DNA of 50,534 nucleotides, from positions 1 to 50,534 of the IMG/VR virus record IMGVR_UViG_3300027734_000106. One strand, 5' to 3'. Under the pieces are notes generated by a model. The model ran no database searches and had not been told where the DNA came from. It saw only the letters and a program-made list of their open reading frames with translations. Positions 1 to 50,534 of the stretch are shown here, in pieces. Source of the DNA: a virus. The translations under genes were made by a program, and so were the position numbers. Position 1 is the stretch's first letter. Each line of letters begins with the position of its first letter.

Positions 1-125
1 GCGTCTTGTTCCCATGCTTCATTAGTTACAAAATAATTTGCAGCTAATCGCCAGTGATAGGGATTAAACTTAATTGTAACATTTAATCCACTATATTTGA
101 GGTAATTCAAAAACTTTTTCATCAT
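1..125 (-). CDS. Hypothetical protein, 3' end beyond window
   Basis: Only the first 42 codons are in the window. The readable start is MMKKFLNYLKYSG, followed by an aromatic stretch (NPYHW, ANYF). The ATGATG start overlaps the TGA stop of the exonuclease gene upstream, a typical coupled junction in this genome. I do not recognise the family. The second ATG at 122 is an equally good start. Confidence 0.6.
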   Translation of the reverse strand, partial: MMKKFLNYLKYSGLNVTIKFNPYHWRLAANYFVTNEAWEQD

Positions 126-721
126 AAACCTTTCGCTAGTGATACTGTATCCAGCATCTGTTTTTGCCTTTTTAAAATTTCAAAAAACAACCTTAATGTA
201 TTGTAGGCATCAACATCAGCTCGGTGTGCTTCGCCTTCAAACTGTAATTTATAAACACCCATTGCTGATGATAAACCACCCGCTGGTCTTTTGCCATTTG
301 CAAGCAGTCTTAGTGTATACCAAGTCTTTACATCAATCCATCGGCGACCAAAATGTCTAAACTCAATACCATGCTTATCGAATTCATCCTTCAACTCGGT
401 AGAATCTCCTCCACCCCAAGTTACAGGATTTACGAATACATCATGCTCTTTAATTAATCTACTCAACTCTTGGCCAATGTCATAGTGTGTCATACCAAAT
501 TGTTGAATATCTTGTGTAGTGATACCAGTTAAATCCGTAATGAATGGGTAAATTGGGTCGTTAATCTTAACATACCACTTCTTAGTAATCCATTCTTTAG
601 GGTTTTCTCTAGCAGAACCGATGGCAACACCAACTTGAATAATCTTTGGGTTTGGTGTTGAACCATCTTGAGCATTATTTAACTCTAGGTCAAGCGCTAG
701 ATACTTCTGGTCTAAATTCAT
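122..721 (-). CDS. DnaQ-like 3'-5' exonuclease (DEDDh family)
   Basis: 199 residues covering a single exonuclease fold. All three Exo motifs are visible: D11 and E13 in LALDLEL (Exo I), D106 in WGGGD (Exo II), and H166 with D171 in HRADVD (Exo III), the DEDDh pattern of RNase T and DNA polymerase III epsilon. Proteins of this type remove 3' nucleotides from DNA or RNA with two metal ions. No polymerase domain is attached, so it is a stand-alone trimming or proofreading enzyme; the substrate cannot be read from sequence. Its start abuts the stop of the lipoprotein gene at 721. Confidence 0.85.
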   Translation of the reverse strand: MNLDQKYLALDLELNNAQDGSTPNPKIIQVGVAIGSARENPKEWITKKWYVKINDPIYPFITDLTGITTQDIQQFGMTHYDIGQELSRLIKEHDVFVNPVTWGGGDSTELKDEFDKHGIEFRHFGRRWIDVKTWYTLRLLANGKRPAGGLSSAMGVYKLQFEGEAHRADVDAYNTLRLFFEILKRQKQMLDTVSLAKGL

Positions 722-1431
722 TAATTAACTTTCACAGGTGTTTCATCAATACCTTTAGTGATAGCAGAATTGGAATCACTAATTGTTGCTTTCATCGAAA
801 CTGGTTTAGCAGTCAAATCAGTAGTAGCAGGTTCAACTGGTTTAGATTCGGCTTTTGGCACACCATTAGCTTTATCAACTGAATCTTCTAATTCACGGAA
901 CGCTGCCGACTTACGCAAGGCTAAATCTAGTTTTCTATCAGCACGAATCTTCTCAACCAACAATCGGTTAGAATCATCTAATGAATATCGTAACTGGACG
1001 AATGAGCGATAGCCTGCGCCTTCATGGCGAACTTCAAAATGGACACGCCTAATGCCAATTAAATTCACTTGTGCAATTAACAGTTTGGTTGTTCTTTCGA
1101 TATCACGGCTAATGTCATCTGAATTACCAACTTCTGCGGTAAAGTCTTTCATCATAGCAGAAACATATGATGAATACTTGCCTGCTAATTCACGCTTTGC
1201 TGATAGCATGGATTTATCAACTGCAAATTGTAAATCTTTGGAATACTCGGATGATACCGAGTAGAGAGCGCTATCATCTGGCTTTGCATAATACCATTCA
1301 GGAAAAGCCACAGTATCACCAGACTTAGCGCCTTTGCCAAATAAACTGGCAGAGTCACCTTGCTTTGGTACGCTACCGCAAGCCGACAATAGAATTAGTG
1401 GGACTAGTGCTACTAATAACTTCTTTTTCAT
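721..1431 (-). CDS. LPP20-family outer-membrane lipoprotein
   Basis: 236 residues. A basic start (MKKK), a hydrophobic stretch and the lipobox LSAC (Cys18) mark a lipoprotein signal peptide. The mature part has the LPP20-type pattern: a P-x-WY motif (FPEWYYAKPDD), LYSVS, then a helix rich in regularly spaced Ala (DKSMLSAKRELAGKY) and a beta region. The C-terminal 60 residues are low-complexity Ser/Lys/Pro. LPP20 relatives in bacteria include flagellar FlgP-like lipoproteins. It sits 3 bases downstream of another exported protein (1435-2211), suggesting the two act together in the host envelope. Role in the phage cycle is unknown. Confidence 0.7.
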   Translation of the reverse strand: MKKKLLVALVPLILLSACGSVPKQGDSASLFGKGAKSGDTVAFPEWYYAKPDDSALYSVSSEYSKDLQFAVDKSMLSAKRELAGKYSSYVSAMMKDFTAEVGNSDDISRDIERTTKLLIAQVNLIGIRRVHFEVRHEGAGYRSFVQLRYSLDDSNRLLVEKIRADRKLDLALRKSAAFRELEDSVDKANGVPKAESKPVEPATTDLTAKPVSMKATISDSNSAITKGIDETPVKVN

Positions 1432-1434
1432 AAA

Positions 1435-2211
1435 CTACCTCATAATATTAATATGTCTTGTGATAACCTTGCGAGAATTCGCTGGTATCTGAGCAATAAC
1501 CGATTTCAATTCGTTATCGGTATAACTACTTTTCATAGACACATCGTTGGTCACAAATAAAAACAACAACAACTCTTTACTCTGCACTTGGCCTTCAGGC
1601 ACTTGTGCTTTTAATACTGATGGCTTGGATGGTAACATATATTTTTGCCATTTTGTGGCAATTCTATGTTGTATGATTCTCACATACTTACCATCATAAT
1701 AATTGAATACGAATAGATTGCCTTCTTGGTTAGAACTGCCAACAAATTCAACAATTTCTCCGTGTTTCAAATCATACTTACCATCAACTACAAACTCAAT
1801 TGTATTCCTAAATCTTTCTACATTAGCAGAAATGGTAACAATACAAGTTTTGTATCCTTGCTCTACTTTAACAGATTTTCTAATATCAGTAATTGATTTA
1901 ATGTTGCCTTCAATCTTACTGTATGTCTGTCTGTTAAACCTACATTCTTCACTTAAACAAATTTCTTCTATAGCTGAGTCCAAGTATTCACCATTGGACT
2001 TAATCAAAGCATCTTCTTTTGCTTTAATTTCCGCAACTTCACAAGCAAAATTCTCAGCAGTATCGGGACCAAATCGGTACTCACCGACACCAGTTACAGC
2101 GTTAGCATTAAATGCCAACAACATTAACGCTGTATAGGTCGACAAACGGCATTTACTTTTGAACTTACCGAAGCTAATGCGTTTGCCATTGTTCTTTGAG
2201 ATTCTAAACAT
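1435..2211 (-). CDS. Exported protein, FlgT-N-like plus DUF4384-like
   Basis: 258 residues. A long basic N-terminus is followed by a hydrophobic segment ending in FNANA, a likely signal peptidase I site near residue 38. Residues about 40-135 (VTGVGEYRFG, then Ala/Lys/Glu helices, then CIVTISANV) resemble the N-terminal domain of FlgT-like secreted proteins. Residues about 150-258 look like a DUF4384-type beta domain (LFVFNYYDGKYVRI, LLLFLFVTND). The signal peptide is oddly far from the ATG; an in-frame TTG nearer to it could be the true start. The first part overlaps the 56-residue gene at 2124-2294. Assignment is pattern-based. Confidence 0.6.
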   Translation of the reverse strand: MFRISKNNGKRISFGKFKSKCRLSTYTALMLLAFNANAVTGVGEYRFGPDTAENFACEVAEIKAKEDALIKSNGEYLDSAIEEICLSEECRFNRQTYSKIEGNIKSITDIRKSVKVEQGYKTCIVTISANVERFRNTIEFVVDGKYDLKHGEIVEFVGSSNQEGNLFVFNYYDGKYVRIIQHRIATKWQKYMLPSKPSVLKAQVPEGQVQSKELLLFLFVTNDVSMKSSYTDNELKSVIAQIPANSRKVITRHINIMR

Positions 2212-2294
2212 TTTTCTTTGCTTGTAAATTGCTCATGGATGGTATTATTACTTGTAACACCAATCCATAAAACCAATGCCCATGTATTAATCAT
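2124..2294 (-). CDS. Small exported two-cysteine protein
   Basis: 56 residues. A hydrophobic N-terminus (MINTWALVLWIGVTS) is followed by a short domain with two cysteines (KEKCLES and NAVCRPI). Small phage proteins of this shape, a secretion segment followed by a Cys pair, are common. It starts inside the stop region of the MazG-like gene (8-base overlap) and overlaps the start of the next gene by 88 bases in another frame. That long overlap either shows dual coding or means the downstream gene starts later. Function unknown. Confidence 0.55.
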   Translation of the reverse strand: MINTWALVLWIGVTSNNTIHEQFTSKEKCLESQRTMANALASVSSKVNAVCRPIQR

Positions 2295-2559
2295 ATAATT
2301 TCGACCAAGTTTTTAGTTTGGTTATCTTTCGTTCACCCGCTTTGGACATTTCTTCAATATCAATAATGCCGTGTTCACTCATTAATTTAATCATCGCCAT
2401 CAAATCACCCAATTCTTCCGTAAGTCTGGCTCGATTATCGACACCACCTTCAGGCCAACGAGAATCAAAACCAAAACGGAAGATTTTACTAATTGCTACA
2501 ATGACTTCACCACATTCTTCTTGAGCAATTGATAAAACTTCTTTTTGTTTATTATTCAT
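2287..2559 (-). CDS. MazG-like nucleotide pyrophosphohydrolase
   Basis: 90 residues, the size of a minimal all-alpha NTP pyrophosphatase. Metal-binding acidic motifs are present: EECGE (residues 14-18) and EELGD (48-52), separated by a loop with FRFG. Such enzymes hydrolyse (d)NTPs to monophosphates, for nucleotide-pool cleaning or, in phages, lowering alarmone or non-canonical nucleotides. The gene overlaps its upstream neighbour by 4 bases. Confidence 0.7.
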   Translation of the reverse strand: MNNKQKEVLSIAQEECGEVIVAISKIFRFGFDSRWPEGGVDNRARLTEELGDLMAMIKLMSEHGIIDIEEMSKAGERKITKLKTWSKLYD

Positions 2560-2780
2560 CTGTATGTGTTCTTTACTTTAAATTCTTTATATACATAATA
2601 GTCAACCAAATCTCTTTCAATTTGTGTAACCAAATCGGTACGAGAGCCACGAACCGCAAATCTGATAGGAATATAACCCCAAGATTTTCTCTTTATGAAA
2701 GCAGCAAAATATTTACGGTGTTGAGGATTACTAGCATCAAATTCGATTACAGGTCTTGCCTTTAAATCCAATATGCTCAT
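2556..2780 (-). CDS. Conserved phage protein of unknown function
   Basis: 74 residues with the pattern ARPVIEFDASN, HRKYFAAF, SWGYIPIRF and DLVTQIERDLVDYY. Small proteins with this layout are, to my knowledge, common in T4-like phages, but I know no function. No signal peptide or membrane segment. It is the first gene after the structured non-coding stretch at 2781-2986 and overlaps the MazG-like gene by 4 bases. Confidence 0.65.
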   Translation of the reverse strand: MSILDLKARPVIEFDASNPQHRKYFAAFIKRKSWGYIPIRFAVRGSRTDLVTQIERDLVDYYVYKEFKVKNTYR

Positions 2781-2861
2781 ATAACCTTTCTGTAATTTAA
2801 AAAGATGCTAAGGGACACAACTGGCGCTTCACAGCGAGCATAATGCTGTTGTTTAAGAATG

Positions 2862-2964
2862 AGCGGACTTCTCCTGTATGAGCACTTTAAATGCGGACGA
2901 TCCATTTTTACAGTACCATAGATACTCGGCATCTCCGACTTACAAGCTCGCATGAAGTCCCGCT
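2862..2964 (-). ncRNA. Structured RNA candidate
   Basis: The 206-base gap 2781-2986 has no convincing ORF. Its core is closed by a long-range pairing of 2862-2871 with 2954-2964, ten base pairs with one bulge. Inside are a second helix (GAGC with GCTC), a hairpin TCGG-loop-CCGA at about 2926-2938, AGTA-loop-TACT at about 2913-2927 (alternative to part of the former), and GGACGATCC near 2895-2903. The layout is a multi-branched RNA of about 100 nt. It lies in the minus-strand operon between two genes, so it could be a 5' regulatory element for 2780-2556 or a small RNA. Strand is inferred from operon direction. Confidence 0.45.
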
Positions 2965-2986
2965 ATTCTCCCATTAGCAAAAACTA

Positions 2987-3376
2987 TTACTCGGTAATTT
3001 CAGTTACAGACATTTCTTCTGCGACTGGTGTAGCTTTAACTTTCTTGGCAACTGCAACTTCTGGTGCCTTCAAGTCAGCCAATGTTGATACAGGAACAAA
3101 ACCTGCATCTAACACACCAACACGCTTCATGTAGTCTTTCACTTCAGCCACATTGATTAGTTGATAGCCTGATACTTTACGGCCATCTTTAACCACTTTG
3201 ATAATGCCATTGGCATTAGTTTTGATATGCCACATATATGTGGAAATACGGTACATTTGAATTTCTTTGCCAAGCAAAGTTTCAATCTGTTCTTTACTAA
3301 CTTGCTTACCAGAAATCATTACTGTCAATAATTTCTGAAAGGGTTTCAACTTCATTTTTTTAGCAGCTTTTGCCAT
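2987..3376 (-). CDS. Hypothetical basic protein, possible DNA-binding
   Basis: 129 residues from the start chosen here (MAKAAKKMKLKPFQK). A GGAG Shine-Dalgarno sequence lies 9 bases before this ATG; an ATG 15 bases upstream overlaps that GGAG and is unlikely. The N-terminus is Lys-rich. The middle (VSKEQIETLLGKEI, YRISTYMWHIK, VSGYQLIN) looks like a small winged-helix-type fold. The C-terminal tail is Val/Ala/Glu-rich and probably disordered. It is the only gene directly behind the promoter at 3413-3441. Confidence 0.6.
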   Translation of the reverse strand: MAKAAKKMKLKPFQKLLTVMISGKQVSKEQIETLLGKEIQMYRISTYMWHIKTNANGIIKVVKDGRKVSGYQLINVAEVKDYMKRVGVLDAGFVPVSTLADLKAPEVAVAKKVKATPVAEEMSVTEITE

Positions 3377-3412
3377 AATATAAATCTCCATTTATCAATT
3401 TAACGAACAACC

Positions 3413-3464
3413 ATTGTAACACAAAAAGGCGAACTTGTCAAGAGGCATCGCCCATGTTTGCCTC
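3413..3464 (-). promoter_or_regulatory. Early promoter plus stem-loop (PeSL-like)
   Basis: Minus strand: TTGACA (3436-3441), 17-base spacer, TACAAT (3413-3418), a near-perfect sigma70 promoter. Directly upstream is a hairpin, GAGGCA (3442-3447) pairing with TGCCTC (3459-3464), overlapping the stop of the preceding gene. Predicted transcription start is about 30 bases before the gene at 3376. Confidence 0.75.
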
Positions 3465-3855
3465 ATTCAGTCACCTCATCGTAACAAAATGACATAAATT
3501 CTTCATAAGAACCTTCGAAAATCACTTCGGTAGGATTCTTCACAACCAATTTATCTGCATAGATGTGGTATTCATACTCTTGCCAGCAATCCATATCAGA
3601 TTCAATTGCGTAAATATAAAAACCACCAGGTGATTTTTTGAAATGCACAATCATCTGAGCTGCCAAGCAACCCATACCATTTGCAAAACTAAACAACTCT
3701 GGCGAACCAGAGATTCCATTTCCAACCGTCATCTGTGTTAAGAATTCCGACAACTCAACACCGTGACCTGACGGATAGCCGTCAAACTGGCGATACATAC
3801 AAATGATTGGCTTTTCCAAATCATCATACACATAGGTTAAACTTCTAGTTCCCAT
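3463..3855 (-). CDS. Conserved phage protein (MGTRSLT type)
   Basis: 130 residues beginning MGTRSLTYVYDD. It carries QFDGYPSGHG, a Gly-rich segment, FYIYAIESDMD and a Tyr/Glu-rich C-terminus. I recall this start motif from many phage hypotheticals, but no function is known to me. No membrane segment. It is last in its operon; its stop lies in the stem-loop of the next promoter. The start overlaps the upstream stop as TAATG. Confidence 0.7.
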   Translation of the reverse strand: MGTRSLTYVYDDLEKPIICMYRQFDGYPSGHGVELSEFLTQMTVGNGISGSPELFSFANGMGCLAAQMIVHFKKSPGGFYIYAIESDMDCWQEYEYHIYADKLVVKNPTEVIFEGSYEEFMSFCYDEVTE

Positions 3856-4034
3856 TATTCATTTTCTCCATCATTAGAATAAACTTCTTTATAGATTGTT
3901 TTGATGAATTCTTTTGGATATTCATCTTCACAATATTCCAACACATCTTCAACTTCATAAAAACTTACATAAATGGTTTTACCAGATTGAAATTCAACCA
4001 TGTAAACATTTTCTACATCAAAATCAAAGCTCAT
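3855..4034 (-). CDS. Small acidic hypothetical protein
   Basis: 59 residues, MSFDFDVENVYMVEF, then GKTIYVSFYEVED and an acidic, aromatic C-terminus. Predicted to be a small beta-alpha protein. Coupled to the next gene by a TAATG overlap. No family recognised. Confidence 0.7.
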   Translation of the reverse strand: MSFDFDVENVYMVEFQSGKTIYVSFYEVEDVLEYCEDEYPKEFIKTIYKEVYSNDGENE

Positions 4035-4049
4035 TAAAACTCCAAAATC

Positions 4050-4283
4050 TTAATAATTATAAACTGAAAATGCTTTTGCATCTTGTTTTAAACAAGTGCT
4101 TGCTTTACTCATAAAGCTACGATAACGAGCGGACGGCACATTGAAGCGGGGACCACGATATCGTATTTTGAAAAACTTACCTTGTTTTGCCATTTCACTT
4201 CTGAATTCATCAAGAAATTCAATAGGCACTCGGTGGTAAATTGCACAAACACCAGATTTTCTAAACTGTTCAAGATTAATCAT
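4050..4283 (-). CDS. Small basic hypothetical protein
   Basis: 77 residues with a basic C-terminal half (KIRYRGPRFNVPSARYR, STCLKQDAKAF). The pattern of Arg/Lys/Tyr suggests nucleic acid contact, but I recognise no domain. The start ATG overlaps the stop of the 38-residue membrane peptide upstream. Confidence 0.65.
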   Translation of the reverse strand: MINLEQFRKSGVCAIYHRVPIEFLDEFRSEMAKQGKFFKIRYRGPRFNVPSARYRSFMSKASTCLKQDAKAFSVYNY

Positions 4284-4396
4284 AATAAAATTATTGCCTT
4301 TAAAAATACAAAACTAAACATAGCCATTATTAATACTGGTGTTAATAGATAAATTATTAACATTATCAACGCTACACATATTAAAAATTTAACCAT
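4280..4396 (-). CDS. Small single-pass membrane protein
   Basis: 38 residues, almost entirely hydrophobic after MVKF (LICVALIMLIIYLL, then LIMAMFSFVFLKAIILL). It starts inside the last codons of 4389-4565 and stops in an ATGA overlap with 4283. The double coupling supports translation. Function unknown. Confidence 0.5.
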   Translation of the reverse strand: MVKFLICVALIMLIIYLLTPVLIMAMFSFVFLKAIILL

Positions 4397-4565
4397 AATC
4401 CACCATCAATTCTTCGATTTCAACAAATTCATCTTCAATATCATCAGGAATTTGTTTTGCAACAACCGCATGATAAGCCTCAGCATCTTCTAAATCAGCA
4501 AACGCTTTAAGATTAACATACCCATTTTCGGGACCAAATGATTTTACAATATAAACAACTTTCAT
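4389..4565 (-). CDS. Small acidic hypothetical protein
   Basis: 58 residues, MKVVYIVKSFGPENG, then an Ala/Glu helix (LEDAEAYHAVVAKQI) and an acidic tail (DDIEDEFVEIEEL). The start was chosen because the ATG follows the upstream stop by one base; a longer in-frame extension would run into that gene. The beta-then-helix layout is common among small phage proteins of unknown function. Confidence 0.65.
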   Translation of the reverse strand: MKVVYIVKSFGPENGYVNLKAFADLEDAEAYHAVVAKQIPDDIEDEFVEIEELMVDYG

Positions 4566-4566
4566 T

Positions 4567-4797
4567 TTAATTCCAATCTTTCTTATCACCAAACTGTTCA
4601 TTCCAAAAATAACCTGCCATATATTCACCAATTTCGGATTCTGTCAAAGCAGTAATTTTTTCACTTGACAAGGTATCACCAACATAATAGTGTGGCTCAA
4701 TACCACGATGGTAATAACTATCAGCTGAACCTCTATCAAAACAACCGCCGTGCCTTGTATCAAATAATTCACGGTCTTTATAACTAGTAAATTTCAT
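4567..4797 (-). CDS. Conserved phage protein with DRGSADSYYHR motif
   Basis: 76 residues. The central motif CFDRGSADSYYHR followed by PHYYVG is, as I recall, characteristic of a small phage protein family found across many tailed phages. A C-terminal helix (ESEIGEYMAGYFW) follows. No function is known to me. Start overlaps the stop of the GP88-like gene at 4797. Confidence 0.7.
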   Translation of the reverse strand: MKFTSYKDRELFDTRHGGCFDRGSADSYYHRGIEPHYYVGDTLSSEKITALTESEIGEYMAGYFWNEQFGDKKDWN

Positions 4798-5549
4798 TAA
4801 GCTGCCACTTTCATCATAATAGAAGGATACTTAACAAAACCAGTTTCGTCTTTTTTTGCTTTGCCTTTAGCATACAAGCCAACGATAACTTGTTTTGGAT
4901 CCAAAAATCTTAAATCGCTTTCATCACCATTAAATACTGGCAAACCAAGATAACTATCAGGCATTGGCAAAGTCTTTTTAATACCAAATACCACAGCAAT
5001 ATTATAACCTTGGTCTATTGCTTTAAATACATCCGTATCATTACCATCAGCAGCACTAAAGGTAAGAGAGTAATTAGCAATGTCCGCCACTTTACGGCCA
5101 AGCACCTTAGTATAATCATAAAAAACAACATTAGGAAAAGCGTCAAATATATTGCGATATAATTTCCCATTTCGGATGACTTCATATTTTTCCCATGATA
5201 AGTCGGATGTGCCGTTTAAACGGAAAACAGGAACTAAATGCAAACGAAGCGATTGCTTGATAGCTAATTCAATATCTTTAACCAACCATTCCATAAAACC
5301 TGCTCGTTCTTCAAAAAACATTTGTGTTTTGCGAATTCTAGCTTGTTGAATTGTATTTGTATTTTCGCCTTTTTTAAACATACCGCCACGACCAGCAGTA
5401 TTAAGACAAGCAGCTGTGCAACCAGTAGTCCGCTTTGGACAGGTTTCATAACCTGATAAATTAGCGGGCGCTAAATGTAGAATATAAGTGTTATATCCTT
5501 GTTTAATGCCTTTTAATACTTTTGGGTTACCAGTGCTTAACAACTTCAT
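4797..5549 (-). CDS. GP88-like phage protein
   Basis: 250 residues. Features match the GP88 phage family: LAPANLSGYETCPKRT near residue 27, a Cys cluster (TCPKRTTGCTAACL), an Arg-rich helix (QQARIRKTQMFFEERAGF), and the strong motif FRLNGTSDLSWE. The Cys set suggests a bound metal or Fe-S cluster; biochemical role is not known. First gene behind the promoter at 5582-5609, with a 5' leader of about 26 bases. Confidence 0.75.
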   Translation of the reverse strand: MKLLSTGNPKVLKGIKQGYNTYILHLAPANLSGYETCPKRTTGCTAACLNTAGRGGMFKKGENTNTIQQARIRKTQMFFEERAGFMEWLVKDIELAIKQSLRLHLVPVFRLNGTSDLSWEKYEVIRNGKLYRNIFDAFPNVVFYDYTKVLGRKVADIANYSLTFSAADGNDTDVFKAIDQGYNIAVVFGIKKTLPMPDSYLGLPVFNGDESDLRFLDPKQVIVGLYAKGKAKKDETGFVKYPSIMMKVAA

Positions 5550-5581
5550 AATTTACTTCCTTTATCAACTCAACAAAGTCC

Positions 5582-5652
5582 ATTATACACGAACCAAGGC
5601 AATTGTCAAGGGCTTTACCGACTTTTTTTGGTTTTGTTGTTTCCACGCAACA
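5582..5652 (-). promoter_or_regulatory. Early promoter plus stem-loop (PeSL-like)
   Basis: TTGACA (5604-5609), 16-base spacer, TATAAT (5582-5587) on the minus strand. Upstream lies a TGTTG/CAACA hairpin (5635-5639 with 5648-5652) whose loop (TTTCCACG on the plus strand) recurs almost unchanged in the cassette at 20842-20894. Confidence 0.75.
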
Positions 5653-5683
5653 CTCCAGTAAGCTCTTGATTCCATTGACTTTT

Positions 5684-6049
5684 TTACCTACGCATTTTAG
5701 CCTGATCCAGAGCGTCTTCCGCATTGAATATCGGAACTGCATTGGACTTGTGGAGAGTACCTATCCCTAGCATTTTGTCGCCTGTATAGACTTTGCCATG
5801 AACTGGTTTTGTGCAACTGCCTCCGTGCGTTTCCATAGACGGATAATATGGTGTTTCCCGAATATAAACTTTTGGAGATAATACAGATAATCCATTATCA
5901 ATATTAACTTTTTTACCACGGCTAAAATTGGTCTTAATACTATTAATACTATTAAGCCATTCATTATATTCTTCAGCTTTTCGAGCCAATTTCTTTTTTC
6001 TCTGCTCTCTTAATTTTTTAGGAGAGCGATTATTAGCATAGATAATCAT
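5684..6049 (-). CDS. Conserved phage protein (VYTGDKMLGIGT)
   Basis: 121 residues. A basic N-terminal helix (SPKKLREQRKKKLARKAEEY) is followed by a C-terminal region with VYTGDKMLGIGTLHKSN, VPIF and DQAKMRR. I recall the C-terminal block as widely conserved among phage hypotheticals. No function known. Start overlaps the SWIM protein stop by 4 bases. Confidence 0.7.
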   Translation of the reverse strand: MIIYANNRSPKKLREQRKKKLARKAEEYNEWLNSINSIKTNFSRGKKVNIDNGLSVLSPKVYIRETPYYPSMETHGGSCTKPVHGKVYTGDKMLGIGTLHKSNAVPIFNAEDALDQAKMRR

Positions 6050-6429
6050 AGTTTAGATTTTACAGCTTCAATATGTTTACATTTACCACGATAACCATAA
6101 CCGATACAAGTGCAAGATAATTTAGCACCATTAACTTCGATTTTATAATCGTGATTGCCAGATATTACTTTAAATATACGAATACCAGATTTTGGACTAT
6201 AATCATGTCCTTCATCTTTTGGTATTAACTTAGATAATCCTTCGTGATTAATTTTGATAAACTTGCGATATCGTTTATCCAATTTAATACGGGATTTTAA
6301 TTGATTAATAGCAGTATCGCCTTGCTTAATGTAGGCAATAATATTACTATTATTATCTAGTAAATAGATATGATTTGATACTGGAAAATCTGCGTTCCAG
6401 ATTGTAGTTTCTTGTAGAATTTCACTCAT
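6046..6429 (-). CDS. SWIM zinc-finger protein
   Basis: 127 residues. The C-terminus (residues about 95-120) has the SWIM pattern C-x-C...C-x-H: LSCTCIGYGYRGKCKHIEA. SWIM fingers bind zinc and contact DNA or proteins. The N-terminal 90 residues are an alpha/beta region I do not recognise. The ATG lies only about 8 bases after the -10 hexamer of the promoter at 6437-6464, so transcripts from it would be leaderless or nearly so; a GGAGG sequence overlaps the predicted start point. Confidence 0.7.
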   Translation of the reverse strand: MSEILQETTIWNADFPVSNHIYLLDNNSNIIAYIKQGDTAINQLKSRIKLDKRYRKFIKINHEGLSKLIPKDEGHDYSPKSGIRIFKVISGNHDYKIEVNGAKLSCTCIGYGYRGKCKHIEAVKSKL

Positions 6430-6436
6430 AGCCTCC

Positions 6437-6489
6437 AGTATAACAGAACTGGAGTGGATGTCAAGGGCTGCTGTTGTTTTTAAGCAACA
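6437..6489 (-). promoter_or_regulatory. Early promoter plus stem-loop (PeSL-like)
   Basis: TTGACA (6459-6464), 16-base spacer, TATACT (6437-6442) on the minus strand, with a TGTTG/CAACA hairpin upstream (6472-6476 with 6485-6489). The promoter sits immediately before the ATG at 6429. Confidence 0.7.
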
Positions 6490-6657
6490 CTACCCTTTTA
6501 GTAATTGTTGCCCTTCATCCTGTTCTCGGATATCTTCCTCAAACGCTTGCAATTTCAATCGGTTGATTTCATTCTGCAAAGCAACATTCATTGTTGCGCC
6601 ATGTTCTAATTGTTTTTCAAGCATCTCAATACGCTTGTCAATATCTTTAACTGACAT
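6490..6657 (-). CDS. Small coiled-coil protein
   Basis: 55 residues, nearly all heptad-like helix: MSVKDIDKRIEMLEKQLEH, then MNVALQNEINRLKLQAFEED and a charged tail. Likely a dimeric coiled coil. It overlaps its upstream neighbour by 11 bases in another frame and ends next to the stem-loop at 6472-6489. Function unknown. Confidence 0.6.
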   Translation of the reverse strand: MSVKDIDKRIEMLEKQLEHGATMNVALQNEINRLKLQAFEEDIREQDEGQQLLKG

Positions 6658-6796
6658 CTTTTTGCTCCCGTCTTAGCATACGATATAGGGCTTTATCGTT
6701 GTGCTTGTTGCGAAACTGTTTGAATGTTTCCCTATCTTCGTTTTTTTTGAATTTGGATTTTTGAGATTTTTCAAATTTCCGACCGCCGCCAATCAT
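6647..6796 (-). CDS. Small basic hypothetical protein
   Basis: 49 residues, strongly Lys/Arg-rich (FEKSQKSKFKKNEDRETFKQ, then FRNKHNDKALYRMLRRE). Probably nucleic acid or ribosome associated, but nothing specific is visible. It lies between clpP (8-base gap) and the coiled-coil gene. Confidence 0.55.
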   Translation of the reverse strand: MIGGGRKFEKSQKSKFKKNEDRETFKQFRNKHNDKALYRMLRREQKDVS

Positions 6797-6804
6797 TTTG
6801 TTAC

Positions 6805-7398
6805 CTATTCTAAAATATGGTCTGCCACACCAAATTCAACCATTTCTTCAGCCGACAGATAAACATCGGAGGGGCCTAGAAGTTTTGTTCTGACTTTGGC
6901 TCGTGGTAGTCCTGTGGTTTCTACCAAAACACGAATCATTCTTTCATTAAGAGATTCACTCTCTTTCATGGCAGATTTGATATCATGGTATTTGCTATCC
7001 ATAGAATCGGTAAATTGGTGACACATACCGCTGGTATTTTTAGAAACATACCTGTGACCTTTATCGCCTGCGGAGAATATCAGAAAAGCCGAACTCATCA
7101 CATTACCAATACCGATAGTGCGAACAACAAATTTAGAACTTTTTATAATATCAATCAAGGCAAAGGCATCTGTTAGACTGCCGCCTGTTGAATTGATATA
7201 GAGGGTTAACATTTTATCAGCGTTGGATGTATCCATGTTTTCATAGAGCAACCAACGAATAGCCTTATCAACCGTTTCATCATTAATATCACCCGTAATC
7301 ATATGGGTGTGTTCTTTTAATAATCCGAGATTGATAATATCCTCGGCATCAATTACCGATTCGTCAAATTTTCTTGTCATACTCTTTATGCCACTCAT
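6805..7398 (-). CDS. clpP: ClpP-like serine protease
   Basis: 197 residues, the usual ClpP length. The catalytic triad can be placed: Ser102 in GNVMSSAF, His127 in MCHQF exactly 25 residues later as in E. coli ClpP, and Asp178 in GPSDVYLS. Conserved LYINSTGGS and AFALIDII are present. ClpP forms a barrel peptidase that degrades proteins fed by an ATPase; no Clp ATPase is in the window, so it may use the host's or act on virion precursors. The ATG used overlaps galE by 35 bases; a second ATG at 7380 would overlap by 17. Confidence 0.85.
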   Translation of the reverse strand: MSGIKSMTRKFDESVIDAEDIINLGLLKEHTHMITGDINDETVDKAIRWLLYENMDTSNADKMLTLYINSTGGSLTDAFALIDIIKSSKFVVRTIGIGNVMSSAFLIFSAGDKGHRYVSKNTSGMCHQFTDSMDSKYHDIKSAMKESESLNERMIRVLVETTGLPRAKVRTKLLGPSDVYLSAEEMVEFGVADHILE

Positions 7399-8308
7399 AA
7401 GCTGTTTTCAATATTGATAGTATATCATGTTTTGGGCGGTAATTCAATACTTTTTGAGCAAGAGTAATATCGGCAACCAACTGGTCGGGGTCACCTTGCC
7501 GTCTTGCCTTTACTTTGTATTTTACAGGTAATCCTAATTCATCGGTAATGAGGTTAATAATCTCATAATTGGAATGCCCTTTTCCTGTACCTAAATTTAA
7601 TAGCTGAGATTCGCCACCATTCATCAGGTATTCAACTCCTGAAATGTGTGCCTCAGCAACATCGGAAACATGGACATAATCACGGATACACGAGCCATCT
7701 GGTGTATCATAGTCATCACCGTATAATTCAAAACTATTTAGATTTTGAAGGATTCTAGGAATCAGATGGGTTTCTGGTGAATGGTTTTCACCAATATCGT
7801 TATCTGGATCAGCACCAGCCAAATTAAAGTATCGGAAAATGATATGCTTAATACCAGAGTCCTCGATAGCGTTTTCGGCAGCGTGCTTGCTACTGCCATA
7901 AACATGATTATTAAGGACTGCCTCGGTTTCACTAATCAATCGTTTACTTGGCCAATACACTCCTGCGGTAGAAGAATATATGATGTATTCCACACCATAA
8001 TGCTTCATACAGTTTAGAACCATACAGGTGCCTGCGACATTGACTTCCCAAAATTCTGTTGGGTCTTTCATGGACTCACCAACTTCGATTCTGCCTGCTA
8101 AGTGAAACACCGCATCAATCTTATGGTGAAAGAATACACCATCAAGCTCTTGTCGGTCACGGACATCACAGAATTCAAATATGTCCCAATATTGGTGCTC
8201 AGGATGTTTTATGTCCAGACCAATTACTTTCCAACCATTCTTTCTGAGATACTTACAGAGGTGACTTCCAAGATAACCAGAAGCGCCAGTAACTAATGCC
8301 GTTTTCAT
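7364..8308 (-). CDS. galE: UDP-glucose 4-epimerase (SDR family)
   Basis: 314 residues. N-terminal NAD-binding Rossmann motif GASGYLGS (8-15), HLAGRIEVGES, catalytic Ser in YSSTAGVYW (about 112-114) and Y137-x3-K141 (YGSSK). C-terminal substrate domain has FRYFNLAGADP, RDYVHVSDVAEAH and LNLGTGKGHSN, typical of GalE. It interconverts UDP-glucose and UDP-galactose, feeding sugar donors; the next gene is a glycosyltransferase overlapping by 4 bases. The pair suggests that host surface glycan, phage DNA or virion is glycosylated. GalE relatives acting on other UDP-sugars cannot be excluded. Confidence 0.85.
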   Translation of the reverse strand: MKTALVTGASGYLGSHLCKYLRKNGWKVIGLDIKHPEHQYWDIFEFCDVRDRQELDGVFFHHKIDAVFHLAGRIEVGESMKDPTEFWEVNVAGTCMVLNCMKHYGVEYIIYSSTAGVYWPSKRLISETEAVLNNHVYGSSKHAAENAIEDSGIKHIIFRYFNLAGADPDNDIGENHSPETHLIPRILQNLNSFELYGDDYDTPDGSCIRDYVHVSDVAEAHISGVEYLMNGGESQLLNLGTGKGHSNYEIINLITDELGLPVKYKVKARRQGDPDQLVADITLAQKVLNYRPKHDILSILKTAYEWHKEYDKKI

Positions 8309-9075
8309 AACACAATCTTTATACCAGGCCCCACTTCTTCGATTTTTTCTTTTGGAATGGTAAGTAATTTGCTACCATTCTTCCATGGAAATTGACCAAA
8401 GTATTTTTTGCTATTTTCTTCGTTACCTTTATCAAAGAATTCTTTAGTAACAGAGTTTGGATTGCCATCAAGGCGATAGCAAGAGGTGTGTGCATTGGTA
8501 CAATCAAACTTTGGAAAATTGGACTTTAACGCACCAAAAAACTGGCGGTCTGCACCCCATTGTCCGTACCAAGCATGACCGATACGAACAGCGACATCAC
8601 GCCTAACAGCAAAAGAGGAGGTATCAATATGAAACACGCCATCATTAAAGTAAACAGGCCATTTACCCAACGATTCGCAATTATCATCACAAAGAAAGTT
8701 TCCATCTTTATCATAAATTTTCCTGAGCGAATAAGCCCAATCATTGCCTTCTTCAATTTTTTTCACCAATTTTTCAACATGACAAGGTTCAAACCAATTA
8801 TCCTCATCAAGGTACACAATAATGTCAGCGTTCACAAGAAAGGAACTGGCAGCGAACACACGATGTCCGTACCAGCCTTTACCAACATTTTCTTCCAATT
8901 CAATTAACTTAACCTTACTAGCACCTTCAATTTGTTTATGAACATTTTGTTTATGTTCTTTTCCATCAATGAAGATGTAGTGGGTTAAATCTTTATAAGT
9001 CTGTTTATCAACCGACTTTAAAGCATCACTTAGTTTAGGATTGCCAATTGTGGGTGTTATTACCGCTACTTTCAT
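8305..9075 (-). CDS. Glycosyltransferase, GT-A fold, family 2-like
   Basis: 256 residues. Begins VAVITPTIGNPKLSDALKSV, the nucleotide-sugar binding start of family 2 enzymes. The metal-binding acidic motif is YLDEDNWFEP (D90, D92). Further motifs are DTSSFAVRR and GADRQFF. Transfers a sugar from a nucleotide donor to an acceptor that cannot be deduced. Translationally coupled to galE, which could supply the donor. Confidence 0.8.
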   Translation of the reverse strand: MKVAVITPTIGNPKLSDALKSVDKQTYKDLTHYIFIDGKEHKQNVHKQIEGASKVKLIELEENVGKGWYGHRVFAASSFLVNADIIVYLDEDNWFEPCHVEKLVKKIEEGNDWAYSLRKIYDKDGNFLCDDNCESLGKWPVYFNDGVFHIDTSSFAVRRDVAVRIGHAWYGQWGADRQFFGALKSNFPKFDCTNAHTSCYRLDGNPNSVTKEFFDKGNEENSKKYFGQFPWKNGSKLLTIPKEKIEEVGPGIKIVL

Positions 9076-9078
9076 AAT

Positions 9079-9516
9079 TTATTCCAACGGAAGATTAATT
9101 TCTGGATAAGCTTCTTTAATAAGGCGTGGAGTTAGATACTTGACAGCTAAATCTTTTTTAAACATCTTACACAACAATTCAGCTTCATCTTTATGTAATG
9201 ATTCTAAAATAACCAATAACAATTGTGTTTGTTTATATGGTTTCAAGTCTGGCGACTTTTTAGCATGACCAGTAATAAAGCGATACAGTTTATTGACCTC
9301 AGAATCGAGGTAAGTAAAATTTAAACCAGCAGGTTCAATCGCAGGACGATATTCTGGTGGTTGAATATCAAATTTGATATCAGGATGAAAAGCATAGAAT
9401 AGAAAATCTCTGAATCTAGGGTCACCCTCTTTTTGTAATACCGCAAGCTTGCCAGCACGGTTAGGTGCATCATCAAACTTTTTTAATATCTCCGAATATA
9501 GGATTTCAGAACTCAT
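9079..9516 (-). CDS. Phage protein, DNA-ligase N-domain/DUF6433-like
   Basis: 145 residues, mostly helical: SEILKKFDD, AGKLAVLQKEGDPRFRDFLF, a Pro-rich middle and QTQLLLVILESLHKDEAELL. The layout resembles the helical N-terminal domain of T4-type DNA ligase and the phage family DUF6433. No ligase catalytic domain follows. It overlaps RNase H by 11 bases, so a helper role in primer removal and ligation is possible but inferred from position only. Confidence 0.5.
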   Translation of the reverse strand: MSSEILYSEILKKFDDAPNRAGKLAVLQKEGDPRFRDFLFYAFHPDIKFDIQPPEYRPAIEPAGLNFTYLDSEVNKLYRFITGHAKKSPDLKPYKQTQLLLVILESLHKDEAELLCKMFKKDLAVKYLTPRLIKEAYPEINLPLE

Positions 9517-10354
9517 CTATTACCTCAATTAAATTTTTCAAACGATTAGCAATCATATAATTCATAAACTCTTGTCTAGTATGACCTTTAGTGCTTTCAT
9601 AGGTATCTATGATGCTTTGTTTAAGTGTTTCTGGAATCTGAGTTAAATCAATCAGCATTTCATTACGCTTAAAGTTTCGCAACATTTCATCTGTGCAAAA
9701 TTCACTAGGGTCTTGGTTCAACCAGTTTATAATCTTAGCCTCGGTAATAGGCTTTTGTCTAGCACCTTCAATAAAGGTTTCATCTTTACTTAAAATGTTA
9801 GGAATACCGTCACCTTTATCACCACGAATAATCAACTGTTTCAACTGTAATGAAGGTAAAGGTTCTTTAATCGCTTTCTTTAAAATAGGCGAATATTGCT
9901 CAACATTAGAAAACTTTTGCAATTGTGCAAAGTCTTTATCTGAGGAGAGAATCATAACCTTACCAATAGAAGCGTAACGGGTTGCCAATACGGCAATCAC
10001 ATCATCAGCTTCAGCAGTATCAACATCAATCACTTTGTATGGCGAATGGTTTTTCAACTCATCACGGATTTTATTCAGGACTTCAAAGATAGAACCCCAA
10101 TCGTGACCAGAAGATTGTCGTGCTTTCTTGCGGTGTGCCTTGTAATGCGGAAACACATCACGGCGCCAATATTTCTTATTATCGCAAGCAATCACAACTT
10201 CAGGACCGTGAGAAGCTTTAAACTTCTTCACATAGGTACGAATAGTGTTTAGAATCATATGGCGAACCAATGATTCATCTACTGGTGTCTTTGAAGAACC
10301 AATTTGTTCCATCAAGTTAGCAATCGCTACTTGGTTAAAGTCAAATAATATCAT
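9506..10354 (-). CDS. rnh: T4-type RNase H (5'-3' exonuclease/flap nuclease)
   Basis: 282 residues, close to T4 RNase H length. Two-metal acidic residues are visible: D5 in LFDFN, D58 in IACDNKKYWRRD, E115/D117/D118 in AEADDV, D139/D141 in SSDKDFAQL, D179/D182 in GDKGDGIPN. The FPHYKAHRKKAR segment is the arch region. The enzyme removes RNA primers and flaps from lagging-strand fragments. The last part (ERNEM-like, NYMIANRLKNL) matches the T4 helical C-terminus in position. Neighbouring DUF6433-like protein may assist. Confidence 0.9.
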   Translation of the reverse strand: MILFDFNQVAIANLMEQIGSSKTPVDESLVRHMILNTIRTYVKKFKASHGPEVVIACDNKKYWRRDVFPHYKAHRKKARQSSGHDWGSIFEVLNKIRDELKNHSPYKVIDVDTAEADDVIAVLATRYASIGKVMILSSDKDFAQLQKFSNVEQYSPILKKAIKEPLPSLQLKQLIIRGDKGDGIPNILSKDETFIEGARQKPITEAKIINWLNQDPSEFCTDEMLRNFKRNEMLIDLTQIPETLKQSIIDTYESTKGHTRQEFMNYMIANRLKNLIEVIDEF

Positions 10355-11022
10355 AATAAGAATAGGGCGCCAACTAGCGACTTTCTTTCCTTGTTTGTTT
10401 GTGGTACATAATATGCCGAATGATAAAACTTTCCACTATAAATTACAGCGGTGTTATATTTTGATGGTACGACCAAATACTTTTCATAATCGGTATTTCC
10501 ATCAAATGGTTGCCATTTAGATTCTTTATCTTCTACAAAATCGTATTTGATGCTATCACCATAATACTTATCTCCATTTTTGTAAAAGGCAGTTCCATCA
10601 TCTTTATGATTATCAGTTAACCAAATGTTAATAGCCATGTCAAAAGTATCAACATGGGGTAAACGAGCGGTTTCTGTAACATTCATATCAGGATAAAATA
10701 TATTTGTATACCAATCAATTCTAAATTCTTTACCAATCATTGGGTAAAGTAGATTATTAAAATAATGAGTAAGTTCTTGTAAATAATTTGCGGAAATTAA
10801 TTGTTGTAAACCTGGCGCATAACTAATCACTTTACCATTTCTAAGAAAATCTTCCTTATCTAAGGCGGGAAACTTATCCAAATATTTTAACAATTTATCT
10901 GGTTCTACCAAAACATCATCAACAACAACATACTGAGTTTTTTCGTATTGATATACTTTAGGCTCAGCTTTGATGTTTACCTTTGATGCTTCAGTAAACT
11001 CATTGAAAGATATCTTGTCCAT
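10351..11022 (-). CDS. 2OG-Fe(II) oxygenase-like protein
   Basis: 223 residues. Iron ligands of the double-stranded beta helix can be placed: H123 and D125 in PHVDTFDMAINIWL, and H201 in YSGKFYHSAYY, with Arg213 a possible 2-oxoglutarate contact. The family resembles DUF6445 proteins. Such enzymes hydroxylate proteins, nucleic acids or small molecules; the target is unknown. Overlaps rnh by 4 bases. A second oxygenase-like gene is at 25830-26450. Confidence 0.65.
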   Translation of the reverse strand: MDKISFNEFTEASKVNIKAEPKVYQYEKTQYVVVDDVLVEPDKLLKYLDKFPALDKEDFLRNGKVISYAPGLQQLISANYLQELTHYFNNLLYPMIGKEFRIDWYTNIFYPDMNVTETARLPHVDTFDMAINIWLTDNHKDDGTAFYKNGDKYYGDSIKYDFVEDKESKWQPFDGNTDYEKYLVVPSKYNTAVIYSGKFYHSAYYVPQTNKERKSLVGALFLL

Positions 11023-11030
11023 GTTCCATT

Positions 11031-11195
11031 CTAATGCATTTCTGCACTTAGATGAGGCAATCTTGACATTTGTTTTGCCACAACAGCATCAAATACTGCC
11101 TCATGCAATTCATTCAATTCATTTTCGGTAATAGCATCAACAGGCAAAATGCCTTCTAATACTGCCAGAACAATCACTTGTCTATCTTTTGTCAT
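11031..11195 (-). CDS. Small helical hypothetical protein
   Basis: 54 residues: MTKDRQVIVLAVLEGILPVD, TENELNELHEAVFDAVVAK and a C-terminal LPHLSAEMH. Predicted two-helix protein. Lies between the 360-residue gene and the oxygenase, in the same operon. No family recognised. Confidence 0.6.
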   Translation of the reverse strand: MTKDRQVIVLAVLEGILPVDAITENELNELHEAVFDAVVAKQMSRLPHLSAEMH

Positions 11196-11199
11196 ATCA

Positions 11200-12282
11200 T
11201 TACCTTATAATCTTTAACAACACCGTATCTTTATTCAATCGACCATTTAACTTAGCATCTTTTGATTTGATATTTTCCATTGCATTACGCAAAAATACTT
11301 TTGCACCTTTCACCACATCTGGCAGAATTGCTTCTGGCTTGCGTAGCGTTTTCTGTACCGATTTCATTTCGCTGAAATTGGTAAGACTTGTTCCCTTGAC
11401 ACCGAATCCTTCAGAATCAAGAGCATGATAAACACCTAACTTCCGTGTTTTCACATTAAATATCCACAATGAGGTTGCACCAATGATTCCTTTTGGTAAT
11501 TCTGATTCTAATTTGTAGGTATCATCTTTAGCACAATACTGAACCTTTGCGGTCAATTGCTCTGGTGTCTTTGATTTACGCTTTCGTGGTTTACGATTAG
11601 ATTTTGATTCATCACCAAGCTTCAAAGCATCGGTAATAATCAAATCACAATATGCAACCAGTTTTTTAATCTCTGGTCGGCTAAAATTAGAATAACCTTC
11701 TTTAATCTGCTCATCATCACTAACAAGCACATTATCAAACTCTGCCCTACGGCGTTTAAAGATTTCAATAATCTTTACCGAGTGCATAGCCTTTACCTTA
11801 TCGTGCATTAGACCATAAGGTGATGGTATCTTAGAAAATCCACTTAGTATGTAATCATCAATAGACCCTTCCAACTCTCCTGCAATCTCGGAGACTTTTT
11901 CCGCAATACGGTCTTGTATAGTTACTACTGGAACAGTTTTCTCAACCACGACTGTTTCCGTTGATTCCTCGACAAGCAACTCCAAAACTCTATTATGAGT
12001 ATCTCGCTTCACTTCATCGGTAAAAATTGTTCCATTAGTAATCATACGGCAAATATATGCCGTTGTCGTAAAACTTTTGCCAGCCGCCAGTTTGCCTTTT
12101 AACTTATTCTTCTTGGCATACTCGGCAATATACTTAGCTGCCGTCTTAGCATCTTTATTTGTATTGTACCAATTTAAGGCGGCTGCTATGTCGCTTTGAG
12201 ATTCTAAATTCTCATATTTTGGTTCAGCCGTCTTACCGAGTAATCGGTCAATTGTTGCTGAGTTCTTTGTTTGCCTTGCCAT
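11200..12282 (-). CDS. Conserved phage protein, unknown function
   Basis: 360 residues. N-terminal helical region (SDIAAALNWYNTNKDAKTA, YIAEYAKKNKLKGKL), a middle of charged helices with RIAEKVSEIAGELEG and IFKRRRAEFDNVL, a basic linker (SKSNRKPRKRKSKTPEQL about residues 232-250), then a beta-rich C-terminus (KVQYCAKDDTYKLES, LWIFNVKTRKLGVYHALDS). The basic linker suggests nucleic acid binding. I recall similar proteins in marine T4-like phages without known function. Start overlaps the upstream gene by 35 bases. Confidence 0.6.
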   Translation of the reverse strand: MARQTKNSATIDRLLGKTAEPKYENLESQSDIAAALNWYNTNKDAKTAAKYIAEYAKKNKLKGKLAAGKSFTTTAYICRMITNGTIFTDEVKRDTHNRVLELLVEESTETVVVEKTVPVVTIQDRIAEKVSEIAGELEGSIDDYILSGFSKIPSPYGLMHDKVKAMHSVKIIEIFKRRRAEFDNVLVSDDEQIKEGYSNFSRPEIKKLVAYCDLIITDALKLGDESKSNRKPRKRKSKTPEQLTAKVQYCAKDDTYKLESELPKGIIGATSLWIFNVKTRKLGVYHALDSEGFGVKGTSLTNFSEMKSVQKTLRKPEAILPDVVKGAKVFLRNAMENIKSKDAKLNGRLNKDTVLLKIIR

Positions 12283-12556
12283 CCATTAGTTCCTCAAATG
12301 TATATTTACCGTAAGAATCAATAAACATAATTCCATCTTCTGTTTCGTTAATCGTCTTACTTATACACTTTGCTGCTTCAAGTGCTTCTTTTGCCGAATT
12401 TAGTATAGCACAATTACCAAACATTTCACTCAAAACCTGCGAATCAATGTTATAGTTCATGCTATCATCATTATAAGAACCAAAGAGGTAAATAAAGCGC
12501 TCAGAGGCCGTAACACGGTAACCGTCTTGGGTCACCATCACATATACACCAGACAT
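12248..12556 (-). CDS. Hypothetical protein
   Basis: 102 residues, MSGVYVMVTQDGYRVTASE, FGSYNDDSMNYNID and a helix with NSAKEALEAAKCI. An alternating beta/alpha pattern without a recognised domain. Start overlaps the upstream stop (12556) by one base; its C-terminus overlaps the next gene in another frame. Confidence 0.65.
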   Translation of the reverse strand: MSGVYVMVTQDGYRVTASERFIYLFGSYNDDSMNYNIDSQVLSEMFGNCAILNSAKEALEAAKCISKTINETEDGIMFIDSYGKYTFEELMDGKANKELSNN

Positions 12557-12768
12557 TATCTTTCCAATATCACATATTCACCAAAATAATTATCAAAGAC
12601 CTGTACCAGATTTTCATAATTACCAGATTTCATTTCCGCCAAAATGGCATCACTATCAAGTCCAAATTTTCTCGCATTTTTCTGAGCAAAGCCCATTAAA
12701 TAAAAGGCATTACCTTGGGGGCCAGTCAAATCAATAACAAGTGGTCGCTCAACTTTATCAATAATCAT
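12556..12768 (-). CDS. Small conserved phage protein
   Basis: 70 residues: VIDLTGPQGNAFYLMGFAQK, then ILAEMKSGNYENLVQVFDNYFGEY. This TGPQGNA...GxY pattern is, as I recall, common among small phage proteins of unknown role. Start overlaps the stop of 12765-12935 as ATGA. Confidence 0.65.
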   Translation of the reverse strand: MIIDKVERPLVIDLTGPQGNAFYLMGFAQKNARKFGLDSDAILAEMKSGNYENLVQVFDNYFGEYVILER

Positions 12769-12935
12769 TTTTTCTCCATAATATATTTAATAACTTCATT
12801 AGCTTCTTTGAAGCCAGATTTTTCAACAGCTAATTCAATATAATGGTTTTGACATTCATATAATTCATTTACAAAATCCATTATATCTTCTCTGCGAATT
12901 TTTTTATATTGAACCGAGGACATTTTCTTAGGCAT
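12765..12935 (-). CDS. Small helical hypothetical protein
   Basis: 56 residues, MPKKMSSVQYKKIRREDI followed by two amphipathic helices (MDFVNELYECQNHYIEL, KEANEVIKYIMEKK). It is 2 bases downstream of its neighbour and stops in an ATGA overlap. The basic start suggests nucleic acid or membrane contact. No family recognised. Confidence 0.6.
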   Translation of the reverse strand: MPKKMSSVQYKKIRREDIMDFVNELYECQNHYIELAVEKSGFKEANEVIKYIMEKK

Positions 12936-12937
12936 AA

Positions 12938-13345
12938 TCACTCCACAATGTAAGGTTTACTCCACTTGCCGATATTAATATCAACATAATAAGCTGTATT
13001 GAAATAATCAACTTGAGCATCCGATTCATCGTACCAGTCCGCACCTTTTAAAGCGGCCAATGCTTCAGTCAAAAACTCTTTAGGTTGACCAGAAAAATGC
13101 TCGTGATACCAATAGGGATTAATATTTAAATATTTCTCAGCAGCTGAACCGTTGCGAAAACCACCAGGCTGATTAGAAACCGTAGAATTATAATTTTTGA
13201 TAAAATCAATTTTACCAGATTTTACATTCAAAACAATGGTAGAATGATTATTGACTTTCAAAGAACCTTTAACACCATATTTTTTCAAAATAGGTTTTAG
13301 CTTAGAAGCGATAATCGCCTTTTTTTCTTGGTTCATATATGCCAT
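12938..13345 (-). CDS. Conserved phage protein (GVKGSLKVNNHSTIVLNV)
   Basis: 135 residues from the start chosen, MAYMNQEKK, which has an AGG ribosome-binding sequence about 7 bases upstream; a longer frame runs into the promoter. Core motifs are LKPILKKYGVKGSLKV, NHSTIVLNVKSGKIDF, YWYHEHFSG and a beta C-terminus (AYYVDINIGKWSKPY). I know this block from other large phages, with no assigned function. First gene behind the promoter at 13376-13403. Confidence 0.7.
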   Translation of the reverse strand: MAYMNQEKKAIIASKLKPILKKYGVKGSLKVNNHSTIVLNVKSGKIDFIKNYNSTVSNQPGGFRNGSAAEKYLNINPYWYHEHFSGQPKEFLTEALAALKGADWYDESDAQVDYFNTAYYVDINIGKWSKPYIVE

Positions 13346-13375
13346 GATAATGCCTTTCTTTATTAATGAATAACC

Positions 13376-13434
13376 ATTATAACACATCCATGGTAAAAGT
13401 AAAGCCCCCTGTTGCGTAAAAACAACAGGGGGCT
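13376..13434 (-). promoter_or_regulatory. Terminator hairpin with promoter (PeSL-like)
   Basis: A perfect 12-base-pair hairpin (13403-13414 with 13423-13434, loop of 8) ends the tRNA-Cys transcript; the minus-strand 3' side continues TTTACTTTT. The same bases carry the next promoter: TATAAT at 13376-13381 and a weak -35 (TTTACT) near 13398-13403. It has the longest stem of the cassettes in this window. Confidence 0.75.
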
Positions 13435-13455
13435 ATTATTGATTTAGCTAAATTT

Positions 13456-13532
13456 TGGAGTGGGTGACAGGAGTTGAACCTGCATAAAACGGATTTGCAA
13501 TCCATCGCCTAACCATTCAGCAGCACACCCAC
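13456..13532 (-). tRNA. tRNA-Cys (GCA)
   Basis: 77 bases with encoded CCA. Acceptor stem GTGGGTG/CACCCAC is perfect, T-arm GCAGG-TTCAACT-CCTGT and an anticodon loop TTGCAAA reading GCA. The D stem is short (three pairs). It follows the rubredoxin gene by 7 bases and is followed by the strong hairpin at 13403-13434. Confidence 0.9.
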
Positions 13533-13539
13533 ACAATAA

Positions 13540-13668
13540 TTACATTTCGGTGTAATCTTCTTTACCACATCCACATTCTGGACATTCAAAATCCTCTGGT
13601 AAAGTTTCCCATTTACCTTCAGTTACTTCATCGTGGACATGGCCACAAACTATACAAATATGTTCCAT
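13540..13668 (-). CDS. Rubredoxin-like protein
   Basis: 42 residues. The iron-binding rubredoxin knuckles are clear: CIVCG (Cys5, Cys8) and CPECG (Cys29, Cys32), with LPEDFECPECG matching the classical LPDDWxCPxCG. It is about 10 residues shorter than typical rubredoxin, lost in the middle loop. Rubredoxins carry one electron via a Cys4 iron. It begins in a TAATG overlap with the rubrerythrin-like gene, so the two are made together, and it is the plausible electron donor. Confidence 0.85.
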   Translation of the reverse strand: MEHICIVCGHVHDEVTEGKWETLPEDFECPECGCGKEDYTEM

Positions 13669-14117
13669 TATAGTTTCTCCAATTGTTTCTTGTAAGCGTT
13701 AGCGTGCTTTTCTTCTACTCTTTTTAAAGCAGAGAATCTCTTTTCAGCTTTAACAAGTAATTCTTGGAATTGTTCAGCGTGAACTTTAGATTCATCAATG
13801 TTATCTTTGATTTCTTTTAACCATTGTTGATGACCTTCCATTCTAGCTTGTAATTCAAACTTAGGATACATTGTGGTAAATTCATATGTTTCACCTTCAA
13901 TCGCCAATTCAAGGCAACGCTTAGTGCTTGGTTTACCTACTAGCAATTCTAAATGACCCCATGCGTGGAGAATTTCTTGGTCGGCTGTGTGTTCAAAGTG
14001 TTTTGCAATATCTTCAAAACCTTCCGCACGAGCAAGTTTAGCAAAATACCGATATTTGATATGTGCCATTGATTCGCCAGCCAAGGCGCTTTGTAAATTT
14101 TCTAAAGTTGTATCCAT
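13668..14117 (-). CDS. Rubrerythrin-like diiron protein
   Basis: 149 residues, a four-helix ferritin-like domain. Candidate iron ligands are E15 (LAGESMAH), E48 with H51 (QEILHAWGH), E76/E79 (EGETYEF), E88 and H113/E115. The LAIEGETYEFTTMYP segment is typical of rubrerythrins. The usual C-terminal rubredoxin domain is absent but encoded as the coupled next gene. Family members reduce hydrogen peroxide in the cytoplasm. A promoter with TATAAT lies about 37 bases upstream. Confidence 0.85.
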   Translation of the reverse strand: MDTTLENLQSALAGESMAHIKYRYFAKLARAEGFEDIAKHFEHTADQEILHAWGHLELLVGKPSTKRCLELAIEGETYEFTTMYPKFELQARMEGHQQWLKEIKDNIDESKVHAEQFQELLVKAEKRFSALKRVEEKHANAYKKQLEKL

Positions 14118-14153
14118 GATTTCCTATATTTTTGAAGAGGCATTATAATAACC

Positions 14154-14185
14154 ATTATACACTAATTTACCGATTAATGTGGCAA
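14154..14185 (-). promoter_or_regulatory. Promoter candidate, TTGCCA-N20-TATAAT
   Basis: TATAAT (14154-14159, minus strand) precedes the rubrerythrin gene with a leader of about 30 bases. No -35 at 17 bases, but TTGCCA lies exactly 20 bases upstream (14180-14185), a spacing shared with 18913-18944 and 27074-27105. The 118-base gap 14118-14235 holds nothing else I can see. Confidence 0.5.
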
Positions 14186-14235
14186 ATGTATTATTATAAT
14201 ACCCCTTCTGTTTCTCGTTCTTTCTTAAAGCTTTA

Positions 14236-14502
14236 TTACTTTTCTTGTGCGTTCCCGCTTTTCGAAACAGAGCTAGTTTGACTAGGTAGTTTCTTTCCTT
14301 GGGAATTCTTTCCTTCTTTTTCTTCACTTGTTTTCTCCTGTTCAACATCAACAAATCTATATATTGTGCTGTATAGATTAATTGGTTTCCAAAACTTACT
14401 GAATAAATTGTTTACTGCTAGAATGGTTGCAACAATTGAAATTATTCCAACTGAAACAAACATTGAGCAACCCATAAAATCCCATGCTTGCTGAATTGTC
14501 AT
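14236..14502 (-). CDS. Membrane protein with charged tail
   Basis: 88 residues. One clear transmembrane helix (MFVSVGIISIVATILAV, about 14-30), then a cytoplasmic-type tail rich in Glu, Lys, Ser and Gln. No family recognised. It follows tRNA-Glu in the transcript. An alternative ORF at 14124-14354 on the same strand is Lys-rich and less convincing. Confidence 0.6.
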   Translation of the reverse strand: MTIQQAWDFMGCSMFVSVGIISIVATILAVNNLFSKFWKPINLYSTIYRFVDVEQEKTSEEKEGKNSQGKKLPSQTSSVSKSGNAQEK

Positions 14503-14518
14503 ATTAAACTCTCAAAAA

Positions 14519-14593
14519 TGGCACTCGGAAGCGGAATCGAACCGCTCTTCTTGCCGTGAAAGGGCAATGTCCTAACCGATAGACGACCCGAGC
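14519..14593 (-). tRNA. tRNA-Glu (TTC)
   Basis: 75 bases with encoded CCA. Anticodon loop CTTTCAC reads TTC, the T-arm AGCGG-TTCGATT-CCGCT is perfect and the acceptor GCTCGGG/TCCGAGT pairs with two G-T wobbles. Only 2 bases separate it from the next tRNA. Confidence 0.9.
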
Positions 14594-14595
14594 AT

Positions 14596-14673
14596 TGGTT
14601 GCAGAGGTTGGATTCGAACCAACGATTTCATGGCTTATGAGACCAGACGGATAGACCACTTCCATACTCTGCG
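14596..14673 (-). tRNA. tRNA-Met (CAT), initiator-like
   Basis: 78 bases with encoded CCA. The anticodon loop CTCATAA reads CAT. The first acceptor pair is a C1/A72 mismatch (CGCAGAG against CTCTGCA) with A73, the bacterial initiator hallmark that prevents use in elongation and allows formylation. D-stem pair 11-24 is G-C (purine-pyrimidine), also initiator-like. The anticodon stem has only two of the three G-C pairs expected. I read it as tRNA-fMet. Confidence 0.85.
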
Positions 14674-14695
14674 ATAATAATTGTCAATAGTAAAA

Positions 14696-14747
14696 TGCGT
14701 TGGCCACTTATGGTGTTTGCTTCCGATAACTCGGATCGTCCAACGCA
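14696..14747. ncRNA. Structured RNA candidate, three-way junction
   Basis: 52 bases closed by a perfect 8-bp stem (14696-14703 with 14740-14747). Inside are hairpins CCGA-loop-TCGG (about 14723-14734) and CCA/CAC pairings around 14704-14714. It lies between a protein gene and the tRNA-Met on the minus strand. Minus-strand transcription ends the element with TTTTA, so it may end or process the mRNA before the tRNAs. It is not tRNA-shaped. Orientation uncertain; GGATCGTCC in it recurs in the element at 2862-2964. Confidence 0.4.
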
Positions 14748-14759
14748 CTTTATTATATA

Positions 14760-15026
14760 TTAAGCAACTGACCCATCAGGATGCTTATATTTTATTTCAC
14801 CGTTTTCATCTTTAAATGAAAGTCCTTCCCAAAAATACTCTTTTTTCCTGAAAACATCTGCGTGTTCTTCGGTAAATTCTGTTACATCAATTTTTGTCAT
14901 ACCGAGAAATTCCTGCCAATTGTCATCAGCAGTTTCCGCAATTTTAAACGCTGCTTCTTCATTTTCCGCTTCAACAATATGAACTTGTCGGAACATTCCA
15001 ATAGATTCAACAATATATTTTGTCAT
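14760..15026 (-). CDS. Hypothetical alpha/beta protein
   Basis: 88 residues: TKYIVESIGMFRQVHIVEAE, NEEAAFKIAETADDNWQEF, then LSFKDENGEIKYKHPDGSV. The beta-helix-beta pattern resembles small phage proteins of unknown role. Lies 3 bases after the Api92/WYL_2 gene and ends before the structured element at 14696-14747. Confidence 0.65.
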   Translation of the reverse strand: MTKYIVESIGMFRQVHIVEAENEEAAFKIAETADDNWQEFLGMTKIDVTEFTEEHADVFRKKEYFWEGLSFKDENGEIKYKHPDGSVA

Positions 15027-15029
15027 TTT

Positions 15030-15917
15030 TTACTCTCCCAACGTAAAATTCACTTGTTTTACAGAATCCCAGCGAAAACTACGCCAGCCTTCTGCTTCAA
15101 TATCCCAAACTGCAAGCGCTTCATCTGATTTTTTGCGAATATTTGTCGAATTTTCGCTTCGGTCTGCTTGCGGAATGAATTCTTCACTCAAAGTAGCTTG
15201 CATAACACGTTCCGTGCCGTCTTTTTTTGTAAAAACAACACCAACAACTCGTTCACGCAACAATTCACGCAACCATTCACGACCATTTTCGTCAGCAAAC
15301 GCATTTTTTGCAGGTTCATCACTCACATTTAACAAATCAAACTCCGTTTTCAATTCTTCCAACTCTTGAGCTAAACGGGATTCTGATTCTTCATCAGTTT
15401 CCTCATCTTCTTCTTCGTCCCAATCTTCTTCATCTTCGAATTGGTCACGCAAATTGTATTCCTCAATCAATTCCTCAGGAATATCTTCAACATCTTCAGC
15501 ATTAGAATACTCATAGCACTCATCATCACCTGCACAATTGCGTCCAACGAATCCCATGCCAGGTTCCCAATAGGTAGCAGTAACATACCACTCGGTTTCT
15601 CCTGCTAGAAAATCATAAAACGCTATTGGCGGTGCCCATGCTGTATCAAAATTAATTTTAATACAATTTTCATTCACTTTTTCCCATGAATAAATTGAAG
15701 CTTCCCATTTTGTTCCCCAATTTGCAACATTCCAACCATACCAAGATTCACCTTCATCAAATTCTGGTGGTCTTGGCACAAAATAACCAAATAAACCTGC
15801 TTCGGCAGTTTCATTTTTTTCTCGTTCATCTAAAAATTTTAAGTGTGCTTCTAGTTTTGCAACTTCGGCAACATCATCATTATGAAACTCAACATTATTA
15901 GCACACCAATTAGGCAT
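15030..15917 (-). CDS. Api92-like ferredoxin fold plus WYL_2 fusion
   Basis: 295 residues. Residues 1-130 begin MPNWCANNVEF and contain NWGTKWEAS, FDTAWAPPIAFY and TATYWEPGMGF, matching DUF1281/Api92-like proteins. A very acidic linker (about 145-195, DEEDWDEEEDEETDEE) follows. Residues about 215-295 (REWLRELLRERVVGVVF, DGTERVMQATLS, GWRSFRWDSVKQV) match the SH3-like WYL_2 (DUF2693) domain known as a separate small protein in phages. The fusion suggests the two act on the same target; role unknown. Confidence 0.7.
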   Translation of the reverse strand: MPNWCANNVEFHNDDVAEVAKLEAHLKFLDEREKNETAEAGLFGYFVPRPPEFDEGESWYGWNVANWGTKWEASIYSWEKVNENCIKINFDTAWAPPIAFYDFLAGETEWYVTATYWEPGMGFVGRNCAGDDECYEYSNAEDVEDIPEELIEEYNLRDQFEDEEDWDEEEDEETDEESESRLAQELEELKTEFDLLNVSDEPAKNAFADENGREWLRELLRERVVGVVFTKKDGTERVMQATLSEEFIPQADRSENSTNIRKKSDEALAVWDIEAEGWRSFRWDSVKQVNFTLGE

Positions 15918-15933
15918 TTTTCTTTCCTTTCAA

Positions 15934-16311
15934 TTAATCTTCCGATAAAGACTTCGCATAACTTGACATTTTCATCATTGTAACACGAGCCATTGTTCTT
16001 GTGAGGTAATTATCAACCCACTTCCAACTGTTTTCCGTTTTCTTTACAAAGCAACCAAAGATATCCGCACCTAATAGATTCCTCACATAGGTCTCAGGAT
16101 GCGAAAATATCGCCTCAAAATGGTCATCTAAAATCGGCAAGCTGTCATCGCCTGTCCTCATAAAGATAACATGGTACATATCACCAACTTCGGTGCCACC
16201 TACTTTTTCGCCTTTAATAAAATCATCTTTAAAATCAAAATAAGATAATTTTATACCATCATCTTCGCCTGGTAAAATGTAGAACCCATCGAACTTTTCT
16301 GAATCATCCAT
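15934..16311 (-). CDS. Hypothetical acidic protein
   Basis: 125 residues, acidic N-terminus (DDSEKFDGFYILPGEDDG), GDMYHVIFMRTGDD, and a helical C-terminus (WKWVDNYLTRTMARVTMM). No family recognised. Spaced 16 bases before the next gene. Confidence 0.6.
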   Translation of the reverse strand: MDDSEKFDGFYILPGEDDGIKLSYFDFKDDFIKGEKVGGTEVGDMYHVIFMRTGDDSLPILDDHFEAIFSHPETYVRNLLGADIFGCFVKKTENSWKWVDNYLTRTMARVTMMKMSSYAKSLSED

Positions 16312-16337
16312 ACAAACCTTTTATAAAGTTCCATTAC

Positions 16338-16550
16338 TTATACTCTCAACATTAAACCAAATACATAAATTCCCAATAGTCCTGCATTAACAGCGACCAT
16401 TGCTTTTTCTTTAATCAGAATACCCCATATTAAAAACAATACGGCACCTAAATTCAATAGGTAGATATTCAACGGGTCAAGCGCCAGCGTTGTAGCGAGG
16501 GCGCCTGCTAAAGTGATTAGTGTGGCAATCCACTTTAAAAAATCAATCAT
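16338..16550 (-). CDS. Small integral membrane protein, three helices
   Basis: 70 residues from the ATG that overlaps the upstream stop by 8 bases. Three hydrophobic segments: LKWIATLITLAGALAT, YLLNLGAVLFLIWGIL and VAVNAGLLGIYVFGLML, with NIYLLN and KEKAMV between. I know this type from other aquatic phages as an unassigned membrane protein. Could modify the host inner membrane. Confidence 0.65.
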   Translation of the reverse strand: MIDFLKWIATLITLAGALATTLALDPLNIYLLNLGAVLFLIWGILIKEKAMVAVNAGLLGIYVFGLMLRV

Positions 16551-16896
16551 TAATATCTGCTTTCTCCATTTGTTCAGCCCAATCAGCATCCATTTGAGCC
16601 AAAAAATCATCTTGCTCCCGCTTTCTTTCATCAGCGAGCCACTTGGCTCTTTTAGCTAATTCAGGATCGGTTTCTTCAACAACCCAACCTTGTTGGCGTA
16701 ATTCTTCACGACCAGAAAAGGTTGCTTTCATGGCATCAATAGCGCCATGAATTTGCTCAATATTAGCAATTAGCCAATCACGGTCATTCCACTGCTCAAC
16801 AGTACCAAAACCACGAGGACGAAAACCATAATAATCTTTATGGAAATCGCTGAAATAACCTTGTAATTCTTCAACTGATAATTTAGCGTATGACAT
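16543..16896 (-). CDS. Conserved phage protein, helical
   Basis: 117 residues. N-terminal SVEELQGYFSDFHKDYYGFRP with the RPRGFGT loop, then long charged helices (ELAKRAKWLADERKREQDDF). I recall this FHKDxYGxRPR start in other phages. Function unknown. Confidence 0.65.
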   Translation of the reverse strand: MSYAKLSVEELQGYFSDFHKDYYGFRPRGFGTVEQWNDRDWLIANIEQIHGAIDAMKATFSGREELRQQGWVVEETDPELAKRAKWLADERKREQDDFLAQMDADWAEQMEKADIND

Positions 16897-16904
16897 AATA
16901 ATCC

Positions 16905-17186
16905 TTATTTTGACAAGTTAATAATTCGAGCATCATATTCCATGAACGACACTTCCATTGGAACAAAAACAATTTTAGCAATCCGACTAGAGCGAACACC
17001 CTTACGGAATTTACCGTCCCAAAAATCTGCTACACAAGTGATTTTGTAGCACTTGTAGCCAGGCTCTGTGCAATTGGCATTTTCAACAATTCCTTCAACA
17101 TAAGCATCGGAACGACCAAACATTGGCTTAAAATCATAAGCACGAATTACATCACCAACTTTTGCAACACCTTCAAATTTCATCAT
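16905..17186 (-). CDS. Small beta-rich hypothetical protein
   Basis: 93 residues: VGDVIRAYDFKPM, AYVEGIVENANC, KCYKITCVADFWDG, RIAKIVFVPME. Probably a beta barrel of the phage SH3-like type. Two ATGs in a row at the start; either may be used. First gene behind the promoter at 17217-17244. Confidence 0.6.
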   Translation of the reverse strand: MMKFEGVAKVGDVIRAYDFKPMFGRSDAYVEGIVENANCTEPGYKCYKITCVADFWDGKFRKGVRSSRIAKIVFVPMEVSFMEYDARIINLSK

Positions 17187-17216
17187 TTTTGTTTCCTTAT
17201 CAACTCAACAGGAACC

Positions 17217-17269
17217 ATTATACACGAACCAGTGGAAAACACAAGCCCCCTGTTGCAGAAAAACAACAG
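17217..17269 (-). promoter_or_regulatory. Promoter plus stem-loop (PeSL-like)
   Basis: TATAAT (17217-17222) with TTGTGT 16 bases upstream (17239-17244). The upstream hairpin CTGTTG (17250-17255) pairs with CAACAG (17264-17269). The -35 is weaker than in other copies. Confidence 0.65.
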
Positions 17270-17296
17270 CGCTAAGCTCTTGATTTTAAACGACTT

Positions 17297-17635
17297 TTAA
17301 GACCATGTCCTATGTTTCTCGGCGACCCATTCCATGCCATCGTATTCTTCAATAGTCCATTGAACATCGGTAGGAATATCGACCAGTTTTAGTTTAGAAC
17401 AAAACCCATCGGCTTTCTCACCCAGCTCTTGCACCACACGAACCAAGTCCACATCGTTGCGGTCAATATATCGGTAATTGAACCATTCATCACCAACATA
17501 ATAATCACTCGGCAGAACCGAATTAGTATTCTTTTCCTCTTTTCGTAGGTCAAGACCTTTATACTTAGCGTATAACTCCGTGGCTTCATCACTTAAGCCA
17601 AAACCACCATGACAATTATTAATTACAATCTTCAT
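17297..17635 (-). CDS. Conserved phage protein (NCHGGFGLS)
   Basis: 112 residues starting MKIVINNCHGGFGLSDEA, a start I recall from many phage hypotheticals. It continues with YYVGDEWFNYRYIDRND, VRVVQELGEKADG and a beta C-terminus (VQWTIEEYDGMEWVAEKH). Function unknown. TAATG overlap with the micro-ORF upstream. Confidence 0.75.
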   Translation of the reverse strand: MKIVINNCHGGFGLSDEATELYAKYKGLDLRKEEKNTNSVLPSDYYVGDEWFNYRYIDRNDVDLVRVVQELGEKADGFCSKLKLVDIPTDVQWTIEEYDGMEWVAEKHRTWS

Positions 17636-17712
17636 TAGTACCTCAAATGTATATACAAAAAAACAAACAATAATAGAATGACTATTACATCAGCCCAAGT
17701 CCTACCATTCAT
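17635..17712 (-). CDS. Putative 25-residue membrane peptide
   Basis: MNGRTWADVIVI then LLLFVFLYIHLRY: one hydrophobic helix with charged ends. TAATG overlap with the next gene and overlap with the micro-ORF upstream fit real translation. Too short for family assignment. Confidence 0.4.
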   Translation of the reverse strand: MNGRTWADVIVILLLFVFLYIHLRY

Positions 17713-17759
17713 AAAAACTCCATTACTATAATTATAGCCATCGCAATTACTGTGGTCAT
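17709..17759 (-). CDS. Putative 16-residue hydrophobic peptide
   Basis: MTTVIAMAIIIVMEFL. Start overlaps the upstream stop as ATGA and its stop overlaps the next ATG. It may be a real micropeptide or only keep ribosomes moving through the operon. Confidence 0.25.
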   Translation of the reverse strand: MTTVIAMAIIIVMEFL

Positions 17760-17971
17760 GCTTGTCCCCTTGCTCTGATTACTTTTACATAAGCCAACAA
17801 CATTTCTGCAACCCAACTCTGCATTGCTGGGTTATCTTTTAGTCCACCTAAGTCTGTTGTTTCTAATAACTTTGCACACGCCTCACGCTCTTGGTTCATA
17901 GCCCACCGAATAGCATCTCTTGTGCTTGCATGACCTTGGATAGCCAATTCAATAATTTCATCTTGTGTCAT
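17756..17971 (-). CDS. Small helical hypothetical protein
   Basis: 71 residues, helical: TQDEIIELAIQGHAS, RWAMNQEREACAKLLETT. The NQEREACAKL block occurs in many small phage proteins of unknown role. ATGA overlap at both ends. Confidence 0.65.
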   Translation of the reverse strand: MTQDEIIELAIQGHASTRDAIRWAMNQEREACAKLLETTDLGGLKDNPAMQSWVAEMLLAYVKVIRARGQA

Positions 17972-18207
17972 TCTTCAACTCCGAAATGTTCTTTGATAAT
18001 CTTACGATACTTAGTTTGAAACAACATTTCTTCTGGTGTATATTGATTACCTAATTGCATACGCAGGCATTCATCCATACATTCTTTAACAATCAACTTA
18101 GCAAACTTTTCTATATCAAAGTGCTCGTCAAGCATAAAGTTTCTATTACCATAGACTTGGTTCCATGCACCACACTCTTTGGCTAATTCTTCAATTCTAC
18201 TATTCAT
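17968..18207 (-). CDS. Small helical hypothetical protein
   Basis: 79 residues: SRIEELAKECGAW, FDIEKFAKLIVKECMDEC and KYRKIIKEHFGVEE. Looks like the common phage type with an EKFAxLIVxEC helix. Function unknown. Its 60-base upstream gap (18208-18267) holds a short GC-rich inverted sequence (GCGC-GGA-GCGC) without a T-tract. Confidence 0.65.
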   Translation of the reverse strand: MNSRIEELAKECGAWNQVYGNRNFMLDEHFDIEKFAKLIVKECMDECLRMQLGNQYTPEEMLFQTKYRKIIKEHFGVEE

Positions 18208-18267
18208 ACTACAATTACCACTCTTATTTCTTCAAGGTTTCCGAGGCGCTCCGCGCTCCTAGGTTCC

Positions 18268-18375
18268 TCACAATACCAATCCAACAAAAAACGCCAAGGC
18301 AAATCCCATTACACCGAAATACAGTATCATCAGGACATACCAAAATTCATCCATTATCATATTCTCAATATTCAT
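18268..18375 (-). CDS. Small membrane protein (35 residues)
   Basis: MNIENMIMDEFWYVLMILYF then GVMGFALAFFVGLVL. One long hydrophobic helix. ATGA overlap with the upstream micro-gene. Part of a run of four tiny genes. Confidence 0.5.
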   Translation of the reverse strand: MNIENMIMDEFWYVLMILYFGVMGFALAFFVGLVL

Positions 18376-18449
18376 AGAATCAACCCTATAACCATACCGA
18401 CCATTGCTAAGAGCATCAGTTTAATCCTGAATTTATCTTCGTAGCTCAT
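18372..18449 (-). CDS. Small membrane protein (25 residues)
   Basis: MSYEDKFRIKLMLLAMVGMV plus IGLIL: charged N-terminus and one hydrophobic helix. Start lies one base after the TGA of the upstream gene; stop in an ATGA overlap. Confidence 0.45.
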   Translation of the reverse strand: MSYEDKFRIKLMLLAMVGMVIGLIL

Positions 18450-18450
18450 T

Positions 18451-18561
18451 TCATCTACCCTCTGAAAACAATAGAACACCCACAATGACCATTACAAATG
18501 TCCATGCAAATATAAAGAACATCACAATGGCATTAATAAGAATTTGAGAGAATACTTCCAT
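18451..18561 (-). CDS. Small membrane protein (36 residues)
   Basis: MEVFSQILINAIVMFFIFAW then TFVMVIVGVLLFSEGR. A single hydrophobic helix with an acidic start and basic end. TAATG overlap with the upstream gene. Confidence 0.5.
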   Translation of the reverse strand: MEVFSQILINAIVMFFIFAWTFVMVIVGVLLFSEGR

Positions 18562-18635
18562 TATCTAAACCACATTTCAATCATATTAATGAACATTAGC
18601 CACCACACATAAATCTCATGTAGAAATTCATCCAT
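18561..18635 (-). CDS. Putative 24-residue aromatic peptide
   Basis: MDEFLHEIYVWWLMFINMIE then MWFR. Amphipathic, Trp-rich, possibly membrane-surface bound. Starts one base after the stop of 18637-18852 and ends in a TAATG overlap. Confidence 0.4.
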   Translation of the reverse strand: MDEFLHEIYVWWLMFINMIEMWFR

Positions 18636-18636
18636 G

Positions 18637-18852
18637 TTATCCTCTCATAGCCGATATAATATAACTCTGAATAGTAGTAAGAGATTCTTGGACTATCAGA
18701 TGTCCTTGGTTAAACTGAACCTTTGTGACCTCAATTTCACGGCCACCATAGGCATCTTTAAAGGGAAAGAAACACTCAATTTGGCGAGGATTCACAAAGA
18801 CTGGCTCTGTATCTCCAAAGGTATTCTGAAAACGGGTTAACTGTATAAACAT
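18637..18852 (-). CDS. Small beta-rich hypothetical protein
   Basis: 71 residues: MFIQLTRFQNTFG, PVFVNPRQIECFFPFKDAY, REIEVTKVQFNQGHLIVQES, TTIQSYI. The layout matches small phage beta-sheet proteins of unknown function (start strand, NxxQI, Leu-Ile-V strand). AAGGA ribosome-binding site 8 bases before the ATG. First gene behind the promoter at 18913. Confidence 0.7.
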   Translation of the reverse strand: MFIQLTRFQNTFGDTEPVFVNPRQIECFFPFKDAYGGREIEVTKVQFNQGHLIVQESLTTIQSYIISAMRG

Positions 18853-18912
18853 TTTATTTCCTTTTATTTAAATTGAATAATTATCCATTCTTAGATAAAG
18901 AAAGATAATTCC

Positions 18913-18944
18913 ATTGTAACACATTGTAGACCATAGAGAGGCAA
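18913..18944 (-). promoter_or_regulatory. Promoter candidate, TTGCCT-N20-TACAAT
   Basis: TACAAT (18913-18918) with TTGCCT exactly 20 bases upstream (18939-18944). No canonical -35 at 16-18 bases. Same layout as 14154-14185 and 27074-27105. Leader of about 54 bases to the gene at 18852. Confidence 0.5.
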
Positions 18945-18960
18945 TCATTAGAATGCCACT

Positions 18961-19119
18961 CGACTTCCACGGTAAATTTCCTGGCCGCGGATTTTTTAGA
19001 AACGACTTCCACGAATTCTCTGGCTGGCCAGGATTTTTACGAAATCTCTCTCTAAAAAAGCATTGTTCCAGACACTAAGGATCCTACTATCACTAATCAA
19101 AAAAGTAAGGATCCTTACT
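18961..19119. repeat. Intergenic tandem repeat and palindromes
   Basis: The 311-base gap 18853-19163 has no ORF. It holds two imperfect direct copies of a 42-base unit starting CGACTTCCACG (18961 and 19003), each containing CTGGC and GGATTTTT. Further right, TAAGGATCCT occurs twice (19076-19085 and 19106-19115), the second within a perfect 16-base palindrome (19104-19119). Could be a regulatory region, an origin or a recombination scar. Confidence 0.6.
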
Positions 19120-19163
19120 ATATGGCTCCTGTGGTTTCGGGCTGACCCCCACCACCCTCTGCT

Positions 19164-19463
19164 TCAGAATGTATTAAGTGAAGGCTGATACTCTGCTATC
19201 AACTGGCGCTCTCTACTGTGAGCTGCCTTGCGACCTCTGACCACCTCTAGCACCTCATACTGTATGCTATCATCACCTCTCAGCGCTTCGCATATTGCCC
19301 AATCCTTCTGCTCTTTTTTGGCTCTGCTCAGGTGCTTCTGCACTCTGACCTTAACGCTTCTCAAATAGGCTTGACCAATTGCAACTGTAAGGCCAATATA
19401 GGTCTGCTCACCTATTGTCAGCTGATACAGCACATGGTTACGGTCTGACCTCTTTTTACGCAT
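19164..19463 (-). CDS. GIY-YIG-type nuclease domain protein
   Basis: 99 residues, essentially only the nuclease fold: VLY (11-13), YIG (22-24), Arg40 and His44 in the following helix, Glu85, and Asn97 at the end (YQPSLN). No DNA-binding domain is attached, unlike homing endonucleases. It might be a repair-type nuclease, a defence nuclease or a remnant of a mobile endonuclease. It directly neighbours the repeat-rich gap at 18853-19163. Confidence 0.65.
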   Translation of the reverse strand: MRKKRSDRNHVLYQLTIGEQTYIGLTVAIGQAYLRSVKVRVQKHLSRAKKEQKDWAICEALRGDDSIQYEVLEVVRGRKAAHSRERQLIAEYQPSLNTF

Positions 19464-19659
19464 TAATAACCTTTAATTCATCCTCTGAAAATAACATCTC
19501 ACGGACGGCTTCTCTGCGCCATCTCAACTTAACAGGAGTCTGGAGGCGGACAGTATATAACAGGTCACGCCCATACATTCTGCTTTTTTGGACTTGACCG
19601 ATTACTTTATCATCGGTCAGCCTTAGACTAGCGACCACGAAGCTCATGTCGGCAATCAT
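19456..19659 (-). CDS. Small beta-rich basic protein
   Basis: 67 residues: SFVVASLRLTDDKVIGQV, GRDLLYTVRLQTPVKLRWRR, EAVREMLFSEDEL. Probably a small beta barrel. Overlaps the GIY-YIG gene by 8 bases. Function unknown. Confidence 0.6.
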   Translation of the reverse strand: MIADMSFVVASLRLTDDKVIGQVQKSRMYGRDLLYTVRLQTPVKLRWRREAVREMLFSEDELKVINA

Positions 19660-19660
19660 A

Positions 19661-19960
19661 TTAGGCAGCCATCTTCAATACGGTAACTTTGGAAGGCTTC
19701 TTATTTGCCTTAATTGCCTTAGTACCAACTGGTGGGTTTTTGAGAGCAGCAAGTTTAGCTTCCAACTTAGCGATACGAGCCACTTTTTTCTTAGCACTCT
19801 CAAACGCTTTAACTGACTTAGCCATCGCTTTAGCTTGTTTAGCAGCAGCTCGCACTTCTTTTTCAGCAGCAACTGCTTCTTTATACTGAGCGACCATTGT
19901 TTTCAACTCAGCACGCTTAGCAACGATTTCAGACTTCATAGCAACTGTAATATTTGACAT
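19661..19960 (-). CDS. Ala/Lys-rich coiled-coil protein
   Basis: 99 residues. Residues 8-75 are one long Ala/Lys/Glu helix (VAKRAELKTMVAQYKEAVAA, KVARIAKLEAKLAALK), then a basic tail. Histone-like composition, so DNA binding is possible. First gene behind the promoter at 20006-20033; leader about 39 bases. Confidence 0.6.
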   Translation of the reverse strand: MSNITVAMKSEIVAKRAELKTMVAQYKEAVAAEKEVRAAAKQAKAMAKSVKAFESAKKKVARIAKLEAKLAALKNPPVGTKAIKANKKPSKVTVLKMAA

Positions 19961-20005
19961 TTTGTTTCCTTTAAAAATTTCGTTTGTTTTTCAATCTATG
20001 TGGCT

Positions 20006-20057
20006 AGTATAACACAACCAAGGCAATTGTCAAGGCCTGCTGTTGTTTTTTAGCACA
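20006..20057 (-). promoter_or_regulatory. Early promoter plus degenerate stem-loop
   Basis: TTGACA (20028-20033), 16-base spacer, TATACT (20006-20011) on the minus strand. Upstream bases 20039-20058 (CTGTTG... CACAG) are a damaged version of the CTGTTG/CAACAG hairpin. Confidence 0.7.
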
Positions 20058-20062
20058 GCCCA

Positions 20063-20398
20063 TTAGGCGCCCGTCCAACTGATACTTCCGTATTCATTTT
20101 CCATGATATTGCCCCTTGCAAAATTCTTAGCGGGAGCACGCCAACTGGCACTCTTTAGAATATCGCCATGCTTGAATGTAGCCTTTGCGGTCTTATATTC
20201 ACCAAGCACAATGAATGAATGGCTACTACGGGAGGTGTCACCAGTATGGCCAATGATAACCTTAATAAACTTCGAGCCCATATCAAACTCAACGGTCAAT
20301 TGGCGGTCAGGCCTTGAATAACCTCTCTGGTTATAGTTAGCCTTCAGATAATCAGCGTATTCATCCAACGCAATGGCTAGGTCTTTCATTCTGCTCAT
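20063..20398 (-). CDS. Conserved phage protein, beta-rich
   Basis: 111 residues. N-terminal helix (MKDLAIALDEYADYLKANY), then strands LTVEFDMGSKFIKVIIGH and HSFIVLGEYK, and a basic loop (SWRAPAKNFARGNI). No function known. ATGA overlap with 20395-20535. Confidence 0.65.
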   Translation of the reverse strand: MSRMKDLAIALDEYADYLKANYNQRGYSRPDRQLTVEFDMGSKFIKVIIGHTGDTSRSSHSFIVLGEYKTAKATFKHGDILKSASWRAPAKNFARGNIMENEYGSISWTGA

Positions 20399-20535
20399 AC
20401 ATAATCCTCTGCTAAAACAATGTATTCAATATAAAGATTCTCCAAGGTCTCATCGTCCTTGGTCATTAGATAATCGGTCGTAAAACCCTTATAGGATAGC
20501 AACTCAATTAATTCTGCACGGTTTAAAGTAATCAT
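20395..20535 (-). CDS. Small acidic hypothetical protein
   Basis: 46 residues: MITLNRAELIELLSYKGFTT, TKDDETLENLYIEYIVLAED. Helical and acidic. Two-sided operon coupling supports it; no family recognised. Confidence 0.6.
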   Translation of the reverse strand: MITLNRAELIELLSYKGFTTDYLMTKDDETLENLYIEYIVLAEDYV

Positions 20536-20536
20536 A

Positions 20537-20728
20537 TTATTCCTTAATGAAGCCACGAGCACAGGCTTTTTGATGACCCATGTTATAGACTGAAAATTTA
20601 TTGTTACGGAAGGTCTGACACTTGCGAACCGCTTTGGTCTTACCCACTTTAATCATACCGCCTTGCTCAATGAAGGACAGTATATCTTGCTTCAACTGAA
20701 TGTCAGCTTGTAGTTTAGAGAGATTCAT
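20537..20728 (-). CDS. Small basic phage protein
   Basis: 63 residues: helix ADIQLKQDILSFIEQGG, then basic KVGKTKAVRKCQTFRNNK and YNMGHQKACARGFIKE. The helix-then-basic layout with an I-x-x-G-G turn is familiar from phage hypotheticals. Function unknown. Confidence 0.6.
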   Translation of the reverse strand: MNLSKLQADIQLKQDILSFIEQGGMIKVGKTKAVRKCQTFRNNKFSVYNMGHQKACARGFIKE

Positions 20729-20835
20729 TGCACCCTTTCAAAAATCATCATGGCCACGAGAAAACCGTAACCAAACGCAATAACATAACCCAACACTTTA
20801 TTGCCCAGCGCATTTATATCAATATTTTTCATCAT
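20725..20835 (-). CDS. Small membrane protein (36 residues)
   Basis: MMKNIDINALGNKVLGYVIA then FGYGFLVAMMIFERVQ: short polar start, one membrane helix. The ATG coincides with the predicted transcription start of the promoter at 20842-20869, so it would be read from a leaderless mRNA. ATGA overlap with the next gene. Confidence 0.5.
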   Translation of the reverse strand: MMKNIDINALGNKVLGYVIAFGYGFLVAMMIFERVQ

Positions 20836-20841
20836 GTGGCC

Positions 20842-20894
20842 ATTATATCAAAACCACGGTAATTGTCAAGGCCCCCTGTTGTATCCACGCAACA
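20842..20894 (-). promoter_or_regulatory. Early promoter plus stem-loop (PeSL-like)
   Basis: TTGACA (20864-20869), 16-base spacer, TATAAT (20842-20847), minus strand. Hairpin upstream: TGTTG (20877-20881) with CAACA (20890-20894). Confidence 0.75.
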
Positions 20895-20897
20895 CGT

Positions 20898-20924
20898 AAA
20901 AAAGCCCTTATATTTCAAGGGCTT
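20898..20924 (-). terminator. Rho-independent terminator (minus strand)
   Basis: AAGCCCTT (20902-20909) pairs with AAGGGCTT (20917-20924), loop 7, followed on the minus strand by six Ts (20903-20898). Ends transcripts coming from 21159-21473 after they cross the plus-strand gene in antisense. Confidence 0.8.
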
Positions 20925-20934
20925 ACGAGGGGGC

Positions 20935-20963
20935 TTGACAAACTTTGCCCAATATGTTAGGAT
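20935..20963 (+). promoter_or_regulatory. Plus-strand sigma70 promoter
   Basis: TTGACA (20935-20940), 17-base spacer, TAGGAT (20958-20963). Near-consensus promoter pointing at the only plus-strand gene; predicted start near 20970, leader about 20 bases. Confidence 0.75.
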
Positions 20964-20989
20964 GGCTGGTTAACTAAAAAAGGAAATAT

Positions 20990-21169
20990 ATGAATATCAA
21001 TCTGACACCAGACCAATACTATAACGCTCTGTACCTTGCCCAATCAGAATTAATTGAGAGAAAGAACCAACAAGGGAGCCTCACAAAAACCGCTAAGAGT
21101 TTATATGATGCTTATGAGAGTGAATTGAATAGAATTGCACCAGACCGTAGTGCTATGATTATAACTTAA
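20990..21169 (+). CDS. Small plus-strand protein, unknown function
   Basis: 59 residues: MNINLTPDQYYNALYLAQSE, a charged helix (LIERKNQQGS, TAKSLYDAYESELNRI) and a short tail. All-helical and charged, like a small regulator or inhibitor; no domain recognised. AGGA ribosome-binding sequence 5 bases before the ATG and its own strong promoter. It overlaps the 3' end of the opposite-strand gene 21159-21473 by 11 bases, so the two genes converge. Confidence 0.75.
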   Translation: MNINLTPDQYYNALYLAQSELIERKNQQGSLTKTAKSLYDAYESELNRIAPDRSAMIIT

Positions 21170-21473
21170 TATTATCGTCATCTTCACTAGACCAGATGTC
21201 CAGATAATAGTCCTCTGGTTCTAGTATATAATGACCATCTTTGATTTTTTGATTGATATCGTGGCGCTTCTCAGTAACTCTCGCAATGGTTTTGGTTGTT
21301 GCGATACCCTCTGGTGTGTTTCTATACTCTGTGGACTTCTTAGATAATTTCAGTCTGGTCTCTGCGGATACTGTGCGGCCAGTCATTCCACATGAGATAC
21401 AGCAATACTGTCCACGACCTCTGTGAGTCTTTTTGCAATTCGGACATTGTTTCTTAGCATATACATTCGGCAT
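21159..21473 (-). CDS. Zinc-ribbon protein with NUMOD3-like segment
   Basis: 104 residues. Zinc ribbon CPNCKKTHRGRGQYCCISCG (residues about 10-29) followed by TGRTVSAETRLKLSKKSTEY, resembling the NUMOD3 DNA-binding motif of homing endonucleases. The rest is a charged helix and acidic tail. No nuclease domain, so it may be a stand-alone DNA-binding protein or an endonuclease remnant. Upstream of it lie the 33-base direct repeats at 21479-21633. No clear Shine-Dalgarno sequence. Confidence 0.6.
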   Translation of the reverse strand: MPNVYAKKQCPNCKKTHRGRGQYCCISCGMTGRTVSAETRLKLSKKSTEYRNTPEGIATTKTIARVTEKRHDINQKIKDGHYILEPEDYYLDIWSSEDDDNIKL

Positions 21474-21478
21474 GGAAT

Positions 21479-21633
21479 TATCTATGCTACTTCTCTACCA
21501 CTTTTTCACACTTTTTACCACTTTTCTACACAATAAAAAACCCACCAAGGTTGCGCTTCTACGATAGGCGTGGTGGGTATGTTATATTCTAATACTATCC
21601 TATCTATGCCAATTCTCTACCACTTTTTCACAC
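21479..21633. repeat. 33-base direct repeats flanking a terminator
   Basis: TATCTATGC, 3 variable bases, then TTCTCTACCACTTTTTCACA plus C occurs at 21479-21511 and again at 21601-21633, 30 of 33 bases identical. Related shorter copies of CTACCACTTTT follow each. They bracket the terminator at 21535-21578 and lie upstream of 21159-21473. Part of the 213-base gap 21474-21686. Confidence 0.75.
21535..21578 (-). terminator. Rho-independent terminator (minus strand)
   Basis: ACCCACCA (21540-21547) pairs with TGGTGGGT (21571-21578); minus-strand side ends in six Ts (21540-21535). The 23-base loop can form a small inner hairpin. Ends the long operon 27053-21687. Confidence 0.75.
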
Positions 21634-21664
21634 CATTTGCTACTTTTTGCATTTAACTGTGAAA

Positions 21665-21693
21665 TTGCACTCTAACATTACCTATGTTATAAT
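21665..21693 (+). promoter_or_regulatory. Operator-like palindrome in promoter-like site
   Basis: Plus strand TTGCAC (21665-21670), 17-base spacer, TATAAT (21688-21693). The spacer is filled by TAACAT-TACCT-ATGTTA (21673-21689), a perfect inverted repeat overlapping the -10. No plus-strand gene follows, so function is doubtful. Confidence 0.3.
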
Positions 21694-21836
21694 GCAGGTT
21701 TTGTGTTATTGGCTAACAGTCCTAATAGTTTCTTTATCTGGTTCATTTGGTTCTCTATGACCTTATCCTTATCATCTATGACGGATTGTAGGTATAATAT
21801 ATAATCTTCTTTGGTTTTTACTTCGGTTGCTTTCAT
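21687..21836 (-). CDS. Small helical protein (49 residues)
   Basis: MKATEVKTKEDYILYLQSVI then DDKDKVIENQMNQIKKLLGLL and a short tail. One amphipathic, coiled-coil-like helix. Starts one base after the stop of 21838-22119. Last gene before the terminator at 21535-21578. Confidence 0.55.
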   Translation of the reverse strand: MKATEVKTKEDYILYLQSVIDDKDKVIENQMNQIKKLLGLLANNTKPAL

Positions 21837-21837
21837 G

Positions 21838-22119
21838 TTAATATCCTGTCTTTCTTACATTTCTTAGCCATTCTTCTTGCTCTTCATGGGTGCATAATCT
21901 ATCTTCATAGCTAATATACTCACCTGCCATATGACTGGCGGTTCTATCAAAGGATTCGGATAGATATTCTTCACGGTTATTATATACTTTCACACCATCT
22001 TCTAGGTGATATAATGGATATGGTTCATGGCTAATCTTCTCCTCTCTTGTAGGAGTATTAGTCTGGACATATCTTTCTTGGGTATTTCTCTCAACCATTA
22101 GATAGGCGATTGGTTTCAT
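21838..22119 (-). CDS. Phage protein of unknown function
   Basis: 93 residues: KPIAYLMVERNTQERYVQT, EKISHEPYPLYHLED, and a C-terminal CTHEEQEEWLRNVRKTGY. The YPLY pattern is reminiscent of small phage beta proteins. ATGA overlap with 22116-22247. Confidence 0.6.
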   Translation of the reverse strand: MKPIAYLMVERNTQERYVQTNTPTREEKISHEPYPLYHLEDGVKVYNNREEYLSESFDRTASHMAGEYISYEDRLCTHEEQEEWLRNVRKTGY

Positions 22120-22247
22120 TGTATTGCTTCTGTATGTTTATGCTTAAGAGATTTCTTGGTAATCTTCTTATAGATTTTCCGTTCTCTCTTTAGGTTATGT
22201 AATACTATGGCTTTATACAGTTTTTTGATTAGTTTCTTTACTTTCAT
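22116..22247 (-). CDS. Small highly basic protein (43 residues)
   Basis: MKVKKLIKKLYKAIVLHNLK then RERKIYKKITKKSLKHKHTE. About 40% Lys/Arg/His. Starts inside the end of 22213-22416 (35-base overlap in another frame) and ends in ATGA overlap. Probably nucleic acid binding. Confidence 0.5.
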   Translation of the reverse strand: MKVKKLIKKLYKAIVLHNLKRERKIYKKITKKSLKHKHTEAIQ

Positions 22248-22416
22248 CGTGGTCTATTATCCATGTTAGGGCATCGGTTATATCATAGAACCAGTCGGAT
22301 TCTGGTTTGTTTTTGTTGTTGCACCATCTAAACTTCTTCTTATTCCCTACATCCCATCTATTGGTGGTGTGATTCCACTTGGCGGATACAGGATCTTGTG
22401 AATGTTCTAGTATCAC
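22213..22416 (-). CDS. Small hypothetical protein
   Basis: 67 residues: VSAKWNHTTNRWDVGNKKKF, WFYDITDALTWIIDHDES. Trp/Asn/Lys-rich, perhaps one beta sheet with a helix. Overlaps neighbours by 4 bases (upstream) and 35 bases (downstream). Function unknown. Confidence 0.6.
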   Translation of the reverse strand: MILEHSQDPVSAKWNHTTNRWDVGNKKKFRWCNNKNKPESDWFYDITDALTWIIDHDESKETNQKTV

Positions 22417-22757
22417 TTCAGCAATTCTTTAATTCTCTTTAGGACATCTGGTAGTTTGGATGGTTTGGCATCTTCTATCAGTTCTAGTATATCTTGTTTT
22501 AGCTCTACAAACGCTAACTCGGCATATAGTTTACCTGCATTATAGGCATCGGTGTATGCCTTGTTAGGAACTATATCTGGTTTACTCTCGGTGATGGTCG
22601 GTTTCGGTTCATCTACGATAGTGGTTACTGACTTAATTAACCATTGCTTTGCTTCATCTTCGGTATAGAAGGTCGGTGACTTGCGTTGGTTCTGTTCATC
22701 GACCCAAAAGAATTGGAATGCCACTTCTTCGGGGCCTCTATAATATACTAATCTCAT
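22413..22757 (-). CDS. Hypothetical protein, two segments
   Basis: 114 residues. Residues 1-45 form a small beta domain (AFQFFWVDEQNQR, TFYTEDEAKQWLIKSV), followed by a Pro/Thr linker and a helical C-terminus (AYNAGKLYAELAFVELKQD, ILELIEDAK). ATGA coupling on both sides. No family recognised. Confidence 0.6.
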   Translation of the reverse strand: MRLVYYRGPEEVAFQFFWVDEQNQRKSPTFYTEDEAKQWLIKSVTTIVDEPKPTITESKPDIVPNKAYTDAYNAGKLYAELAFVELKQDILELIEDAKPSKLPDVLKRIKELLK

Positions 22758-22975
22758 TTGTTTATCTTATTAAGGGTTAGGCTGACTTCTCGGTCAAGTG
22801 ATACTAATCGGTTGTTGAGGTAATTGATACGATGGTTAAGTCGGATTATCTTTATGAATACTACTATGAATAGTGCTACAAGTATAGTAAAACTGGCGCC
22901 CCAACCCACAAGAATACCATATGTCCAATACCATAGTGTATCAATAGCAGTATTGAGTAAACTTAATGGATTCAT
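22754..22975 (-). CDS. Membrane protein with coiled-coil tail
   Basis: 73 residues. Two hydrophobic stretches (LWYWTYGILVGWGASF, ILVALFIVVFIKII) and a C-terminal heptad helix (NHRINYLNNRLVSLDREVSL). The layout, membrane anchor then coiled coil, resembles phage lysis or i-spanin-like proteins but it lies in the early region. Function unknown. Confidence 0.55.
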   Translation of the reverse strand: MNPLSLLNTAIDTLWYWTYGILVGWGASFTILVALFIVVFIKIIRLNHRINYLNNRLVSLDREVSLTLNKINK

Positions 22976-23148
22976 TTTGACCCGTAGATTTGTTGCTCTA
23001 ATTCGGTGATACGAGCATTAGCATTGGCTAACTGTTGCTCTAGTGCCTTGATACACTCACCCATATTCAGGATGGCTTCGGTTTCTTGTTGTTGCATGGT
23101 CTTATAATCACTCACGGCAATCCATTTGCCAGATACATCGGTTTTCAT
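22972..23148 (-). CDS. Small coiled-coil protein (58 residues)
   Basis: MKTDVSGKWIAVSDYKTMQQ then an uninterrupted helix ECIKALEQQLANANARITEL. Probably forms dimers or trimers, perhaps with the coiled-coil tail of the neighbour 22754-22975. ATGA overlaps on both sides. Confidence 0.6.
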   Translation of the reverse strand: MKTDVSGKWIAVSDYKTMQQQETEAILNMGECIKALEQQLANANARITELEQQIYGSK

Positions 23149-23327
23149 CGGTCATTCTCTATGTTAGGTACAAAAGGTTTCGACAAGGCGGCAACAATTT
23201 CCTCTTGGATAGTGAGTGGTCGTTTACCTCCCATTTTCTGCTTCGCTTCTTGTCGCATCCTATCTATGTCACCAGGCAGCAGGAATGGTGGTTCATCATC
23301 ATCTGGATTATAATTAAATGTAGTCAT
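23145..23327 (-). CDS. Small hypothetical protein
   Basis: 60 residues: FNYNPDDDEPPFLLPGDIDR, MRQEAKQKMGGKRPLTIQEE, IVAALSKPFVPN. A disordered acidic start and a short basic helix. Operon-coupled. No family recognised. Confidence 0.55.
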   Translation of the reverse strand: MTTFNYNPDDDEPPFLLPGDIDRMRQEAKQKMGGKRPLTIQEEIVAALSKPFVPNIENDR

Positions 23328-23506
23328 CGCTTACTCAGCCTCTCCTTATCTTTAATATGCCACTTGCATAGGTCTTTGTAATACTCCACTTGCTTGCTTA
23401 ATCGTTCTATTTCATCTACCTGGTCGTCTATCACCATTGGCGCCCTATCACGACCAATCATAAAGCCCATAAGAAAGGCAAATATAATAATCAGTATTTC
23501 AATCAC
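23324..23506 (-). CDS. Single-pass membrane protein, GTG start
   Basis: 60 residues starting at GTG. Hydrophobic N-terminal helix (IEILIIIFAFLMGFMIG), then a heptad-like charged helix (DQVDEIERLSKQVEYYKDL). Type II-like membrane anchor with a coiled coil. It overlaps neighbours by 4 bases on each side. Confidence 0.55.
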   Translation of the reverse strand: MIEILIIIFAFLMGFMIGRDRAPMVIDDQVDEIERLSKQVEYYKDLCKWHIKDKERLSKR

Positions 23507-23604
23507 TTCGGTGCCTCTATTGTTACATGGGCATGGTTGATGCCTTTGTTATAGCCAATAGAATAGGCTACGCAAAATATCATTAGATATATTAACCATT
23601 TCAT
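23503..23604 (-). CDS. Small membrane protein (33 residues)
   Basis: MKWLIYLMIFCVAYSIGYNK then GINHAHVTIEAPK. An N-terminal hydrophobic segment, possibly an uncleaved signal anchor. Overlaps both neighbours by 4 bases. Confidence 0.5.
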   Translation of the reverse strand: MKWLIYLMIFCVAYSIGYNKGINHAHVTIEAPK

Positions 23605-23765
23605 TTGTTTTTCTCGTGTTCTTCAATAAACAATCTTAATGCTTCTTCAATTAATTGATTCAAAGTAATGTCCCGCTCGTGTGCCATGAGCATCAAATCA
23701 AACAATAATTCTTTATCAAGGTTCAACTCAATGGTTGACTTGCCGTCTAGTTTTTCTTCACTCAT
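23601..23765 (-). CDS. Ribbon-helix-helix protein
   Basis: 54 residues from the ATG that overlaps the upstream stop by 8 bases; a longer frame adds an unlikely 18 residues. STIELNLDKELLFDLMLMAH then ITLNQLIEEALRLFIEE matches the strand-helix-helix pattern of Arc/MetJ-type proteins, in which the strand residues contact DNA as a dimer. Could regulate early operons. Confidence 0.7.
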   Translation of the reverse strand: MSEEKLDGKSTIELNLDKELLFDLMLMAHERDITLNQLIEEALRLFIEEHEKNK

Positions 23766-23955
23766 TAGATTCACCTTTTGGATCAATTCTAATACTAAAT
23801 TTCCACTTATCATCATCAAGTGTGGAAGCTAAAAGCCTAATCAAATCAACTGTGGATTTTTGATTCATTATTAAGGTCGTGGCAATACTATCACCGATCC
23901 TCAATATAGTCTTTTCATCTGTTTTACCAACTAAAAAATGTGTATCATCACTCAT
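23758..23955 (-). CDS. Small hypothetical protein
   Basis: 65 residues: THFLVGKTDEKTILRIGDSI, NQKSTVDLIRLLASTLDDDK, WKFSIRID. A strand-helix-strand pattern. Overlaps the RHH gene by 8 bases, suggesting co-expression. Confidence 0.6.
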   Translation of the reverse strand: MSDDTHFLVGKTDEKTILRIGDSIATTLIMNQKSTVDLIRLLASTLDDDKWKFSIRIDPKGESNE

Positions 23956-24289
23956 AATCTATCTCCAACCAATTTGTTTCTTCAGGCAGAACCTCAACTG
24001 TTCCGCCTGCTGTTTCAATTCTATCTATCATATTCTGAAGAATGCCATGACCATATCCATTGGCGCCATAACTTCCCTTGCGACAAGAATAGACTGAGCC
24101 ACTAGAACCATAAAAGAAGAAATAATCATCTTTTTCAATCACAGCGGTAATGCCTGAATTAAGTTTCCAAGAATCAGAGCCAAGATAACCACCATACCAA
24201 CAAGCAAAGACTTTATAGATTGGCGGTGTGTCTTTTCCAATAATCTTAACAACTAACCATTTATCAGGATTATAATCACTCATACTCAA
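23948..24289 (-). CDS. Conserved phage protein
   Basis: 113 residues: SDYNPDKWLVVKIIGKDTPP, YKVFACWYGGYLGSDSWKLN, SGITAVIEKDDYFFFYGSSG, SVYSCRKGSYGANGYG. The SDSWKLNSGI block and the GS-x-Y-x-CRKGxYG block are recognisable from other phage hypotheticals. The internal Met3 is an alternative start. Function unknown. Confidence 0.7.
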   Translation of the reverse strand: MSMSDYNPDKWLVVKIIGKDTPPIYKVFACWYGGYLGSDSWKLNSGITAVIEKDDYFFFYGSSGSVYSCRKGSYGANGYGHGILQNMIDRIETAGGTVEVLPEETNWLEIDYE

Positions 24290-24486
24290 CCACCATAGTA
24301 AGGAATTAAAACATCTAACGCCTTGAGATAACCCCCATAGTGTCCAATGTCCTCTGGATGAATCCAGTAGTCACCTTTCTTATGTTGTTTTAATTCATTC
24401 AACATATATCTACGGGCTTCTTGTAGATTGGCCAATGTAATTTGGTCTGCCGCCTCAATGGGAATAACAAATGGTATCATTTTCAT
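24286..24486 (-). CDS. Conserved small phage protein
   Basis: 66 residues from the ATG overlapping the upstream stop (ATGA). IPFVIPIEAADQITLANLQE, MLNELKQHKKGDYWIHPEDI and GGYLKALDVLIPYYGG. The YWIHPEDI/Y-x-x-AL-x-x-LIPYYGG end is a phage pattern of unknown function. A longer upstream frame is less likely. Confidence 0.65.
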   Translation of the reverse strand: MKMIPFVIPIEAADQITLANLQEARRYMLNELKQHKKGDYWIHPEDIGHYGGYLKALDVLIPYYGG

Positions 24487-24659
24487 TCTTGTGCCTTTAT
24501 TACTGTTGCTTTTAAATCCATCACAATATTTTCTAACAAGCATAATCGGTCGTGTTGCTGGCGTAGCATGATGGCAGAAGCTTTAATCCATTTTTCCTCG
24601 TAATCCACATCATCTTGTGTAAAAGCAATAAGCCACTCAGCTAGTTCATTTGCGTTCAT
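24483..24659 (-). CDS. Small helical protein (58 residues)
   Basis: MNANELAEWLIAFTQDDVDY then EEKWIKASAIMLRQQHDRLC and LLENIVMDLKATVIK. Two amphipathic helices, a type common in phage operons. Overlaps neighbours as ATGA. Confidence 0.6.
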   Translation of the reverse strand: MNANELAEWLIAFTQDDVDYEEKWIKASAIMLRQQHDRLCLLENIVMDLKATVIKAQE

Positions 24660-25219
24660 AGTTTCTTTATCAGTATAATCTTCTTGTTTTCACCTGTAGG
24701 CTTAACAAATAGTTCTTTCAATTGTTCACCAGTATTCCACTTCATAGAGGAACTCTTGTGCTTGGGTAGACCAGCGGTTTCGCCAATTCTTGACCAGTTA
24801 TCGGCAAGATAGACTGCACCATTCTTACCTGCACCAACAAAAGTAATGATGTAACCTAAGTCATCACCATATTTTGCCTTCCATGCATCTGGCGCCTTCT
24901 GTCGCAACTGTTTCAATATCTGACTACCACCGTTCTTTATGGATTGTATCATACAAAAGCGCCAATTGTTGGCAATAGTGTTGAAGATTGCCTTGTAGTC
25001 ATTTTTACTGACAGCAAGGTAATTGAGTATATCTTTGGGGGGTGGGTAGACCGATGAGCCAATGCCTATCATGCCAACTGTTTGCCCATCGTAATTGATG
25101 AGCCAATCAATACGGCGACCAACTGAGGCATTGGTCGGTACATAAGAGTGGTGGTTCTCAATGATATATTTTACTAGGCCTTTTTGGTCTGGCCTAGTAA
25201 CTTCAACTAGTTCAATCAT
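24656..25219 (-). CDS. DUF4338/DruA-like protein
   Basis: 187 residues. The segment NTIANNWRFCMIQSIKN, GSQILKQLRQ, DAWKAKYGDDL, ITFVGAGKNGAVYLADNW and GETAGLP fits the DUF4338 core (N-x-RF, aS-x-iL, W-x-x-x-Y, TFV, G-x-x-Y-x-A-x-NW, G-x-T-x-G). The N-terminal HHSYVPT, VGRRIDWLI, GQTVGMIGIGSS is acetyltransferase-like. DUF4338 is found in DruA of the Druantia defence system; this is stand-alone and smaller. Possible roles are DNA or nucleotide modification or counter-defence. The match is by eye. Confidence 0.6.
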   Translation of the reverse strand: MIELVEVTRPDQKGLVKYIIENHHSYVPTNASVGRRIDWLINYDGQTVGMIGIGSSVYPPPKDILNYLAVSKNDYKAIFNTIANNWRFCMIQSIKNGGSQILKQLRQKAPDAWKAKYGDDLGYIITFVGAGKNGAVYLADNWSRIGETAGLPKHKSSSMKWNTGEQLKELFVKPTGENKKIILIKKL

Positions 25220-25575
25220 CTATCTTTCCAATTGAACCCCAATAGTTTGAATAGTTTTGATTGCAACCATGTAGGTTTCTTATCAAGGCCTACATTAATA
25301 CCACCAATGGTCAACTCACCAACTGCATTGATTGCTGTTACTGTCAACTGCGGATTAATTGCTGTTGTCCATGTGGGACCATTCGTTGATATACTATTGG
25401 AGTTATCAATAGGCATAGTGAGTTTAGGTCGTTCACAACCAGTATAGTCCAAGTCAAGTGATACTTGCTCTGTAAGTGGCCAAAAGAATTCTATTTCTGT
25501 TTGCCTATTATATTTGGGCATATTATAATTATGCCAGTAAGCCCATTCTCTATCTTCGGTTGTAAAGGTGGTCAT
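25216..25575 (-). CDS. Hypothetical beta-rich protein
   Basis: 119 residues. Acidic aromatic start (TEDREWAYWHNYNM), EIEFFWPLTEQVSLDLDYTG, then PQLTVTAINAVGELTIGGIN and a basic C-terminus (SKLFKLLGFNWKDR). No domain recognised. Coupled to the DruA-like gene by a 4-base overlap. Confidence 0.55.
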   Translation of the reverse strand: MTTFTTEDREWAYWHNYNMPKYNRQTEIEFFWPLTEQVSLDLDYTGCERPKLTMPIDNSNSISTNGPTWTTAINPQLTVTAINAVGELTIGGINVGLDKKPTWLQSKLFKLLGFNWKDR

Positions 25576-25814
25576 TCTTCATCCTTCTGTTTTGCTCTGC
25601 GTTCTTGGATAGTTTCTTCTTTCCAAATCTTACGGGGTGAGGCACACATAATACAATTTGGTTGCCCACAATCTAGTGCATGATGCTTTGCAAACATATG
25701 CGGATTCTCAACTGGAATGCCATGTGATTTAGCAATCTTTACTTGCTTCTTAATGGCATTGTTATCTTTCAATAACCGTTTACTATGCTTAAATTTCGCT
25801 TCTTCGTGGCTCAT
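25572..25814 (-). CDS. Conserved phage protein with DCGQPNCIMC motif
   Basis: 80 residues, basic. N-terminal helix (KHSKRLLKDNNAIKKQVKIA), then HHALDCGQPNCIMCASPRK, a Cys/His cluster likely to bind zinc, and a charged tail. The HALDCG...C-x-x-C...PRK motif recurs in many phages; function unknown. Confidence 0.7.
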   Translation of the reverse strand: MSHEEAKFKHSKRLLKDNNAIKKQVKIAKSHGIPVENPHMFAKHHALDCGQPNCIMCASPRKIWKEETIQERRAKQKDEE

Positions 25815-25829
25815 ACCGCACCTTTCTTG

Positions 25830-26450
25830 TTATGGGTTTAACAGTTCTGTCAACTCTGATTGTAGACCAATTTTACCTCTCAAAAATGTATTGAAAGCTA
25901 AACTACACCTTCTGTTGTTACCCGCTTTCGCTTCGACCATGTGTGATAGATGTGATGGAAATACTACAATCTGGTATGTTTTAACTGTGAAGAACCAAGA
26001 TTCTGAATTGAATAGATTCCATTCTTTGGGTGTAATTTTAATCTGTTTGTAACCATCATTATAAAAGTAAATCTTATCATTAACTGGATCAGCATCAATA
26101 TACAATACACCAGACAGGAAACTGTTAGGGTGTGCGTGTTTGTGATGGTGTTGTCCTGCTTCAGTATAGTTTAACCATGATTGTGTGATATATGGTGTAA
26201 CTCTTTCTTTGTCAGCAACAATCACTTTGTCCATGTAATGTTGCACGGTACCAAGAACAATTGCTTTAAGATTCTCAAGGCCAGGTTTCTCTAACAAATA
26301 ATTATCAGCACTTGTTGTGTTGCCACTATTTGTGACCATTGTTTTGCCTGCTTCTTCGAATATGGCTAATTCTTCTGGTGTAAATTCACGACCAACTTCG
26401 CTAAATGTAATTGGTGTTGGAAATATACCATGAATAACTGGTTCTGTCAT
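25830..26450 (-). CDS. 2OG-Fe(II) oxygenase (TIGR02466 type)
   Basis: 206 residues. Metal-binding region HHHKHAHPNSFLSGVLYID (residues 101-119), distal His near 167-170 (SHLSHMV) and Arg in NNRRCSLAFN match the phage/marine 2OG-FeII_Oxy_5 family. Acts on an unknown substrate; family members are common in aquatic phages. Ends 15 bases before the 25572-25814 gene. Confidence 0.75.
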   Translation of the reverse strand: MTEPVIHGIFPTPITFSEVGREFTPEELAIFEEAGKTMVTNSGNTTSADNYLLEKPGLENLKAIVLGTVQHYMDKVIVADKERVTPYITQSWLNYTEAGQHHHKHAHPNSFLSGVLYIDADPVNDKIYFYNDGYKQIKITPKEWNLFNSESWFFTVKTYQIVVFPSHLSHMVEAKAGNNRRCSLAFNTFLRGKIGLQSELTELLNP

Positions 26451-26451
26451 A

Positions 26452-26661
26452 TTAAATCACTTTAAAAAATTGTTCGACCTTTTTCTCGGCCTCATGTTGT
26501 GTTTCAGCAACCACTAATACTCTTGCTGATTGGTCTCTATCAATAATCATATCAAATGGGATTGTGCCATTAAATATAAATTCATCTGGTATATCTATAC
26601 ACACTTCAAACTCTTGTAAATTTTTAAGGCGGTTCATTACCTGATTAATATCGGCGGTCAT
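26452..26661 (-). CDS. Small hypothetical protein
   Basis: 69 residues: INQVMNRLKNLQEFEVCIDI, PFDMIIDRDQSARVLVVAET, QHEAEKKVEQFF. Strand-helix pattern. Overlaps the membrane protein gene upstream by 17 bases in another frame. Confidence 0.6.
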   Translation of the reverse strand: MTADINQVMNRLKNLQEFEVCIDIPDEFIFNGTIPFDMIIDRDQSARVLVVAETQHEAEKKVEQFFKVI

Positions 26662-26827
26662 ATTGCACTCCTAATTTAATGGGAAAGTTTCGTTTGCGTT
26701 CTTTAGGTTCATGTGTAACCCACATCAACGATGCTATAATTATAACACAAACAAATAGAATAACGAGGTATTGTTCGCCTTTGTAAAGGTTATTATACCA
26801 TCTTTTGAATTTATACCACTCGAGCAT
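26645..26827 (-). CDS. Single-pass membrane protein
   Basis: 60 residues: aromatic basic start (LEWYKFKRWYNNLYKGE), hydrophobic helix YLVILFVCVIIIASLMWV, basic tail (KERKRNFPIKLG). Function unknown. Confidence 0.55.
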   Translation of the reverse strand: MLEWYKFKRWYNNLYKGEQYLVILFVCVIIIASLMWVTHEPKERKRNFPIKLGVQYDRRY

Positions 26828-26828
26828 A

Positions 26829-27053
26829 TTAATGTAATGGCTGTGTAGTATTTTTGAGAATAGGTGCCTGTGATACTACACCCATTAGTTTTTTAAAGTC
26901 ATCGGTTGATTGCATTTCATTATTGATTAGCATTAACCTTGCCAATATAACGGCTGATAATGCTAATGCAGGCATATCATTCTCCGTGGCAATCTCTAAT
27001 AGAAATTTGTCCACTTTAACCGAAACCTCAAGTAATTTTTCATCTGTCAACAT
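26829..27053 (-). CDS. Small helical phage protein
   Basis: 74 residues: LTDEKLLEVSVKVDKFLLEI, ALALSAVILARLMLINNEMQ, TDDFKKLMGVVSQ. All-helical, known to me as a common phage hypothetical. AAGGAG ribosome-binding site 8 bases before the ATG. First gene of the long operon that ends at the terminator 21535-21578. Confidence 0.65.
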   Translation of the reverse strand: MLTDEKLLEVSVKVDKFLLEIATENDMPALALSAVILARLMLINNEMQSTDDFKKLMGVVSQAPILKNTTQPLH

Positions 27054-27073
27054 AATATATCTCCTTTACAACC

Positions 27074-27105
27074 ATTGTATCATAATAATAGCTATTGTGA
27101 GGCAA
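27074..27105 (-). promoter_or_regulatory. Promoter candidate, TTGCCT-N20-TACAAT
   Basis: TACAAT (27074-27079) with TTGCCT 20 bases upstream (27100-27105), directly after the terminator at 27107-27130. Drives the operon 27053 to 21687. Leader about 15 bases. Confidence 0.55.
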
Positions 27106-27106
27106 T

Positions 27107-27130
27107 AAAAAACCCGCCTTTCAGCGGGTT
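27107..27130 (-). terminator. Rho-independent terminator (minus strand)
   Basis: AACCCGC (27111-27117) pairs with GCGGGTT (27124-27130), loop 6, then a T-tract on the minus strand (27112-27107). Lies one base after the stop of 27132-27395. Confidence 0.85.
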
Positions 27131-27131
27131 C

Positions 27132-27395
27132 TTATGCTTCTATTTCTTCTTGTGGGTCATGTGCGGTAACAAAGTTAATACAATCTACAGCCTCATCTTC
27201 ATTACCAAAATACCTAATAACAGTCTGACCGGTAAAGGTTGATGTAAATATCAATAGAATATTCTCACCACCATAAACTGAGAACTTAATTGCCCAACCA
27301 TTGCGGATAATCAAGTGAAACGATTTATAGTTATTCCTTATGTCCAACATAAGGGCACCTTTCGGTGAAGTGAGTTTATAAGTTTTCTTTTCCAT
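27132..27395 (-). CDS. Small beta-rich protein
   Basis: 87 residues: KTYKLTSPKGALMLDIRNNY, AIKFSVYGGENILLIFTSTF, TVIRYFGNEDEAVDCINFVT. A beta sheet with a C-terminal helix. Last gene before the terminator. No family recognised. Confidence 0.6.
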   Translation of the reverse strand: MEKKTYKLTSPKGALMLDIRNNYKSFHLIIRNGWAIKFSVYGGENILLIFTSTFTGQTVIRYFGNEDEAVDCINFVTAHDPQEEIEA

Positions 27396-27424
27396 ACTGG
27401 TATGTATGAAACCTCAAAACTCGC

Positions 27425-27517
27425 TTATTTAACTTTACTATACTTTCCGTTACGGTATTTTTCTAATTCTTCTGCACAAGCTATGAGAAAATTCCAAATT
27501 GAAGATATTACTCTCAT
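27425..27517 (-). CDS. Small phage peptide (30 residues)
   Basis: MRVISSIWNFLIACAEELEK then YRNGKYSKVK. Short amphipathic helix with a basic end; peptides with AE-x-x-x-x-YR-x-x-K are frequent next to DUF3563-like genes in phages and bacteria. ATGA overlap with 27514-27699. Confidence 0.5.
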   Translation of the reverse strand: MRVISSIWNFLIACAEELEKYRNGKYSKVK

Positions 27518-27699
27518 ATCATACCTCGCATTTGAAGCACTTTGATTCTTCTTTCTACATCTGCATGAGAGGTAGATTCAGCAAGATAGGCTTCAATTTC
27601 GCTTTTGTATGATGGGGTAAATGTGGTTTTTACCCAATTCCAAAAGTTCGTTAGATTTGGAGTTTCTACTCCGCTTAACGCATCCAACTCTTTTGACAT
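27514..27699 (-). CDS. DUF3563-like small protein
   Basis: 61 residues: LTNFWNWVKTTFTPSYKSEI, EAYLAESTSHADVERRIKVL, QMRGMI. The EAYLAxSxxHADVERR core matches DUF3563. Function unknown. Followed by the 30-residue peptide, its usual type of neighbour. Confidence 0.6.
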   Translation of the reverse strand: MSKELDALSGVETPNLTNFWNWVKTTFTPSYKSEIEAYLAESTSHADVERRIKVLQMRGMI

Positions 27700-27701
27700 G
27701 A

Positions 27702-27905
27702 TTATACCTTCAATGCCTTTGTAAAAGCATCTTTAGTTTGTGTTGCCAATACTTCGTTTGTTTTTACGATTTGCTTAACAAAATCTGTTTGTGCATCAAC
27801 AAAACCAATGAGTGGCTTTTGAACTTCTTTATCTGTAACAAAAGTGGTAACGAATTGTTTTTTAGCGGATTGAATTGTGTCAATCATAGAATCTAATGCA
27901 AACAT
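27702..27905 (-). CDS. Phasin-like small protein
   Basis: 67 residues from the ATG with AGGA about 9 bases upstream. MFALDSMIDTIQSAKKQFVT, PLIGFVDAQTDFVKQIVKTN, TKDAFTKALK. The pattern of Phe/Gln/Val helices (FVDAQTxFxKQ) resembles phasin-family proteins, which bind polyhydroxyalkanoate granules or act as chaperones. Pattern match only. A longer frame to 27938 is unlikely. Confidence 0.5.
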   Translation of the reverse strand: MFALDSMIDTIQSAKKQFVTTFVTDKEVQKPLIGFVDAQTDFVKQIVKTNEVLATQTKDAFTKALKV

Positions 27906-28031
27906 GGTAATATTCCTTATATTAAATAGTATAGGCACCTACTAATCGGCGCCTCTACTATTATATATGTTGCAACGCAATAAAAACTAAGTGTTTCTAC
28001 TAGTATGCCCACACTATTTTGGATGGTGAAA

Positions 28032-28784
28032 TTACCCGTTTGCATCCTCGTATTGAATTTTGGCAAGAATATAGTCCTTCACCAATGATGAGCGGACAAT
28101 ATCATCTACCGTGAATTCAATTTTGGTAAATGCCTTCATGTGCATGGCAATATCAAAGAATTTAAGAATACCTGACATATCATTCTTTTTCTTATTCAGG
28201 TCGGTTTGCCTGTAATCACCACACCAAATAATCTTGGACATATGGCCAACACGGGTCATAACAGTATCAATTTCTTCATAGGTTAGATTCTGCATTTCAT
28301 CTACAATGATGATGGCGTTATCAAAAGACATACCACGAATGAATGATGTGCTAATAAATTGAATGTGGTGTTGTTCTTCTAATCTATCCCAAGCATCTTT
28401 ACGGTCAAATAGCGTTTCGCATATCTGCCTGTATGGTTGTTGGTAGATTTCCATTTTTTCGTTTACATCACCAGGTAGGTGACCAATCTCACGGCTTTGT
28501 ACCGCTGAACGGACTATAATAATCTGTGTGAATGGATTAGATTTATCCATTACTTCTTCAAGTGCTTTGTATAAGGCACAAAAGGTTTTACCTGTGCCTG
28601 CAACACCGTGTAGTGCTACAAAGTAATCGCCTCGTTTGTATGCTTCAAAAAATAATCGTTGGTTTTCTGTTAATGGTTGAAATGTTTTAAGGTCATCAAT
28701 CCGTAATTTCAGATGATTGGTTGTTTTCGCTGTTGACCGAACTTGAATCGTGTCGTTGTTTGCTAGTGCTTTGTTGCGAGCCAT
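28032..28784 (-). CDS. phoH: PhoH-like ATPase
   Basis: 250 residues. Walker A GVAGTGKT (60-67), Walker B IIIVDEMQN (about 158-166), and IWCGDYRQTDL as motif III, the standard PhoH/RhaB order. Common in T4-like and marine phages; likely an RNA/DNA helicase-type ATPase. The N-terminal 35 residues lie in an 89-base overlap with the GIY-YIG gene, so the true start may be further in. The 126-base gap 27906-28031 downstream holds an imperfect hairpin near 27957. Confidence 0.85.
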   Translation of the reverse strand: MARNKALANNDTIQVRSTAKTTNHLKLRIDDLKTFQPLTENQRLFFEAYKRGDYFVALHGVAGTGKTFCALYKALEEVMDKSNPFTQIIIVRSAVQSREIGHLPGDVNEKMEIYQQPYRQICETLFDRKDAWDRLEEQHHIQFISTSFIRGMSFDNAIIIVDEMQNLTYEEIDTVMTRVGHMSKIIWCGDYRQTDLNKKKNDMSGILKFFDIAMHMKAFTKIEFTVDDIVRSSLVKDYILAKIQYEDANG

Positions 28785-29190
28785 TAAATTTTCCTAATAC
28801 ATGAGCTTTGTGAATTTTACAGGTCACCCATGAGTTGTAGTATGCATCCGATAATAAAGCATGGCGACTGAATATCTCAAATGTTTCCCAATAACTACAC
28901 GCTGACCTAGACTTACATAAATGTAGGATTTCTCTTGTGTATTTGTCCTCCCCGTTTAACTTAACTTCTTCTTGTAATTCGATGTTAGAACCCCAATAGG
29001 TTATCCAATCGGAAGAAACACGAGATTTCTTCTTCTTGCCTTTAATTTGTCTTGTTTTGGATTTGGTAAAGAACTTCTTGCCAATGTATTTACGGCCTGT
29101 TCCTAGGTGTGTGATGAGATATACAAAACCAAAATGGTCTTGTATATCTTCTTCTTTGAATTGTTCTGCTGTATTATAATAAAACCACAT
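28696..29190 (-). CDS. GIY-YIG nuclease-like protein
   Basis: 164 residues. FGFVYLI (22-27 region) and KYIGKKF (34-40) are the GIY and YIG motifs; Arg47 and Glu87 follow. WITYWGSN is shared with phage nuclease families. Its C-terminal 30 residues are Ser/Gln/Asn-rich and overlap phoH in another frame. TAATG coupling with the zinc-ribbon gene. Could be a repair or homing-type nuclease. Confidence 0.65.
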   Translation of the reverse strand: MWFYYNTAEQFKEEDIQDHFGFVYLITHLGTGRKYIGKKFFTKSKTRQIKGKKKKSRVSSDWITYWGSNIELQEEVKLNGEDKYTREILHLCKSRSACSYWETFEIFSRHALLSDAYYNSWVTCKIHKAHVLGKFNGSQQSTSKQRHDSSSVNSENNQSSEITD

Positions 29191-29339
29191 TAATACTCAT
29201 CATCCTGTTCCAGTTCATCTTCCATTATATATGTGGAACAGAACGGACAGTATTGAGGATTATCTTCACATTTTAACTCATCATATTCGATTTTAAAACT
29301 AGAATCACAATCAGAGCAATGGTGTTTTATAATTTTCAT
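29190..29339 (-). CDS. Small zinc-ribbon protein
   Basis: 49 residues: MKIIKHHCSDCDSSF, an acidic middle, then CPFCSTYI and an acidic tail. Two C-x-x-C knuckles (CSDC, CPFC) bind one zinc. ATGA overlap with the nuclease gene and TAATG overlap with the GIY-YIG gene. Probably a nucleic acid or protein adaptor. Confidence 0.7.
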   Translation of the reverse strand: MKIIKHHCSDCDSSFKIEYDELKCEDNPQYCPFCSTYIMEDELEQDDEY

Positions 29340-30157
29340 TCTTGAGCATTAGCGCCACATTTTGCACGCTTGGCCTTTGTTAAAGCACCGTAGTCAATAG
29401 GCCATTCTGCACCAACTGGTATTTCTTTTGCGTTAGGTGGAAATGCAAACTTGACTGCCGCTGTGCCTTCGATTGTAGCAACGCCTACACGGAACTTTGT
29501 GAGGTCATTGCCTAGATTAGGGTATGGTTCGGTATGTGGGAACATCCAACCTGCAACTTCATTGGTACTTTGATTGATTACAATCTTGTAGTAACCATGT
29601 GGTACTACAACACCTTGACCAATCTTTTTGTTGGTATCATTATACACACCACCAACATATATTGTATATACTTGATTGAGTTGAACAGCCCAACCACGGA
29701 CATTTGTTTCTAATAACTTCCAAATGCCACGATTTAAACTACCTGCTTGAGGTGCCATGTTTGTCATTAAGAAAGATTCATATTCAACCTGTTGTGACCA
29801 TGATAAATCACCATCTGGTGACATATGGCCTTTATCAAATCCTGTGCCTGCATAATCGTCAGGTCGTGGGCCATTAGGTGTAGTTTCATCTTTCACAAAA
29901 GCATTTGTTCTAGGCCAGCAGCCTAAAGCATTTGGTGGTGTAAGTGTGTATGTTACATACTTTGGTAGTTTGGCTGCAGAATCATAACCAACAAAATATC
30001 CTTCACGGCAGATAGGATATAGTGTTGGGTTTGTTGCAGGGAAACCATATGGTGCATGAACAATACATTGAGCCTGAGCTGCGTTAGGTCTTTGTGTCCA
30101 TGCATAAGAGTTTAATGTTGTTAGTGCTAAGACTAACGATAATAATATTTTTCTCAT
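29336..30157 (-). CDS. Secreted DNA/RNA non-specific endonuclease
   Basis: 273 residues. Signal peptide MRKILLSLVLALTTLNSYAW (cleavage after about 19). The catalytic motif is DKGHMSPDGD (His111), a DRGH variant, with NMAPQ and LNRGIWKLLE (Asn142) as metal ligands, as in Serratia-type nucleases. These enzymes digest DNA and RNA outside the cytoplasm. In a phage it could degrade host DNA released at lysis, or competing phage DNA in the periplasm. Cysteines near 31, 50 and 80 may form disulfides. Confidence 0.85.
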   Translation of the reverse strand: MRKILLSLVLALTTLNSYAWTQRPNAAQAQCIVHAPYGFPATNPTLYPICREGYFVGYDSAAKLPKYVTYTLTPPNALGCWPRTNAFVKDETTPNGPRPDDYAGTGFDKGHMSPDGDLSWSQQVEYESFLMTNMAPQAGSLNRGIWKLLETNVRGWAVQLNQVYTIYVGGVYNDTNKKIGQGVVVPHGYYKIVINQSTNEVAGWMFPHTEPYPNLGNDLTKFRVGVATIEGTAAVKFAFPPNAKEIPVGAEWPIDYGALTKAKRAKCGANAQE

Positions 30158-30158
30158 T

Positions 30159-30863
30159 TTATTCTCTGTTGATTTTTGCTAACTTCAAATAACTTAGTGT
30201 TTTAATCCAAAACCATCCAATGTCCAATTCAAACCATTTTTCAGATAGTTTTGCACTTGCTGGTTTATTGTGATGGTTGTTATGTAGTTCTTCACCACCA
30301 ATAATCAAACCTATTGGTACAATGTTTTTGGATGTATCATTCGTTTCTGTGTTACGATAACCCCAATAATGGCCAATACCATTGACCACACCTGCGGCCC
30401 ACAATGGGATCCAAATCATTTGAATTCCCCATGTGAGTAAACCCCACCAAGAAAAACAAAGTAAATTTATTAGTAATAACAAAGTAATACCTAGACGAGA
30501 ATGTTTACTGTATATATTCTTCTCAACCCAATCGTCAGGCGTTCCTTTGCCATATGTTTCAACCATCAATTTATCTTTTGATGCTTTATGATATAGAACT
30601 GCACCACCAAATAATACACGCCAAATACCAAATACTTTTGGTGAATGTGGGTCACCATGTTGGTCGGTCATTTGATGGTGCTTGCGGTGTATAGCAACCC
30701 ATTGCTTTGTGACCATGCCTGTTGTAAGCCATAGCCAAAATCGCATGATGTTTTCTATTACAGGATTAAATGTTACTGCTCGGTGTGCTTGGCTACGATG
30801 TAAATACATTGTAACACAAAGAATGGTAATGTGTGTCATTACCAATGTGTAGAGAATTAACAT
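30159..30863 (-). CDS. Fatty acid (acyl) desaturase
   Basis: 234 residues from the ATG in the TAATG overlap with nrdB. Histidine boxes of diiron desaturases: HRSQAH (22-27), HRKHH (59-63) and HNNHH (194-198). Four hydrophobic segments surround them. It introduces a double bond into acyl chains in the inner membrane, which would alter host membrane fluidity. Shorter than bacterial Delta-9 desaturases (about 300), missing mainly C-terminal residues. Likely taken from a bacterial host. Confidence 0.8.
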   Translation of the reverse strand: MLILYTLVMTHITILCVTMYLHRSQAHRAVTFNPVIENIMRFWLWLTTGMVTKQWVAIHRKHHQMTDQHGDPHSPKVFGIWRVLFGGAVLYHKASKDKLMVETYGKGTPDDWVEKNIYSKHSRLGITLLLLINLLCFSWWGLLTWGIQMIWIPLWAAGVVNGIGHYWGYRNTETNDTSKNIVPIGLIIGGEELHNNHHNKPASAKLSEKWFELDIGWFWIKTLSYLKLAKINRE

Positions 30864-31855
30864 TAGGCGGCTCTGCCCCATACATCGTCCCAAGAACCAC
30901 TCAATGCGCCTTTAGCGTAATCAGTAGCACGGTTCTCAAAGAAGTTTGTGTGAGTAGGTGCGTTAATCATTTCTTCAACCCATGGCAGAGGGTTGCGTTT
31001 TACTTTAAAAATGCCTTTCATGCCAAGGCCAATCAGTCTGCGGTCAGCTATATATCGGATATACTTTTTAACTTCTTCAGCACTCAGGCCTTCCATCTCT
31101 GTTACACCAAAGGCAAGGTCAATAAACTTATCTTCAAGTTCAACCATCTTTTCTGCAATTGCATAGATGGACGATTTCAATTCATCATTCCAAATTTCTG
31201 TATTCTCGTGGATGTAGGTCTTAAACAACTTCATCATTGATTCAGCGTGCATGGTTTCATCAACAATAGACCATGTAACAATCTGACCCATGCCTTTCAT
31301 TTTACCCATGCGAGGGAAATTAAGTAACATAATGAATGAGCTGAACAACTGCATACCTTCTGTAAAGGCACTAAACACGGCAATATGTCGTGCTGTATTT
31401 TCTTTGGTGCCATTCTTATCTGAAATGTCAAGCACATAATCGTGTTTGTCTTTCATCTCCTGATATTCCATAAAATCATTATAGGTTGTATCAGGCAAAC
31501 CTAATGTTTCAATCAGGTGTGAGTAAGCAGCAATATGTAATGCTTCACGAGCAGCAAAGCCCATGAGCATCATTCTTACTTCAGGTTGCGGGAAATAAGG
31601 TAGATAATTGCGAACATAACCGCCAGCAACGTCAATATCTCCTTGTGTGAAGAATCTAAAAATGTGTGTGAGAAATTGTTTTTCTTCAGCGGTGAGTTTC
31701 TTTTTCCAATCTTTGACATCTTCAAGCATAGGAACTTCCGTATGCAGCCAATGAGATTGTTCGTGTTTAAGCCAAGCATCGTATGCCCATGGATAGTTAA
31801 AGGGTTTAAAACTGTTGCGTGTATCTGTTAATTTTGATTCTGATTTTTTAGTCAT
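30863..31855 (-). CDS. nrdB: Ribonucleotide reductase, class Ia small subunit
   Basis: 330 residues. Diiron ligands can be placed: TQGDID near 70-75, E104 and H107 in REALHIAAYSHL, E170-region QLFSS, and DETMHAES. Tyr111 in AAYSHL fits the radical tyrosine. Together with NrdA it reduces ribonucleotides to deoxyribonucleotides. Separated from nrdA by the Fe-S assembly genes and others; the C-terminus ends DVWGRAA. Confidence 0.9.
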   Translation of the reverse strand: MTKKSESKLTDTRNSFKPFNYPWAYDAWLKHEQSHWLHTEVPMLEDVKDWKKKLTAEEKQFLTHIFRFFTQGDIDVAGGYVRNYLPYFPQPEVRMMLMGFAAREALHIAAYSHLIETLGLPDTTYNDFMEYQEMKDKHDYVLDISDKNGTKENTARHIAVFSAFTEGMQLFSSFIMLLNFPRMGKMKGMGQIVTWSIVDETMHAESMMKLFKTYIHENTEIWNDELKSSIYAIAEKMVELEDKFIDLAFGVTEMEGLSAEEVKKYIRYIADRRLIGLGMKGIFKVKRNPLPWVEEMINAPTHTNFFENRATDYAKGALSGSWDDVWGRAA

Positions 31856-31982
31856 TTTTAGTTTCTACTTTTCTTTCTTTTTTAATTGGTTCTGGGAAAT
31901 AAGGTTCAATCACATAATGATTGGCACTCCACCAACCTATTGCTGAGAAGAACCCCACTACTATCCATCCTGCTACTATCAT
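31848..31982 (-). CDS. Small membrane protein (44 residues)
   Basis: MIVAGWIVVGFFSAIGWWSA, then NHYVIEPYFPEPIKKERKVE. One membrane helix with a Pro-rich basic tail. The WIxxGFFSAxGWWSANHYVIEPY type is known from marine T4-like phages next to nrdB. Overlaps nrdB by 8 bases. Function unknown. Confidence 0.65.
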   Translation of the reverse strand: MIVAGWIVVGFFSAIGWWSANHYVIEPYFPEPIKKERKVETKND

Positions 31983-31983
31983 T

Positions 31984-32637
31984 CTATTTCTCCATCAATT
32001 CATTTACAAATTCCAATAATAATTTATGGTGTTTACCATTGTGCCAATGCTCATTGATATACTGCCAAGGTTTCTGATACCAAAATTCACTACTCTCAGG
32101 ATGACAACCGATTAGACCAACACGGCCTTTGATTATGGCCATTGGGTCACCGTTTGCATATCGAGCAATCGTTTTGAATTTACTCTCATCACCTATCAAT
32201 GCACAGCCATCATAAAAATACATATTCATTGGTGTGCCATTCCATACTACGGGTGCAACTGTACCATATGACCTACGAATATCTGCATTAGGTCTCTTTA
32301 TATATTGAACAGCTCTAACATCATCTATGATATCAAGGTACCATTGGTCTGCCCAATATGCACCCATACAAATACCAAGATAATGACCACCATTCTCAAT
32401 ATACTCTGCTATTCTATTTCCCGTTCTTCTGCTAAAGAATCTATACATCGAATTAGAATCGCCGATGCCGCCAGGGAAAATAATAAGGCTAATATCGCTA
32501 AAAAAATTAGTGTTAAGTATGTCATCTTCTGAGAACAACCTTATATTGTAATTACTAGACAATACATTTATAATAGCATTACAACATTCCTGAGAACATT
32601 CAGGATGGTGCATAAACAAAGCAACTGTTGGTTTCAT
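31984..32637 (-). CDS. Class I amidotransferase-like protein
   Basis: 217 residues. FPGGIGDSNSM (54-64), nucleophile elbow GICMGAYWA with Cys90, and GCHPESS with His179 and Glu181 form the triad. This resembles the N-terminal domain of biotin-protein-ligase-like amidotransferases (BPL_N). Likely an amidohydrolase; no synthetase partner in the window. Lies two genes upstream of nrdB. Confidence 0.75.
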   Translation of the reverse strand: MKPTVALFMHHPECSQECCNAIINVLSSNYNIRLFSEDDILNTNFFSDISLIIFPGGIGDSNSMYRFFSRRTGNRIAEYIENGGHYLGICMGAYWADQWYLDIIDDVRAVQYIKRPNADIRRSYGTVAPVVWNGTPMNMYFYDGCALIGDESKFKTIARYANGDPMAIIKGRVGLIGCHPESSEFWYQKPWQYINEHWHNGKHHKLLLEFVNELMEK

Positions 32638-32640
32638 TAC

Positions 32641-33279
32641 TTAATCAAATTTTACTTCATACATAAATGTATCTGTATCTCCTAATGCCCATTTTGATTC
32701 TGTTTCAACCGACCATCGTTTAGTTGCAACTTTAAAATCAGGCACTTTTAATTCTTTTGGATTACTACTCGGCTCCAATACTAACATACGATTGTTTGGC
32801 TGTGCGGCAAACTGACCGTTGTCTAGTTTAACAAAGTTATATGATTTGTGGTCGGTCACATCTTCACTAAATCCCGTGTCTATGATATTGAAATCAGGAT
32901 GTGCCGAATCAACTGTAAACATATATTCACCAAATGCCCAATCACCATTTTTCATTTTAATCTGACACTTCATAGATTGCAATTGAGCTTTCTTTATGAC
33001 TGTAATATCATATGATAAACAATCCCACAATTGCAAACTATCTAATGAATATGGTTCACCTTCAATGGGTTTCCAACAAAATGCGTGTAACGGTAATTTA
33101 TCATATAATGCACCATATTCATTCAAATAGGCCTCGATACGAAATGCCTGACCTCTTAATGATTTGATACTAATCCACCAACAAGGCACAAATTCTCCAT
33201 GACCCTTTTCAAAGTCATAGAGAAACTCTTTGCGAATGTAACAATTTACTGGTGGTAAATTTGCAACAATATGTGCCAT
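32641..33279 (-). CDS. Conserved T4-like phage protein
   Basis: 212 residues from the ATG in a TAATG overlap with the A-type carrier. MAHIVANLPPVNCYIRKEFL, GHGEFVPCWWISIKSL, GALYDKLPLHAFCWK and LWDCLSYDI are long conserved stretches seen in marine T4-like phages. Rich in aromatic residues and Cys. Function unknown; its location between Fe-S genes and nrdB is noteworthy. Confidence 0.7.
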   Translation of the reverse strand: MAHIVANLPPVNCYIRKEFLYDFEKGHGEFVPCWWISIKSLRGQAFRIEAYLNEYGALYDKLPLHAFCWKPIEGEPYSLDSLQLWDCLSYDITVIKKAQLQSMKCQIKMKNGDWAFGEYMFTVDSAHPDFNIIDTGFSEDVTDHKSYNFVKLDNGQFAAQPNNRMLVLEPSSNPKELKVPDFKVATKRWSVETESKWALGDTDTFMYEVKFD

Positions 33280-33605
33280 TAAAATGCTACCGATGAACCA
33301 CAACCACAAGTTGATTTAACCTCAGGATTAGTTATGACAAATTGTGAATTGAATTTTTCATCTTTGTAATCTAAAGTAGCTCCCATTAAATATTGTGCTG
33401 ACATTGAATCAACAAACACTTTAATGGAATCTTTTTCAATCACAAAATCATCTTCTTCTTGTTTGTCATCAAAGGTAAATTCATATTGAAAACCTGAACA
33501 CCCACCGCCTCTTACTGACATTCTTAATGCCAAATTATCGTTATCTTTTTCTTCAACAATTAAATCTCTAATTTTATTGAAAGCACTATCTGTTACAGTA
33601 ATCAT
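33279..33605 (-). CDS. A-type Fe-S carrier (IscA/ErpA/SufA family)
   Basis: 108 residues, the usual length. The three conserved cysteines are Cys36 (RGGGCSGFQY) and Cys100/Cys102 (STCGCGSSVAF). The carrier takes Fe-S clusters from IscU and delivers them to target apoproteins. One base after the iscU-like gene, so the two are co-expressed. I cannot decide between ErpA and IscA. Confidence 0.9.
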   Translation of the reverse strand: MITVTDSAFNKIRDLIVEEKDNDNLALRMSVRGGGCSGFQYEFTFDDKQEEDDFVIEKDSIKVFVDSMSAQYLMGATLDYKDEKFNSQFVITNPEVKSTCGCGSSVAF

Positions 33606-33606
33606 T

Positions 33607-33993
33607 TTATACCTTACATAAACATTTAAGTTCGTAATCTTTTATTGCTGCCTTAATAGCATCTTCCGCAAGGATACTACAATGGATTTTAACCGGCGGG
33701 AGACTGAGCTCCTCTGCAATTTCAGCATTCTTAATTGATCCAGCTTGCTCCAGCGTTTTACCCTTGACCCATTCTGTGACGAGCGAACTACTCGCAATCG
33801 CCGACCCACACCCATATGTTTTGAATTTTGCATCTGTAATAATTCCATCTTTGACTTTAATTTGGAGTTTCATTACATCGCCACAAGCAGGTGCCCCCAC
33901 CATACCTGTGCCAACATTTTCATCAGTAGAATCCATTTTACCAACGTTGCGTGGATTTTCGTAATGGTTTAATACTTTATCTGAATATGCCAT
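33607..33993 (-). CDS. iscU: IscU Fe-S cluster scaffold
   Basis: 128 residues, full length. Cys37 with Asp39 (PACGDVMKLQ), Cys62 (TYGCGSAIASSS) and Cys105 (PVKIHCSILAED) are the cluster ligands, and LPPVK is the chaperone HscA recognition motif. C-terminal CLCKV. No cysteine desulfurase (IscS) or chaperone is in the window, so host proteins must complete the pathway. Lies one base after nrdA. Confidence 0.9.
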   Translation of the reverse strand: MAYSDKVLNHYENPRNVGKMDSTDENVGTGMVGAPACGDVMKLQIKVKDGIITDAKFKTYGCGSAIASSSLVTEWVKGKTLEQAGSIKNAEIAEELSLPPVKIHCSILAEDAIKAAIKDYELKCLCKV

Positions 33994-35784
33994 TTAACCT
34001 TCACAAGCCAAGCACTCGTTACCTTGTGCGATTGCGGACATATCTAACTCTTTGATAACTTCTCTTTCAATACGCTTAGAGACCTTATCAGCCTTAGCCA
34101 ATTTCTCTGAACGGCAATAGTATAGTGTTTTCAATCCTTTTTTCCATGCCAAGAAATGGCAGGCGTGTAGGTATTTGATATGCACATCAGGCCTAAAGAA
34201 TAGATTTAATGATTGTGCTTGGTCAATATACACCTGTCTATCGGATGCGTGTTCAATAACCCAGCGTTGGTCAATTTCCATTCCAGTTTTAAACACATCT
34301 TTCTGTATATCATCTAAAATAGATAAATGTTGGCATGAACCATCATTAGCAATAATAGATGACCATGTATCTTGCATTTGTTCTTCTGTAAGACCTTTTG
34401 CTCTTAAAATAGCATCAAGGAATTTATTCTTGTTTAGATAAGATCCTGATAAGGTATCTTGTCTGTAAGCATTAGCACGATATGGCTCAATAGAAGGACT
34501 GGTGTTACCCATAAGAATAGAACTGGAAGCATTTGGGGCCACAGCCATAACGTGAGCGAAGCGTAGGCCGGTGCCGGCACAGTCACTAGGAGAGCCCCTC
34601 TCACTACCCAATTGTAAGTTGGCTTCATTTAATTTACCTCTGATATGTTTGAACATTCTGTTGTTGGCTACTTTAGCCATGACACCTTCGAAAGCAATGC
34701 CATTGAGCTGCAAATAAGCATGGAACCCAAGAGCACCAACACCAATAGAGCGCTCTCTTTCGGCACTATACTTTGCACGATGAACAGCAGAAGGAGCATT
34801 ATCAATGAAATACTGAAGGACATTATCAAGCATTTCAGCAATATCTTTAAGAAAGAGGGCATCTTTACTCCATTCATCATAATACTCCAAATTAACTGAT
34901 GATAAGCAACATACTGCGGTTCTGTCCTTATCGGTTGGTAGAATAATCTCTGAGCAGAGATTGGATTGTTTAATAGAAAGACCTAAATCTTTCTGAAATT
35001 GTGGCATGGCACGGTTACTAGTATCAATAAAGTGAATGTATGGTTCACCAGTAAGCATACGCATTTCTAAAATCTTCTGCCATAATTCACGAGCAGGAAT
35101 GGTATCACGGACAATACCAGATGCTGGGTCTTTTAATTCCCATGTATCATCTGCATGAGGGTCAAGCATAGATGCTTCAACCAACTTCATAAAGTCATCG
35201 GTGATATTGATACCATGGTGTAAGTTAAGGCAACGCATATTCTGGTCGCCTGTTGGTTTACGAATCTCAAGGAACATTAATACATCAGGATGGCTGATAT
35301 CAAGGTAGGCTGCATATGAACCTCTGCGTGTTCTGCCTTGACGATAGGCTAGTGATGAGGCGTCATAGGTACGCAAGTGTGGCATTACACCTGTTGACTT
35401 GTCATCAGCACTACGAATGCCTAGACCAATGCCAACACCACCTCCCAACATTGACAACCAATTTACTTCCGATAAACAATCGACAAGACCTTCTGCTGAA
35501 TCATGCAAATAAGGTAAGAAACATGATATAGGAAGGCCACGCTTAGAACGCCCAAAACTAAGAATGGGAGTAGAATAAGAAAGCCAATGTTTACTAGAAT
35601 ACTCATACAATCGCTGTGCATGAACCTCGTTAGTACCGAATGCTTTTGATACATATGCAAATCTCTCCTGTGGACTTGTTTCGTCCTCTTTCATATAGGA
35701 CTCTTTTAATCTTTTAATACCTAACTCATCAAACAAACTATCACGGGAATAGTCAACCTTAATGCCATGCATAATATCTTGCAT
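33994..35784 (-). CDS. nrdA: Ribonucleotide reductase, class Ia large subunit
   Basis: 596 residues, shorter than E. coli NrdA (761) because the N-terminal ATP-cone is missing. Active-site residues: Cys88 (ISCFLPY), N275-L-C277-S-E279 (thiyl radical Cys277) and Cys292/293 (CCLSSVNLE). The C-terminus ends CLACEG, the redox-active pair that is reduced by thioredoxin/glutaredoxin. Loss of the ATP-cone would remove activity control by dATP, useful to a phage. Confidence 0.9.
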   Translation of the reverse strand: MQDIMHGIKVDYSRDSLFDELGIKRLKESYMKEDETSPQERFAYVSKAFGTNEVHAQRLYEYSSKHWLSYSTPILSFGRSKRGLPISCFLPYLHDSAEGLVDCLSEVNWLSMLGGGVGIGLGIRSADDKSTGVMPHLRTYDASSLAYRQGRTRRGSYAAYLDISHPDVLMFLEIRKPTGDQNMRCLNLHHGINITDDFMKLVEASMLDPHADDTWELKDPASGIVRDTIPARELWQKILEMRMLTGEPYIHFIDTSNRAMPQFQKDLGLSIKQSNLCSEIILPTDKDRTAVCCLSSVNLEYYDEWSKDALFLKDIAEMLDNVLQYFIDNAPSAVHRAKYSAERERSIGVGALGFHAYLQLNGIAFEGVMAKVANNRMFKHIRGKLNEANLQLGSERGSPSDCAGTGLRFAHVMAVAPNASSSILMGNTSPSIEPYRANAYRQDTLSGSYLNKNKFLDAILRAKGLTEEQMQDTWSSIIANDGSCQHLSILDDIQKDVFKTGMEIDQRWVIEHASDRQVYIDQAQSLNLFFRPDVHIKYLHACHFLAWKKGLKTLYYCRSEKLAKADKVSKRIEREVIKELDMSAIAQGNECLACEG

Positions 35785-35852
35785 TATTACTCCAATCTTA
35801 TTATTATAAATTATTTACTGAATTGCTGGGTGAGATATAAATCAATCATGCT

Positions 35853-36884
35853 CTATACTTTCTTCCAAAAAACGAATTTCGCCTGCGCTTCCAAACCTGA
35901 GAAGGTGTTACTACTTATAATAGCTTCAATCTCATCTGGCGATATGCCACTTACAACCATCTCATTGATATCTTTAGCCTCAATTGTATTAGGCCAAATC
36001 ACTATCTGGTGATTGGATTTGATGGCATCTTGCATCAATTTCACAATTTCTTTATTGCGTGGTTCATTATCAAATATTAAAACTTTCTTACCTGCTGAAA
36101 TATTTTCTGCAACTGTTGTTAGGCTTGAATCGCCTGATGCCACACAATTCTTTACGAATAGACTGTCAATTGGCCCTTCTACAATACGGACAGGTTCATG
36201 TAAACTAACTCTATCCATACCAAAGACCAACTTATCTTCACTATCAGTAGTTCGGATAGTTATATATCTAAGAGTTTTATCACTAGTTTCTAATGCACGA
36301 CCAGACACAGCAATTAAGTTATTATACACATCATAAAACGGTATAATAACTCGAGCATCATCAACCAGTTTCTTGCCATGATTAGGCACAAGAGCATCAA
36401 TGAATTGTTTGTAGTGTGATGTAAACAGTAATTGCTTGTAGAACTCTTTAGGTATCTGCCTGTTGTTCAAATAGTCTAAGCAAAAATGTCCACTTGGTAG
36501 GTCAGAACAGAACTCGGCGTGTTCGAACTGTTTTTGTTTGTCAAGTTTATCAAATCTCGGCGAGGGGACGTTGAATGTTGGCTTCGTATAATTGGATGTA
36601 CCGGACTCACCAGCCTTGTATCTTTCCAATATGTATTCTTTGTATAGACTACCATCTATTTGCTCCAATAATTTACCGACACTTGTGCCGATGCCACAGT
36701 TTTTACAGGAATAGAAAAGGTTATTGCCTTTTTTATAGACATAACCTCTTGCTTTTAAAACATTCTTTTTTGAATCGCCACACAATGGGCAGGAGAAATT
36801 CCAAACATAATCCTGCTTACGCTTGAAATTGCGGAGACGGTGGGAAATCATACCCACATACTTTTGGTCGATAACTAAACTCAT
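35853..36884 (-). CDS. T4 gp61-like DNA primase
   Basis: 343 residues from ATG 36884; a TTG further up is unlikely. Zinc finger CPLCGDSKK (Cys32, Cys35) and YSCKNCG (Cys60, Cys63), then a Toprim domain: VRIVEGPIDSLFV and KVLIFDNEPRNKE. This is the phage primase that synthesises RNA primers for lagging-strand replication. The Toprim pattern matches. Precedes nrdA in the transcript; the 68-base gap between them holds AT-rich sequence. Confidence 0.85.
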   Translation of the reverse strand: MSLVIDQKYVGMISHRLRNFKRKQDYVWNFSCPLCGDSKKNVLKARGYVYKKGNNLFYSCKNCGIGTSVGKLLEQIDGSLYKEYILERYKAGESGTSNYTKPTFNVPSPRFDKLDKQKQFEHAEFCSDLPSGHFCLDYLNNRQIPKEFYKQLLFTSHYKQFIDALVPNHGKKLVDDARVIIPFYDVYNNLIAVSGRALETSDKTLRYITIRTTDSEDKLVFGMDRVSLHEPVRIVEGPIDSLFVKNCVASGDSSLTTVAENISAGKKVLIFDNEPRNKEIVKLMQDAIKSNHQIVIWPNTIEAKDINEMVVSGISPDEIEAIISSNTFSGLEAQAKFVFWKKV

Positions 36885-36925
36885 AATATACACATTGTAA
36901 CACAACCATCACAAAAAAACAACTA

Positions 36926-37369
36926 CTATCCGAAAACTTTACCTAATGATGCTAATATGTTAACATGAGATAATAACCAGGCAAGAACAACTATACCACC
37001 TGCAGCTGCCCATTTCCATTCTAAAATCTTTTTCAATTCACTATCTTCTTTCTGATTATGCTCTGCGATATCGGTACGCAAAGACTTGATTTCATCCATA
37101 ATTCGGCGCTCGGTCAATTCTATCTTATCGGATAGGTTTCTGTCAACCGTTGTGATTCGTGAGTGAAGTTCTTTGATATCGGCCACCGTATCTTGTTTTT
37201 TCTTTTCCATGTCATCATAGATGTCATCAGACATTTTATTTTGGTTTTCCATCAATCTATCTATGACGGCATCCATTTTATTACAAAGTTGGGTCAGCAT
37301 GGCAACCTGATTCTTTAATATGCCCACATCAACTTTGATTTCTATGCAATCTTGCTCAGCAGAAGCCAT
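36926..37369 (-). CDS. Coiled-coil protein with C-terminal membrane anchor
   Basis: 147 residues. An acidic start, a long coiled coil (MLTQLCNKMDAVIDRLMENQ to TERRIMDEIKSLRTDIA) and a C-terminal helix AAAGGIVVLAWLLSHVNILA. A membrane-anchored stalk, possibly lysis-associated. Coupled by TAATG to the exported peptide gene 37369-37548. Confidence 0.6.
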   Translation of the reverse strand: MASAEQDCIEIKVDVGILKNQVAMLTQLCNKMDAVIDRLMENQNKMSDDIYDDMEKKKQDTVADIKELHSRITTVDRNLSDKIELTERRIMDEIKSLRTDIAEHNQKEDSELKKILEWKWAAAGGIVVLAWLLSHVNILASLGKVFG

Positions 37370-37548
37370 TATTTTTTCTTCTCTGGCACATTGGTACCTT
37401 CAAGTTTTTTATGAACTTTAATTTCTTTACACTTCTCAACTTCTTTACCCTTCACCATTTCTTTATGGCAAACTTTTTTCTTTTCTGCTTCAGCATAGGA
37501 TGCTAACGCAAATACAGCTAACATAGAGGCAATTAAAATCTTTTTCAT
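37369..37548 (-). CDS. Small exported Lys-rich protein
   Basis: 59 residues. Signal peptide MKKILIASMLAVFALASYA (cleavage after about 19-21), then a mature part of Lys/Glu repeats with Cys at about 27 and 40 (KVCHKEMVKG, VEKCKEIK). Probably one disulfide. Function unknown. Confidence 0.65.
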   Translation of the reverse strand: MKKILIASMLAVFALASYAEAEKKKVCHKEMVKGKEVEKCKEIKVHKKLEGTNVPEKKK

Positions 37549-37558
37549 ATATTAGTCC

Positions 37559-37975
37559 TTAGAGGGGAGGGAAGTCTTGGGGTGGTGGAGCAGTTTTTCC
37601 ATTGACCATTGTGATGCCTGCTGGTGCTGGGGTCGGTACTGATAGTGTTGGTGCCGAAAAGCTAGGTGCTGAAGGCAGGCTTGATGGAATGGATGGCGGT
37701 GTTGCATTTGTAGCTGTTCCTGCAATTTTTTCTTGTGTTCTACCAAAAGCGGCAATACCTAATACGGCACCCATAGCAAGATGAAATAGTCCTGCACCTT
37801 GTAATGTCAATGGGTTCCATTGTGTGATTGGTTGTTTAGTGAATACTTGTGCCAAACTCCATACAACAGGAAATATAACCATGTCCATCATACAGACAAC
37901 CATATACATCCAACCCATGGCAGGACGCCATTTCTTCTGCATCCAATCTTCGTCTTTTTTAACTTGTTCGGTCAT
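37559..37975 (-). CDS. Putative holin-like membrane protein
   Basis: 138 residues. WRPAMGWMYMVVCMMDMVIF, WNPLTLQGAGLFHLAMGAVLGIA, then RTQEKIAG and a Pro/Ser-rich tail (PSIPSSLPSAPSFSAP). The pattern W-x-x-A-x-G...D-x-x-x-F...H-x-A-M-G matches the three-helix holin-like family of gene-transfer agents and marine phages. It would form inner-membrane holes for the endolysin at 39719-40333. Confidence 0.6.
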   Translation of the reverse strand: MTEQVKKDEDWMQKKWRPAMGWMYMVVCMMDMVIFPVVWSLAQVFTKQPITQWNPLTLQGAGLFHLAMGAVLGIAAFGRTQEKIAGTATNATPPSIPSSLPSAPSFSAPTLSVPTPAPAGITMVNGKTAPPPQDFPPL

Positions 37976-37976
37976 T

Positions 37977-38432
37977 TTATTTACCTGCTTTGTTCATACG
38001 CCATTCAAGGATAGCAATACGTTTATCTAATTCTGCTCTAGCTGCAGCTGAATCAGAAGCAACTTTAGCACGGCTTAATGAAGCTTCTTCTTTCATGGCC
38101 ATCATATCTTTAGTTCTTTCTAAAGTCATGGCAGCTCGTGCAAGAGCAGCTTCTTCTTTAATTCTTTCCATTTCAATAGTAGTTCCTTGTGGAGGTATTG
38201 CTTTGTTTTCAGCATTTACCACCACATTGATTTTACTTTGAAGAATAGTGAGTTCATGGTTAGCGTTACTTAATGATGACATCAAATAAACAATACAACT
38301 AAACATGATAGGAATACCAGCAAAGGTCATTTTTTCAACCAACGCACCTTTACTACCTGATGAAGTAGCTGTTTCTTCTAATTTACCAACTTTAGCATAA
38401 AGTTCATCTATATTTTGTTCTTGTGTTGACAT
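37977..38432 (-). CDS. Coiled-coil membrane protein
   Basis: 151 residues. One hydrophobic segment (FAGIPIMFSCIVYLMSSL, about 37-54) separates a short N-terminal coiled coil from a long C-terminal one (IKEEAALARAAMTLERTKDM). Placed between the holin-like gene and a DUF4337-like gene. Function unknown. Confidence 0.6.
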   Translation of the reverse strand: MSTQEQNIDELYAKVGKLEETATSSGSKGALVEKMTFAGIPIMFSCIVYLMSSLSNANHELTILQSKINVVVNAENKAIPPQGTTIEMERIKEEAALARAAMTLERTKDMMAMKEEASLSRAKVASDSAAARAELDKRIAILEWRMNKAGK

Positions 38433-38443
38433 TTTTTAATTCC

Positions 38444-38992
38444 TTATAATGTTATAGGCAACCATAACCAAAGGGCTTGGCTCATTAAGAGAGCACCAAC
38501 AACACCAACACCAATACTTGCATTATACATTCTGTTGTTCACAGCCAAAATACTTGCAGTCAATAACACAATAGCAATCTGCAATAGACTACCAGCATAT
38601 GTGTACCAAGGACTACGGGACTTAGCAACCGCACGGTCGGATTCTAACTTACGAGCTTTTGCCATTAATTCTTTTTTACCTTCGCCAGAAACCGGATCTG
38701 ATTCATAGCGTTCAATCTTAGCCTTCAACTTTTCAATCTTTGCTTTATCATTACGAACAATAGCATCATCAAGTGATTGCTCTGCTAATGTTTGTTTGAT
38801 AGCTTTTGCTTGAAAGAAAGCCCATGTATTATTGGCATCAATAGTATTATTCAATACTTTTGAACTGTTACCACCACCCATAAGAGTGTTGATTGCCAAC
38901 AATGCAGCTAACACGCAGATTACTAGACCTGCTTTGTCTTTAATTTGTGCTTCCCGTTCTGAACGGGATAGTGGTTTGTTTTCTGTTGCCAT
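38444..38992 (-). CDS. DUF4337-like membrane protein
   Basis: 182 residues. N-terminal hydrophobic segment LVICVLAALLAINTLM, then NNTWAFFQAKAIKQTLAEQS, a charged coiled coil, and C-terminal segments LLQIAIVLLTASILAV and ASIGVGVVGALLMSQALWLW. This order (membrane, WAxxQAKxIKQ, coiled coil, two membrane helices) matches DUF4337 proteins. Function unknown. Confidence 0.65.
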   Translation of the reverse strand: MATENKPLSRSEREAQIKDKAGLVICVLAALLAINTLMGGGNSSKVLNNTIDANNTWAFFQAKAIKQTLAEQSLDDAIVRNDKAKIEKLKAKIERYESDPVSGEGKKELMAKARKLESDRAVAKSRSPWYTYAGSLLQIAIVLLTASILAVNNRMYNASIGVGVVGALLMSQALWLWLPITL

Positions 38993-38997
38993 ATGTT

Positions 38998-39087
38998 TTA
39001 ATTTATTTTTGCTATTGCTTCTAATACTACAATACCTAAAGAACCTATAATTACTAGTGTAAAAATTATTTGTGCTAATTTATTCAT
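38998..39087 (-). CDS. Tiny membrane protein (29 residues)
   Basis: MNKLAQIIFTLVIIGSLGIV then VLEAIAKIN. One hydrophobic helix with a basic start. Spacer of 18 bases from the next tiny gene. Possibly a lysis accessory or antiholin. Confidence 0.4.
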   Translation of the reverse strand: MNKLAQIIFTLVIIGSLGIVVLEAIAKIN

Positions 39088-39105
39088 AACATCCTCACTT
39101 TCAGT

Positions 39106-39195
39106 TTATTTAAATACTGCTCCCGATTCTACTATCATTAATGTTAAACAAAGAATAAGAACGGCCACAAATATAAATGGTTGCGGTCCCTTCAT
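39106..39195 (-). CDS. Tiny membrane protein (29 residues)
   Basis: MKGPQPFIFVAVLILCLTLM then IVESGAVFK. A single membrane helix. Start overlaps the stop of 39192-39635 as ATGA. Confidence 0.45.
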   Translation of the reverse strand: MKGPQPFIFVAVLILCLTLMIVESGAVFK

Positions 39196-39635
39196 ATCTT
39201 ATACAATTTAAAAAAATATGTTACTAATGCTGCAGCAGTCATACACCACCAAAAAACTTGAATTTGTTTTTGGCGGTCATAATCTATTAATTTGTTTTCT
39301 GCTTCTGCTTCTTTTTGTAATTTAGACTTTACTGCTTCTACTTCGGCCCAAGCATTTTTTCCATGCTTGCGTATAGTATCTTGTTTGAGTTTTTCTAACT
39401 CTCGTTGATGTGCTTTCTCTTGTTCGTATTTTTCAACAGCACGGACTTCCAACATAGTGGCTCGTCTTTCTTCTGCCAATTTGGCCTGAATTCGTGCTTT
39501 GTGTTGTTGCTGAATGGCTTTTTCCATATCAGCTTGCTGATCCATAACAACTGAACCAAGTTGTTTACCAGCTTGTTGAGCACCCTTTAAGGTTGCTGCT
39601 GCACCTTGAGCGCCAGAGAGGATTGGATCAGCCAT
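39192..39635 (-). CDS. Coiled-coil protein with C-terminal membrane helix
   Basis: 147 residues. Ala/Gln-rich N-terminus (ATLKGAQQAGKQLGS), a highly charged coiled coil (KARIQAKLAEERRATMLEVR), then hydrophobic VFWWCMTAAALVTYFF near the end. Tail-anchored layout. Has a late promoter (39710-39717) about 75 bases upstream. Function unknown. Confidence 0.6.
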   Translation of the reverse strand: MADPILSGAQGAAATLKGAQQAGKQLGSVVMDQQADMEKAIQQQHKARIQAKLAEERRATMLEVRAVEKYEQEKAHQRELEKLKQDTIRKHGKNAWAEVEAVKSKLQKEAEAENKLIDYDRQKQIQVFWWCMTAAALVTYFFKLYKI

Positions 39636-39709
39636 TTATCTATACCATTTATTAACCAAATACTAAACAATAATAAAGATAAATTCAAATCAGTTGATGT
39701 ATTTATGCC

Positions 39710-39717
39710 AAAAGAGA
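39710..39717 (-). promoter_or_regulatory. T4-type late promoter, CATAAATA
   Basis: Minus strand CATAAATA, one base from T4 late consensus TATAAATA, about 75 bases upstream of 39635. It lies just beyond the 3' end of the endolysin gene. Confidence 0.55.
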
Positions 39718-39718
39718 G

Positions 39719-40333
39719 TTACGCTTGAAGAATATGCATGGCATGGTCATAATGTTTAATTCTATCTTCAAGTCCAATGGTACCACCATTGATACGCTTA
39801 GTTAATGTTAAGATGTCGCCTTTGTCAGCCCATTGATTTAGATTGTTTGATTCCCAAAACCAACAGGCAGATTGAGCTGCACCTTCAAATGTTGACAAGT
39901 AATCAGGCACATCTTCAACATTCATTTCTAAACTATCAGCAAATGCTTGATAGTTACTCTTACCTGTCAGTTGAATAAGTCCACGACCACAATAACGAAA
40001 ACCGTCACCTGAAGCCTCATCGCCATTTCCCATGCGACTTGCATACACACGATTAGCAATCATTTCTGGTTTACCAGCAAATGCATTGGCCAATTCATCA
40101 GTAGGAAAATACTTTGGAAATATCTTGCGTAGTGTTACTGCACGATAGTTTAAATTTTCTTTTAGTGCTACAAAACCACCACTTTCATGTGAGCATTGTG
40201 CAACAAAGGCAGCAATACGCTGAGGAGTATTAATGTCATAGTCCGGTAACAATTGTGATAGTGCGTGATGCCAATGATCCACATATGGGTTCTTTGGTAA
40301 TAGTTGTTTTAATTGGTCTAAAGTTAGTTCCAT
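39719..40333 (-). CDS. GH19-like endolysin (chitinase-type)
   Basis: 204 residues. Catalytic region CSHESGGF (Glu50) followed by LKENLNYRA (Glu59), then YCGRGLIQLTGKSNYQ, all typical of GH19 chitinase/lysozyme-type phage endolysins; FRYCGRGLIQLTG lines the substrate groove. It would cut peptidoglycan glycan chains at lysis. No signal peptide, so it needs a holin. Confidence 0.9.
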   Translation of the reverse strand: MELTLDQLKQLLPKNPYVDHWHHALSQLLPDYDINTPQRIAAFVAQCSHESGGFVALKENLNYRAVTLRKIFPKYFPTDELANAFAGKPEMIANRVYASRMGNGDEASGDGFRYCGRGLIQLTGKSNYQAFADSLEMNVEDVPDYLSTFEGAAQSACWFWESNNLNQWADKGDILTLTKRINGGTIGLEDRIKHYDHAMHILQA

Positions 40334-40355
40334 GTTTTTTCCTTAATGATGCTTT

Positions 40356-40363
40356 ATTTATCT
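40356..40363 (-). promoter_or_regulatory. T4-type late promoter, GATAAATA
   Basis: Minus strand GATAAATA, 22 bases upstream of the endolysin ATG (40333), within the end of the preceding gene. Confidence 0.6.
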
Positions 40364-41128
40364 TCCAACATAGTGTTTAGGTTGTGCTTCCAGCCTTCTT
40401 TGTTTTTCAGTTTTAGGAAACCATTCAGTCCCTAACTGTGGATATTTTTCTATTCTATCTTGTACCACAAACCACATTATAATAAAAGTAAAAACAATTA
40501 TTGACACAAAAATACCAAACCACCAAATAGCAGTTTTAACTTTTTTTACAAATTTAGCGTGCTCAATTTCATGTTTGTGGTTTATTTCAATTTGTTTCTT
40601 TAATGCAACAGATTGTCTTGCATTTAATATTTGAGAAGTTTGTTGAACTTCGGTCCACAAGGCACCTAATTCTTTAGGGCTTTGATATATCATCAACTCA
40701 CGCAAATCAATTTCCATTTGCTCAAGTTTTTTCTTCATCAATACTCTTTGTAGAGCACGATTACCTACTGAAGATTCACCAGTATATAATTGATAAGACC
40801 TTCTTTCTTCTGCCTCAAATACTGCTATGCATTTTGCTTGATTGTCAAAGAATGTACCAAGATGTTGACCCAATTCAAAGTAAACATCACCAGAATCTTT
40901 TTTGTTTAATTCTTTTACTCTGGCTTTTTCTTCATTTAGTTGTTTAACTGCTGCCGGTGTAGGTGTTTTACCTTTAGCTGCATATGCACCATGGAATTGC
41001 TCATCAAGGTCTTTGAGAACATCCTTAATATCACCAGCTGCACCCTTAATGTCCTTGTATAGCTTACATCCTGCCTTGATAGCAGATACAGCACCATTAG
41101 CAAGAGCAAATAATGTTATTGGATCCAT
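40358..41128 (-). CDS. Coiled-coil membrane protein, possibly virion/lysis
   Basis: 256 residues. N-terminal DPITLFALANGAVSAIKAGC, then long charged helices (AVKQLNEEKARVKELNKKD, LMKKKLEQMEIDLRELMIY) and a transmembrane helix AIWWFGIFVSIIVFTFIIMW near residue 215. Similar small-repeat N-termini occur in late proteins of marine T4-like phages. Function unknown. Confidence 0.6.
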   Translation of the reverse strand: MDPITLFALANGAVSAIKAGCKLYKDIKGAAGDIKDVLKDLDEQFHGAYAAKGKTPTPAAVKQLNEEKARVKELNKKDSGDVYFELGQHLGTFFDNQAKCIAVFEAEERRSYQLYTGESSVGNRALQRVLMKKKLEQMEIDLRELMIYQSPKELGALWTEVQQTSQILNARQSVALKKQIEINHKHEIEHAKFVKKVKTAIWWFGIFVSIIVFTFIIMWFVVQDRIEKYPQLGTEWFPKTEKQRRLEAQPKHYVGR

Positions 41129-41203
41129 TGTTGGTTAAATTTAGGTTACTGTCAAAAAACCATAAATTAACCATAACAATGAAAAACACTTTGAACTACA
41201 AAT

Positions 41204-41210
41204 TATTTAG
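41204..41210 (-). promoter_or_regulatory. Possible late promoter, CTAAATA
   Basis: CTAAATA on the minus strand, 76 bases before the gene at 41128, in the 105-base gap 41129-41233. Weaker match than the other late sites. Confidence 0.35.
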
Positions 41211-41233
41211 AATGGATTTAATGTATTACTTGT

Positions 41234-41971
41234 TTATAAACCGTAAATAGATTTTGTATTATTAAAGTTTGTTGTTATCTCATCAGAAATTAATGTTGTG
41301 CTGTATATTGCGGCCTGTGAAATATTACCTTTAAATGCTCTACCAGAAGTGCTAGATGGTTCAACACCAACATAAAAACTAAGTCCAGATAAAGTTGACG
41401 AGTGACTAGATGTATTTGTTGCTGTTGTTATTCCACTAGATTGACACAAGTAAGCAGTTGCAGTAGTAGAGTTAACAGTTATAGCAATCATTGACCAAGC
41501 ATTATTTGGTGCAGATAAACCAGAGTTCCATCCATATGTTGCACCATTATCGTTCCAATGATACCCAACAGAATTGCTTGTATAAAAATTCATACCAGTT
41601 GCATAAGCAGTTGCACCGCCGTAACCATTTCTATTAAAAATAACACCAGTATATTGTGATTGCGTTTGTGTTGGATATACCCAAGCAATAAATGTTGCGG
41701 CCGTCAAAGCACTATTAATTACACCTGTTGATGCATATTTACCTACAGCAAAAGTAAAATATCCTGGACTTGCTGTATATGTTGGACTACCAACTAATGT
41801 TCCATTATCTGCGTTACCACTTAAATCATTCCAAGCAGTACCGGAACCAGAATAACTGGAACTATTTGTTGCATTTAAATATAATAACAAATTGGTTGTG
41901 CTAAATCCAGAAACAGGAATTGGCACTATTCCAATACCTGAACCAATTGTGATGCCTGAACCAATAATCAT
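41234..41971 (-). CDS. LamG/concanavalin-like adhesin
   Basis: 245 residues. A Gly/Ile-rich start (SGITIGSGIGIVPIPVSG) is followed by the LamG jelly-roll pattern: LLLYLNATN, WNDLSGNADNGTL, FTFAVGKYAST, AATFIAWVYP, VGYHWND, WSMIAITVNS and FKGNISQAAIYSTTL. Such domains bind sugars and sit on phage tail fibres. It is likely a short receptor-binding or virion-surface protein. Codons are Thr/Ser/Asn-rich. Confidence 0.8.
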   Translation of the reverse strand: MIIGSGITIGSGIGIVPIPVSGFSTTNLLLYLNATNSSSYSGSGTAWNDLSGNADNGTLVGSPTYTASPGYFTFAVGKYASTGVINSALTAATFIAWVYPTQTQSQYTGVIFNRNGYGGATAYATGMNFYTSNSVGYHWNDNGATYGWNSGLSAPNNAWSMIAITVNSTTATAYLCQSSGITTATNTSSHSSTLSGLSFYVGVEPSSTSGRAFKGNISQAAIYSTTLISDEITTNFNNTKSIYGL

Positions 41972-41972
41972 A

Positions 41973-42185
41973 TTATAGGGGAATGTTACTTGCTACTTGA
42001 AGAACAGCAAGAATGTAAGCACGATACTCTTGGTCTTTTTCAAAATCAGAAGCATCATCTGCAATTTGTTGAACAATTTTTAAATCTTCACAAAGTTCTT
42101 TAAATTCAGATGGTGATAATTCACCTGCAAGATACTGGTCATGCAAATCATTTGCTTGAGCTGCAATATTTACTAATGCGGTCAT
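41973..42185 (-). CDS. Small helical protein near virion genes
   Basis: 70 residues: LVNIAAQANDLHDQYLAGEL, SPSEFKELCEDLKIVQQIAD, YRAYILAVLQVAS. All-helical, acidic. I recall similar LHDQYLAGELSPSEFKEL proteins in T4-like phages. Coupled to the lipoprotein gene by 4 bases. Confidence 0.65.
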   Translation of the reverse strand: MTALVNIAAQANDLHDQYLAGELSPSEFKELCEDLKIVQQIADDASDFEKDQEYRAYILAVLQVASNIPL

Positions 42186-42538
42186 CTTGGTTTGCTCCCA
42201 ACAACTCGTTGAATTTCTTCAGCCGATTTGGCGATTGTGTTTAGTTTAGCCTTGCAATATGCAGGACTTGGATTTTCTCTTTTATGTAGTTCATCAACAA
42301 TGGTGTATAACTGATTTGTCAGACCAATCGTGGCATCGTTGCGTGGTATATACTGTGCAAAGTTCTTTAGTTCTAATGTAGTATTATACAGGCTTTTTAC
42401 ACTTTCACTAGAGCAATCACCTACAATCGCCTGTGTTCTTACTTTGTTTACTAATGAGTATTCTGTGCTATCGTAACTTGCCATCCATAAGGCACAACCA
42501 GATAGTAATGTAACTGATAAGACTATTAATCTTTTCAT
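42182..42538 (-). CDS. Outer-membrane lipoprotein
   Basis: 118 residues. Signal with lipobox LLSGC (Cys15), then mature helical domain (VRTQAIVGDCSSESVKSLYN, TIGLTNQLYTIVDELHKREN) with two more Cys. Immediately downstream of the o-spanin gene; may belong to the lysis module. Function unknown. Confidence 0.65.
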   Translation of the reverse strand: MKRLIVLSVTLLSGCALWMASYDSTEYSLVNKVRTQAIVGDCSSESVKSLYNTTLELKNFAQYIPRNDATIGLTNQLYTIVDELHKRENPSPAYCKAKLNTIAKSAEEIQRVVGSKPR

Positions 42539-42834
42539 TTTACACCCTCATAGATTTTCTTTTGGGAATTATACCACTCTTGCCAAGCTTCATACTTACT
42601 CTTTATCTGATAGTATGTACCAAAATTCTCATTGGCATTTTCTATCAAATCAGTTAAAGTTTTTTTATCTTCTGGTAGTGGTTTGAGATTACTTGCCGGT
42701 TGCAGTAGAGTTGCTGGTGCTTCTGGCCAAGGCATTTTGACTGGCGCTGTTGTAGAGCAACCAGGCAGTGTCAGACAACTTACACTCAGCGTTGATACTA
42801 TCACGATTTTCTTCAATAATTTGTCGATTAGCAT
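42535..42834 (-). CDS. Putative o-spanin (Rz1-like lipoprotein)
   Basis: 99 residues. Hydrophobic signal ending LTLPGC (Cys26, lipobox), then a Pro-rich linker (PVKMPWPEAPATLLQPASNL) and a helix. Two-thirds of it lies in another frame inside the i-spanin gene, the classic nested Rz/Rz1 layout. It would link the outer membrane to the i-spanin and disrupt it at lysis. Confidence 0.7.
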   Translation of the reverse strand: MLIDKLLKKIVIVSTLSVSCLTLPGCSTTAPVKMPWPEAPATLLQPASNLKPLPEDKKTLTDLIENANENFGTYYQIKSKYEAWQEWYNSQKKIYEGVK

Positions 42835-43168
42835 TTACATTATCCTTAATAGTCTTAACTTTCTCAACTACTTTCTGTTCAATTTTAACATTAGTTTCTT
42901 TTGATTGTTGTTGTGCAACTTCTATTTTAGCTTGCAATTCAGCAACTTTCTCACGCCATGCTAACTCTGTTTGTAAACCGCCTTCAAGAAATAGACCGAC
43001 AACAAATAAAATATTGGAGACAATCTTAATTAAAACACCATATTGATTAACAAATGGAATTTTACTTAAAAATGCTCCTACAATAATACCAATTAAGCCC
43101 ACACTAAAAATAATGTGAACAAAATAACTAACGAACCAATCAGGAATAAATGATAAAAGAAACCACAT
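42689..43168 (-). CDS. Putative i-spanin (Rz-like)
   Basis: 159 residues. N-terminal hydrophobic segments (FVSYFVHIIFSVGLIGIIVG, GVLIKIVSNILFVVGLF), then a periplasmic coiled coil (REKVAELQAKIEVAQQQSKE, VEKVKTIKDNVNANRQ) and C-terminal ECKLSDTAWLLYN. Overlaps the o-spanin gene by 146 bases. Inner-membrane half of the spanin complex. Confidence 0.7.
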   Translation of the reverse strand: MWFLLSFIPDWFVSYFVHIIFSVGLIGIIVGAFLSKIPFVNQYGVLIKIVSNILFVVGLFLEGGLQTELAWREKVAELQAKIEVAQQQSKETNVKIEQKVVEKVKTIKDNVNANRQIIEENRDSINAECKLSDTAWLLYNSASQNALARSTSNSTATGK

Positions 43169-43347
43169 TAGTATGCAGGATCCTTTCTCTTAAAAAATGA
43201 TTTGAACGGCATAGGCTTCTTACGCTTGCCAACACCTGGCTCGCCTTTTGGTCCCACACCAATGCCTGCGACTTCACCGCCACCTGCATTATTGACTGGT
43301 GTACCACCAACCATTCCAACTCCATCTTCTTTCAACTTCTTTTTCAT
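43168..43347 (-). CDS. Small Gly-rich phage protein
   Basis: 59 residues: MKKKLKEDGVGMVGGTPVNN, AGGGEVAGIGVGPKGEPGVG and a basic end (KRKKPMPFKSFFKRKD). Repeats of this GxxVAGIGxGPxGEPGV type occur in late genes of marine T4-like phages, sometimes as the tail of larger virion proteins. TAATG overlap with the i-spanin gene. Function unknown. Confidence 0.65.
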   Translation of the reverse strand: MKKKLKEDGVGMVGGTPVNNAGGGEVAGIGVGPKGEPGVGKRKKPMPFKSFFKRKDPAY

Positions 43348-43736
43348 TTAAATTCTCTTAATGTGTTCGCTACTTTGGTATCAACGGGAATATCCGAAGA
43401 TAATATATCTTGACCTCTGATACCCTTAACTCTCTCAGGCATACAACTTAAAAATACCAAATAAGTTTTCAAAGCAGGATAATCCTCTTTGGCAATCTTA
43501 TAGAACAGTAGTCTGGTCGCAGCTTCAACACCAAATACATTATACAATACAACTAGGTGATTTAATATCAATCGTTCTTTAACTTCATTTACCTTTCGGT
43601 ATCTAAAGAAAAGTCTTTTTAGATAGTTAAATCTTTTCATGTCCTCTTTAAATTCAGACATAATGCAGTTTGGTTTATCGTAAACTTTAGCTGCGTATAA
43701 CATTATATTCTCATTACTCAAATCATCGAAGGACAT
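43344..43736 (-). CDS. Conserved T4-like virion-region protein
   Basis: 130 residues: MSFDDLSNENIMLYAAKVYD, EFKEDMKRFNYLKRLFFRYR, LILNHLVVLYNVFGVEAATR, LLFYKIAKEDYPALKTYLVF. Known to me as a conserved protein in marine T4-like phages' virion gene clusters, without function. All-helical. Confidence 0.65.
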   Translation of the reverse strand: MSFDDLSNENIMLYAAKVYDKPNCIMSEFKEDMKRFNYLKRLFFRYRKVNEVKERLILNHLVVLYNVFGVEAATRLLFYKIAKEDYPALKTYLVFLSCMPERVKGIRGQDILSSDIPVDTKVANTLREFK

Positions 43737-43738
43737 TA

Positions 43739-44107
43739 TTATTCTTTTTCTAGTTCCTCATCCTTAGAGATAATTTCTTCTATACCTTCTTCATCGTCAA
43801 CACAGGCATAAAAATCATAATTACCATCATCAGTCTGATAATATAAAACATACAATAGTGAATCTGTATCACCCAACAAATCTAATACCACTTCATCACC
43901 TTCCTGTTCAACCGCATAAGATGTTGGTATGTCTAAATTGAACATACGCAACACCTTACGGATTTTTAGGAAACCGATTTGTGGAGAAAGAATTATATCA
44001 TTGAGCTCTTTACTTAGTTGAGCATTAACCGCTTCTTCAATAGCCACATCGTGAACTATTGAATCCATAGGCATTGCTAACTCTGTTAAAAACTCTTTGA
44101 ATTTCAT
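43739..44107 (-). CDS. Conserved T4-like virion-region protein
   Basis: 122 residues. KFKEFLTELAMPMDSIVHDV, then LGFLKIRKVLRMFNLDIPTS-like helix (IGFLKIRKVLRMFNLDIPTS), a beta segment (LYVLYYQTDDGNYDFYACVD) and an acidic tail. Late-region conserved protein of unknown role, paired with 43344-43736. Confidence 0.6.
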   Translation of the reverse strand: MKFKEFLTELAMPMDSIVHDVAIEEAVNAQLSKELNDIILSPQIGFLKIRKVLRMFNLDIPTSYAVEQEGDEVVLDLLGDTDSLLYVLYYQTDDGNYDFYACVDDEEGIEEIISKDEELEKE

Positions 44108-44108
44108 A

Positions 44109-44693
44109 TTAGAATACGTTTTCGTTGTCGCCAGTCATTGAACCCATGGCAACTAAAGTTTCTGTTAAAACACGGTTTGCACGACCACCCATCGTTACGG
44201 TGAACACAGCATTACCTGTATTTGGACGCAATATTGGTGTGTTAGCATACATTCCTGGATTTACAATTGTAATTGTATTAATGTAACCAGCAGTATTTGT
44301 TGTGATTGTTGCAACAACTGGAATAATGGTAGAACGGCCGTTTGAACCGGTGTTACCAAATCCACTATTCGCAACAATAGTAATTGTGCTGTTTACACCA
44401 ACTGCGCCTGCATTAGCAGTAATTGAAACAACAGGTCCCATACCAACACGGCGGGTTACCCAACCAGCGTGTGATGGATGTCCGGTTGATTCTACTGTTG
44501 ATGAATTAGCTTGTTCAGCAGCAGATACGCCAAAAATACCAATTGCTTGGTTGTCGCTAAACGAACCAAGTTTTGTATTAGCGTAATATACTTCTGCGTT
44601 TGCTGTTACTTGTGGTGTTGTTCCGCCATAACCAGCCATTGCACTTGATACAGGTGCATTGTTGGCAGCGTCTAGGTTTCCCCATAAAGACAT
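44109..44693 (-). CDS. Virion structural protein candidate
   Basis: 194 residues. Beta-rich, Ala/Thr/Gly/Asn-rich: SLWGNLDAANNAPVSSAMAG, GWVTRRVGMGPVVSITANA, GYINTITIVNPGMYANTPIL, AVFTVTMGGRANRVLTETLV. The composition fits a virion surface or head decoration protein of marine T4-like phages. A late promoter lies 31 bases before the ATG. No catalytic motif. Confidence 0.65.
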   Translation of the reverse strand: MSLWGNLDAANNAPVSSAMAGYGGTTPQVTANAEVYYANTKLGSFSDNQAIGIFGVSAAEQANSSTVESTGHPSHAGWVTRRVGMGPVVSITANAGAVGVNSTITIVANSGFGNTGSNGRSTIIPVVATITTNTAGYINTITIVNPGMYANTPILRPNTGNAVFTVTMGGRANRVLTETLVAMGSMTGDNENVF

Positions 44694-44724
44694 TTTTATT
44701 CTCCTAAAAAATCGGTCTGTTTGT

Positions 44725-44732
44725 TATTTATG
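44725..44732 (-). promoter_or_regulatory. T4-type late promoter, CATAAATA
   Basis: Minus strand CATAAATA, 31 bases upstream of the ATG at 44693, the expected distance for a T4-type late promoter. Confidence 0.7.
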
Positions 44733-46646
44733 TTAAGGATTACTCTTGGTAATCTGACTTGTTAATTCTGGATCAGCGATAAATTTATCACTACCAGCTT
44801 CAGTTACTTCTTTTTTCTTTTTAGCAACTTTCATTGCCTCACGAACAATCTCTAATTGGCGTGATTCAAACATATGTGCATTAGAAGCACCAGCAGCTCT
44901 TGCTTGAGCGTTTTTGGTAGACGAACCAGCGTCACGAGCCTTCACATAATCTGATTTAGGTTTATCTGCTTTACCAATTGGTATTTCTGGAACTGTAAAT
45001 GGATTTGGTTTTACATTTGATTGTTCTTCCATTTTCTTTGCCATAGCTTTGCGAGCCAAATCACGAGCACGGGACATAGGTGTGTGTTTAGCACCAGACT
45101 TATCTGTTACTGTACCTGTACCTTTGACTTTTCTCCATGGTGTTTCTACTTTCCATGAACCAGACTTCTTGTCTGCTTCTGCATCTTCTTGCACATAAGG
45201 AATCAATTTAGTTTGCCCAATAGTTTTGTTTAATTTTGGTTGTCCAGTTACAGTCAATGTTGCAGCTGCTTCAGTTGGGGGACCACCATCACTATCAACA
45301 GATTCTTTATTAACAACCAATCTATCTAAAGCACGACCAACACCTGCTTGACGCTTAGGTGGCAATTGACCGTATAGGTTGTGGTGCATTCCACTTTTCT
45401 TTAGTTGGTCATGTGTAACTTTTTCAAGGTATCTACCAGCTAAATCTTGTGAAATCTCATCAACTTGTTCAACATCTTCTTTCTTCATTGCTTTGCGTTT
45501 AGTAAGTTCTTTTGCAACCATTTTTAACTTAGAAGCAAATGCAGGTGAAGGTCTTTGTTCGTCTTTATGACTGTCCCAATGTTTCTGCAACTTATCAGTA
45601 GGCATTTTGGAAACATCTTCTTTGACTTCTTTCATTTCTGAATACATATAGTCGGCCGCAGTTTGGATATAATCAGTAGCAAGAGTAATCTTGGACTGAA
45701 CCCACTCAGGCATATCTGTATCTGGTTTCAACATATCTTTAATCATTTCAGCACAACGAGTTAATGTTGCTAATTGATTCAAAGCCATATCACCTTCATA
45801 GCCATATTCTTGTTCATCTTTTGCTTCATTAACTGGATGATAGTGATAACCTTGCATACGATACTTAGCCGCAGCATTTGCAGAGATACGCAAAGTTTTA
45901 CCAGAAGTCTTATGTTTAACTGTAATAATTTTTTCTTGAGCAGGAACGGCACCTTCGGTCATTTCAGTATCTTCTGAAACAGACTTCCAACCACCACCCA
46001 TTTCTTTGTATTTCTTTGATGCCCAACCATTGGCGTATGCAGAAGGATAAACATCAAATTTGGCTTTGGCTTGTGCCTTTGCTTGAGCCCATTTTTCAGG
46101 ACTTGTTGGTACATTTTTTTCGTCTAATTTTTCCATATCTTCACTTATTTTTCCTTTTCCAAAATTGGAAACATTAATAGGTTTTCCTTGTCTTTCAGGA
46201 TTTGGGTCGTGTTTGCGTTTAGAGGCAACAGCTGATGCTCTTTCTTTTTTAGAAAGTTTAGCTCTTTTCTCATTAGACATACATTTAGGTTTAGGTTCTC
46301 CTGGCTCTCTAGCACAAGGACCAATTGCTTCGCCTTTGCTATTGATTCTTTTCCAACCACCTTCTGGTGCAGTTTTACTGAACCATTTACGCAAATCTTC
46401 TTTAAGTTCTGCTTCTCTTTCAGTATTAGATTTGCGATTTGGATGGTCTGGATTCTTATAAGGAGTTTTTCTAAAACCTTCTTTATCATAGTTTCCTGAT
46501 TTCTTTTTTGCAATAGCAGTTGCAGCCGCAATTGCTGCCGCAGCTGATTCTTTTACGCAAGAACCAGGCGAGTATGCTTTTTTGCCTGGTTTTGGTTTAT
46601 AACCAGGCCAGCATCTACCTTCTAAGAAATCAGAAAACTTTTTCAC
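44733..46646 (-). CDS. Large virion-associated protein, DUF5872-like
   Basis: 637 residues, GTG start overlapping the upstream TAG. N-terminal KFSDFLEGRCWPGYKPKPG, then a block DLRKWFSKTAPEGGWKRINS with CAREPGEPKPKCMSNEKRAK, and KFDVYPSAYANGWASKKY (DUF5872-like, about residue 195). A helical motif ALNQLATLTRCAEMIKDMLK follows near 285, then QVDEISQDLAGRYLEKVTHD. The rest is Lys/Ala-rich and probably disordered. Such proteins occur in marine T4-like late gene clusters; role in the virion is inferred. Confidence 0.6.
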   Translation of the reverse strand: MKKFSDFLEGRCWPGYKPKPGKKAYSPGSCVKESAAAAIAAATAIAKKKSGNYDKEGFRKTPYKNPDHPNRKSNTEREAELKEDLRKWFSKTAPEGGWKRINSKGEAIGPCAREPGEPKPKCMSNEKRAKLSKKERASAVASKRKHDPNPERQGKPINVSNFGKGKISEDMEKLDEKNVPTSPEKWAQAKAQAKAKFDVYPSAYANGWASKKYKEMGGGWKSVSEDTEMTEGAVPAQEKIITVKHKTSGKTLRISANAAAKYRMQGYHYHPVNEAKDEQEYGYEGDMALNQLATLTRCAEMIKDMLKPDTDMPEWVQSKITLATDYIQTAADYMYSEMKEVKEDVSKMPTDKLQKHWDSHKDEQRPSPAFASKLKMVAKELTKRKAMKKEDVEQVDEISQDLAGRYLEKVTHDQLKKSGMHHNLYGQLPPKRQAGVGRALDRLVVNKESVDSDGGPPTEAAATLTVTGQPKLNKTIGQTKLIPYVQEDAEADKKSGSWKVETPWRKVKGTGTVTDKSGAKHTPMSRARDLARKAMAKKMEEQSNVKPNPFTVPEIPIGKADKPKSDYVKARDAGSSTKNAQARAAGASNAHMFESRQLEIVREAMKVAKKKKEVTEAGSDKFIADPELTSQITKSNP

Positions 46647-48298
46647 TATTCGCCTTTGGCTCGAGCAGTAGCAGTTGCATACATTACAGACTTAGCATCT
46701 TTACCATAACGCTCTTTGAAACCAGAAATACCTTTCTTCATTGATTTAACAATTTCTTCTTTCTTCTTCATTTCTGGTTCTGATAATGAGCGCTCATCCA
46801 AATCAATCTCAGAAATTTTAACACCATTAACATCATTGTAATCAATGAACTCAACAGTTGTATGTGTTTCTTCATTCTGAACTGCTTGAACGGCAGGCTT
46901 AGATACTTCAGGCTGTTTCTTTGTACCAGCAGCACGTTGTTTAGCATCAGCTAATTGAGCATCAAATTCAGCACTAGTTGGTTCTTCAGAAATATGTTCA
47001 ACTTCTTCGTGAACACCTACGCCAGCAGAGTGCCTAATTTGTTTAACAGCATCGTGGTGACTATGAAAGTCATCAATCTGACCATAATCATCATCACCTT
47101 GAGGACTATGATATGCAGTATGTGTTCCAGATGGTTTGTGATGGACTACATAACCAATTTTTTTGTTGTTATGGTAAACACCATGTTCAGCTTCAGTTTT
47201 ATCATTATATTCTTTTTTAACTTCAATGCCTTCATCAAGAACTTCAACATCTTCTGCCATTTTTTTCTTTTTAGCCCACGCTTCAAACAAACCTTTGATA
47301 CCGCCTTCTTTGTAAAGGTCTAAATCTTCAGAAAATCTTTTTGCAAAATAATCTTGTGTGTCTTTTCTCAAATAATTTTTTGAAGTACCGTGATATCCTT
47401 TTTTATACATTGAAGAATCTTTTTCAATATTTTTCAAATCTTTTTCTTTTGGACCAGACATTGTATCAACTGCGTGTCTTTCATCTTTAGTGCCGCCGTA
47501 TGCGCCAGGTCTTGCACGATGAACAAACTTACCATCTTTAGATTCATACTCTAAAATGGTTGCAGCTGCAGCATCAACATCTTCTTTTTTAACCGATTGC
47601 ATAATTTGTTTAACAAACGCTTTTCTTGGATTGTGAACAGGATCATTGAGTCCATACTTGTCATCAGCAGTTTTGGTTGCTCTAGCAACACCTCTTACTC
47701 CATGCTTATTTGCAATGTGATCCATGGTTTTTGTTGCTTTAGCAATACTAGATTTTTCATTTGGACCATCATCACCCATTCTTTTTACATAAGCAGAAGT
47801 TGCAGTTTTTAATGATACTTCATCCAATTCTTCAACTTCTTCTTTTGTTAATTTTTTAACAGCTTTACCAATACCAGAAAGACGCTTTTGTTTTGTTGCT
47901 TCATCTTCATTTGAGTATTTTTCTGCTGCAGCTTTTACACGAGGATTTTTTGCTCTTAAGCTTGTGTTTGCCATACCAACTGAACCAGCAGCATTCTTTG
48001 CAGCACTATCACTTGCTTTATTCACATAAGAACCAAGTGTTGTTTTTGACAATTCATCAAGTTGCTCAAATTCTTCTGATACCATAAATTCTTCAATTTC
48101 TTCCAATGAAAAATCTTCTAAATTTTCTTTTACTTTTTTCTTGTTACGAAGCATTTCAAAGTCTTTTGCAGTCAGCTCATCTTTCTCTGGCTCATGCACA
48201 TCCAATTTCTGTTGATTTGGATGCAAGGCTTTTTCGCCCATCATGATGCGAGCAGCAATATCAGCTACATCTCTTAGTTTTTTATTTTCAAATTCCAT
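46646..48298 (-). CDS. Large virion-associated repeat protein
   Basis: 550 residues. Starts EFENKKLRDVADIAARIMMG, then KLDVHEPEKDELTAKDFEML. Contains repeats of the motif LDELSKTTLGSYVNKASDS and LDEVSLKTATSAYVKRMGDD (about residues 82 and 158) and a His-rich domain near 400 (HGVYHNNKKIGYVVHHKP, QIDDFHSHHDAVKQIRHSAG). Low-complexity Lys/Asp/Glu/Ala linkers. The final part (SMKKGISGFKERYGKDAKSV) resembles head-associated proteins. Function not known. Confidence 0.6.
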   Translation of the reverse strand: MEFENKKLRDVADIAARIMMGEKALHPNQQKLDVHEPEKDELTAKDFEMLRNKKKVKENLEDFSLEEIEEFMVSEEFEQLDELSKTTLGSYVNKASDSAAKNAAGSVGMANTSLRAKNPRVKAAAEKYSNEDEATKQKRLSGIGKAVKKLTKEEVEELDEVSLKTATSAYVKRMGDDGPNEKSSIAKATKTMDHIANKHGVRGVARATKTADDKYGLNDPVHNPRKAFVKQIMQSVKKEDVDAAAATILEYESKDGKFVHRARPGAYGGTKDERHAVDTMSGPKEKDLKNIEKDSSMYKKGYHGTSKNYLRKDTQDYFAKRFSEDLDLYKEGGIKGLFEAWAKKKKMAEDVEVLDEGIEVKKEYNDKTEAEHGVYHNNKKIGYVVHHKPSGTHTAYHSPQGDDDYGQIDDFHSHHDAVKQIRHSAGVGVHEEVEHISEEPTSAEFDAQLADAKQRAAGTKKQPEVSKPAVQAVQNEETHTTVEFIDYNDVNGVKISEIDLDERSLSEPEMKKKEEIVKSMKKGISGFKERYGKDAKSVMYATATARAKGE

Positions 48299-48316
48299 GG
48301 TTAGTTTCCTTTTGAA

Positions 48317-48619
48317 TTAACAATTCCATTTTCTTAGTGCTTTATTAATTCTGCTATCTGGATCCCTTGCGGTTTTAGCAGATGTAAGTTTTGCTTTCAT
48401 TCCGGACATTCTGGAACAAAATGATTTTCTACGATTTGCAGATTTAGAACCTGGCTTCAACTTAGATGGTTTAGTTGTAACTGCCATTGAAAGTTTAGAA
48501 CCTGGATTCTCTCTGCGATATGATTCAATACCTTTACGGTTTAAACCACCGGCTTCGCTTTTGCCTTCTTTGCGAGTCCATGCTGGGGACTCTGCCATGA
48601 ATTCTTTTAGTCTTTTCAT
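48317..48619 (-). CDS. DUF6321-like protein
   Basis: 100 residues. The block SPAWTRKEGKSEAGGLNRKG, IESYRRENPGSKLSMAV, SANRRKSFCSRMSGMKAKLT and NKALRKWNC matches DUF6321, basic and Cys-containing. Found in marine T4-like phages and bacteria; function unknown. Overlaps the kinase gene by 4 bases. Confidence 0.75.
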   Translation of the reverse strand: MKRLKEFMAESPAWTRKEGKSEAGGLNRKGIESYRRENPGSKLSMAVTTKPSKLKPGSKSANRRKSFCSRMSGMKAKLTSAKTARDPDSRINKALRKWNC

Positions 48620-50534
48620 AGTGCGTAATTTCTTTTTCTGAACGATAAAAGGTCTATGCCTTTCTTCTTTAATTCATCTTCTTTTTGGTCACCGATAGAA
48701 GCGGTAGTTTCGTCACCTTGCATTTCAGTAACAGAAATCTTCCGCTTCTTAATCTTCTCGCCCATATCACGACCAATGGATTCTCCGCCAGCTGCCATAG
48801 ACATACCAGGTTCAATACCCTTATCAATCGACTCTTTTACTTTACTTTCTTTCTTGGTGCGGATTTGGTTGAGGGTGATTTTGGTTTTGACGGGACTGTT
48901 TTCGAGGTCACTACCGGTTTGGTATTGGTAGTCGGCTTCGGAGATACTACTGGTTCCGGTGCTACTACTGGTGTTGGTTCTTCCGCTTTCTTGAAAAAAC
49001 TTTTGATTAACTTTAACATCTTCATTCTCCTTGATTTTAATTACATACCCCTTGCCTTGCTTATAGACTACACCACCATTTATGTGGGCTTCTTTAGCAG
49101 CAGAACGGCGAAGCATAAATGTTCTTACTTTGCCGTGTGTATCCTTCAATAAACTCTTATGATTTATTTCATGTGATTCTTTATTTAAATGTTTCTCTAA
49201 ACGGTCAATAGAGCCAGACATATTTTCTTTACCTTGTTTTTCAGCTTCTTTGCGTTTAGCCTCAATCTCATTGTGTTTCTTTTCTCTCTCAGCTGCAGCA
49301 GCACGGAACTTATCAAGTGCTGATTCTAACAAAGGATTAGCAAATTCGTTTTCAAATTCTTCGTTGACTTTCTTAGCAACTGGTTTTGTTTGCAATGGAG
49401 TTACCTTTGGTTCATCAGGTTTAACTTGTTGTAATTTATCATGGACAGAACGGAATGTAACTTTACCATCTTTACCATAACGACCAAAACCATAATATTG
49501 TAATCCCATCTTACGAGCTTCATCAGCTGCACCACTATTAGGATGTGGCATAGAATCAACTTTGGTGTTGACAGGCAATTTATCACTCTTTTCTAATTCT
49601 TGGCCAATCCATTCTTTTGCTTGTGGTGCTTTAGGTGGAGTTTTAATAAACTTCTGAACACCTTTATAGATATTCAACATTTCTTCTTTCTTAGCTTGCA
49701 CAATTTCTGGTTTGGCACTTCTTAAATCTTCAGAGTTATCAAACTCAACATACTTGTCACCAAATAGTTTTGCTAAGTCTGCTCTTGAATCTTGTACCGA
49801 TTGCCATTTCTGTTTACGGATGGTTTCAGGTACACTTCTACCACCTCTTTGACCTCTTTCAACATTTCGTGAAGCAGATACTTCATCACGAGTATTAACC
49901 ATAATCATGGCAGTATCGTAACCAAGTTCTTCTAAACGACTTTTAATTTTTTTAATCTTTTCAGCATCATCACCAGTACCGTTGATGATAACACCATTAC
50001 GACCATGTAGTGCCAATCTTTGGCGTAACTCGGTCATGTTCTTGGCCTTACCACGCTCAACATCTCTTGCAACTTTTTCAGAAGCAGGCATGGTCTTATT
50101 AAGGCCTTTTTTGTCCATCAAAAACTCTAATGCTTTATCAGAGTTAATCTCGGTCATGCCGTGGCCAGCAAGTGTGTTATCTAAAACATAATCTTTACCA
50201 GAACCAGGACCACCTGCTAAGAATACTGCCTTAAAAATGCCTTTGTCATGCACACCTTCAGTTAACAATTCTTCAAAGAGTTCATCTACACTTTCTTTAA
50301 GTCCCATACCTTTACGAACATCGTGCATTAATTCTTTTGCATGGTGTTCAGGTACATGGCCAGGAATACCTTTCTTAAATTCTTTAAAGTTACTTGTTGA
50401 AGCATGACCTCTCATTTTGGAGGCTGACATTCCTTCTGTGCCTTCAGCATCAGGATCTCTTTCACCAGAAGAATGAACAGTAATCTTTTTAAAATTGAAT
50501 AATGCACCTTCGTGTTTTCCATTATACTGAGCCA
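48616..50534 (-). CDS. P-loop kinase/zeta-toxin-like virion-region protein (partial)
   Basis: The frame is open to the window edge: 34 codons precede the internal ATG at 50430, with NGKHEGALFNFKKITVHSSG and ERDPDAEGTEGMSASKMRGH reading as protein. The 5' end is beyond the window. From the internal ATG the P-loop is AGGPGSGKDYVL (Lys79), then EINSDKALEFL and VIINGTGDDAEKI, as in zeta-toxin or adenylate-type kinases. A long disordered region follows; the C-terminal end (EMQGDETTASIGDQKEDELK) is conserved in marine T4-like phages. It may phosphorylate a small molecule or nucleic acid. A second gene (48837-49019) is nested in another frame. Confidence 0.7.
   Translation of the reverse strand, partial: AQYNGKHEGALFNFKKITVHSSGERDPDAEGTEGMSASKMRGHASTSNFKEFKKGIPGHVPEHHAKELMHDVRKGMGLKESVDELFEELLTEGVHDKGIFKAVFLAGGPGSGKDYVLDNTLAGHGMTEINSDKALEFLMDKKGLNKTMPASEKVARDVERGKAKNMTELRQRLALHGRNGVIINGTGDDAEKIKKIKSRLEELGYDTAMIMVNTRDEVSASRNVERGQRGGRSVPETIRKQKWQSVQDSRADLAKLFGDKYVEFDNSEDLRSAKPEIVQAKKEEMLNIYKGVQKFIKTPPKAPQAKEWIGQELEKSDKLPVNTKVDSMPHPNSGAADEARKMGLQYYGFGRYGKDGKVTFRSVHDKLQQVKPDEPKVTPLQTKPVAKKVNEEFENEFANPLLESALDKFRAAAAEREKKHNEIEAKRKEAEKQGKENMSGSIDRLEKHLNKESHEINHKSLLKDTHGKVRTFMLRRSAAKEAHINGGVVYKQGKGYVIKIKENEDVKVNQKFFQESGRTNTSSSTGTSSISEADYQYQTGSDLENSPVKTKITLNQIRTKKESKVKESIDKGIEPGMSMAAGGESIGRDMGEKIKKRKISVTEMQGDETTASIGDQKEDELKKKGIDLLSFRKRNYAL
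48837..49019 (-). CDS. Nested out-of-frame Pro/Lys-rich gene
   Basis: 60 residues in a different frame within the kinase gene. The ATG at 49019 has a perfect AAGGAG 8 bases upstream, better than most genes here; an earlier ATG at 49025 is too close to it. Product: amphipathic basic helix MLKLIKSFFKKAEEPTPVVA then PxK/TxPV repeats (PEPVVSPKPTTNTKPVVTS, VPSKPKSPSTKSAPRKK). Such a composition is unusual for an accidental frame. Function unknown; a membrane-binding helix with a Pro-rich tail. Confidence 0.55.
   Translation of the reverse strand: MLKLIKSFFKKAEEPTPVVAPEPVVSPKPTTNTKPVVTSKTVPSKPKSPSTKSAPRKKVK

Follow-up and report, generated by a model that had tools for sequence, protein, structure and literature searches.

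A linked rubrerythrin-rubredoxin gene pair of uncultured phages, probably the terminal part of a host-fed peroxide reductase

The window, i.e. the whole stretch of viral DNA analysed here, comprises 50,534 nucleotides (IMG/VR record IMGVR_UViG_3300027734_000106). On its minus strand, two ORFs encode a rubrerythrin (Rbr) of 149 aa and a stand-alone rubredoxin (Rd) of 42 aa, at exactly the positions and with the TAATG overlap given in the preliminary description of this DNA. The genes and their surrounding signals are arranged as follows.

14147..14159, minus strand: candidate promoter element TATAATGGTTATT, a 13-mer containing a TATAAT box, upstream of rbr
13668..14117, minus strand: rbr, ORF for a single-domain rubrerythrin of 149 aa, apparently of the cyanobacterial type with a helix C-D insertion (PF02915; sulerythrin and B. 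pseudomallei Rbr by sequence and fold)
13666..13670, minus strand: TAATG stop-start overlap of rbr and rd, seen in the sequence and indicative of translational coupling
13540..13668, minus strand: rd, ORF for a stand-alone short-loop rubredoxin of 42 aa, C5-x2-C8...C29-x2-C32 (PF00301)
13456..13530, minus strand: tRNA-Cys(GCA), directly 3' of rd (ARAGORN, Rfam RF00005)
13403..13434, minus strand: intrinsic terminator after rbr-rd-tRNA-Cys, with a 13-bp stem containing 8 GC
13369..13381, minus strand: exact second copy of the 13-mer TATAATGGTTATT, upstream of the next gene

The pair sits among tRNA genes, and a GGAG sequence is located just 5' of the rd start codon. The adjoining tRNA-Cys had likewise been described correctly and, since it and then a strong terminator follow the pair on the same strand, a single transcription unit seems to end with rbr-rd-tRNA-Cys. 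The promoter that had been attributed to the pair was not confirmed, as a search of the rbr strand upstream of the gene revealed no sigma-70 promoter pair. The 13-mer TATAATGGTTATT, which recurs exactly once in the window, is a candidate phage promoter.

Profile searches of the kind proposed in the preliminary description identified both families. Rbr matched Pfam Rubrerythrin PF02915 with 62.6 bits (cut-off 22.8, E=6.8e-17) and Rd matched Pfam Rubredoxin PF00301 with 31.2 bits (cut-off 23, E=2.3e-7), while the score of Rbr against the NCBIfam rubrerythrin equivalog NF045767, at 73.8 bits, fell short of the 200 bits that this model requires. No rubredoxin motif was detected within the 149 aa of Rbr, in line with its description as a rubrerythrin without a rubredoxin domain. 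The cysteines of Rd (C5, C8, C29 and C32), which form two CxxCG motifs, were invariant in 32 sequences. The CxxC motifs are separated by 20 residues in the window Rd, as in 53 of 75 phage Rds, with a further 18 displaying a spacing of 17 residues. The partner Rds of bacterial relatives have a 29-residue spacing, and this standard value (~29) of 52-54-aa rubredoxins is not reached in nearly all phage forms. Short natural rubredoxins of 45-46 aa do exist (6nw0 and 6rxn).

All five Glu and both His expected as ligands in a rubrerythrin are present in the phage Rbr. The codons of the predicted ligands, and the insertion that distinguishes the protein from canonical rubrerythrins, are located as follows.

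14073..14075, minus strand: E15, predicted diiron ligand in helix A, invariant in alignments A1 and A3
13965..13976, minus strand: E48xxH51, predicted diiron ligands in helix B, E48 invariant and H51 at least 90% conserved
13881..13892, minus strand: E76xxE79, predicted diiron ligands in helix C, invariant
13758..13838, minus strand: ~26-residue insertion (residues ~94-120) that makes up the tip of the C-D helical hairpin, not in canonical rubrerythrins
13704..13715, minus strand: E135xxH138, predicted diiron ligands in helix D, invariant, placed by AF2 model 2 and superposition

Six of the seven predicted ligands were thus invariant across phage and bacterial members, H51 being the exception. 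Conserved residues were also observed in the hairpin tip (E102, E109-S110 and H113), for which pLDDT values of 64-80 were obtained. Canonical rubrerythrins align to only about the first 120 positions of the phage Rbr, which, compared with B. pseudomallei Rbr (4DI0), possesses a shorter B-C loop and ~26 additional residues.

Two readings of helix D were compared: either it is formed by E109-S110-x-x-H113 and an extra helix is present, or it carries E135xxH138 after an extended hairpin. According to the former, the bridging Glu has been replaced by Ser and the protein would be a degenerate diiron protein, inactive or altered as an enzyme; sulerythrin profile alignments, in which the insertion is lacking, match this segment with the canonical helix D and place Ser110 at the position of the bridging Glu, AF2 model 1 also suggested that this Glu is lost, and S110 is invariant. 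However, model 1, which was based on close relatives only (pLDDT 81, pTM 0.45), did not extend the C-D hairpin and superposed on solved rubrerythrins at about 10.7 Å. Model 2, to which bacterial relatives were added (pLDDT 91, pTM 0.75), predicted helices at residues 3-31, 35-60, 65-105 and 108-148 with E135xxH138 in helix D, and its superposition on the solved structures of B. pseudomallei Rbr and sulerythrin gave values of about 2.1-2.3 Å in most cases (2.1-2.2 Å where contrasted with model 1), with a TM of up to 0.80 of the target. Furthermore, neither E135 nor H138 varies among the phage and bacterial members, and ExxH is kept in aligned cyanobacterial ones. Because the better model places E135xxH138 in helix D and superposes on solved rubrerythrins, these two residues were taken as ligands, so that the predicted diiron set consists of E15, E48, H51, E76, E79, E135 and H138. 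Loss of the bridging Glu to Ser110 is disfavoured by the same model and superposition, and a degenerate protein appears improbable.

Loss of iron ligands, which had been raised as an argument against the pair, was looked for, and the Rbr ligands as well as all Rd cysteines were found to be intact. Assignment to a ferritin-like family had been raised in the same way; the best fold and sequence matches are rubrerythrins, ferritins matching the Rbr model far more weakly (E>0.02, TM about 0.38).

To establish how widely the pair occurs, IMG/VR was scanned, the viral status of relatives being as called in that resource. The Rbr scan yielded at least 592 confirmed relatives and an independent Rd scan 568; the viral locus sets comprised about 80 loci each, mostly the closest to the query. 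Among the 80 best Rbr loci, Rd was located downstream on the same strand in all 79 that were uncut, at a distance of <250 bp in 78 and of about 416 bp in one, and the junction of the two genes was a TAATG 1-nt overlap in 54 of these loci and ATGA in 20. Conversely, Rbr was present in 76 of 76 new loci found from Rd. In a third, less biased set, selected by DNA pattern and not by closeness, linkage was observed in 75 of 75 loci, five more being cut by the contig end. Rbr is under purifying selection, with a median pN of 0.18 versus a pS of 0.71 among relatives, and a dN of 0.14 and dS of 1.03 between the window Rbr and that of locus L003. Since pN of Rbr is far below pS in relatives that keep both genes, and since the genes are linked in every contig of sufficient length, the gene pair is confirmed as real and beyond chance.

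In many of 38 longer contigs, the pair was situated between T4-like gp45, gp44, gp62 and regA (often together with Hsp20) and the DNA polymerase gp43, where we presumed the gp numbers from the names given by PHROGs (clamp, clamp loader, translation repressor and polymerase). This setting bears on whether the pair might represent cellular contamination or an assembly artefact, as could be supposed from the presence of relatives in bacterial chromosomes. Such an explanation is very hard to credit, given that this region of the window is reproduced by an IMG/VR contig at 99.96% over 10,267 bp, that phage Rbrs are 70-81% identical to the window Rbr versus 54-62% for proteobacterial ones, and that phage Rds are distinctively short.

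Neither Rbr nor Rd matched PHROGs, no match at E<=0.001 was returned from the BFVD viral structure library, and no cultured phage with the Rbr-Rd pair was found in the collection searched. Rbr matches in the phage-record collection were confined to seven records, six of them faecal contigs without annotation and the seventh that of Pelagibacter phage Mosig, Rd matched one other faecal contig, and a plasmid search produced only an 80-base match. Annotators would overlook the pair, given that it occurs neither in PHROGs or BFVD nor in the records of cultured phages that were searched. No report of a phage Rbr-Rd pair was found in the literature covered, outside which most subscription-journal papers lay; it contains isolated mentions, one of a rubrerythrin from a silage virus and another of a rubredoxin-type protein encoded by Vibrio phages. 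The suggestion that such modules are rarely noted therefore holds for this literature and not for environmental phages, where the survey proposed in the preliminary description revealed hundreds of uncultured viral contigs that carry the same pair.

A scan of bacterial genomes identified 33 loci that encode family members, either complete or truncated, from Gallionellaceae, Sideroxydans, Nitrosomonadales, gammaproteobacteria, Myxococcales and others, with Rbrs that are 52-62% identical to the window Rbr over the full length. Rd adjoins Rbr in all 31 loci that are neither cut off nor broken, and these partner Rds are mostly of standard length (54-58 aa). The bacterial operon has a third gene, for a flavoprotein (rubredoxin reductase) in which Pyr_redox_2 is combined with PF18113, a rubredoxin-binding domain, and homologues of it are present in 22 of the 33 loci. 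In one locus (L084, 6450-8577), a ferritin-like gene comes after rbr, rd and the reductase gene, and a regulator of the LysR type is encoded upstream on the opposite strand. A 7-kb Rhodobacteraceae contig (L098, 139-1293) contains a phage-like Rbr N-terminus that continues in frame into unrelated sequence, and is possibly a chimeric assembly.

Scores across 398 genomes of the phylum of the proteobacterial relatives were bimodal: ten genomes, all with an Rd nearby, reached 199-245 bits over the whole model, and the remainder scored <=108 bits over the first ~120 positions only. Two further genomes with separate rbr and rd genes (about 200-208 bits) were found among 194 genomes of the Vampirovibrio phylum, in which a group scoring 130-150 bits consisted of single chains of ~230-240 aa with a fused Rd. 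A fused Rd was observed in 27 of 30 loci of the cyanobacterial-phylum search, with a spacing of 29 in those examined. In group 5 as published, the 'cyanobacterial-type' rubrerythrins (Cardenas et al. 2016, PMC5114695), proteins from proteobacteria have a single domain and those from cyanobacteria carry a long-spaced Rd in the same chain. The relatives found here fit that pattern, the proteobacterial Rbrs (L082-L114) being single-domain.

The phage Rbr itself would, judging from its sequence, also belong to group 5 and not to the classical or 'aerobic' type, an assignment made by matching its features with the published description of the group. It was set apart from canonical sequences at 99 SH-aLRT, has full-length cyanobacterial matches (positions 1-145, 130-150 bits) and has the S..HA and ExxHAxxY segments in common with them. 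The view of the protein as a usual rubrerythrin minus its rubredoxin domain consequently needs to be revised in favour of a cyanobacterial-type protein that has an insertion between helices C and D and whose relatives work with an Rd that is either separate or fused and long-spaced. An origin by fission from a classical rubrerythrin with two domains was rejected, because bacterial relatives already have separate, standard Rds and because Rbr differs by the C-D insertion.

One of the bacterial copies is of the phage type. A Vampirovibrio MAG (L093, 1.49-Mb contig) carries a chromosomal Rbr with 73% identity and a 45-aa Rd, the pair being located beside a peroxiredoxin gene with ThyX and Fe/Mn-SOD nearby (3082-7829). 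An EcoRI-like methylase/GmrSD-HNH endonuclease pair is also present beside it. In the tree, the 30 phage Rbrs grouped together with weak support, two label changes being needed, and the Vampirovibrio copy was nested among the phages (SH-aLRT 86, quick tree). This nesting, in a weak tree, suggests transfer of the pair from a phage to a bacterium, into an oxidative-stress locus.

The two proteins probably constitute the terminal part of a rubredoxin-dependent H2O2 reductase fed by a host reductase. Single electrons would reach the phage Rd from a flavoprotein of the host that uses NAD(P)H, either rubredoxin reductase or ferredoxin-NADP reductase, and Rd would hand them on to the diiron centre of the phage Rbr, where H2O2 would be reduced to water. 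Both proteins would be produced together during infection by translational coupling and therefore, as we propose, would keep peroxide low in the infected cell while phage iron enzymes are made, such as class I ribonucleotide reductase and Fe-S assembly proteins, among others. The genes, their coupled arrangement, the conserved ligands, the predicted fold, the linkage and the selection are observed here, and the peroxidase activity, electron source and benefit to the phage are what we infer. The position of the phage-type Vampirovibrio pair beside peroxiredoxin and near Fe/Mn-SOD is consistent with a role in peroxide removal. No Pyr_redox_2 (PF07992) protein above the cut-off was found in 23 phage records, arguing against a phage-encoded reductase and for an electron chain that depends on the host. 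As to the usual two-part H2O2-reducing system claimed earlier, the two-part pair is the best-supported explanation in view of ligands, fold, linkage and the bacterial reductase, whereas it is neither of the usual type nor a complete system.

The main doubt concerns the electron donor. Anabaena RbrA, a cyanobacterial rubrerythrin whose sequence we infer to belong to the cyanobacterial-type group, is an NADPH/FNR-dependent peroxidase, and FNR reportedly reduces its diiron domain directly, bypassing its Rd centre (PMC6616624), which implies that Rd is perhaps not an obligatory donor; the single-domain Fpx of Hydrogenobacter is also NADPH-FNR dependent (PMC3317640). Rbr might then be a peroxidase that takes its electrons straight from FNR or ferredoxin of the host, with Rd as an auxiliary or alternative donor or serving another reaction. 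We regard this as unlikely though worth serious consideration, since Rd follows Rbr in every viral and bacterial relative with enough flank and the reductase of the bacterial operons carries a rubredoxin-binding domain, both of which argue that Rd is used. Rd may act as donor for the phage desaturase or NrdB, but these possible users co-occur with the pair only in part (11 and 15 of 23 records, respectively).

Other genes of the window specify NrdA/NrdB, IscU, an Fe-S carrier of the A type and a desaturase, all potentially peroxide-sensitive or iron-using. The gene for the A-type carrier (PF01521) adjoins that for IscU/NifU_N (PF01592, 8e-53) beside nrdA (33279-33993, minus strand), and NifU_N was found in 11 of 38 other phage records with the pair. 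The desaturase (30159-30893, minus strand) is a fatty-acid desaturase-like protein (PF00487), a membrane diiron enzyme, its count of records including the window. Elsewhere, a 187-aa protein (24656-25219, minus strand) matches the Druantia DruA Pfam model (3.7e-11), which is odd in a phage. Such a gene content, like the ferritin gene downstream in the bacterial relative L084, could be taken to mean that Rbr is a ferritin-like iron oxidase or buffer that supplies NrdB, the IscU and A-type carriers and the desaturase, and is no peroxide scavenger. However, the best matches of Rbr are rubrerythrins, its invariant partner is an electron carrier and, with NifU_N in only 11 of the 38 records (many of them fragments), there is no sign of the pair tracking Fe-S assembly genes; an iron buffer is thus a distinctly improbable alternative to the peroxidase.

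As far as we are aware, non-heme peroxidases have received hardly any attention in work on how phages counter oxidative stress within infected cells. The pair is strictly linked, under purifying selection and recurs in hundreds of viral contigs at the least, in many of them within the core T4-like replication cluster. It offers a compact system for asking whether a phage-borne peroxide sink aids replication under H2O2 and which host reductase is borrowed. With its shortened Rd and extended C-D hairpin, it is also a natural experiment on rubredoxin docking in cyanobacterial-type rubrerythrins. More speculatively, with the odds against it, uncultured T4-like phages could possess in this pair a peroxide-defence module that has gone unrecognised despite being very widespread. 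In this scenario, the bacterial rbr-rd-reductase operon would have been simplified to two proteins and Rd shortened, and the conserved C-D hairpin (E102, E109-S110 and H113) would form a docking site through which the short Rd could relay electrons from any host flavoprotein reductase.

Among named systems, cyanobacterial-type rubrerythrins (group 5, PMC5114695) are of the same family as the phage Rbr by full-length match (130-150 bits over the 146-position model), with ligand motifs and the C-D insertion with its (E/D)S..HA segment in common. They are single chains with a fused, 29-spaced Rd, whereas the phage system consists of two chains with a shortened Rd and a shorter B-C loop. The rbr-rd(-rubredoxin reductase) operon of proteobacteria and myxobacteria (Sideroxydans, Gallionellaceae, Sedimenticola and others; L082-L114) has the same gene order as the phage, but includes a normal Rd of 54-58 aa and, in most loci, the reductase, compared with a short Rd and no reductase in the phage.

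Aerobic-type rubrerythrins (sulerythrin, ferriperoxin and B. pseudomallei Rbr 4DI0) resemble the phage protein in their diiron four-helix fold without an Rd domain. However, they lack the C-D insertion, have a longer B-C loop and usually no Rd neighbour in the loci examined, and their profile scores are <=108 bits versus >=199 for family members. The DUF3501 and RFO genes that neighbour aerobic-type rubrerythrins do not appear among the annotated genes of the window. Classical two-domain rubrerythrins (D. vulgaris 1B71 and P. furiosus 1NNQ) have the diiron plus FeS4 peroxidase logic in common with the pair, but their Rd is fused, with a Cys spacing of 10-14 residues, and the C-D insertion is absent, in contrast to the separate phage Rd with its 20-residue spacing.

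Among phages, the rubrerythrin of Pelagibacter phage Mosig (QOI69103) is, as here, a single-domain Rbr in a T4-like phage, although it is 40% identical, of the aerobic type, and without the insertion or an Rd neighbour. Vibrio phage R21Y also encodes a protein of rubredoxin-type fold, for which the parts of its description available to us suggest a role in counteracting ROS (PMC10671443) and, unlike the window pair, describe no rubrerythrin partner.
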